Source of the DNA: Bacteroidota bacterium
Lineage (GTDB): Bacteria; Bacteroidota; Bacteroidia; Chitinophagales; JADIYW01
Direction of reading: 5' to 3'
DNA length: 34,842 nucleotides
Assembly: GCA_020436225.1 (NCBI GenBank)
Contig: JAGQYE010000118.1
Coordinates: 1 to 34,842, forward strand
The translations under genes and the position numbers were made by a program. The notes beneath the pieces are model-generated. The model was not told where the DNA came from. It made no database searches and saw only the letters and a program-made list of their open reading frames with translations. Below are positions 1 through 34,842 of this stretch, in pieces (positions within the stretch are counted from its first letter, which is position 1; each line of letters begins with the position of its first letter).

Positions 1-241
1 CCCAATCACTGAGGTTTACGGTTTTATTTGCCGGATTATAATGGTCGGTTAATGCACCGGGAACAGAGATAACTTGTACATCGAAAATGCCATTATCACG
101 CAACATTTTTTCTGCAATTTCTTTTCCTGTAAAACGAATCGGTATTTGTGAATATTCCTTAAATCTTCGTTGTAAAGTAGAACTTACGTACCAACTGATT
201 CCGCCTATTAATAATGAGATTATAATTATTCCGATATGCAT
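1..241 (-). CDS. Zinc metallopeptidase, YugP-like (N-terminal part, cut by window edge)
   Basis: Only the first 80 codons are present; the rest lies beyond the left edge. The ATG at 241 opens MHIGIIIISLLIGGISWYVS, a single membrane helix, followed by a segment with Q-I-P-I-R, TGKEIAEKMLRDNGI and PGALTDHYNPANKTVNLS. This order (membrane anchor, G-x-E-x-A, then the V-x-G-x-LTDHYxPxxxxxxLS stretch) is what I recall for the YugP / Zn_peptidase_2 family, membrane-bound zinc peptidases of unknown substrate. The HExxH zinc motif would lie further downstream and cannot be checked. No Shine-Dalgarno sequence is visible upstream. The assignment rests on recalled family similarity. Confidence 0.75.
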   Translation of the reverse strand, partial: MHIGIIIISLLIGGISWYVSSTLQRRFKEYSQIPIRFTGKEIAEKMLRDNGIFDVQVISVPGALTDHYNPANKTVNLSDW

Positions 242-299
242 GTGTTTATTTTAATAATTTTAATTGTAACAAATATAAAGTAAAAAAAGTTCCAAAAAG

Positions 300-368
300 A
301 GATTTCAGAATTCAGATTTCTGTTTAGTCATTAAAATTTTAAATCTCACATCTCATATCTTACTTCTA
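300..368. repeat. Two opposed arrays of degenerate 7-bp repeats
   Basis: At 300-320 the plus strand reads AGATTTC, AGAATTC, AGATTTC. At 341-368 it reads AAATCTC, ACATCTC, ATATCTT, ACTTCTA, which on the minus strand is a series of AGATNTN units. Two short arrays with the same 7-base period therefore face each other across about 20 bp. The transcript could fold into an imperfect AT-rich hairpin just after the stop codon of the TPR gene (372-374), so a 3'-end or terminator role is possible. Function is inferred only from position. Confidence 0.55.
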
Positions 369-371
369 AAA

Positions 372-2195
372 CTAAGTATCTCCGCGCAACTTTCTATACC
401 GTTTTCTTGCTTCTATGGCAAAAGTGCTGTCTTTGTATTCTAAGATTATTTTTTCGTAATAGGCTTTTGCTTTTTCATCATCTTTTAAATAATTCTGATA
501 GATATCACCCAAATAAAAAAGTGCATTGTCGGCGAGAATATCATTCGGAAAATTATCAACTATTTGCTCTAAATAATCAGCTGCTTTCTCATAATGTTGT
601 CGATCTTTTTCTATTAAATATTTTTGGAAGAAGACATCATCCGTCAGTGCGGTGCCGATATAATTATGTAAAATAAAATCTAAAGTATCTTCTGCAGCAT
701 CTAATTTATTTTGAAAACGCAACAAATCAGCTTTTGCAAAAAGTATTAAAGCGAAGTCGGTATCATCGGTGTTGAGATTATCTAAAATAAAAACAGATAA
801 ATCAATCGCATCATTCGAGATAAACTCTGTGGTATTGGCTTTTATAATTTTTAATTGTGTTTGCGCCCAAGCAAATTTTCCTTGATAATAAGCCAAACGC
901 GCATTTCGGAATTTGGCTTCTTCGCCAAGAGGATTTCCTTTTTGTTCTTTTTCAACTTGTGTATAGAGCAATAAACTTTCCCAAGGTTGGTCGGCAATAA
1001 TATAATAATCACCAAGTTGGAGTTTAGCTTTAGCTAAGAGTTCTTTTGGTGCTCTGCTGTTTTCTGTAATAGGCAACAAAATGGCAATTGCTGTGTCAAT
1101 TTCATGGATGTATAAGGCTTCTAATTGAGCTAACTCTATTTTGGCATTAATGGCATTGTAATCATCTTCATTATAATTGGCAATAAATGATAAATAGTTT
1201 TCTTTTAAAGATAGAAGTTGTGCAGTTGTATAATTAGGTGAGTTGACTAATTTATCTCGTTTCACATTTATCAACTCTAAGTTTGCCGTAACATACCACG
1301 AGCATTTAGTACCTTTGTTAACCACATATTGAAAACCTTTAATGGCTGCATCATAATCTTTCATGGCTGTAGCCGTTCGCGCAATTCGCATAATATTTAC
1401 ACCGTCTTCGTTGCGCAATATATCTAAGGATTTAGCTTGCAAAAGTGCGCCTTCAAAATCATTAAATTGCATATACAACCAAACCAATAACTCTTGATAC
1501 ACATACTCGTTTTTTTGTTTTTGAGTGCGTTGCAACAAGGCTTTTTCCAGCATATCTTTTTGTTCTTCTTCTTGAAGTAGTTGTTGTAAGCCTGTTTCTA
1601 TTGCTGTAAGATTATTGCTGTTTGTAGCTTCATCTAAATAGGCATTTATCATGCCGGCATAATCTTTTTTTAAGAATAAAAGACTTGCTAATTCTAAATT
1701 AAATGCTTGTTTGTTTTTTAATAATTCTTTGCCTTTTAGATATACCTTTTCTGCTAAATCTAACTGATTAAGTTGAATTAATTTTTTTGCTGTATTGTTG
1801 ATATCGTAAGGATTTGCAGGTAGCTCTTTCAATACTTTCTTAAACTGTTTTTCCGCATCATCAACCGCATTTTGTTTAAGATAAATATCCGCTAAATCCA
1901 ATAAATACATAGGGTTTTTATCTTCATTTTTATAGAGTGATTTCAGTACATCTTCTGCATTTTTATACTCTTTTAATTGAACTAATATATCGACATAATC
2001 TTTATAATATGTCTTTGGATTTTCTTGATATAAATCTTTAAAATACTCAGCAGCCTTAGCATATTCGCCATTTTCTAAAAACTGACGAGCGAGAAACAAC
2101 GTATAATTATTGTCTTGCGCTTGTACAATAAATGACACACTCAAAAATGTGAGTAGAACTATTTTTTTTAGGATGGAATTAAAGTAAACAAGCAT
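372..2195 (-). CDS. Exported tetratricopeptide-repeat protein
   Basis: I chose the ATG at 2195 (607 aa) over the upstream TTG at 2210 because it gives a clean signal peptide: Lys-Lys, then a hydrophobic run, and cleavage near FIVQAQ/D around residue 27. The rest is helical and built from TPR-like pairs, for example YLLDLADIYLKQNAVDDAEK near residue 100 and ALFYLGDIYQNYLKDDEKAK near the C-terminus. It has no catalytic motif, membrane helix or visible type IX C-terminal sorting domain, so a periplasmic scaffold or partner-binding role is the simplest reading. It lies 35 bp after the vanZ-like gene and probably shares the ruvA-sprA-gcvH transcript. A link to SprA is suggested only by position. 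Confidence 0.85.
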   Translation of the reverse strand: MLVYFNSILKKIVLLTFLSVSFIVQAQDNNYTLFLARQFLENGEYAKAAEYFKDLYQENPKTYYKDYVDILVQLKEYKNAEDVLKSLYKNEDKNPMYLLDLADIYLKQNAVDDAEKQFKKVLKELPANPYDINNTAKKLIQLNQLDLAEKVYLKGKELLKNKQAFNLELASLLFLKKDYAGMINAYLDEATNSNNLTAIETGLQQLLQEEEQKDMLEKALLQRTQKQKNEYVYQELLVWLYMQFNDFEGALLQAKSLDILRNEDGVNIMRIARTATAMKDYDAAIKGFQYVVNKGTKCSWYVTANLELINVKRDKLVNSPNYTTAQLLSLKENYLSFIANYNEDDYNAINAKIELAQLEALYIHEIDTAIAILLPITENSRAPKELLAKAKLQLGDYYIIADQPWESLLLYTQVEKEQKGNPLGEEAKFRNARLAYYQGKFAWAQTQLKIIKANTTEFISNDAIDLSVFILDNLNTDDTDFALILFAKADLLRFQNKLDAAEDTLDFILHNYIGTALTDDVFFQKYLIEKDRQHYEKAADYLEQIVDNFPNDILADNALFYLGDIYQNYLKDDEKAKAYYEKIILEYKDSTFAIEARKRYRKLRGDT

Positions 2196-2230
2196 AAGTA
2201 AACATATCAAAATTTGTGCTATTTCTAAAG

Positions 2231-2659
2231 TTAATTTGTCTTATGTACATTACATTTAAAAAGAATAGCCAAGAATACACCAAAAATATTGGCAGCAATA
2301 TCGTAAAAATCAAAACTACGATGTTGAATGAGTGAAGAACCCTGAATAATTTCAATGAAAATTCCTTGTGCAATACATAATCCTGCAGCAATGAAAAATG
2401 CTTTCTTATTTTGTTGAAGAAAACCTCTTAAAAACAAAAGAAATAAAACAAAATAAAGAAAACAGTGAACCAATTTGTCAAAATAAATCTTATCTAACCA
2501 ATCTTCTTTCGGAAAAGAACTTCCGGGCAGAAAGCACAAGAAAAAAATAATTCCTGACCAAAGTAGTGCAGGAATTATTCTTATTATTTTTTTGGAGTTC
2601 TCCAAAATTTGAATTAAAGGTTGAAGGCAATTTGTATTGCAATCAATTGTATTAGGCAA
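2231..2659 (-). CDS. VanZ-like membrane protein
   Basis: This is a small membrane protein with four hydrophobic helices. The first is around [20 protein letters not shown] and is followed by a [13 protein letters not shown] segment; a later [26 protein letters not shown] stretch matches the VanZ family pattern (D-K-x-x-H, then E-x-x-Q and R-x-x-D-x-x-D-x-x-A-N). Function in this phylum is unknown; VanZ of enterococci gives low-level teicoplanin resistance. No in-frame ATG exists. Candidate starts are TTG at 2659, whose reading frame overlaps the gcvH stop by 8 bp and would allow translational coupling, or TTG at 2605, immediately before the first helix. Family is confident, exact start is not. 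Confidence 0.8.
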
Positions 2660-3029
2660 TTAGAGCTTGATAGCCGGCAGCATCTAAAAGCAATTCAATT
2701 TCTTCCGGATTACTGACTTTTATTTTAATCATCCAACCATCATCGTAAGGATTGCTGTTCACTAATTCCGGTTTATCTTTAAGTGCTTCGTTAAATTCTA
2801 GTACTTCACCCGAAATCGGTATAAATAAATCACTGACGGTTTTTACCGCTTCTACTGTTCCAAAAACAGCATCTTTTTCTATTGTATCACCAACGCAGTC
2901 AATGTCCACGAATATAATATCTCCGAGTTCACCTTGAGCAAAAGCTGTAATGCCTACTGTTGCTGTATCGCCATCTACACGAACCCATTCGTGTTCTTTT
3001 GAGTATCTTAAATCGCTTGGAATATTCAT
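2652..3029 (-). CDS. gcvH: Glycine cleavage system H protein
   Basis: At 125 aa this is the usual length for GcvH, the lipoyl carrier that shuttles the aminomethyl group between the P, T and L proteins of glycine cleavage. The N-terminus has the family pattern Y-S-K-E-H-E-W-V. The lipoylation site is in [14 protein letters not shown], with Lys63 as the modified residue, followed by the [11 protein letters not shown] and [10 protein letters not shown] stretches. The start is an ATG at 3029. It lies 64 bp after sprA. In many Bacteroidota gcvH sits next to sprA without other glycine cleavage genes, as here, so the linkage looks positional rather than metabolic. Confidence 0.97.
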
Positions 3030-3093
3030 GAATTTTTTTTTGCTAAAATAAGTTTTTTTCCAAGAATAATATACTAAAAAATTGTTTCCAAAA

Positions 3094-6000
3094 TTAAGGT
3101 GTCAAAGAGAATCTGAAAGTGATGCCACCTCTATGTGAGCGTTGCGGATAAGATGCCAATGTAGCCGGAATGGTTTTTCTGAAATCGTAAAATAAACGAA
3201 CATTGAGCTTATTGTTGACGATATAATCAATAGTGGCAGCTAAAGAGATTGTTTTTTGTCCACTTGTTGGCTCGGCAATATTTTGGTCAAGTCGATAACT
3301 TACTGTTTTATCATCACGATAAGAAAAATCAGCACGTAAGTTGATATCGTTTTGCAACGTGATGCGTTTTCCTTTTATCTTAAATGGAATTTTGAATTTT
3401 GCAATCTTATAACCAACAGCGGCCACATATTCTGTAGTGCGTGTTTCAGTAAGTCGATAATCCAACAAACTTAACCCGAGAGTTCTGGCTTTCTTAAATT
3501 CGAAATTTGTGATTAAGCTGTTTTTCCAAGAAATCTCCACACCAATTAACGGAGAAAGTTGTTCGGTAATGATGACTTGCGGAATGGAATAATAAGCATA
3601 ATAATTTCCGGATAAGGAATCGATGCGCTGCGGAACATAGTAAAGATCTTCGTTGTAATAGCCGGGCTGACCTAAATAATTCAAATTAGTAATATACGAG
3701 CCGATGCTGAATGTTGAGCTGTATGCATGTGTAATATTGAATGACTTAAATAGCTTTTTGCCCCAAGATGTTTTAGCAATTCCATTATAAGATAAACGCC
3801 AGTTTGGCAACGGAACAGTTCTAAGCGGATTCAAACGAACTTTGTCCGGATCTTTTCCGGTATAAGCAGCAATTAAGGATGGCACTAACACATCTTGCGA
3901 GAAAGGTCCGTAACCTTCTTTAAAATTAGGCAAGCTGATGCTATCATTAATATATATACTATCTGAAAGTGGATTTTTATCTCCAAATTTTTGAGAATAC
4001 GTTTCGCGTAATTCTTGGAATTTATAGAATGCGTTGCTGAAATTATTATCATCTACTTTACTGAAGATGGTTTTCAACATCAAAAACGACATCGACATAT
4101 TTCCGTTCACTTGTGGAGTTAGATGCTGATAAGGTTGATTAGCTCCGGTTGTTTTAAAGAACTCGGAATACGTTTCGCCTTGTGTTTTGTTCATCGAGAT
4201 ATCTAAATGGAAATCGCGATATAATTCTAAGGAAACACGCAAATTAAATGTCTTTTGTCTGGTTTGGATGAATTGGTAATTAAGTAAAGAGTCTGATGAT
4301 ATTAAACCTCTGCCTGCCAATTTGTTGAGCCAATTGGTATCTCTCTGTGCACCAAATAAAAATGCTCCTCCCGGTGCATGTTGTTTGAAATCTTGACCAA
4401 ATAATAAAGGTGAAGCCATTAATCCGGGCAATATAGTTGTGTTTTTTACATCATAACTAATGGATGCGCGTTGTAACATCAGAAGCGGACGCATAACATA
4501 TTCCAATTTAGGATTTGCAGGAACAGATAATTGTTTTTTCGACATTTTTAATTGTCGCAAATCATTTTTAAGTTGTTTTTTCTGTGCAACTAATTGCTTG
4601 ATATCTTCTTTAGTTTTTGAAGTATCTTTTTCAGCTTCTTCGATTTCTTTAATCTTCTTTTCGATTTCTTCTTTCTTTTTAATTATTTTTTCGTCGGCTG
4701 CATTTTCTTGGTCATTATATTTTGCTAATGCGTCAGCATATTCTTGCTTTGTTTTCTTTGGATTGTTTAATGTATAAGCTTTTAAGAATTTCGACTTTTG
4801 ATACAATTTTGTAAAGTTGATGTCGCCGGTAATTTGATAGTTTTGTCCGTTTTTAACAGTATTTCCTAAACTCTTTAATGCTAAAGAAGAAGCAAGATAA
4901 TCATACGTTGCGCCATATCGAGTTTTGATGTTCATCCAATCAAAAGCCGGGAAATATTGTAATGGCAAATTATATGCAGCATTGAAGATATGACTGTAGC
5001 CAACATTTCTTCCGAATTTCCAAAAATTATTTCTAACAGAATCGCGTTTCTCTTTTGTATCAATAGCACCAATAGGCTCGTCGATAACTGCTTTGTTGTT
5101 GGCTGTAAAGTCTATGCTGATGGATTTTGTTAAGTTATATTTCAAACTCCAGAATCTATCCCAAGTAAAATATTTTTCAAATGTTTCCGGTAATACCAAG
5201 CCATCGCCACCAATATCTCTTATTTTCTGTACACCATATTGCCTGTTGATGTCTGTTCTAAATGAAATATTATTTGGTTTTAGGTTGATATTAAATGCTT
5301 TGATGGCTTTGAGATGTTCACTGTTGTTTTTTACCTTTTTAAATGGTTGCCAAACCAATGGTTTTGGTGAAAAATTCCAGCCGATAGAACCTCTATGTCT
5401 GGTTATCGTTTCTTTTTCAATAATCGGATTGCTCTTTTCAGTTTGCGTGTAAGCATAAGTGAAATTAAAATTCTCGAAGTCGTAAACTCTTGGTGTTTTA
5501 TTCGGGTTTGTTCTTTCTTTATGGAAATTGGTTACGTTAATACTTTTGATAGTGGTGATATCTTGAGCCACACGTTTGGTAGAGTCAATTAATTCTTCTT
5601 TTCTATCTTTAGATAGATTTGCATCGGCATTAATAGCATCAAATTTATCTTTTAATTCTACGTCTAATTCATAAGGATCATATTTTGGCGTACTGATAGC
5701 TTGTGAAAATTGAGCATAAACCGGAATTTTTAAACCGGCTTTTTCAGGAATTAAATTTCCTAATTGCAAGTTAGTAGCAACATCATATTGATAATAATTA
5801 TCACGATATCGATCGTTCAATCGTTGTTCTAAATCGCCGTAACCAATAGTATGCATGTTGCCCGAAAGCACAACATTTCCGAGGTTTCCAAGTTGCATAT
5901 CTACACGACCTAATGCTGCCCAGCCTTTGCTTTCATCAAAGCCAGACATGCGCAATTCATTTACCCAAACTTCAGCACATTTTGGAAGTCCGTCATCAGT

Positions 6001-9000
6001 AGCGTCATTTTCTCCGATAATGCGTTTTGGATTTCGAATGCCCAGCATCAATACAGATGCGACACCTAAATCCGGATTACCTTTTATGCTTATTTTATCT
6101 CCGTTGCCTAAGGTAACTTCATAAGGTAATATCTGCGAAGCATTATTTTGATTTCTAATTTGCTTGACAGTAGTCAAACTATCTAACAAAATATTCAATT
6201 GATTAGAATCCGGCCAAATCAATTGCCTGTCTAAGTCACTTTCAGGATTGTAATTGCCGGCTGGTGTTACTTTCAGCGGAATTTCATATTCGTAATAGTT
6301 ATCTGTGAAGTCTGAACCAATACGCATAAAGAGAGAAATGTCGTTGTCTTTTATTTGGAATAAAGAACCTTTGTCGCCAGGAAAATTTTCAGCATGTGTA
6401 AATAATTTCATGCGTTTATAATTTCGCAAGTCTAAATCAGTTGTTTTAAACACAGCACGTGCGTCGCCATCTTCTAATGCACAAACTTGTAAGCTCATGG
6501 CTTGTTCGTTTTGGAGTGCATTATTATAACCACTGATATTTTGCTCTCGGTTGATTCCCGGCGGAATAGCATAAGGAATTGGTGTTCGAGTAGAATTTTC
6601 TTCTACACTGACAGAAGAAACATTGAATTCTGTTCCGCTAACATCATCGCCCGGAAGTTGTTCGCCCGGGTTGGATAAAGATAAATCATATTTTCGCCAC
6701 TGATTTCTAACTAATCCAAATTCTGCAAGACGCATAGTTACACTGTCAGTGAAATCGGAAAGAATTAAACGAACAAAACGAATAGAACGGAAATCGGAAA
6801 TATTGCCCACACGAGATTCAAATTCTTTAATTGGAATTTTTACTTGATACCAATATGCCGAATCATTTCCATTCATACTGAAGCCTTGTTTGCTAGCAAT
6901 GTAAGGTGAGTTAGCCAAGAAATTCTCATCAAATGCAACTCTATATTGGAAATATTCTTCGGTTTCGTTTAAGGTGTTGTCGTTGTTTAAATCTTCGTTG
7001 TCGGGTTGTGTTTTTGAGTTGCCGTTTACATTATCACCGGATAAATTGTTGGAAGAGTTGCCTTGAGGATTAGAAAAATCTTTATATCGGGTAATGACGC
7101 CTGCATTGCCATCAAAACGATCGTCTCTGTTAAATACATAATCATCGTTTGATGGGTCATTGTTTGCTTTATCTAAAGCTGCCGAATTGGTAACTACAGA
7201 CGCTAAACGACTAAGATAATTTGCATAAAAGTTACGTTCTGCATCGTTATTTAAACCATCTAATCCAACATCTTGTTGTTTAATCACATCCGGATCAGCA
7301 TCAAAGCTATTGGTTAATGCATTTTGAATGGTTGGCGTTACGCCCCAATTTGATGTATCAACTGTTGTGCCGCCATTCGGTCGAGGTAATCCATTTTCAT
7401 ATTGTTTCCTGGAATCTTTTAAAATATCTTCGGATAAATTTCCCAATTGGATATATAGATTTCCTTTTCTGTCTGCACCGGAAAACTTAAATGGATCAAG
7501 CACCCAGAATTGAATAAATTCTATATTGGCAGCTTCAAAATCGCTAGTTGATTCTATGGTTCGCATAATGCCACCCCAACGCGTTTCAGGATTATTTAAT
7601 TGTCCTTGTGTGTTTACACCTTTGGAATATGCAGTTGGCGTTGTTTCGTAATTATAAGGTCCTCTTTCTTTAGGGAAATAAGATAAATCTAAGGTATAAA
7701 GTGGAGGATTGGTTATAGTAGAATTTTGTCTGTTTTTAAATACATCATTTTCATAAAACTGACGCGTGTAAATGTTATTATTTGTTTGGTCGCGGACAGC
7801 ACTATTTAGTGGATTGCTACTGCTGGTTCCTAAAAAGATAGGGTCAATCGAATACCAAGATAATTTAGCTCTGTTAAAACCATAAGCTAAGCTGTCGCTT
7901 AATCGGGCCTCCGGAAATTTCTCAACACCAAAAATATTCGGCATTGCTTTTGGCGCTGATGCTAATGACCAAGTTAGGTAACTGCCTTTTAAATCGAACA
8001 TAGTGCTTGCACCTTCAAAGTCATCTACATAAACTGTTCCGGCATCATCAATATTTATCGCTTTTGAATGTCCGGGAATAAATAAGGCAGCTTCGCCTGC
8101 TGCGGTTACTTTTGAAGGCTCTTTAGTATCTTGCGCCGTTATTTTATTGAAGATTCGTGTAATTCCTTTCGATTCGGTTGCATAGTTAAAGTCGATTCCA
8201 ATCACATTATTTTTTACAGGATCGTCATTGAAGTTTACTTTTTGTGTGAAAGGTTTTTCTGCCAATCGCATGTGTGTAAATCCGATATTAAAGTTTTTAT
8301 TTACGGCATAATCTAAACGAGTACCAAATAAAGATTTATTGACAACACCAAATAATACATTGTTCTCAAATTTTATGTCGATAGGTACACCGGAATTTAA
8401 TATACCTTGGTTGATAATTACCACTTCGCCAATTCCATAGTTGACTGTAAAATCTACATTTTCTACTAACTGATTTCCTCCTGCAGAAACGGTTACAGAA
8501 CCTTGTGGTAAATTAAATGCACCAGGTAAATGGAAAGTGCTATTGTCTGTACCTCTGTATTTTCCTTTAATCAAGAATCGATTGAATTCGGGAAATTGTT
8601 GTGCAGCAAATTTTGTTGTATCATATAAATAACGATAAGCATATTTTGCGGCAACGTTGGCATCACCAATTTTATTTGCGAGATAATCGCCGAATGGTTC
8701 TAAAACAGGGAAAATAATTTTTCCATTTTTAGGAACGATAGTTACATCCGGAATAAAATCGAACTTACCATCACTTTGTGGGTCGAGTTGCGAATTTAGA
8801 TTGTCGAGATTTAAAACTCTAATTAATTGTTGACCGGCAATGGCGTTTGGTGCCGGATCCGTTGGTAGGTAACGCTTTTGACCGCCGCCCGGATCTTGAT
8901 AATAAATATCTAAATAAAATTCTTCAGGACTAACATTGTAAGCGCCTAAAGAGTAAATATTTTTCATCATTAAATCCCAAATAGGTTCTGTTGTTCGAAC

Positions 9001-10491
9001 AGAAGTTGCTTTCAACATTTTTACGGCAATAATTTGGTCTTTAGTTTTTGTAGTATCTGCTAAAGGTGGTAAGTCGGATGCAAATTCTCCCAATTGATAG
9101 ACTTTGCCATTGACAGTATATTGTATGGCGACGCCTAATACTTCGTCCGGACGAAGTTGTTGGTTTAAAGAGATATAGCCTAATTGTGGTTGGAATGTAT
9201 ATTCTGTAGATGAAAGTTTTCTGGCACTTACTTTTTCAAAATCATCAACAGCTTGTAAGCCGTGCCCTTCTAAAAAGCTGATACATCTTGCCGGATCTCT
9301 AAAATTTTGTGCATCGGCACTATTTCTTAAAATATTATATAGATTATTGGAATTGTTTTCCGGATATGGAGTTGTATTTCCATTTAAAATTGCCGGATTA
9401 TGTACTTTGCTGATTTCTCCTAAATCTTGGAAAGCAACCATTTCACGCACATCAGTAGTTTGTCTTGTTTTATTGGTTACCCAAACTTCTATTTTATTAA
9501 TAACTGTTTGTGCACTGATGAATGGCAATTTGCTCAAACTTTGTTCATATACATCTCTGAAATATTGAGCAATAAAAAAGTGACGATTATCTTCGTATTC
9601 ATCAGCTTTTAAAGAAAAGGTTTTGGTTTGTGCGCCATTCTCAATTCGGATAGATTCTGATTTTGATTTTTGTTGTGATAAAACATTGGTAATAGTCAAT
9701 CGTCCAAAGCGAAGTTGTGTTTTTACACCAAATAAATTTTGTGGCCCTTTGATTAAAGCACTTCGAAGAGGCATACTCACATTTCCAAATTCTAATGCTT
9801 GGATGATGTCATCTTCTTTGCCTTTGTAGCCCAACTTCATTTGGTTTTCAAAAGCGAAGCCGGAATTGGTATTGTAATTAATGCCCAATTTTAATTTATC
9901 TCCGATTGATGCTTGTAAACCCAATTGAATATTCATATCAAAATCGAAGTTGATATTTCTACGTTGGTTTTGTAATAAAACAGGATTATCTGTTCTTTGA
10001 GAGTTGACGCCAACAGTTACATCAACATTTCCTTGAGGTTTAATTTCGATTTTTGTTCCGCCGAGAAATCGGTTCGTTAATTCCGGTCCTTGATACAAGA
10101 ATGGTTGCTTACTTTTCCTTTCAGCTAAGTCGATTGCTCTGGAGCGTTGTTGAAAATAATCTTGTTCGGATTGCTTGGCAGTATATTCAACATATTCGTT
10201 GTATGTCATATAAGTCGGCGTTTTGTAATACGTGTCACCGATTTTTTCATACACGATATATTTGTTGGTTTTAGGATCATAATCTACATACTTCTTGATG
10301 ATAGATGGATCTTTGAGGTCGATAGTGGAAGTTGGTTTATCAATGATGAAATTTGTATTTCTATCTTTGATTGGAAACTTAAGTTGGATAGTTGACGTGT
10401 CGGTAGCTTGAGCAAATACAAAAAAACTGTATAAAAGGCATACAGTAAACGAGAGTAAACGAAATATATAGTTATGTGTAGTTTTTCTCAC
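3094..10491 (-). CDS. sprA: Type IX secretion outer-membrane translocon SprA (Sov)
   Basis: This 2465-aa protein has a signal peptide ([10 protein letters not shown], a hydrophobic run, cleavage near FVFAQA) and then almost continuous amphipathic beta strand, ending in an aromatic-terminated strand [11 protein letters not shown]. SprA forms the very large outer-membrane barrel through which type IX cargo leaves the cell. Length, the N-terminal plug-like region, the [10 protein letters not shown] motif and the [10 protein letters not shown] motif all match the family as I recall it. The start is GTG at 10491, 21 bp after ruvA, implying co-transcription. A lysine/glutamate-rich segment near residues 1915-1990 is predicted coiled coil and sits inside the barrel region. 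No other type IX genes (gldKLMN, sprE, sprT, porV) are in the window. Confidence 0.96.
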
Positions 10492-10512
10492 TAAAAATTA
10501 AATGCTACAAAT

Positions 10513-11109
10513 TTATAAATTTTTTAGGCTCAATTTTATCAATTCTTCGACTGATTGAAGATTGCTCTTTTCGTTATAAGCTTTAGCAATAGCTTTTTCT
10601 GCTTGAGATTTTTGAAATCCAAGCATAGTTAATGCAGCCAATGCCTCTTCGTTCATTACAGCGACGTGCTGATTCGTAGAAATATGTTCAATACTTTCTG
10701 CAATTGGTTCTTTCTTTAGTTTATCTTTTAATTCAAGAATTAAGCGTTGTGCCGATTTTGGCCCAATTCCTTTTATTGATTGTATTAAACGCACATCTCC
10801 TTGAATTATTGCTTTCTGAAACTCTTGAACACTAAGTGAAGACAAAACTAAACGCGCAGTATTTGGCCCGATTCCGGAAACAGAAATCAAATAAAGAAAC
10901 ATGTTTTTTTCTTCTTCAGAAATAAATCCAAACAAAATATGAGCATCTTCGCGGACAACTAAATGCGTGAATAATTTTGCGTGTTTTTCATTTTCTAACT
11001 GAGAAAAAGTGTTTAATGTGATATGAACAAAATAGGCCACTCCGTTACACTCAATATAAACATGCGTGGGTGTTTTATAGGTGATTTCTCCGTTGATGTA
11101 TGCGAGCAT
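10513..11109 (-). CDS. ruvA: Holliday junction branch migration protein RuvA
   Basis: The 198-aa protein has the standard RuvA plan. Residues 1-63 form the OB fold (MLAYINGEIT through ILFGFISEEE). Two helix-hairpin-helix motifs follow, VSGIGPNTARLVLS at 77-90 and IKGIGPKSAQRLILEL at 112-127, which bind the junction backbone. The C-terminal domain at about 150-198 (EEALAALTMLGF) contacts the RuvB ATPase. RuvA tetramers hold the four-way junction for RuvB during recombinational repair. It is the first gene of the ruvA-sprA-gcvH-vanZ-TPR cluster; the 60 bp upstream is the likely promoter region, where I see only a poor -7 box (TATTTTG). Confidence 0.98.
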   Translation of the reverse strand: MLAYINGEITYKTPTHVYIECNGVAYFVHITLNTFSQLENEKHAKLFTHLVVREDAHILFGFISEEEKNMFLYLISVSGIGPNTARLVLSSLSVQEFQKAIIQGDVRLIQSIKGIGPKSAQRLILELKDKLKKEPIAESIEHISTNQHVAVMNEEALAALTMLGFQKSQAEKAIAKAYNEKSNLQSVEELIKLSLKNL

Positions 11110-11169
11110 AGTTTTTGGTTGGTGTGAGTTGTCGTTTTAGCAACACAAAATACCAAAAATTATATAAAA

Positions 11170-12612
11170 TCAGATTAGTAAGGCAGATTTTAACCATTTA
11201 AACGGCATATAATTATTGACGAGGGCAGATTCGTCTTTTTCCATTTTTTCTGCTTGTTTTATTAGCCTACTTTTAGCGGTTGGAGGTAAAGACAATTTGT
11301 TTACTTTATTTATTTCAGTTAATGCAGAGTTGAAGAATTTTGCCACTGCCAAAAAATGGGTGTCTGTTTCTTTAATGAGTTTAGAACGCAATAGATTGTT
11401 GATTTCTTCTGAGGCAAGCTCAAAATTGTTGGCTATGATATGGTAAATAGCATTCACGAAACTAAAATAAATACGTTGTTCGGGTAAAAGTGTAGAAAAA
11501 TCGGACGGAATTAATGCTTTCAGATTTTTGTTGTCATTAAGAAACATATAACAGACAACTTTTAGTAAAATATATTTTTCTTTGAGGAAATCGTTGTTGG
11601 GTTTGATATGCTTTTCTGCAATTTGGATAATTTCAATGGCTTTTGTGTATTGTTCTAATTTGGTGATGTTAATGGCATAATTGTAATAATAGTAGGCAAC
11701 ATTGTGCAATTTATTTTCCGGGATTTCTTGAAATATTTTTTCAAAATAGACGTTGGCTTTTTCAAAATTTGCTGACATAGAAAAGTCGGTAGCAATTAGA
11801 TACAATACACGCAAATATTCTTTTTGAATGATGGCTTTACTTTTATCGCAATGTTCTAATAACTCAAGTGCTTGTAGTAAAATGTCTGTTCTGCCTTTGC
11901 TTTGCAACGGAAACCATTCGTTGATTAATAAGTAATATTTATCTAAGTCGTTGTAATACTTGTTTAGTTTTATGTTGATTTCAGTACTTGGAATTTTTAC
12001 TTCCGGATTTCCATAATATTCTAATCTTAATTTGTTGGAAGAACCTTCTAACATGGTTGTGAATGCAAATTGATGCACAAAAAATTGTGTTGTAATTTGT
12101 TGATTTTCTTGAATCAGATTGTCATAAATTTCCAATCGTTGCTGGTAATCCCGAATATGAAATTGGATAAATTCGAAGTATTCAGTATTGAGTAAGATAA
12201 CTTCGTGGTATTGATAATTTGCAATTGCCAACGATTTTGTTTCTTTCCACAAAGTTTCATAGAGCTTAAATAAATCCAAGCGTTTATAGAGTTGCAATTG
12301 CTGTTTTAAATAAAAAATTTGATCTTCTTTTAGTTGATTTTTTACTTGTTCTTCAATTAGAATTGATTCTATTTTTTCTACTAATAAGCGCAATTCATTT
12401 CGCCATAAATAATCTTTGTCTTCCGTGTATTTTTTTTGAAAAATCTTATAAAACAATACTTCTTTGCTCCATTTTAAAGTTTGTTTTTTTTTTGCAAATT
12501 GAAATAAAAGCAATAAAGATTTCCGCTTTTCAACCTTTAAAATATTTTCAATTAACTTTAATTCTTGCTCTTGAAGTGCATCAATCAATGTGTGGAGCTT
12601 TGTATCTTTCAT
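11170..12612 (-). CDS. Helical-repeat protein of unknown function
   Basis: I do not recognise a named family. The 480-aa product is almost all alpha helix, without a signal peptide or membrane helix, so it is probably cytoplasmic. The C-terminal half holds TPR-like helical pairs (KANVYFEKIFQEIPENKLHN; YYNYAINITKLEQYTKAIEI), and the N-terminal half is rich in Lys, Glu, Leu and aromatic residues. The ATG at 12612 lies 11 bp after the stop of the LysM transglycosylase, so the two genes are likely co-transcribed. A run of ten A residues on the coding strand (12484-12493, encoding Lys41-43) is a possible slippage site. Proteins of this look occur widely in Bacteroidota without assigned function. 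Confidence 0.75.
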   Translation of the reverse strand: MKDTKLHTLIDALQEQELKLIENILKVEKRKSLLLLFQFAKKKQTLKWSKEVLFYKIFQKKYTEDKDYLWRNELRLLVEKIESILIEEQVKNQLKEDQIFYLKQQLQLYKRLDLFKLYETLWKETKSLAIANYQYHEVILLNTEYFEFIQFHIRDYQQRLEIYDNLIQENQQITTQFFVHQFAFTTMLEGSSNKLRLEYYGNPEVKIPSTEINIKLNKYYNDLDKYYLLINEWFPLQSKGRTDILLQALELLEHCDKSKAIIQKEYLRVLYLIATDFSMSANFEKANVYFEKIFQEIPENKLHNVAYYYYNYAINITKLEQYTKAIEIIQIAEKHIKPNNDFLKEKYILLKVVCYMFLNDNKNLKALIPSDFSTLLPEQRIYFSFVNAIYHIIANNFELASEEINNLLRSKLIKETDTHFLAVAKFFNSALTEINKVNKLSLPPTAKSRLIKQAEKMEKDESALVNNYMPFKWLKSALLI

Positions 12613-12623
12613 GAAGCAATAAA

Positions 12624-14249
12624 TTATTTACATTTTATCTTACGCACTTTTATTTTGTCGCCAATATGCAAAATTGTGTTGTTTTTAAATCCATTCCAAT
12701 CCATTAAGTTTTGTAAAGTTATATCATCATATTTTTGCGCAATGCTATACAAGGTTTCGCCTTTCTTTACGATGTGTGTTTGATAACAATTTTTGTTCGA
12801 CAGAATTTTTATCGGATTTATTTTATCTAATATAGATGTTTTTCCTTGTTTTGCGGCAGCTTCTTTTTCTTCTTGCGTTACGATATTGGCACTAAGTTTA
12901 TCTTTGATATTACTACTGAGATAAGTAAATCGAGTAAATTTTTTCACATCATTTTTATGAACGTACACCAACAATTCTTCATCTAAATAAATCGTATTAT
13001 CTTGAATGTCGTTCCAATGTCTGATTTCTTTTACCGTGCAATGAAACCAACCTGCAATTTTACCTAAATTGTCGCCTTTCTTTACTTTGTATGCTATAGA
13101 TTGATAATTCTTATTGGCTTCTTTTGCGATAGTATTTGTTGCTTGTATTTCAGTATTTGTTGTGCTTACTTCTTCTTGTTGTTTTGTTTTTGATTCAGCA
13201 TTTGTATTGCTGTTTGCTTCTTGTTGTTTTGCCAGTTCAGCAAGTTGTTCTTCTTTTTCTGTTTCTATTTTTTCTTGATTAATAATTGAATCTTGATAAC
13301 ATTGAAATGCGTTTATTTTGGATTTTGGAAGATTCAAGACAAAATCTTTCGGAATAAAAGAAGTTCGTAACGAAGGATTTTCTTCCTCCAAAATCTCTTT
13401 CGGAATATCTAATGCTACAGATAATTTAGCAGTGCTATTACTTCTCAATGTAGAAATTCGTTGCGTGGTTTCTCTATTAATATCTAAAGGCTCAATTCCA
13501 TATCTGTTGGCATATTTCATTGCATAAACAGTAGCAATAAACAAGGGCACATACGCTCTGGTTTCGGCTGGCAAATAAGGTCGTATATCCCAAAAATTCA
13601 TTGAACCGCCGGCTTTTTTTATGGCTCTGTTCACATTTCCGGCACCACAATTATAGGATGCAATTGCCAACTGCCAATCGTTGTAAAGTTGGTACATTTC
13701 TATTAAATAGCGTGCTGCAGCATCGCAAGCAATGTAAGGATCTCTTCGTTCGTCAATGTATTTATTGATATTTAAATCATAATGTAAAGCAGTGCTATAC
13801 ATAAATTGCCAAGGTCCACTGGCACCAACGCGTGAAAGTGCAAACGGATTTAATGCAGATTCTACAACTGACAAATATTTCATCTCATCCGGAATGCCAT
13901 ATTTAGCAAAAATGGGCTCATATATCGGGAAAAATTTCTCTGCTCTTCCCAACATTTTAGCAAAGTGTATTTTTCTTTTTTCGTTGGTGTTATAAGTAAT
14001 ATATTTTTGGACATGGTCGTTGTAATCTAATGGAATGGTTTGTTGGATTTTTTTTAATCGCACTGCAATTTGTGCACTCAACACAACAGGATCGGAATCA
14101 TCTTTAAACAATTGTTCTTCCGTTGGAATTTCGATATCTTCTTTATTATCTAAAAATTGTGGAGGAATATTGTCTTGAGCATGTGCTCTATTACACAGCA
14201 GACTAGAAACAAACCAAAAACAAATAGCAAACGCCGAGCTTCGTATCAT
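12624..14249 (-). CDS. Lytic murein transglycosylase with two LysM domains (MltD-like)
   Basis: The 541-aa protein has a signal peptide ending near AHAQ (residue 25). The SLT lytic transglycosylase domain spans roughly 105-250, with catalytic Glu130 in LSVVESALNPFALS, then VGASGPWQFM and AIASYNCGAGNVNRAI, the goose-lysozyme/SLT signature motifs. A Gln/Glu/Thr-rich linker (about 325-380) leads to two LysM peptidoglycan-binding domains at about 387-430 and 491-536 (VKKGETLYSIAQKY). It cleaves glycan strands to 1,6-anhydroMurNAc ends in the periplasm. The domain order is that of E. coli MltD, although no lipobox is present. The start is ATG at 14249; a weak TATCTTG box lies a few bases upstream. 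Confidence 0.93.
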   Translation of the reverse strand: MIRSSAFAICFWFVSSLLCNRAHAQDNIPPQFLDNKEDIEIPTEEQLFKDDSDPVVLSAQIAVRLKKIQQTIPLDYNDHVQKYITYNTNEKRKIHFAKMLGRAEKFFPIYEPIFAKYGIPDEMKYLSVVESALNPFALSRVGASGPWQFMYSTALHYDLNINKYIDERRDPYIACDAAARYLIEMYQLYNDWQLAIASYNCGAGNVNRAIKKAGGSMNFWDIRPYLPAETRAYVPLFIATVYAMKYANRYGIEPLDINRETTQRISTLRSNSTAKLSVALDIPKEILEEENPSLRTSFIPKDFVLNLPKSKINAFQCYQDSIINQEKIETEKEEQLAELAKQQEANSNTNAESKTKQQEEVSTTNTEIQATNTIAKEANKNYQSIAYKVKKGDNLGKIAGWFHCTVKEIRHWNDIQDNTIYLDEELLVYVHKNDVKKFTRFTYLSSNIKDKLSANIVTQEEKEAAAKQGKTSILDKINPIKILSNKNCYQTHIVKKGETLYSIAQKYDDITLQNLMDWNGFKNNTILHIGDKIKVRKIKCK

Positions 14250-14327
14250 TTTTGCAAGATACGGAAAATGAAAATTTTAAAAATAAGAAATGGCTACTTT
14301 TAGGAGTTTTTTAGAAAATTTAGCGAT

Positions 14328-15761
14328 TTATTGAAGTTCAAATTTTTGCAATAAATGTTGTGAAAAAGCCAATAGTTTTTCTTCCTTCCAACGAGCAGTC
14401 ATGAGTTGTATGCCGATTGGTAAACCTTCTGTTGTTCTAAATAATGGCAATGAAATGCCCGGAATGCCTGCCATATTAGCTTGTACAGTAAAGATATCAC
14501 CTAAAAACGAAGCTACTGAATCTTGTACTTCGCCAATTTTATAAGCCGGTGTTGGTGCAGTTGGGCAAAGAATAAAATCGTAATCTTCTAACGTCTTGTA
14601 GGTCTTTTCGGCAACTATTCGTCTTACTTTTTGTGCTTTTGCATAATAGGCATCATAATAGCCGGCGCTTAAAACAAAAGTGCCACTCATAATTCTTCGT
14701 TGCACTTCTTTTCCAAAACCTTGTGTGCGTGTTTTTTTGTAAGTCGATTCTAAATCGCTTGCATCATCAGCTCGATAGCCATATTTTACGCCATCATAGC
14801 GCGATAAATTGCTGGATGCTTCTGCCGTTGTAAGCACATAATAGGCAGGAACAATATATTCTAATTCATCAAACTCAATAGCATCAACAACATGACCTTC
14901 CATTTTCATTTTTTCGATAAATTGATGACAGGCATTGCTGACTTCTTCATCCACACCTTGATGTGTTAAAGCATTTTTGTAATAGGCAATTTTATATTTT
15001 TTATCTGTAGAAAGTTGTTTAGAAAATTCCGGAACTTTTCTTGGTGAACAAGTCGCATCGTAATCATCTTTTCCTGAAAAAATTTCTAAAATAAGTGCAG
15101 CATCTTCGATGTTGTGTGTAAATGTTCCTATTTGGTCGAACGAAGATCCATACGCCATTAATCCATATCGTGAAACTCTGCCATACGTTGGTTTTAAACC
15201 AACAATTCCGCAAAAAGATGCTGGTTGACGAATAGAACCTCCAGTATCTGAGCCAAGAGCAGCCAAGCATAAATTGGCTGCTACCGCCACTGCTGAACCG
15301 CCGGAAGAACCGCCGGAAACGCGCGTTGTATCGTGTGGATTTAAAACGGCTCCATAATAAGAATTTTCGTTGCTGCCGCCCATTGCAAATTCGTCGCAGT
15401 TGGTGCTGCCAATGATAATAGCATCTTCCTCGAGTAAACGTTCTACAACAGTTGCAGAATAAGGCGAAATAAAACCTTCTAATATTTTTGATGCACCTGT
15501 TGCCCGATGATTTTTATAAACGATATTGTCTTTAATGGCAATAGTTAATCCAAACAGTTTACCTAAAGGTTGACCATTTTGAATTTTTTCATCTATTATT
15601 TTTGCGGATGCAAGTGCGCTTTCTTCAAATACTTCTACGAAAGCATTTAAGTGTTTATTTGAAGAAATATTGGAAATAGTTTGATGAGTAAAAGTAGAAA
15701 CGGAAATTTTTTTTGTCAATAAATCTTGTTGCAGCGTCTTTAGAGATCTGTAATGTTCCAC
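14328..15761 (-). CDS. gatA: Asp-tRNA(Asn)/Glu-tRNA(Gln) amidotransferase subunit A
   Basis: GatA releases ammonia from glutamine for the GatCAB complex that turns Glu-tRNA(Gln) and Asp-tRNA(Asn) into the correctly charged forms. The 477-aa protein has the complete amidase-signature triad: Lys77 in LTIAIKDNI, cis-Ser152 in SGGSSGGSA and nucleophile Ser176 in SDTGGSIRQP. The spacing (75 and 24 residues) is the same as in characterised GatA. The NCDEFAMGGSNENS stretch typical of true GatA, rather than generic amidases, is present. The start is GTG at 15761, 17 bp after tatA, so co-transcription is likely. gatB and gatC are not in the window. Confidence 0.96.
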   Translation of the reverse strand: MEHYRSLKTLQQDLLTKKISVSTFTHQTISNISSNKHLNAFVEVFEESALASAKIIDEKIQNGQPLGKLFGLTIAIKDNIVYKNHRATGASKILEGFISPYSATVVERLLEEDAIIIGSTNCDEFAMGGSNENSYYGAVLNPHDTTRVSGGSSGGSAVAVAANLCLAALGSDTGGSIRQPASFCGIVGLKPTYGRVSRYGLMAYGSSFDQIGTFTHNIEDAALILEIFSGKDDYDATCSPRKVPEFSKQLSTDKKYKIAYYKNALTHQGVDEEVSNACHQFIEKMKMEGHVVDAIEFDELEYIVPAYYVLTTAEASSNLSRYDGVKYGYRADDASDLESTYKKTRTQGFGKEVQRRIMSGTFVLSAGYYDAYYAKAQKVRRIVAEKTYKTLEDYDFILCPTAPTPAYKIGEVQDSVASFLGDIFTVQANMAGIPGISLPLFRTTEGLPIGIQLMTARWKEEKLLAFSQHLLQKFELQ

Positions 15762-15778
15762 TTTTAAAGAATATTGGC

Positions 15779-15979
15779 TTATTTATTTTCGGGTAGTTTC
15801 TTAGACTCGTCTTCTTTTAATCCTTTTTCAAACTCGTCTTGCAAACTGTTTTTCGCCGTATTAAACTCTCGAATTCCTTTGCCGATTCCACGCATTAATT
15901 CCGGTATTTTTTTGCCACCAAACAGTAATACTACTACTGCCAAAATAAACCATACTTCTGAGCCATGTAATCCAAACAT
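15779..15979 (-). CDS. tatA: Sec-independent protein translocase TatA
   Basis: This 66-aa protein has the standard TatA plan: a short periplasmic N-terminus with a polar Glu8, one membrane helix (about 8-20, [12 protein letters not shown]), the FGGKKIPEL hinge, an amphipathic helix (about 28-45, [10 protein letters not shown]) and a charged tail. TatA multimers form the pore for folded twin-arginine substrates. No tatC is in the window, so the complex partner is encoded elsewhere. The start is ATG at 15979. A -7 box TAATTTTG at 16000-16007 gives a leader of about 17-20 nt, and gatA follows 17 bp downstream. TatB-type function cannot be fully excluded, but length and hinge favour TatA. Confidence 0.94.
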
Positions 15980-15999
15980 ATTATAATTGTTTTATACAA

Positions 16000-16007
16000 C
16001 AAAATTA
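16000..16007 (-). promoter_or_regulatory. Putative -7 promoter box for tatA-gatA
   Basis: The minus strand reads TAATTTTG, a perfect match to the Bacteroidota -7 consensus TAnnTTTG, 20 bp upstream of the tatA ATG. No clear TTTG -33 element lies at the expected distance, so the call rests on one box. Confidence 0.45.
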
Positions 16008-16072
16008 CTACTTTTTTTAGATTAATGTATTGTTTTATAGCTTAGCTATGTTATTAATACTTAAATAGAAAA

Positions 16073-16465
16073 TTAGGAAAAATCGGCATCATCTTTAAAT
16101 TTATCAATTTCACGTCTGTCTTTTTTTGTTGGTCGGCCAATACCTTTTTCTCTAATTTCGTAAAAACTTGCAGGCATTTTGGAAATAGCTTTTTCTTCTT
16201 CCGGCGTGTTATCTTCATAACATTCAGCAGCCAAAGGTGCACTCACTCGTTTTTCTATAAGTTGCTTGACCAAAATAGTTTTCTTTATTCCTTGATGATT
16301 AAGTTGAATACTTTGTCCTACTTTTATTATGTAAGATGGTTTTACAGCATTTCCGTCAATTTTTACTTTACCGGAAGTGCAAGTGTCGGTAGCCATCGTT
16401 CTCGTTTTAAAAAATCGGACAGCCCATAACCATTTATCAATTCTAATTTTCTGTATATTCGCCAT
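16073..16465 (-). CDS. S4-domain RNA-binding protein, Hsp15 (HslR)-like
   Basis: I place the start at the ATG at 16465 (130 aa) because it gives the canonical opening MANIQKIRIDKWLWAVRFFK; the longer TTG start at 16492 adds nine residues with no family support. The S4 RNA-binding domain covers about residues 8-65, with R-I-D-K-W-L-W-A-V-R-F-F-K-T-R and then SGKVKIDGNAVKPSYIIKVG. The C-terminal part is basic and charged (GIGRPTKKDRREIDKFK), as in Hsp15. In E. coli Hsp15 binds stalled 50S subunits carrying nascent peptide and is heat induced. The same ribosome-rescue role here is inferred from family membership. Confidence 0.9.
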   Translation of the reverse strand: MANIQKIRIDKWLWAVRFFKTRTMATDTCTSGKVKIDGNAVKPSYIIKVGQSIQLNHQGIKKTILVKQLIEKRVSAPLAAECYEDNTPEEEKAISKMPASFYEIREKGIGRPTKKDRREIDKFKDDADFS

Positions 16466-16476
16466 TTTTTTGGCAG

Positions 16477-16484
16477 TATTTTTG
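16477..16484 (+). promoter_or_regulatory. Putative -7 promoter box for the gene at 16530
   Basis: TATTTTTG matches TAnnTTTG exactly in the 64-bp divergent spacer. It predicts transcription starting near 16488 and a leader of about 42 nt. No good -33 TTTG is seen at 19-20 bp spacing, so support is partial. Confidence 0.35.
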
Positions 16485-16529
16485 CTTATCAATATACAAA
16501 TAATGTATTTTTAAACCATAATTTTTACA

Positions 16530-16979
16530 ATGAAACAATTCATCTTCATTCTTATCGTATCAATGTTTATTTTATCATTTGCCGGTAAACCACCAAAAAT
16601 TAATAAACAGAAAAATAAAGAATGGGTTGTTCCTACTTCTACAGCTTCAACTCTACCCAAAGGAAATATATACGGACATTGGGTTTGGATAGAAACAGAT
16701 TGTTGTGGTGCACGACATGGAATTTCTACTCCACAAAGTACCTTAGATAGCATTGTTTTGATAATTAATGCTGATAATACGTTTGATGAGAAACACACTA
16801 CTGTTGTTACAGTTCCTCGGAATGGAAATGTCATTACGTATGTAGATGGAACAAATAATATGATTCAGTTTAATGACGAACGACCTGCACGATTTATGAT
16901 GTCTCCGGACGGAGACACGATGACAATTAGTTGGAAATATTTGGAAATGCAGACAGAGATTTACGTTCGAAAGAAATAA
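16530..16979 (+). CDS. Small secreted protein, possibly lipocalin-like
   Basis: The 149-aa product has a signal peptide (MKQFIFILIVSMFILSFA, cleavage before GKPPK) and no lipobox. The mature part looks like a small beta barrel: it begins IYGHWVWIETDCCGARHGIS, then a TPQSTLDSIVLIINADNTF segment, and ends SWKYLEMQTEIYVRKK. The G-x-W-x-W-x-E-T-D opening followed by T-P-x-x-x-x-x-x-I-x-L-x-x-x-x-D-x-T resembles lipocalin-like small exported proteins common in Bacteroidota. Two adjacent cysteines (CC) in the first loop are unusual. Ligand and role are unknown. It is divergent from the S4 gene and convergent with cysteine desulfurase, ending 1 bp before that gene's stop. Confidence 0.75.
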   Translation: MKQFIFILIVSMFILSFAGKPPKINKQKNKEWVVPTSTASTLPKGNIYGHWVWIETDCCGARHGISTPQSTLDSIVLIINADNTFDEKHTTVVTVPRNGNVITYVDGTNNMIQFNDERPARFMMSPDGDTMTISWKYLEMQTEIYVRKK

Positions 16980-16980
16980 T

Positions 16981-18102
16981 CTATGCTTGATTTTTTAAAT
17001 TTGAGATAAGTCGAATCACTTCCACTATTTCTTGTTCCGTTGTATATCTTCCCAAACTAAATCGAATAGAACGCTCAGCTTCTTGTTTCGTAAGTTGCAT
17101 TGCTGTTAATACATGTGAAGGTAAATTTTCTGCCGAAGTACAAGCTGAACCTGTGGCAATAGCTAAACTACTTTTAGTTGCCCGAATAAAATCAACAGCT
17201 TTAAATGGAAACATGATATTTGATGTGTTAGGTAATCGTGGTGCATTTTTTCCATTTATTTTTATTTCATTTTTAAAAAGATGAAGTAATGCTTGTTCCA
17301 ATTTGTCTCTTAATTTTTCAATTGAATTATCATAAGAAATTATTTCGCAGGCTTTGCCAAAACCAACAATTGAAGGCACATTTAAAGTTCCGCTTCTCAA
17401 ACTTCTTTCATGTCCGCCGCCATGTATTAATGGTTCTAAGCTTACGCGTGGATTTTTTCTTCGAACAAACAAACCACCAATACCTTTTGGTCCATAAATT
17501 TTATGCGCTGACACACACATCAAATCAATACCTAATGCTTGAACATCAACAGGAATTTTTCCGATTGCTTGTGTTGCATCACAAAAGAAAATAGAATTTT
17601 TAGCGTGAATAATTTTTGTAATTTCGCTAATATTTTGAAGTATGCCGGTTTCATTGTTGGCATACATAATAGCAACTAAGATGGTTTTATCTGTTATACT
17701 TTTTTCTAATTCAGCAAGGTCGATTAATCCATTTTTATCTACATTTAAAAAAGTTATTGTTGCACCTTTATTTTGTAAATATTGACAAGTATCTAATACG
17801 GCTTTGTGTTCGGTTTTAACCGTAATAATATGATTTCCTTTTTTGTGATAAAGCTGAAAAACGCCTTTAATGGCTAAGTTGATGGCCTCGGTGCTACCTG
17901 AAGTGAAGATGAATTCTTGTGGTTCGCAATTTATGGTTTGTGCAATTTTTGCTCGAGCAATTTCAACTGCATCTTTGGCTTGTGTGCCTAATAAATGTGT
18001 TATACTTGCCGCATTTCCGAATTTTTCGTTGAAATAAGGCAACATTGCATCTAAAACAACAGCATCAACAGGTGTAGTAGCATTATAATCGAGGTATATC
18101 AC
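16981..18102 (-). CDS. Cysteine desulfurase (NifS/IscS type)
   Basis: This PLP enzyme takes sulfur from L-cysteine for iron-sulfur clusters, thio-modified tRNA or other acceptors. The 373-aa protein opens MIYLDYNATTPVD, carries the PLP-binding Lys201 in VSAHKIYGPKGIG, HGGGHERSLRSGTLNV downstream of it, and the catalytic Cys321 in TGSACTSAENLPSHVL, on the long flexible loop of group I enzymes. Residue His99 in TEHKAVLD is the usual PLP-stacking histidine. The start is GTG at 18102. No iscU, iscA or mnmA lies next to it, so its acceptor cannot be told from context. A near-consensus TAATTTTA lies 4 bp upstream of the start. Confidence 0.95.
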   Translation of the reverse strand: MIYLDYNATTPVDAVVLDAMLPYFNEKFGNAASITHLLGTQAKDAVEIARAKIAQTINCEPQEFIFTSGSTEAINLAIKGVFQLYHKKGNHIITVKTEHKAVLDTCQYLQNKGATITFLNVDKNGLIDLAELEKSITDKTILVAIMYANNETGILQNISEITKIIHAKNSIFFCDATQAIGKIPVDVQALGIDLMCVSAHKIYGPKGIGGLFVRRKNPRVSLEPLIHGGGHERSLRSGTLNVPSIVGFGKACEIISYDNSIEKLRDKLEQALLHLFKNEIKINGKNAPRLPNTSNIMFPFKAVDFIRATKSSLAIATGSACTSAENLPSHVLTAMQLTKQEAERSIRFSLGRYTTEQEIVEVIRLISNLKNQA

Positions 18103-18189
18103 AGTATAAAATTAGGTAATTCTATCTTATTTTTTGGTAGAATACAATGTCGTTTAAGAAATAAATTTTTTGTTATCATTTTAGATGTG

Positions 18190-18220
18190 TTTGGAATATC
18201 GTGGCATAAATTCTAATTTG
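18190..18220 (+). promoter_or_regulatory. Putative promoter of the epimerase gene
   Basis: TTTG at 18190-18193, a 19-bp spacer and CTAATTTG at 18213-18220 resemble the TTTG / TAnnTTTG promoter. The last base of the -7 box lies 5 nt before the ATG at 18226, predicting an almost leaderless mRNA. Confidence 0.5.
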
Positions 18221-18225
18221 TTTCT

Positions 18226-18627
18226 ATGAAAAAGATAGATCACATCGGCATTGCCGTGAAAGATTTGGAAGCATCGGTTGCTTTATTTAGTCGTTTATTT
18301 AAAAAGCCACCTTTCCATCAAGAGGAAGTAAAAAGCGAGCATTTAGATGTGTCTTTTTTTGAATTAGGTGATACAAAAATTGAACTGATGCAGGCACATT
18401 CTCCTGAAAGTAAAGTTCAAAAATTCTTGGATAAAAAAGGCGAAGGCATACATCACGTTTGTTTTGAAGTTGAAAATATTGAAGAAGAAATGGAGCGTTT
18501 GCGACAAGAAGGATTTCAACCATTAACAGAAAAACCTTATCTCGGTGCTTTAAACAAACTCGTTTGTTTCTTACATCCTAAAACCACCAATAGTGTTTTG
18601 ATTGAATTATGTCAGAAGATAAAATAA
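18226..18627 (+). CDS. mce: Methylmalonyl-CoA epimerase
   Basis: The 133-aa protein is a vicinal-oxygen-chelate fold enzyme that interconverts (2S)- and (2R)-methylmalonyl-CoA in the propionyl-CoA/succinyl-CoA route. It opens MKKIDHIGIAVKDLEASVAL and has the expected metal ligands: His6, Gln56 in KIELMQA, a His in GEGIHHVCFEV (76 or 77) and Glu127 in SVLIELC. The FLHPK segment before the last strand is a signature of the family. Methylmalonyl-CoA mutase and propionyl-CoA carboxylase are not in the window. The stop codon lies inside a 30-bp palindrome shared with the convergent gene. Confidence 0.95.
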   Translation: MKKIDHIGIAVKDLEASVALFSRLFKKPPFHQEEVKSEHLDVSFFELGDTKIELMQAHSPESKVQKFLDKKGEGIHHVCFEVENIEEEMERLRQEGFQPLTEKPYLGALNKLVCFLHPKTTNSVLIELCQKIK

Positions 18628-18643
18628 ATTTATTTTACCTTCT
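18614..18643. terminator. 30-bp palindrome spanning two convergent stop codons
   Basis: AGAAGATAAAATAAA (18614-18628) is followed directly by its inverted copy at 18629-18643 with one mismatch, which is a G-U wobble in the minus-strand RNA. The mce stop (18625-18627) and the hydroxylase stop (18630-18632) both lie in it. It probably forms the 3' hairpin for both mRNAs, though no long T tract follows. Confidence 0.5.
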
Positions 18644-19871
18644 CTAACTGAAAAATGTATTTGTTGTTTTGATTTAAGGTAAACCAAATCATAAAATAAA
18701 CAGCAAACACAACCGACAGAATTAACACTACATAAAACCAAGTTGTATAGTTGGTATAATACAAGGCATTTAGCGAAAAAACAATCAATGCTAAGCGGAA
18801 ATATTCAGCATATTTTGCCCATTTTTTTTGCTCTAAGATTCCACTACAAATCAAAATAGACAAGAATAGAATGCCATAAAATATGCCGGAAAATAAAAAC
18901 GATAAATTTTCGTAATGGTATAAATAAGCTGCTAAACCACCAATAATAAAGGCAAATTGAACCAATACATAAATATTTAAGTTGATGCTGTTGGCTTTTT
19001 TATCATATTTTTTTTGTTGTTCACTTACTTCAGGAATCGGAATTTGTCCGCCGAATGCTTGCGGTTGCCAACCGGGTTTCGCAAAAATCAACTTTAGCTT
19101 ATTTTTTATAGAATATAATTTTGCTTTCTTAAATAGAGTTGCATAATATTCAACATTAGCCCAAATCGGATTCCAGCTTTTTAAAGGTGTTGTAATGCCA
19201 TAAACAGGTTCTTCTTCTTCTGCTTGAAAAGTGCCAAACAATCTATCCCAAATAATAAACATGCCTCCATGATTTTTGTCGATGTATTTCGGGTTAACGC
19301 CATGATGTACTCGATGATGTGAAGGTGTATTGAAAATAAACTCGAACCAAGCCGGCATTTTGTTGATGGTTTTCGTGTGAATCCAAAATTGATAAAAGGA
19401 GTTTATGCTGGCACAAATTCCTAAAGTCAACACATCAACACCTAAAAATGCAATAGGCAAGAAAAAGATAAATGCCAAAAAACTATGCATCCAAGATTGT
19501 CGCAAGGCTACCGTTAAATTGTATTCTTCACTTTGATGATGCACCACATGTGCGCCCCAAAAAAAGTTGACTTCATGTCCGAAACGATGTGCCCAGTAAA
19601 AACAAAAGTCGAATAAAATAAGCGTTACAATATAAGCTGTAATTCCTTTTAAATGTATTACAGCAAAATGTTGCATCACAAAAACATAAGCACCCAGCAT
19701 TAATCCTGTTGTGAGTAATTTGAATAAAAGATGCCCAACGCCAATATTCAGGTTAGTAATAGCATCGTTTAGGCGATAAAAACTTTGATGTTTTTTTCTA
19801 ACATAAAAATATTCAATCACAATAAAGAGTAGAAAAATAGGAATTGCTATAATAGTGCCGAGTTGTTCCAT
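18630..19871 (-). CDS. Fatty-acid-hydroxylase-superfamily (sterol desaturase-type) membrane enzyme
   Basis: The 413-aa integral membrane protein carries the di-iron histidine clusters of the superfamily: H95-RFG-H99, H108-VV-H111-H112, His165 in FWIHTK, and SHHRVHHG with His185/186 and His189/190. Membrane helices flank these motifs. After about residue 290 there are further hydrophobic helices (VLVQFAFIIGGLAAYLY and three more), so this is longer than the minimal sterol desaturase domain. That two-part plan resembles alkylglycerol monooxygenase (TMEM195/AGMO), so an O-alkyl lipid cleavage or lipid hydroxylation role is reasonable, but the substrate cannot be read from sequence. The start is ATG at 19871. 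Confidence 0.88.
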   Translation of the reverse strand: MEQLGTIIAIPIFLLFIVIEYFYVRKKHQSFYRLNDAITNLNIGVGHLLFKLLTTGLMLGAYVFVMQHFAVIHLKGITAYIVTLILFDFCFYWAHRFGHEVNFFWGAHVVHHQSEEYNLTVALRQSWMHSFLAFIFFLPIAFLGVDVLTLGICASINSFYQFWIHTKTINKMPAWFEFIFNTPSHHRVHHGVNPKYIDKNHGGMFIIWDRLFGTFQAEEEEPVYGITTPLKSWNPIWANVEYYATLFKKAKLYSIKNKLKLIFAKPGWQPQAFGGQIPIPEVSEQQKKYDKKANSINLNIYVLVQFAFIIGGLAAYLYHYENLSFLFSGIFYGILFLSILICSGILEQKKWAKYAEYFRLALIVFSLNALYYTNYTTWFYVVLILSVVFAVYFMIWFTLNQNNKYIFQLEKVK

Positions 19872-19990
19872 AAGATATAATTTATTGTAATTTTATAATT
19901 ATTTATTCTGTAAGTCTTTTAAAGATAACCTTAGTTTACTTGTAAAGCAATGCAGATTGCATATTTTAACAAGACTTTAAAAAAAATAAA

Positions 19991-20920
19991 ATGAGACTTC
20001 TTTCCTATATAAATGAGAAAATAAAACAGTTCATCATCAAGCGTGCATCCAAACATAAATTGGTAGATATTGTACAAGTGCGCACGAAAGAAATCGGACT
20101 GCTATCGGTGCAAACTGAAACAGATTTGCGTATTACAAACTCCATTTTTTTACCCTATACTATTTTGTCTATCCATACAGATTTATTAAATAAAGATGAA
20201 TTGAAAATCGGAAAAATGGTGTACGATAAACCAATAAAAATAAAAGGCAACTCGGAAGTAGTGCTTTCTACTACATCAGAAATTAGTATTATTACTTCGT
20301 TTTTTCAAGCCTTATCCAATCTATTATCGCACCCAATTTGGATTCGTAGTGTGGGCATTGCCATGGTGAAAGTATTATGGTTTACTATCGAATTGCCTGT
20401 AGATGATGTGTTCGAAATTCAGCCATCTAAAATAAAAATTCTAAAAGAAGAAACCGAAGAAGAACGCACTTTGCGATTACAAAAAGAAGCGGAACGTCAA
20501 GAACAAAAACGCATCAAACAAGCAGAAAAAGAAGCACAAAAGCAATTAACCGAAGAAGAAAAGAAAATCAAACAAGCAGAAAAAGAGAAAGCGGCTGAAC
20601 TGAAAGCTATTGAAAAAGCGCAACAGAAAGAAGAAAGAACAGCCCAACGAAATGAACGTCGTTCTGATAGAAAAGAAGCTATTTTAAAACGCCGACATAA
20701 AGAAAATTATATTCCAAAAGATGAACGTGAAAAACAAAAATCAACAGCGATTGACGTACAACAAGAAGAAATTTCTAATCGGCAAGAATCGGAAATAATT
20801 TCAGAAGAAATCAAAAAAGATATTCAAGAAGAAACCATTCAATCTGCATCATCAACTGAAAATATAAATCCGGAATTAGCTAACGATAAAGATGCTTCTG
20901 CGGAAAATATTACAACTTAA
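19991..20920 (+). CDS. Protein with LEA-2-like beta domain and long charged tail
   Basis: I do not recognise a named family with certainty. Residues 1-25 form an amphipathic basic helix (LLSYINEKIKQFIIKRASKH). Residues about 28-145 look like one beta-sandwich with a T-D-L-R-I-T-N-S-I-F-L-P-Y-T-I pattern and paired strands ending WFTIELPVDDVFEI, similar to LEA type 2 (WHy-like) domains. Residues about 150-240 are a highly charged Lys/Glu/Gln/Arg predicted coiled coil (KRIKQAEKEAQKQLTEEEKK), followed by an acidic low-complexity tail. There is no signal peptide. The gene starts 119 bp from the divergent hydroxylase gene and its last 11 bp overlap the convergent gene at 20910. Confidence 0.6.
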   Translation: MRLLSYINEKIKQFIIKRASKHKLVDIVQVRTKEIGLLSVQTETDLRITNSIFLPYTILSIHTDLLNKDELKIGKMVYDKPIKIKGNSEVVLSTTSEISIITSFFQALSNLLSHPIWIRSVGIAMVKVLWFTIELPVDDVFEIQPSKIKILKEETEEERTLRLQKEAERQEQKRIKQAEKEAQKQLTEEEKKIKQAEKEKAAELKAIEKAQQKEERTAQRNERRSDRKEAILKRRHKENYIPKDEREKQKSTAIDVQQEEISNRQESEIISEEIKKDIQEETIQSASSTENINPELANDKDASAENITT

Positions 20921-23339
20921 ATTTTAAATAGTATTTGAAATAATTGCAATTACTTTTTATTTCATTGTAGTATGCAGTTTTACTGTATCTGTCTTTCAAT
21001 TTTTTAAATAAAGGACGATTACTCGAGCTGTACAATGGTTTGTAATTGTCATACGACCAACAATTGGCATAATTACTGTTTTCACATTTATCAAAATATA
21101 AATCCAACTCACATTTTGATGCTTGAAAAACAGCCTTAGCTTTTAATTCCATATCATTAGCTTTGTTTTCAGCAAGCAAGAAATAATCATAAGGCTGTTT
21201 TATTTTGTTGTTGTTAATAGTGCCGGTTCCGCCATTGTAGTTATACGTTGGTTTTAAAACTACCGGACTTTTGCTGTAAGTATATAAATACGACAAATAA
21301 TAATTGCCGGGTTCGTAGTAAAAGAAATTGCGATAATAACCCCAGTTGGAAGTATTGTAATAAAAATTTCCAAGCACAAAATTGGCTTTTGCTGCATTGT
21401 CGCCAGTTCCGTTTGCTAATTTTTTTAATTCTATTAAAGCTTCAACTAATTCTTGTTTGTTCATCGTTTCTTTAATAAAACTGAAATTCTTGTACGTTTT
21501 ATCTGTAAATGCTTGTTGTAAATTTTGGTCGAAATAGGTTTGAATACTACAACTAAAAATGCCGGCGCTTATGTTGCTATAGCCATTGAACGTTCCGTCT
21601 TTTTCTATAATAGATTCTTGACCATTATCATCATAATTGTATTCATGAATTTTTAAGAAAGACAATTTTGAGTCAACTTTTTTATACCAAACCAATGCAC
21701 TAACTAAATCATCTTTTTTGAAATAATAAGTGCCTTTTAAATCGTATAATTCTTGCAAAGGTTGTTTGCTTGTAATGTGTTTTTTAATTAATTGTTGTTC
21801 AAATGCTGATTTGGTTTCCTTCTTAAAAAAATCAATCAAACTATTAATAATATTAATGTTTAAGGAAGAATATAATCCTGAAAAATCATTGTGGCACAAA
21901 AATGCTTGTGCATAATCTTTTTGTAAAATATAATTGTGCGCCAAGATATCATATACAAAGTTCTGTTCGTTTTCATCAATATTTTTTGTGTAATGTTTGA
22001 AGATATTTTCTTCAGCTGTTTTATCAATAGTTTTTAAACTTCCGATATAAGCACAAAACGAAGTTCTTTGTGCTTGAGTCATGATTTGTGTTTCATTAGA
22101 ATTTATTTTATCAGCAATATTTTTTGATTTGATATATTGACCGTTCAATAAATACAAATGCGCCAAATACGCTTGCCAAAAATCTATGCGTTTTACCTTA
22201 TTGCTCTTTACTAAATTTTCAGTAAATAGAATTACTTTTTGCAGAAATAATTTCCCTTTTGCATCCATTAGAGGAAATGTTGTATTGTCATTGTAAGTTG
22301 AAGGAATTTCGAAAGAGTTGTGTTCCATTTGCAACAAGGTTCGGCACGCCATCAACTCTAAATAAGCGCTGTTGGGTGCAATGGCATAAATGTTTTTCAT
22401 TTCCGATAAACCATTGGAAAACTTATTAAATCCACGCAACACATACAAGGCTGCTTTTTCATCGCTCGTTTTACATAAAGCAATAGATTTATCGAAATCC
22501 ATTTGATTAGAGATGCGGAAACTTGCATAACATTGCAGTTTTCTATCTGGAGTATGATGAAAAACACTGGCATAATTGGCACCGGCTTCTGCATATTTCT
22601 TTTGATTAAAAAGTGCGCCGGCTTTTTGTTCCAAGGCATAATAATAAATCAAGTTTTTTAATTTTAACGGCTCTACATAAGTCTTGAAATATCGAATAGC
22701 ATCGTCGTTAAAACCGCCGTAATGCGACAAACGAACCAACTGATAAGCAATGCGCAATTTTATATCAGCATTTTTTGTGTTTGCATATAAGATGTTGCCG
22801 TCTTTTGCGGTTGACATAAATTCAGGTTTTGTCATTTTTTTGCGAATAGAACCATAATACCAACTGTCATCGCTGCTTTCTTCTGATGCAACAGCAAATG
22901 GTTCACATTCTTTTGCAAAAATCAAATATCGTAAAGCTTCCATGCCTTTTTCGGTTAAGTAAATTGATTTACTTAATGTCAAACTTGCGCCTTGTAATGA
23001 TTTTTTAGAAAGTATATTTCTTAATTCTTCCGGCTTAGATTGATATACCAAATAATTCAAATCTTTTACACTTACTTGATTGTCGAAGAATTTTTTCCAT
23101 TCCAAAATATTATAATCTATATCTTCATTCAATTCTGTTTCATTCGTTTCTCCATCAAATCCTGCATCGCCGTAAAAAGATTCATCATACGTTAAAAAAA
23201 ATGGAGTAAGCGTTTTGTCTGAGATTAAATTCTGGTTGAATAAATTATAATAAGATGCATCTTCAGAATACCAAGAACAAGCTGTAGTATTGTTGAATAA
23301 AAAAGCTATAGAAGCAATAAATAATATATATTTTTTCAT
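20910..23339 (-). CDS. Large exported helical-repeat protein, unknown function
   Basis: I use the ATG at 23339 (809 aa); the upstream in-frame extension to 23420 runs into the preceding gene and lacks a signal. The product opens MKKYILFIASIAFLFNNTTA, followed by Cys21; TTAC is a poor lipobox, so it may be a lipoprotein or simply exported. After an acidic, Tyr-rich N-terminal part (CSWYSEDASYYNLF), most of the protein is TPR-like helix (AGALFNQKKYAEAGANYASV; LKGTYYFKKDDLVSALVWYKK). Near the C-terminus is a Tyr/Asn-rich segment (about 690-740). It starts 2 bp after the upstream lipoprotein gene, so the two are almost surely one operon. I recall similar gene pairs in other Bacteroidota, without an assigned function. 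Confidence 0.8.
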   Translation of the reverse strand: MKKYILFIASIAFLFNNTTACSWYSEDASYYNLFNQNLISDKTLTPFFLTYDESFYGDAGFDGETNETELNEDIDYNILEWKKFFDNQVSVKDLNYLVYQSKPEELRNILSKKSLQGASLTLSKSIYLTEKGMEALRYLIFAKECEPFAVASEESSDDSWYYGSIRKKMTKPEFMSTAKDGNILYANTKNADIKLRIAYQLVRLSHYGGFNDDAIRYFKTYVEPLKLKNLIYYYALEQKAGALFNQKKYAEAGANYASVFHHTPDRKLQCYASFRISNQMDFDKSIALCKTSDEKAALYVLRGFNKFSNGLSEMKNIYAIAPNSAYLELMACRTLLQMEHNSFEIPSTYNDNTTFPLMDAKGKLFLQKVILFTENLVKSNKVKRIDFWQAYLAHLYLLNGQYIKSKNIADKINSNETQIMTQAQRTSFCAYIGSLKTIDKTAEENIFKHYTKNIDENEQNFVYDILAHNYILQKDYAQAFLCHNDFSGLYSSLNINIINSLIDFFKKETKSAFEQQLIKKHITSKQPLQELYDLKGTYYFKKDDLVSALVWYKKVDSKLSFLKIHEYNYDDNGQESIIEKDGTFNGYSNISAGIFSCSIQTYFDQNLQQAFTDKTYKNFSFIKETMNKQELVEALIELKKLANGTGDNAAKANFVLGNFYYNTSNWGYYRNFFYYEPGNYYLSYLYTYSKSPVVLKPTYNYNGGTGTINNNKIKQPYDYFLLAENKANDMELKAKAVFQASKCELDLYFDKCENSNYANCWSYDNYKPLYSSSNRPLFKKLKDRYSKTAYYNEIKSNCNYFKYYLKFKL

Positions 23340-23341
23340 GT

Positions 23342-24334
23342 TTAATTGGTTTTTAATTGTTGAACAGAATAGTGAACCAAATTTGATGAATCTAATTGAA
23401 AATATAAGATTTTTTCCCATTTATTTTTCAACTTTTTAGCAATATTTTCTTGAGCAATTTTTAAATCTTGAGCCGAAATACTTTCTGTTTTAATAGTAAA
23501 ATCCTCATAGATATAATTGCCTTTTAAATAATGTGCTTTTTTTACGACATAGAAATTTGGTTTTAACTTTTGATATAATGAAGTGTCTATCAAATCTTCA
23601 TTTCTAATGTTGTTGATTAACCTTTTTTCGCCCACTTGATTTTCTACAATTGCCCAACTATAAATCGGCAAGGCAACATCTAATTTTAAAGGATAAGAGT
23701 CTATATTTTTTATGTAATTCTGAGCTACAGCATTATCTAATATCGAATTTTTATCTTTAAAATCTAATGGATTTGAAGTGGCATAATACATCAAAACACC
23801 TTTGTCTATTGGAGGAATGCCAGTTTGTATTCTATCTCGAATTTGGTGTAATCGTATAGTCGCCGATATTTGCAATGTCTTATTTTGTTGTTTTAATTCA
23901 TTCAAAAAATGAAAATACTTTTCTTTTGTACTTTCTGTCCAATCGCAATCAATTTGTATTTCTTGTAATGTTTTGTCTGAAATATTGGGATATAAAAACG
24001 ATATTTTACGTTGAATATTGGATGCTAATTGCGTTACCTCTTTTTGTGGTAAAACTTTAAAAGTTTCATTCGTAATAAACACCACAGGAATTATTTGTTG
24101 ATACTTGTTTTTTTCGTGAATTTGAATGGTGCCTACCGGAACAGCTTTCCCGTTTTTTATATCGACATCAAAGAAACGAACATACAATTGCTGAACAGCT
24201 AAGCTATCTAAATAATGTTGTTCGAAATCAGAAATCTGAAAATTAGATTCCCAAAAATAGAAGGCAATATTCTTTTTTTGTTGGCATGAGTTAAGCAACA
24301 AACAAACGAAAATCAAAACCCAAATTTTTCTCAT
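23342..24334 (-). CDS. Lipoprotein with possible glycoside-hydrolase-like barrel
   Basis: The 330-aa protein has a clear lipoprotein signal: MRKIWVLIF, then LLLNSC with acylated Cys17. The mature part alternates strands and helices like a TIM barrel: IAFYFWESNF, LYVRFFDVDIKNGKAVPVG, IIPVVFITNE, IQIDCDWTESTKEKYFHFL (126-144), LQISATIRLHQI and VLMYYATSNP. The D-x-D-W motif at 129-132 at the end of a predicted strand would be a natural active-site or ligand position, as in polysaccharide-acting barrels. This resembles barrel lipoproteins of the DUF3142 sort, but I cannot confirm the family. It is the first gene of a two-gene operon with the 809-aa protein. Confidence 0.75.
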   Translation of the reverse strand: MRKIWVLIFVCLLLNSCQQKKNIAFYFWESNFQISDFEQHYLDSLAVQQLYVRFFDVDIKNGKAVPVGTIQIHEKNKYQQIIPVVFITNETFKVLPQKEVTQLASNIQRKISFLYPNISDKTLQEIQIDCDWTESTKEKYFHFLNELKQQNKTLQISATIRLHQIRDRIQTGIPPIDKGVLMYYATSNPLDFKDKNSILDNAVAQNYIKNIDSYPLKLDVALPIYSWAIVENQVGEKRLINNIRNEDLIDTSLYQKLKPNFYVVKKAHYLKGNYIYEDFTIKTESISAQDLKIAQENIAKKLKNKWEKILYFQLDSSNLVHYSVQQLKTN

Positions 24335-24345
24335 AAATGCTTTGT

Positions 24346-24353
24346 CAAATGTA
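24346..24353 (-). promoter_or_regulatory. Putative -7 box for the lipoprotein operon
   Basis: The minus strand reads TACATTTG, an exact TAnnTTTG match, ending 11 nt before the ATG at 24334. The predicted leader is about 8 nt. No good -33 element is seen, and the box lies in a 77-bp divergent spacer. Confidence 0.45.
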
Positions 24354-24377
24354 CTATAAATAGCGCTTGAGTTGCTC

Positions 24378-24407
24378 TTGATAAATGAAATATTCTTAAT
24401 ACCTTTG
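24378..24407 (+). promoter_or_regulatory. Promoter of the kinase-RapZ fusion gene
   Basis: TTG at 24378-24380, exactly 19 bp, then TACCTTTG at 24400-24407, a full match to the Bacteroidota -33/-7 promoter. The G of the -7 box is 4 nt from the ATG at 24412, and an in-frame TAA at 24397-24399 excludes an upstream start. The transcript should be leaderless or nearly so. Confidence 0.65.
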
Positions 24408-24411
24408 GTTT

Positions 24412-25839
24412 ATGCATGAACAAATTTTACGCCAATTATTTGAACAATATTTTAATTCTGCCTGCGATACTATTATACTATTGCCTCAAGCCGGCTCAGA
24501 TAGAATTTATTTTCGATTGAGTAATCAGCAACATGCTGCTGTAGGAACTTTTGGAAAAGACATCAACGAAAACAAGACGTTTATTCATCATACTCAACAT
24601 TTTCAACAGAAACAAATTGCTGTTCCACAAATTTATGCAGTTAGCGATGATAGCCAATATTATATTCAACAAGATTTAGGTGAAACTTCGTTATATAGCA
24701 TCATTCGAAAAGAAGGTATTTCTGAAAATGCTGTACAATATTTAAAAGAAGTATTGCAACAGTTGGCACATCTGCAAATAAAAGGCGCCGAAAATTTTGA
24801 TTTTTCTCAGTGCTATCCAATCCAAGAATTTAATAGAAGTTCGATGTTTTGGGATTTGAATTCGTTTAAATATTATTTTGCCCGAGTGGCACGTGTGCAT
24901 TTCAGCGAAGTGGAATTAAACAAAGATTTTCATACACTAAGCGATTATCTACTCGAAGAAAAAAATACGTATTTTATGTTCCGTGATTGCCAATCGCGAA
25001 ATATTATGATTTATGAAAATCGACCGTATTTCATCGACTATCAAGGTGGACGAAAAGGTGCGTTGCAATACGATGTAGCTTCACTTTTATGGCAAGCAGG
25101 TGCCAGGATTTCTCCGGCACAACGAGCGTCTTTGTTGAATGATTATGTTGAAATTATCTCCAATATAATTTCTATCGACAAACAAGCATTTATCGAACGA
25201 TATTATGGTTTTGTGTTGATACGAATGTTGCAAGTGTTGGGCGCTTATGGTTTCCGTGGCTTGATAGAAAAGCGTTCACATTTTATGGAAAGTATTGTGC
25301 CTGCTTTGGAAAATGTGAGATGGTTTTTAGAAAATATCCAATTGAAAATTGAATTACCTGAATTGACCAATGTACTACAACAATTGCTCGATTCTGATAT
25401 GTTTACTGTTGAGCAATTTGATGGTTCAACTAAACCGTTGATGGTTGAGGTTAATAGTTTTTCTTATAAAAGAGGTATTCCAAAAGATACAACTTCAAAC
25501 GGTGGAGGATTTGTATTTGATTGTAGAGGTTTGCATAATCCGGGAAGATATGAGCCTTATAAAATGCTGACAGGAAAAGATCAAGCAGTGATAGAATTTT
25601 TAGAAACGCAAAGCAAAGTCAAAGAATTTTTAGAAAATATTTACAGAGTTATCGACATCAATATTCAAAATTATTTAAGCAGAGATTTTGAGCATTTGCA
25701 AATTAATTTTGGTTGTACAGGTGGTCAACATCGTAGTGTATATTGTGCAGAACAAACAGCTAAATATATTAAAGAGAAATACAAAGTAAATGTTCAAATC
25801 AAACATATTGAAAGAGAATTACACGGTCAATTTATTTAA
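24412..25839 (+). CDS. Fusion of AmgK-type amino-sugar kinase and RapZ C-terminal domain
   Basis: Residues 1-315 form an aminoglycoside-phosphotransferase-like kinase: a nucleotide-binding lobe (AGSDRIYFRLSN, AVGTFGKDINENKTF), the catalytic loop FRDCQSRNIMI with base Asp192 and Asn197, and metal-binding Asp209 in YFIDYQGGRKGALQYDVASL. The RDxxxRN...DxQ pattern matches AmgK, which phosphorylates MurNAc/GlcNAc at the anomeric carbon, better than drug kinases. Residues about 345-475 are a RapZ C-terminal domain: GGFVFDCRGLHNPGRYEPY, then KMLTGKDQAVIEFLE and the signature GCTGGQHRSVY (434-444). The P-loop half of RapZ is absent, replaced by the kinase. The MurU-like gene lies downstream, beyond a toxin-antitoxin pair. 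Substrate and sensing role are inferred. Confidence 0.88.
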   Translation: MHEQILRQLFEQYFNSACDTIILLPQAGSDRIYFRLSNQQHAAVGTFGKDINENKTFIHHTQHFQQKQIAVPQIYAVSDDSQYYIQQDLGETSLYSIIRKEGISENAVQYLKEVLQQLAHLQIKGAENFDFSQCYPIQEFNRSSMFWDLNSFKYYFARVARVHFSEVELNKDFHTLSDYLLEEKNTYFMFRDCQSRNIMIYENRPYFIDYQGGRKGALQYDVASLLWQAGARISPAQRASLLNDYVEIISNIISIDKQAFIERYYGFVLIRMLQVLGAYGFRGLIEKRSHFMESIVPALENVRWFLENIQLKIELPELTNVLQQLLDSDMFTVEQFDGSTKPLMVEVNSFSYKRGIPKDTTSNGGGFVFDCRGLHNPGRYEPYKMLTGKDQAVIEFLETQSKVKEFLENIYRVIDINIQNYLSRDFEHLQINFGCTGGQHRSVYCAEQTAKYIKEKYKVNVQIKHIERELHGQFI

Positions 25840-25846
25840 TTATTAA

Positions 25847-25877
25847 TTTGATTTAGATAGAATTTTTAATTAATTTG
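25847..25877 (+). promoter_or_regulatory. Putative promoter of the toxin-antitoxin pair
   Basis: TTTG at 25847-25850, a 19-bp spacer and TTAATTTG at 25870-25877, one mismatch from TAnnTTTG. It would start transcription near 25881, about 14 nt before the antitoxin ATG, making the pair independent of the upstream kinase promoter. Confidence 0.5.
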
Positions 25878-25894
25878 TAGATAAATTTAATACC

Positions 25895-26128
25895 ATGAGC
25901 ATAGCGGAATTAAAAAAAGAAGTAAAGAAAAAGATAGACAAAGCCGATGAGCGTGTTTTGCGCATGGTTAATGCACTTTTGCTCGCCGACCAAGAAATTG
26001 ATTGGTATGATGAATTGCCAAATGAAGCCAAAACATCAATAAAACAAGGATTAGATGATTTAAAAAATGAGAGAGTTATTTCTCATAAAACTGCAACGAA
26101 ACGGTACAAAAAATGGCTTACAACGTAA
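25895..26128 (+). CDS. Antitoxin of a ParE/RelE-type toxin-antitoxin pair
   Basis: The 77-aa protein is of the short helical addiction-module type common in Bacteroidota: an N-terminal helix MSIAELKKEVKKKIDKADE, a second helix RVLRMVNALLLAD, and a C-terminal segment IDWYDELPNEAKTSIKQGL ending in a basic tail that would wrap round the toxin. The W-Y-D-E-L-x-x-x-x-K-x-S-I-x-x-G-L pattern is what I recall for this family. Its last 16 bp overlap the toxin gene, as is usual for such pairs. It probably also represses their shared promoter (inferred). Confidence 0.85.
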   Translation: MSIAELKKEVKKKIDKADERVLRMVNALLLADQEIDWYDELPNEAKTSIKQGLDDLKNERVISHKTATKRYKKWLTT

Positions 26129-26415
26129 TTTGGTCAGATGAGGCAATAAAAACTTTTGATTCTAATATTATTTTTTTAGAAAGAGAATGGAATAAAAACG
26201 TAGTAAAAAAATTTGTTGTAAATGTTTTTAATACTATAGAAACTATTCAGTTAAATCCATTATTATACAAACAATTTTATAAGACAAAAAGAATAAGAAG
26301 TGCAATCATTACGAAACAAATTACATTGTTCTATCGAATAAATAAATCTAAAAAAGTTATTGAATTAATTACGTTTTGGAATAACCATAAAGATCCTAAG
26401 AAACTAAAATGGTAA
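26113..26415 (+). CDS. ParE/RelE-family toxin
   Basis: The 100-aa protein has the ParE/RelE fold order: strand YNVIWSDEAIKTFD, a long helix IIFLEREWNKNVVKKFVVNV, then IQLNPLLYKQF, and C-terminal strands RIRSAIITKQITLFYRINK and VIELITFWNNHKDPKKLKW. The N-P-x-x-x-x-x-F then R-x-x-I-x-x-x-x-x-L-F-Y-R-I pattern and the closing N-x-x-D-P-K-K are typical of Bacteroidota members. ParE toxins poison DNA gyrase and RelE toxins cut ribosome-bound mRNA; which applies here cannot be read from the sequence. It starts inside the antitoxin gene at 26113. Confidence 0.88.
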   Translation: MAYNVIWSDEAIKTFDSNIIFLEREWNKNVVKKFVVNVFNTIETIQLNPLLYKQFYKTKRIRSAIITKQITLFYRINKSKKVIELITFWNNHKDPKKLKW

Positions 26416-26447
26416 TACATTATCTTTCATCCGAAATAAATTGATTC

Positions 26448-27248
26448 ATGAAAGCCATGATATTTGCAGCCGGCTTTGGCACTCGCTTAAAACCATTAAC
26501 TGATACTTGTCCGAAAGCCTTAGTGCAAGTAGGCAACAAGCCGATGTTACAACATACTATCGAACATCTAATAAAACATGGTGTATCTGAAATCATCATC
26601 AACATTCATTATCTCGGCAATCAGATAATAGAGTTCTTGCAAGAAAATAATAATTTTAATATTCGTATCGACATCTCTGACGAAACAGATTTGATTTTAG
26701 AAACCGGCGGTGGTTTACTCAAAGCACAACATTTTTTTGATGATAATAAACCGTTTTTAGTTTGTAATGCCGATGTATTTACCAATATCAACCTGACAAA
26801 TTTTTTTCAATTTCATCAGGCACAAAATGCTATTGCTACTTTAGCCGTTCGACACCGAAAATCTTCGAGAGTGTTGTTGTTTGATGAGAAAAATGAATTA
26901 CAAGGTTGGCAAAATTTCAAAAATGAAGAAGCAAAATTTCCAAGCATTTTTGGCGATAGCGCTGCACATTATTACGATGCACAAAGTGAAATTTTTTCCG
27001 ATAAAAAATACGATGCCATAAAAAATGCAACAACTTATGCCTTTAGTGGCTATCAAATTCTATCGCCTGAAATTTTTAAACATACAACAAGAACGGGCAT
27101 CTTTTCTTTAGTAGAATGGTATATTGATATTTGTGCGCAACAAAAAATTATTGCTTACGAACATAATGAAGATGTATGGATAGACATCGGCTCGCCGGTG
27201 CAATTACAAAAAGCAAACGCAATTTATAATTCCATTGCTAAGGATTGA
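26448..27248 (+). CDS. murU: MurU-like sugar-1-phosphate nucleotidyltransferase
   Basis: The 266-aa protein has all the marks of the nucleotidyltransferase family: MKAMIFAAGFGTRLKPLTD, then PKAL with Lys23, the sugar-binding LETGGG at 84-89, metal-binding Asp109 in CNADVF, and a second metal ligand Asp246 in WIDIGSP. ETGGG and the short overall length fit MurU (MurNAc-1-P uridylyltransferase) better than RmlA or GlmU. MurU makes UDP-MurNAc from MurNAc-1-P made by AmgK, bypassing de novo synthesis. The kinase fusion lies about 600 bp upstream, supporting this reading. A mannose-1-P or other hexose-1-P role remains possible. The 3' end overlaps the convergent gene by 11 bp. Confidence 0.8.
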   Translation: MKAMIFAAGFGTRLKPLTDTCPKALVQVGNKPMLQHTIEHLIKHGVSEIIINIHYLGNQIIEFLQENNNFNIRIDISDETDLILETGGGLLKAQHFFDDNKPFLVCNADVFTNINLTNFFQFHQAQNAIATLAVRHRKSSRVLLFDEKNELQGWQNFKNEEAKFPSIFGDSAAHYYDAQSEIFSDKKYDAIKNATTYAFSGYQILSPEIFKHTTRTGIFSLVEWYIDICAQQKIIAYEHNEDVWIDIGSPVQLQKANAIYNSIAKD

Positions 27249-28128
27249 TTTTATATTTCAAATTAGCAAACATCGGTCTGTGGTCAGAAAGTGACATAGA
27301 ATCGCTGTCGTAAAATTTGGGGTCATCTAATTGATAAGATAAAGCCGTAAATTCTATTTTAGCACTACTTCTGTAATATATTTTATCCACTACTTCGCAA
27401 GTTGCATTTGTTGCATTTGGTGAACAATCCATTAACGAATTGCCATCTTGCAAAGGTGCAACACCATTTCTAATTAATTCTATCCAAACATTAGTCAATC
27501 CAACAGAATCCATTTTTCGGATATTATCTTCAATGCGCGTATATCTGCAATTGAAATCACCCATCACAATCAGGGCATTTCCAGCAGAGTTGGCTTCGAT
27601 ATATTGGCAAAGTTGACTGACATTATCTCTACGCGCTGCGTAATCTCCGGCATCGCTCCCGGCATTGCAATGCACGTTGTATAAATCAACATAAGCATTG
27701 TCATTAAATCTCAATCTGCAATACGAAAATCCTTTAGGCGTCAAGCAGTCTGTTCCATTACATTGATTCCATTTTATTCGCTTAAAATCAAGAATTGGAA
27801 TAGTGGAAACAGTGTTTAAGCCATCTCCAAGGCTCACTTCTGCTACATACTTACTTTTATATGGCAATGTGATGTATTTATATAATGAATCGTGATAGTA
27901 AAAATCTTCTTGAACATTGACTATGTCATAAGCATTGAGTAAAGGACTGACAAGATGCATGTGTTTTAGAGGAAATTGGTCTGCATTAATACCTTGAGGT
28001 AATCCGGCAACATTATACGTTAGTAATTTTAGTTCACCTTCATTTGGCAGATCTTTATAAGGAGATTGATTGTCGTTGTTACAGGCAATAGCAAGAAATA
28101 CTAAAACAAAAGGAAATAAATACTTCAT
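27238..28128 (-). CDS. Lipoprotein of the endonuclease/exonuclease/phosphatase (DNase I-like) fold
   Basis: The 296-aa protein has a lipoprotein-type signal (FLAIAC, Cys16) and an EEP fold with the usual catalytic residues in order: Asn39 in LLTYNVAGLP, Glu74 in VNVQEDF, His153 in LYNVHCNAGSD, Asp191 and Asn193 in VMGDFNCR, and Asp282-His283 in SLSDHRPMF. EEP enzymes cleave phosphodiesters or phosphomonoesters; members outside the cytoplasm act as nucleases, sphingomyelinases or inositol-phosphate phosphatases. Which applies is undetermined. Several cysteines (for example NQCNGTDC) may form disulfides in the periplasm or on the surface. The start is ATG at 28128, 41 bp after the upstream gene, so it may share a transcript with glyS and the small protein. 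Confidence 0.88.
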   Translation of the reverse strand: MKYLFPFVLVFLAIACNNDNQSPYKDLPNEGELKLLTYNVAGLPQGINADQFPLKHMHLVSPLLNAYDIVNVQEDFYYHDSLYKYITLPYKSKYVAEVSLGDGLNTVSTIPILDFKRIKWNQCNGTDCLTPKGFSYCRLRFNDNAYVDLYNVHCNAGSDAGDYAARRDNVSQLCQYIEANSAGNALIVMGDFNCRYTRIEDNIRKMDSVGLTNVWIELIRNGVAPLQDGNSLMDCSPNATNATCEVVDKIYYRSSAKIEFTALSYQLDDPKFYDSDSMSLSDHRPMFANLKYKINP

Positions 28129-28169
28129 AAGATTGATTTACCTAAAAATACAATTTTTTATTTGAAATT

Positions 28170-28628
28170 TTATTCTTTAAATAGAACCATTCTGTAAACT
28201 TCATCGCAAGCAGTAACATAGTTGCCATCAAGGTAAAGTTTTTTGACAGATGAGCTTCTGTAAATTCTCAATTCATCAGATTTTCCCATACACCATTGTA
28301 ACCCTTTTGGTAATAAATCACCATAAATCATATCAGTCTGAGTTAAAGTAAGCTGATATGTTTGATAGTTTACAGTGCCGATAATTTTAAATTTTGCTCG
28401 ATACACATCTTCTTGATATCGAAAATATATTTTCATTTCTCCGAAGAAATTTCCGTCGCCTTTATTGTCAACTATATATAGTGAAACAGGTAAACCATTT
28501 CTATTATATTCATCTAAATCATTAGAAAGTAATACACCTTTCCAATTGCCAAGTACAAACGGATTTCCGCCATAAGTTGAAATGGAAATAAAAATAGATA
28601 ATATAAAAATGAGTTTTTTTATCTCAAT
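28170..28628 (-). CDS. Small secreted beta-rich protein with a non-canonical start (ATT)
   Basis: An ATG-based call starts at 28436 and gives only 88 aa, but the same frame is open upstream to an in-frame TAG at 28641-28643 and encodes a convincing export signal: KKLIFILSIFISISTYG, then NPFVLGNWKGVLLSN and SLYIVDNKGDGNFFGE. No ATG, GTG or TTG exists in the extension. The only plausible initiator is ATT at 28626-28628, giving MEIKKLIF and 152 aa. This ATT follows the glyS stop (28633-28635) by 4 nt, so reinitiation by terminating ribosomes is possible. The mature part is beta-rich (AKFKIIGTVNYQTYQLTLTQ). No function is known to me. A start-loss pseudogene or a sequence error is the alternative. 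Confidence 0.65.
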   Translation of the reverse strand: MEIKKLIFILSIFISISTYGGNPFVLGNWKGVLLSNDLDEYNRNGLPVSLYIVDNKGDGNFFGEMKIYFRYQEDVYRAKFKIIGTVNYQTYQLTLTQTDMIYGDLLPKGLQWCMGKSDELRIYRSSSVKKLYLDGNYVTACDEVYRMVLFKE

Positions 28629-28632
28629 GAAT

Positions 28633-30156
28633 TTAATGTTCTAATGCTTTGCGTAGCAAGTTATTCATATCAACTTTTGAGCCAACAATTTTTTCTATTT
28701 CTGAAATCGCAATGCGGTCTTGTTGCATCGTGTCGCGCTCACGAATAGTAACGGTATTGTCTTCCAAAGTTTGATGATCAACCGTAATACAATAAGGCGT
28801 ACCAATAGCATCCATTCTTCTGTAACGCTTGCCTATAGAATCTTTTTCTTCGTAAAAAGTTCTACCTACAAATTTTAATGTGTTGATAATTTCTCGTGCT
28901 TTTTCCGGTAAACCATCTTTTTTCACTAAAGGTAAAACAGCCACTTTTATTGGTGCTAATGCCGGCGGAATATTTAGTACAGTTCTTGTTTCACCGTTTT
29001 CCAATGTTTCTTCTTTTAAGGCATCGCTCATGACACGCAAAAACATTCTATCTAAACCAATAGAAGTTTCGATGACATACGGAACATAATTTTGGTTTAA
29101 TTCCGAATCAAAATACTGCAGTTTTTTGCCGGAATATTTTTGATGTTCCGATAAGTCGAAATCTGTTCTGGAGTGAATGCCTTCTAATTCTTTAAATCCG
29201 ATTGGAAAACGGAATTGGATATCTTCGGCTGCATCGGCATAATGTGCTAATTTTTCGTGTACGTGAAAACGCAATTTTTCCGGCGATGTACCTAAAGCTA
29301 AATGCCATTTTAATCTTGTTTGTTTCCATTTGTCAAACCATTCTTTTTGTGTGCCGGGACGAACAAAAAACTGCATTTCCATTTGCTCAAATTCGCGCAT
29401 ACGGAAAATAAATTGTCGAGCAACAATCTCGTTTCTAAATGCTTTTCCGATTTGTGCAATGCCAAATGGAATTTTCATTCGCGCCGTTTTTTGCACATTC
29501 AAAAAGTTGACAAAAATGCCTTGAGCGGTTTCTGGTCGCAAATAAATAGTGTTTGATTCTTCGCTGACAGAACCTAATTGCGTGTTGAACATTAAATTAA
29601 ATTGACGCACATCTGTCCAATTTTTTGAACCGGAAACTTCACAAACAATTTCATATTCTTCAATCAGTTCTTTATAGCGTTTAAAGTCAGCAGCTTCGGC
29701 AGCTTGTTTGTAGGCTTCTTCTAAAGCTAAACCTTTTGCGTAGTCGCGTGAGGCTTTAACTTTTTCTTCTTCTGATGCTTGAGATAGGTTTTTCTTGGCT
29801 AATTCTTTTTCGCCTTTTTCTTTGAGTTTGTCGATTTTTTCTTCTAACAAAACATCAGCTCTATATCTTTTTTTAGAATCTTTATTGTCGATTAATGGAT
29901 CGGAAAAAGAATCAACGTGTCCGCTGGCTTTCCAAGTAGTTGGATGCATAAAAATAGCAGCATCAATGCCAACAATATTTTCGTGCATTTGCACCATACT
30001 TTTCCACCAATATTCTTTAATTTGATTTTTTAACTCAACTCCAAAAGGACCGTAATCATAAACAGCACCTAAGTTGTCATAAATTTCACTCGACGGAAAA
30101 ATAAATCCGTATTCTTTACAATGTGATACAATTTTCTGTAAATCTATTTCTGCCAT
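28633..30156 (-). CDS. glyS: Glycyl-tRNA synthetase, class II dimeric type
   Basis: I use the ATG at 30156 (507 aa), opening MAEIDLQKIVSHCKEYGFIF; the longer in-frame extension to 30231 adds an unconserved stretch. The class II core shows motif 2 in RPETAQGIFVNF through MKIPFGIAQIGKAFRNEI, the EFEQMEMQFFV segment, and motif 3 in YVIETSIGLDRMFLRVM. The anticodon-binding domain (about 400-507) contains PALAPIKVAVLPLVKKDG and MDAIGTPYCITVD. This is the alpha2 type found in Bacteroidota, not the alpha2beta2 type. A TATCTTTG box ends 6 nt before the ATG. A charged insert (about 110-145, EEKIDKLKEKGEKELAKK) is present, as in related sequences. Confidence 0.97.
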   Translation of the reverse strand: MAEIDLQKIVSHCKEYGFIFPSSEIYDNLGAVYDYGPFGVELKNQIKEYWWKSMVQMHENIVGIDAAIFMHPTTWKASGHVDSFSDPLIDNKDSKKRYRADVLLEEKIDKLKEKGEKELAKKNLSQASEEEKVKASRDYAKGLALEEAYKQAAEAADFKRYKELIEEYEIVCEVSGSKNWTDVRQFNLMFNTQLGSVSEESNTIYLRPETAQGIFVNFLNVQKTARMKIPFGIAQIGKAFRNEIVARQFIFRMREFEQMEMQFFVRPGTQKEWFDKWKQTRLKWHLALGTSPEKLRFHVHEKLAHYADAAEDIQFRFPIGFKELEGIHSRTDFDLSEHQKYSGKKLQYFDSELNQNYVPYVIETSIGLDRMFLRVMSDALKEETLENGETRTVLNIPPALAPIKVAVLPLVKKDGLPEKAREIINTLKFVGRTFYEEKDSIGKRYRRMDAIGTPYCITVDHQTLEDNTVTIRERDTMQQDRIAISEIEKIVGSKVDMNNLLRKALEH

Positions 30157-30162
30157 AATGCG

Positions 30163-30170
30163 CAAAGATA
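30163..30170 (-). promoter_or_regulatory. Putative -7 box for glyS
   Basis: The minus strand reads TATCTTTG, an exact TAnnTTTG match, ending 6 nt before the glyS ATG. The predicted transcription start lies within a few bases of the start codon. No clear -33 TTTG is found at 19-20 bp. Confidence 0.45.
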
Positions 30171-30234
30171 TTTTAGATTTGGGAAATATTGAATTATATT
30201 TAACTAAAAATCCAATTATACCTGAAATCACGGA

Positions 30235-30265
30235 TTGATTATTAATCTATTTGGTATTTAATTTG
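30235..30265 (+). promoter_or_regulatory. Putative promoter of the WG-repeat gene
   Basis: TTG at 30235-30237, a 20-bp spacer and TTAATTTG at 30258-30265, one mismatch from TAnnTTTG. Predicted transcription start is near 30269, leaving a leader of about 21 nt before the ATG at 30290. The same TTAATTTG variant precedes the toxin-antitoxin pair. Confidence 0.4.
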
Positions 30266-30289
30266 ATAACTTATCTAAAAATTCAAATT

Positions 30290-32626
30290 ATGAGATTCAT
30301 TTTCCTTACACTGAGCATTTTTTTATATATACAGTCTGGCATTGCAGATAACAATTTTACCGTTAGCTCTAGATACAAAAATTCTATTTCATCTGTTTAT
30401 TATTCTTTTTCTAATCAATCAGGTTATAATTATAATACTCAATATCGTTATGGTTTATATGATGAGGCGAAGGATAAGTTTATTTTGCCTATGAAATACA
30501 AATCAATTCGGGCTTCTAACGAAGAAAATATTTTTTTTTTAAAAGATACAATAGATAATTGGGGAGTGTATAACATCAAAACAAACTCATTTCTTACCAA
30601 ATTTGAATTTAAAGAAATTAATCAATTTTCTGAAGGGTTGGCTATCGTAACCAAAAAAAATGACAAAGGTGTTTTGCAATATGGAGCATTAGATATTACA
30701 GGTAAAGTGGTTATTCCAATTAAATATCTCTATTTAGGTTCGTTTTCCGAAGGATATATCTGTTTTAAAAAAGACAAAGGATATGGCTATATGAATAAAA
30801 ATGAAGAAGTTTTCATTCCAGCAATTTATAGAAGCCCTGCAAATTTCTCGGAAGGTTTAGCTTGTGTTTCCTTGTTAGATTCTACAAATTATGGGTATAT
30901 AGACAAAAAAAATAAATGGGTAATTCCGCCAACATATCTGCGAGGAAAAGGTTTTGTTGGAAATTTTGCAGTCGTATTTACTTATCGTAATTATACTTTA
31001 GGCGCTGACAGAGGTGGTGTAATAGATAAAACAGGAAAACTTATTGTTCCTCTAAAGTACGATAATATCACCATTACAGATAATTTTTTCATCGTAAATG
31101 AAATCGTAAAAGATGGATATTTAACCAATAAAAAATATGGTATAATTGACAGTAAAGGAAATACAATATTGCCGAATGAGTATGATGATATAAGCAAAAA
31201 ATACGGTACGTATTATTATCAAACTAAAAAAAACAATAAATATAGATTGGTGGACAAATACGGAAAATTTATTACCGAAGAGCAAGATTATATTGCCAGT
31301 TTTACAAATTATAATATTTCCTACCTAAGAAAAGACAATAAATATACAATCATAGATAAAAATCTGAAAACTATATTGCCGGAACGCAACGCGACGTACG
31401 TTATCTTTGGAACGAAAGATAGATTTGCGATATTATTTGATGATAAGTTGGAAATCTATAATCCAAGTGGTAATTTAATTCAAACTATAAAACAAGAAAA
31501 TTCAAATAGCTTTAGTACTGCTTTTAAAAACAACGATGATTCAATAAAAGTAAACTACGATAGAATTATTTTACTATATAATATAAAAACTAAGAGCAAA
31601 CAAATATTAGATTATAAAGACGTTGGAGAGTTTAATGAGAATGGTATTTTTATAGCCAAAAATTCACTTTATGATTTCTTAGATTATACCGGAAAAAAAA
31701 TTAATTCGCAATCTTATAATTCTGTAACTAATTTTTCAGATGGCATTGCTGCCGTACAACTAACAGCTTATTCTTTAATTGATATCGTCAATCAATCCTT
31801 CGAAAAAATAAAAACGGTAAGCAATATATATCAAGGTCCGTTTAGCGAAGGATTGGCAAAAGGAAAAAGTTCTTACGGAAATACGATTGTTTATTTTGAT
31901 AAAAAAGGGAATTATTTTTCTGTTCAGAATGCATCTGAAGGCGGCGATTTTCATAATGGTAGAGCGTATATCAAAGATTTTTATTCTACCAGATATTATT
32001 TTATTGACAAAACCGGCAAAAAAATAGACAACAACCTCTATGATGCAGTTGCAAATTTTTCTGATGAAATGGCTGTCGTAAGAAATGGAAATAAAATTGG
32101 GTTTGTAGATACAACTGGAAAGTTAGTTATTCCTTACAAATACGATTTAGCTACCAACTTTTATAATGGTATCTCAATGGTAAAAGAAGGAAATTTATAT
32201 TATACCATTAATAAAAAAGGTAAACACACAACTAATGATACGTACAATGGCGCATTAGACCAAGCGAACGGAACATTTCCTGTAAAAAAAGGTACTAAAT
32301 TTGGATTAATAGACGATAACGGAAAAACTATTGTCGATTTTAAATATGAAGAAATATCGCCAATGTACGAAGGTGTTGTATGGGCAAAAAATAATGGAAA
32401 ATGGGGAATGTTGGTTGACAAGAAACCGGTTACTGACTTCAAATATGATGGCTTCAACAATTTCAAGAATGGCTATTCAAAAGTTTCTATTAATAATAAA
32501 GTCGGGCTTGTAGATAGAAAAGGCAATGAAGTTATTGAGCCCATCTATGACAAAACGAGCGACGCATTTAAAGACAACGTATTGCTTATTAATGAAGCCG
32601 GAAATAAAATATTTTCTGTTCAATAA
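30290..32626 (+). CDS. Secreted WG-repeat protein
   Basis: I use the ATG at 30290 (778 aa), giving the signal peptide MRFIFLTLSIFLYIQSGIA; the TTG at 30251 adds residues before it. The mature protein is about 18 degenerate WG repeats, each of roughly 35-50 residues with the pattern [YWF]-G-x-[IVL]-[DN]-x-x-G-x-x-[IV]-x-P-x-[KE]-Y-D-x-[IA] and then F-S-E-G-[LIM]-A-x-V, for example IGFVDTTGKLVIPYKYD. WG repeats are thought to form beta-propeller-like or solenoid structures and occur in many exported Bacteroidota proteins, function unknown. Repeats 8-12 are the most diverged. No type IX C-terminal sorting domain is visible. A run of ten T (30531-30540) lies in the coding sequence near codon 81. 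Confidence 0.92.
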   Translation: MRFIFLTLSIFLYIQSGIADNNFTVSSRYKNSISSVYYSFSNQSGYNYNTQYRYGLYDEAKDKFILPMKYKSIRASNEENIFFLKDTIDNWGVYNIKTNSFLTKFEFKEINQFSEGLAIVTKKNDKGVLQYGALDITGKVVIPIKYLYLGSFSEGYICFKKDKGYGYMNKNEEVFIPAIYRSPANFSEGLACVSLLDSTNYGYIDKKNKWVIPPTYLRGKGFVGNFAVVFTYRNYTLGADRGGVIDKTGKLIVPLKYDNITITDNFFIVNEIVKDGYLTNKKYGIIDSKGNTILPNEYDDISKKYGTYYYQTKKNNKYRLVDKYGKFITEEQDYIASFTNYNISYLRKDNKYTIIDKNLKTILPERNATYVIFGTKDRFAILFDDKLEIYNPSGNLIQTIKQENSNSFSTAFKNNDDSIKVNYDRIILLYNIKTKSKQILDYKDVGEFNENGIFIAKNSLYDFLDYTGKKINSQSYNSVTNFSDGIAAVQLTAYSLIDIVNQSFEKIKTVSNIYQGPFSEGLAKGKSSYGNTIVYFDKKGNYFSVQNASEGGDFHNGRAYIKDFYSTRYYFIDKTGKKIDNNLYDAVANFSDEMAVVRNGNKIGFVDTTGKLVIPYKYDLATNFYNGISMVKEGNLYYTINKKGKHTTNDTYNGALDQANGTFPVKKGTKFGLIDDNGKTIVDFKYEEISPMYEGVVWAKNNGKWGMLVDKKPVTDFKYDGFNNFKNGYSKVSINNKVGLVDRKGNEVIEPIYDKTSDAFKDNVLLINEAGNKIFSVQ

Positions 32627-32641
32627 ATTTATTCAGAACAT

Positions 32642-32672
32642 AAAAAAATACGCTACTTAGTAGCGCATTTTT
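32642..32672. terminator. Bidirectional intrinsic terminator
   Basis: CGCTAC (32651-32656), loop TTAG's first three bases, and GTAGCG (32660-32665) form a perfect 6-bp GC-rich stem. It is flanked by seven A (32642-32648) and five T (32668-32672), so it ends transcription in both directions between the convergent WG-repeat and monooxygenase genes. Confidence 0.85.
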
Positions 32673-32690
32673 GATAGTTCAATTTACAGA

Positions 32691-34187
32691 TTAAGCCATT
32701 TCCATTTCTCTCTTTTCTACTCGTCTCAGCTCAACATTATAATCTGGAAGATGTATATTCTTTGTTCTGTTTCTATATTCTAAAGTAAAGCCTGGCCAAA
32801 CGGTGTAGTTTTTGCCGTCTTCACTTAAATACCAACTTTTACAACCGGACAGCCAAATCGTGCCTTCTAATTTTTTCTGAATTTCTTCATTGAATTTGGT
32901 TTGTACATCTTTGCGCACCTCAATGGATTTTATATTTTGATTAATCATCTTTTTAATCGCATCTACAATATAATTCGTTTGCGATTCTATCATATAAATC
33001 ATAGAATTGTGACCTAAGCCGGTATTTGGTCCCAACATGAAAAATAAATTTGGGAAATGATGCACACACGTACCGTAATATGCTTGTGGTGCTACAGAGA
33101 ACACGTCTTTCATCGCAATACCATCTCTACCTTTTACATCATAATATTGGAAACTATCGGCAACATGAAACCCTGTTCCCAAAATAATGGCATCAATTTT
33201 TCTGGATTTGCCATCATTCGTGATCACACTGTCTTTCGTAAATTCTTGGATACCTTCTGTAACAACATCCACATTTTCTTGTGCCAATGCCGGATAATAA
33301 TTGTTTGACAACAACACGCGCTTGCAACCTAAATTAAATGTTGGAGTTAATTTTTTTCTTAATTCTTTATCTTTAATATGCTTGTTGATATGCCATTTTC
33401 CAAGCATTTCGCCAAGTTTCAAAATACGTTTCTCATATTTCATTCCCACTAATTGAAACTCATTAAAATAATAAATAAATTCTCGACTGAGGCGTTGCAT
33501 GATCGGCGCTTTCTCAAATAGCACATTTTGACGAGTAGAAAATTCGCCATCCGGTTTTGGTAATACCCAAGGTGCCGTGCGTTGCATCAAATACAACTTT
33601 TTCACTTTCGGTTGTATTTCCGGCACAAATTGAATGGCACTTGCGCCTGTTCCAATTACGCACACATTCTTGTTTCGTAAATTATAATCGTGATTCCAAT
33701 TAGAGGAATGAAATACTTCTCCTTTAAAATCGTTGATGCCTTTAATGTCCGGCAAACTTGGAATATGCAACGGGCCGTTTCCAACCACAATAGCATTTGC
33801 AGTTAATTTTTCTTTCCTTTGATTAGTTATCGTCCAAATGCCCGATTCATCGTTATATTTTGCCGACTTTACTTCCCAATCAAAAATGATATGGTCATAT
33901 AAACCATATTTCTGCACGCAATATTTAGTGTATTCTAAAATTTCCGGTTGTGGTGAATATTCTCTTGACCAATTTGGATTTGGCTCAAATGAAAATGAAT
34001 ACAAATTTGATTTCACATCACAAGCAGCACCCGGATAGTGATTGTCGCGCCAAGTGCCGCCTACTTCATTGGCTTTTTCTAATATCTTAAAGTTATGAAA
34101 ACCGGCTTTCTTAAGTTGGATACCAACACAAATTCCCGAAAATCCTGTTCCGGTTATTAATACAGAAAAATCATTGTTCTTTGCCAT
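32691..34187 (-). CDS. Flavin-containing monooxygenase of the Baeyer-Villiger type
   Basis: The 498-aa protein has the FAD-binding GTGFSG at 13-18, then EVGGTWRDNHYPGAACD, the Baeyer-Villiger fingerprint F-x-G-x-x-x-H-x-x-x-W at 154-164 (FKGEVFHSSNW, ending W-N rather than W-P), the NADPH-binding GTGASA at 179-184 and the downstream ILGTGFHV. Such enzymes insert oxygen next to a carbonyl (ketone to ester) or oxidise heteroatoms with NADPH and O2. The substrate is not readable. It is about the standard length for the short type I class. The start is ATG at 34187. The SBF-like transporter gene lies 91 bp upstream on the same strand. Confidence 0.92.
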   Translation of the reverse strand: MAKNNDFSVLITGTGFSGICVGIQLKKAGFHNFKILEKANEVGGTWRDNHYPGAACDVKSNLYSFSFEPNPNWSREYSPQPEILEYTKYCVQKYGLYDHIIFDWEVKSAKYNDESGIWTITNQRKEKLTANAIVVGNGPLHIPSLPDIKGINDFKGEVFHSSNWNHDYNLRNKNVCVIGTGASAIQFVPEIQPKVKKLYLMQRTAPWVLPKPDGEFSTRQNVLFEKAPIMQRLSREFIYYFNEFQLVGMKYEKRILKLGEMLGKWHINKHIKDKELRKKLTPTFNLGCKRVLLSNNYYPALAQENVDVVTEGIQEFTKDSVITNDGKSRKIDAIILGTGFHVADSFQYYDVKGRDGIAMKDVFSVAPQAYYGTCVHHFPNLFFMLGPNTGLGHNSMIYMIESQTNYIVDAIKKMINQNIKSIEVRKDVQTKFNEEIQKKLEGTIWLSGCKSWYLSEDGKNYTVWPGFTLEYRNRTKNIHLPDYNVELRRVEKREMEMA

Positions 34188-34255
34188 ACATTAAATTTAA
34201 TAAATTAAAGTTAGTGGTAATTCTCATTTATGAAATGTACATAAGCTAATTTATG

Positions 34256-34274
34256 CAATACTAGCCTTGTATTG
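34256..34274. repeat. Small inverted repeat between transporter and monooxygenase genes
   Basis: CAATAC (34256-34261) and GTATTG (34269-34274) form a perfect 6-bp stem with a 7-nt loop just after the transporter stop. It lacks a T tract on either side, so it could be a weak 3' hairpin or a protein-binding site in the 91-bp spacer. Confidence 0.3.
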
Positions 34275-34278
34275 ATAT

Positions 34279-34842
34279 TCATTCTATTGAAGATTTATCT
34301 TTTGATAACCTTGTTGCAATGATAGTTATAACAAAAATTTGAAAGGAATGAAACAACATTAATGGCAATAAAATTATGCCGGTTGGAAAACTCACCGGAA
34401 ATAATATTTTTGAAAAAACAGTGCCATGTACCAACGATTTTTTTGTGCCACAAAATTGTGTCGTAATTTTATCAGCTCTATGAAATCCAAATATATTTGC
34501 CAACTTTCCGGTAATAAAATACATAACGAAAAATAAAATGACAACTGCAATTCCAACCAATATTAATTCTATAATTTCTACTGAAGAAAAAATGTTGTTT
34601 GCAAACGCATCGGCAAAGCTCCGATAGATAATCAATAAAATAATCGACTTATCAAATAAAGCTAAACGAGCACTGTGTTGAATGGCATATTTCCCATAAT
34701 TTTTCTGCAACAATAAACCAAGCATTACAGGCAAAACAATTTCTACAATCAACTTTAAATAAATGGAACTTAAATCGAAATTTCCGGATGTGTTTGATAA
34801 AAAAAGTCCTATCCATAATGGCGTAACCAAAATACCGATTAA
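34279..34842 (-). CDS. SBF-like (bile acid:sodium symporter superfamily) transporter, C-terminal part
   Basis: The frame is open to the right edge, so the N-terminus is missing; 188 codons including the stop are present. It has several hydrophobic helices (IVEIVLPVMLGLLLQ, LILVGIAVVILFFVMYFITG, SFPTGIILLPLMLFHSFQIF). The motif QFCGTKKSLVHGTVFSKILF matches the F-x-G-[ST]-K-K-S-L-x-x-G-x-x-x-x-x-x-[LF]-F pattern of the SBF-like group that includes E. coli YfeH. These are presumed Na+-dependent importers of organic anions, with substrates mostly unknown. The ATG-less start some tools place at 34830 is only an internal TTG (Leu), not a real start. Confidence 0.85.
   Translation of the reverse strand, partial: LIGILVTPLWIGLFLSNTSGNFDLSSIYLKLIVEIVLPVMLGLLLQKNYGKYAIQHSARLALFDKSIILLIIYRSFADAFANNIFSSVEIIELILVGIAVVILFFVMYFITGKLANIFGFHRADKITTQFCGTKKSLVHGTVFSKILFPVSFPTGIILLPLMLFHSFQIFVITIIATRLSKDKSSIE

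Follow-up and report, generated by a model that had tools for sequence, protein, structure and literature searches.

We wanted to find out what two exported proteins of a Bacteroidota bacterium are, whose genes lie almost end to end, and whether the two act as one system. The window, by which we mean the whole stretch of DNA analysed (34,842 nucleotides), carries the genes in the following arrangement:

20910..23339, minus strand: partner gene, 809 aa; predicted exported TPR-like protein with Cys21 after the signal peptide and Cys798 near the C-terminus

23342..24334, minus strand: lipoprotein gene, 330 aa, ATG at 24334; predicted GH18-fold TIM barrel with an altered catalytic strand (residues Q127-x-D129-x-D131-W132; M182-x-Y184)

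24335..24411, no strand: divergent intergenic region of 77 bp, which probably holds the promoter of the pair

The two genes are on the same strand, with 2 bp between the end of the lipoprotein gene and the start of the partner gene; these coordinates, lengths and the gap had been given correctly in the first-pass annotation. It had also described both products as exported, and this agrees with the lipobox LLNSC with Cys17 in the lipoprotein and with the signal-peptide-like N-terminus of the partner. The frame of the partner is open upstream as far as 23420, overlapping the lipoprotein gene; its conserved start is the ATG at 23339. On the coding strand, 11 bp upstream of the lipoprotein ATG, there is TACATTTG, which resembles the Bacteroidota -7 element, TAnnTTTG. 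A second stretch, TACCTTTG, lies in the same 77-bp gap, 4 bp ahead of the start codon of the opposite gene, and both stretches fit this consensus. Elements of this kind so near to both ATGs would mean that the transcripts are almost leaderless. At the other side of the pair, a convergent gene (19991-20920, plus strand) overlaps the end of the partner gene by 11 bp. The product of this convergent gene is strongly charged in its second half, with many Glu and Lys residues, and matched no Pfam family at E≤1.

We assessed how often the two families are found in the same genome. In profile searches of 396 genomes sampled from the order, the lipoprotein was detected in 138 and the partner in 135; 132 genomes had both, 6 the lipoprotein alone and 3 the partner alone. 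Among the lipoprotein-only genomes, four (G030, G043, G055 and G067, all from genus g22) gave strong matches and two (G032, G056) weak ones. The partner-only genomes (G031, G606, G615) gave weak matches, with E from 6e-6 to 3e-4. The lipoprotein of the single genus g22 (4 genomes; loci L253, L254, L255 and L256) is diverged, and no partner is detectable there. In a sample of 395 genomes from the phylum, 47 had the lipoprotein and 52 a partner match. Strong partner matches (E below 1e-20) numbered 46 and all fell within the 47 lipoprotein genomes; the remaining 6 were weak (1.8e-5 to 3.1e-4). Of 149 relatives searched with single sequences, 40 had the lipoprotein; 33 of these 40, and no others, had the partner. 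Within the genus of the window the pair was complete in 5 of 8 genomes and both genes were missing in the other 3. Where a genome carries several copies, the lipoproteins often have a partner copy of their own.

The exact test (Fisher) of co-occurrence gave p = 3e-93 for the order and p = 3e-52 for the phylum, values which are inflated by shared ancestry and are not true probabilities, because the genomes are related. Better evidence than these values is the pattern seen in the window's genus, in the places of the two genes and in their trees. The two families occur together almost without exception. The similar pairs that the first-pass annotation had mentioned in other Bacteroidota are real, and in the order and phylum samples they form a conserved two-gene system. 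Rare co-occurrence, which it had named as one of two findings that would speak against its proposal, did not arise.

Further, we examined whether the genes also stay together on the chromosome. For this comparison we took the 100 genomes in which each family had a single match and both places were listed; starting from 105 lipoprotein places, G051, G112, G589, G719 and G755 were left out, and 32 of the 132 genomes with both genes lie outside the sample. The genes were adjacent in 68 genomes, with the lipoprotein first and on the same strand. In the other 32 they were unlinked, yet both were kept: in 24 the two lay on separate contigs, and in 8 they shared a contig but were separated by 46 kb or more. 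In each of the 24, the 5' side of the partner or the 3' side of the lipoprotein lies kilobases from the contig end, and therefore a contig break between the genes does not explain these cases. Both genes are thus kept even after moving apart. In 43 of 43 loci with both genes the order was lipoprotein then partner on one strand, many of them overlapping by about 30-40 bp as called; since these loci were chosen around known pairs, the estimate of adjacency comes from the 100-genome sample and not from them.

The trees of the two proteins, built for 54 pairs of which 9 are unlinked, agreed with each other (Mantel r 0.75, a value reached by 0 of 2000 permutations; for the distances that involve unlinked pairs, r was 0.63). 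The nearest relative of the lipoprotein was within the three nearest of the partner in 46 of the 54 pairs, and the nearest relatives of the two proteins disagreed in 2 of the 9 unlinked pairs (G701, G697). The mean tree distance of the partner was approximately 1.5 times that of the lipoprotein.

A survey of the gene neighbourhood, which had been recommended earlier, was performed on 80 loci. The pair recurs and a third gene does not: among the genes up to three places away from the pair, every cluster of neighbours was limited to 5 loci or fewer, and the larger ones stemmed mostly from single genera. Judged by clustering and by their N-termini, the immediate neighbours appear unrelated to one another, most of them having no family annotation. 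The unit is the two genes alone. With at most 5 of the 80 loci for any neighbour cluster, a conserved polysaccharide synthase gene is excluded, and no neighbour gene at these loci indicates a substrate.

Several neighbours were noted individually. The divergent gene of the window (24412-25839, plus strand) encodes an AmgK-like phosphotransferase domain joined to a RapZ C-terminal domain, possibly for amino-sugar recycling and sensing, and a MurU-like nucleotidyltransferase is encoded nearby at 26448-27248. Each g22 lipoprotein gene is convergent with a gene that reads as a member of the enolase superfamily; this gene, read as a putative L-Ala-D/L-Glu epimerase, is found beside the lipoprotein in g22 and near one pair. 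Four loci with a lone lipoprotein, all of one genus, have a common upstream gene of about 465 aa. We considered a peptidoglycan-recycling context on the basis of the AmgK-like and MurU-like genes, which adjoin the pair in the window's genus, and of the epimerase-like neighbours, and took it as chance, as the other neighbours appear unrelated.

Next to the genes, we analyzed the proteins. Structure prediction, also proposed in the first-pass annotation, was carried out for both; it gave a barrel for the lipoprotein and a mostly helical, poor model for the partner. The lipoprotein model was built from three sequences (pLDDT 64.6, pTM 0.69). Its strands (22-27, 49-58, 80-86, 125-129, 155-161, 178-182, 217-224 and 306-313) alternate with helices, so that the glycosidase-like order of strands and helices suspected before corresponds to a predicted eight-strand TIM barrel, the 19 top Foldseek rows being chitinase- or SleL-type. 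The opposite outcome, a lipoprotein that does not fold as a TIM barrel, was not what the model predicted at this pLDDT. A small strand-rich insert at approximately 226-286, mostly with pLDDT below 50, is placed between strand 7 and the last helix. As outlined in PMC2805709, GH18 enzymes of subfamily A have an insertion domain between strand 7 and helix 7, and the predicted insert of the lipoprotein occupies its place.

In the Foldseek comparison with the PDB the best match was SleL (E 9.7e-11, TM 0.58), at an rmsd of 8.4 that indicates a loose superposition. Ranks 1-19 were all of chitinase, SleL or YdhD type by title, and the first match of another kind stood at rank 20 (1.3e-4); from the titles, we take these 19 to be GH18 proteins. 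The best 50 rows of the VIA comparison, at Z 15-17 over 199-276 residues, were all chitinase or chitinase-like; 953 of the 999 aligned chains reached Z 8, as barrels do. Profile-profile comparison with GH18 was performed in seven settings, three of which gave E 3.8e-4 to 8.9e-4 (probability 23-36%) and four 0.0023-0.019 (2-13%), with 0.042-0.72 (0.1-1.2%) for a GH5 control. This is suggestive, not proof.

The GH18 family of Pfam, PF00704, was not listed for the window lipoprotein; it was absent from the 15 families that 27 members hit at E≤0.1 and from the 25 families listed, of 36, for 42 members at E≤1. The closest Pfam family was DUF3142 (PF11340). The window lipoprotein matched it with E 2.7e-4 (best member 6.9e-7) and 21.5 bits, below the curated cut-off of 30 bits, and only 6 of the 42 members matched it at E≤1. 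No solved structure was a significant relative by sequence of either the lipoprotein or the partner, SleL appearing at E 0.33 and 1.2 only. We predict from the model that the lipoprotein is a GH18-type TIM barrel. It resembles the SleL-type spore-cortex enzymes of GH18 (PDB 4s3j, 4s3k) in predicted barrel topology and in the place of the insert, and also in having Asp where the assisting residue lies, Met-x-Tyr on strand 6 and Pro-x-Tyr/Phe on strand 7. It differs from them in that the catalytic Glu is replaced by Asp (in another register, mostly by Thr or Ser), that it has no sequence-level GH18 family match, and that it carries a lipid anchor and almost always occurs with a TPR-like protein.

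GH18 enzymes carry the motif DxDxE with the catalytic Glu on strand 4, according to the description in PMC2805709. In human chitotriosidase, as presented in PMC12502790, Asp138, which is next to Glu140, binds the acetamido group, Met210 and Tyr212 act on the same group and Asp213 holds the sugar. In the window lipoprotein strand 4 reads Q127-x-D129-x-D131-W132 and strand 6 reads M182-x-Y184; the D-C-D-W that had been pointed out at 129-132 is present as D129-C130-D131-W132 at the end of predicted strand 4 of the barrel. D129 and D131 were kept in 85 of 85 distinct segments, 82 of them with Q at the first position and 3 with H or L instead. Met-x-Tyr on strand 6 was kept in 82 of 82 segments, and the residue that follows, Asp in GH18, was N in 64, A in 7, S in 6, D in 4 and H in 1.

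Two registers of strand 4 were compared. With D131 at the catalytic place, Glu was found there in 0 of 85 distinct segments. With T133 at this place, 84 of 85 had T, S or N, and one, the partner-less g22 protein L254, had E. The SleL alignments set D131 against the Glu, as did 4 of 6 profile comparisons, both of those with g22 among them; T133 took this place in the other 2 and in an earlier profile alignment. We clearly favour D131 over T133 as the residue that would take the Glu position, because no gap is then needed in the strand and because g22 reads FDFDY where SleL reads FDFES. The g22 lipoproteins have QxDxDY, and M-x-Y-D as in GH18.

As the catalytic Glu is replaced, the lipoprotein is not a canonical GH18 enzyme, and for the same reason the barrel could be inactive. 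It might then be a pseudo-enzyme, that is a glycan-binding receptor or sensor of GH18 fold which has lost catalysis and is held by the TPR partner, as in chitinase-like lectins. BRP39 and Ym1, which are non-catalytic chitinase-like proteins, were among the VIA matches, and T133 takes the Glu position in part of the profile alignments. However, D129, D131, M182 and Y184, which in the favoured register would carry chemistry of the GH18 kind, are kept in every distinct segment in which they were read, even in g22 where the partner is missing, and a lectin need not keep them. We regard the receptor as rather unlikely, though it is the main rival of the reading that we prefer, in which a GH18-derived barrel cuts or grips a glycan.

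The partner had been described as a large helical solenoid with a Tyr-rich start. The helical character agrees with the model, which is mostly helical with helices predicted up to the C-terminus (a poor model, pLDDT 47.6, pTM 0.34), and with a TPR-like family, as 10 of 29 homologues matched TPR_2 (Pfam) at E≤0.1; on the other hand, no TPR model matched the partner of the window itself, for which the Pfam matches were at chance level only. The Tyr-rich start holds weakly, with 6 Tyr in residues 1-60, while residues 661-720 hold 14. On the basis of these predictions the partner would be an exported TPR-like solenoid.

Two Cys residues do not vary in the alignment of 29 partners: C21, just past the signal segment, and C798, close to the C-terminus. 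In the wider set a Cys follows the hydrophobic segment in 71 of 71 distinct N-termini; this Cys was actively sought, and in one of the 71 contexts the Cys picked lies inside the signal segment. The last 40 residues include a Cys in 65 of 66 complete frames (all but the frame-broken L185), and in 55 of the 65 a Cys stands 9-13 residues before the end. A lipid anchor as a general feature of the partner was rejected, since I or L occupies position -3 in no more than 31 of 71 contexts, the others having S, T, A, G, N, Y, K, E, Q or P. Some members may be lipoproteins. As a consistent lipobox is missing from the partner, one may plausibly guess at a disulfide that links its two ends or joins it to another protein. 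No secretion-tail model of NCBIfam matched the partner.

So constant a companion could also be a folding or sorting factor dedicated to the lipoprotein, Slam-like or chaperone-like, with no glycan machine involved. Such a role would suit the tight pairing and touching genes, the frequent presence of own partner copies in multi-copy genomes, and a weak match of one of the 29 partners to the Slam TPR model. It is at odds with the longer mean tree distance of the partner than of its supposed client, with three tandem partner copies in one genome, and with the partner model (a poor one), in which no beta-barrel domain was seen. We consider a folding factor improbable. In the genome mentioned (G295), the three partner genes (L177, contig C11, 1-7051) start at contig base 1, and the lipoprotein gene (L176) ends 44 bases before the end of contig C51; it is likely that one lipoprotein was followed by three partners and that the contig break split them.

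Where in the cell the pair resides was judged from the residues after the lipid-carrying Cys. Acidic residues at +2 to +6 were counted in 72 lipoprotein contexts, in about 6 of which the lipobox heuristic evidently picked the wrong Cys: 25 had none, 41 had one and 6 had two. The window lipoprotein reads C-QQKKN. Surface-export signals given for Bacteroidota in PMC5080379 are QKDDE, SDDDD and SDDFE, and the minimal signal in one species is K-(D/E)2 or Q-A-(D/E)2. At most 6 of the 72 contexts could fit the minimal signal. On these sequence predictions both proteins are most likely periplasmic, since most of the lipoproteins have no known surface-export signal and the partner has no consistent lipobox.

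The first-pass annotation had suggested a surface system, and a lipoprotein and a repeat protein acquiring glycans outside the cell would be in keeping with the many lipoproteins that Bacteroidota display. Some partners could be lipidated and exported, because some N-termini are acidic after the Cys (e.g. CGGGDDWD) and I or L stands at -3 in 31 of 71. However, 66 of the 72 lipoprotein contexts have fewer than two acidic residues after the Cys, and SusD matches were found in 0 of 8 genomes of the window's genus. Together with the inconsistent lipobox of the partner this speaks against the suggestion, and we consider a surface system improbable.

The reading that we prefer, to which we give somewhat less than an even chance, is an obligate two-part periplasmic device, in which a TPR scaffold presents an N-acetylhexosamine glycan to the GH18-derived barrel, and the barrel cuts or grips it. 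The barrel is predicted to be lipid-anchored to a membrane and to face the periplasm. It would bind, and probably cleave, a glycan with 2-acetamido sugars, either peptidoglycan or an exported polysaccharide. By the substrate-assisted route of GH18, D129 would hold the acetamido group and Y184 would orient it, with D131 as the acid instead of the usual glutamate. The TPR partner, by analogy with the TPR domain of PgaA acting on PgaB, may hold the barrel and feed or guide the chain. The TPR domain of PgaA is reported in PMC9384988 to bind the polymer and to raise both enzyme activities of PgaB.

The likeness to the exopolysaccharide-processing pairs PgaA/PgaB and PelB/PelA would be that of a hydrolase beside a TPR protein which scaffolds it in the periplasm, as described in PMC9384988 for those systems. 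In contrast to them, the single 330-aa barrel leaves no room for a deacetylase domain, no porin barrel was seen in the partner (in a poor model, pLDDT 47.6), and no polysaccharide locus recurs next to the pair. A broader proposal, namely an obligate glycan machine throughout the Bacteroidota that has an Asp-x-Asp site for the Asp-x-Glu of GH18, works only with a TPR solenoid and has two near-invariant end cysteines, maybe tied by a disulfide, seems to us doubtful though worth stating.

The pair is found in approximately one third of the sampled species of the order (132/396) and one eighth of the sampled phylum (46/395). As far as our searches show, neither gene has been characterised, which leaves a sizeable gap in the envelope biology of Bacteroidota. 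No title or abstract start among the publications listed described the pair, and for DUF3142 a single paper was listed, on halotolerance. The fold is already known; the altered active site and the nearly obligate TPR-like partner are, within the reach of these searches, new. Should the barrel prove active, Asp as the acid of a GH18 scaffold would mark a noteworthy departure within an enzyme superfamily that has been studied in depth, and the pair may be an undescribed two-part tool for handling the sugar chains of the envelope. It should be easy to test because of its near-perfect co-occurrence.

Roles in defence and in phages were considered and set aside: PADLOC gave no match for the 4 proteins searched, and PHROGs gave one weak family of unknown function, for one homologue only. 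A plasmid search with the lipoprotein returned no match. The sole match in a phage record, L185 (MT837997.1, 3226-6263; 'Bacteriophage sp.' in GenBank, from human faeces), encodes the pair together with an apparent DNA polymerase I, and has the look of bacterial DNA; the partner gene in this record is divided between two frames. In L062, an IMG/VR contig (953-2227 and 5983-9298), phage head-type genes lie approximately 4 kb from the pair, and this locus is either a prophage border or cargo.
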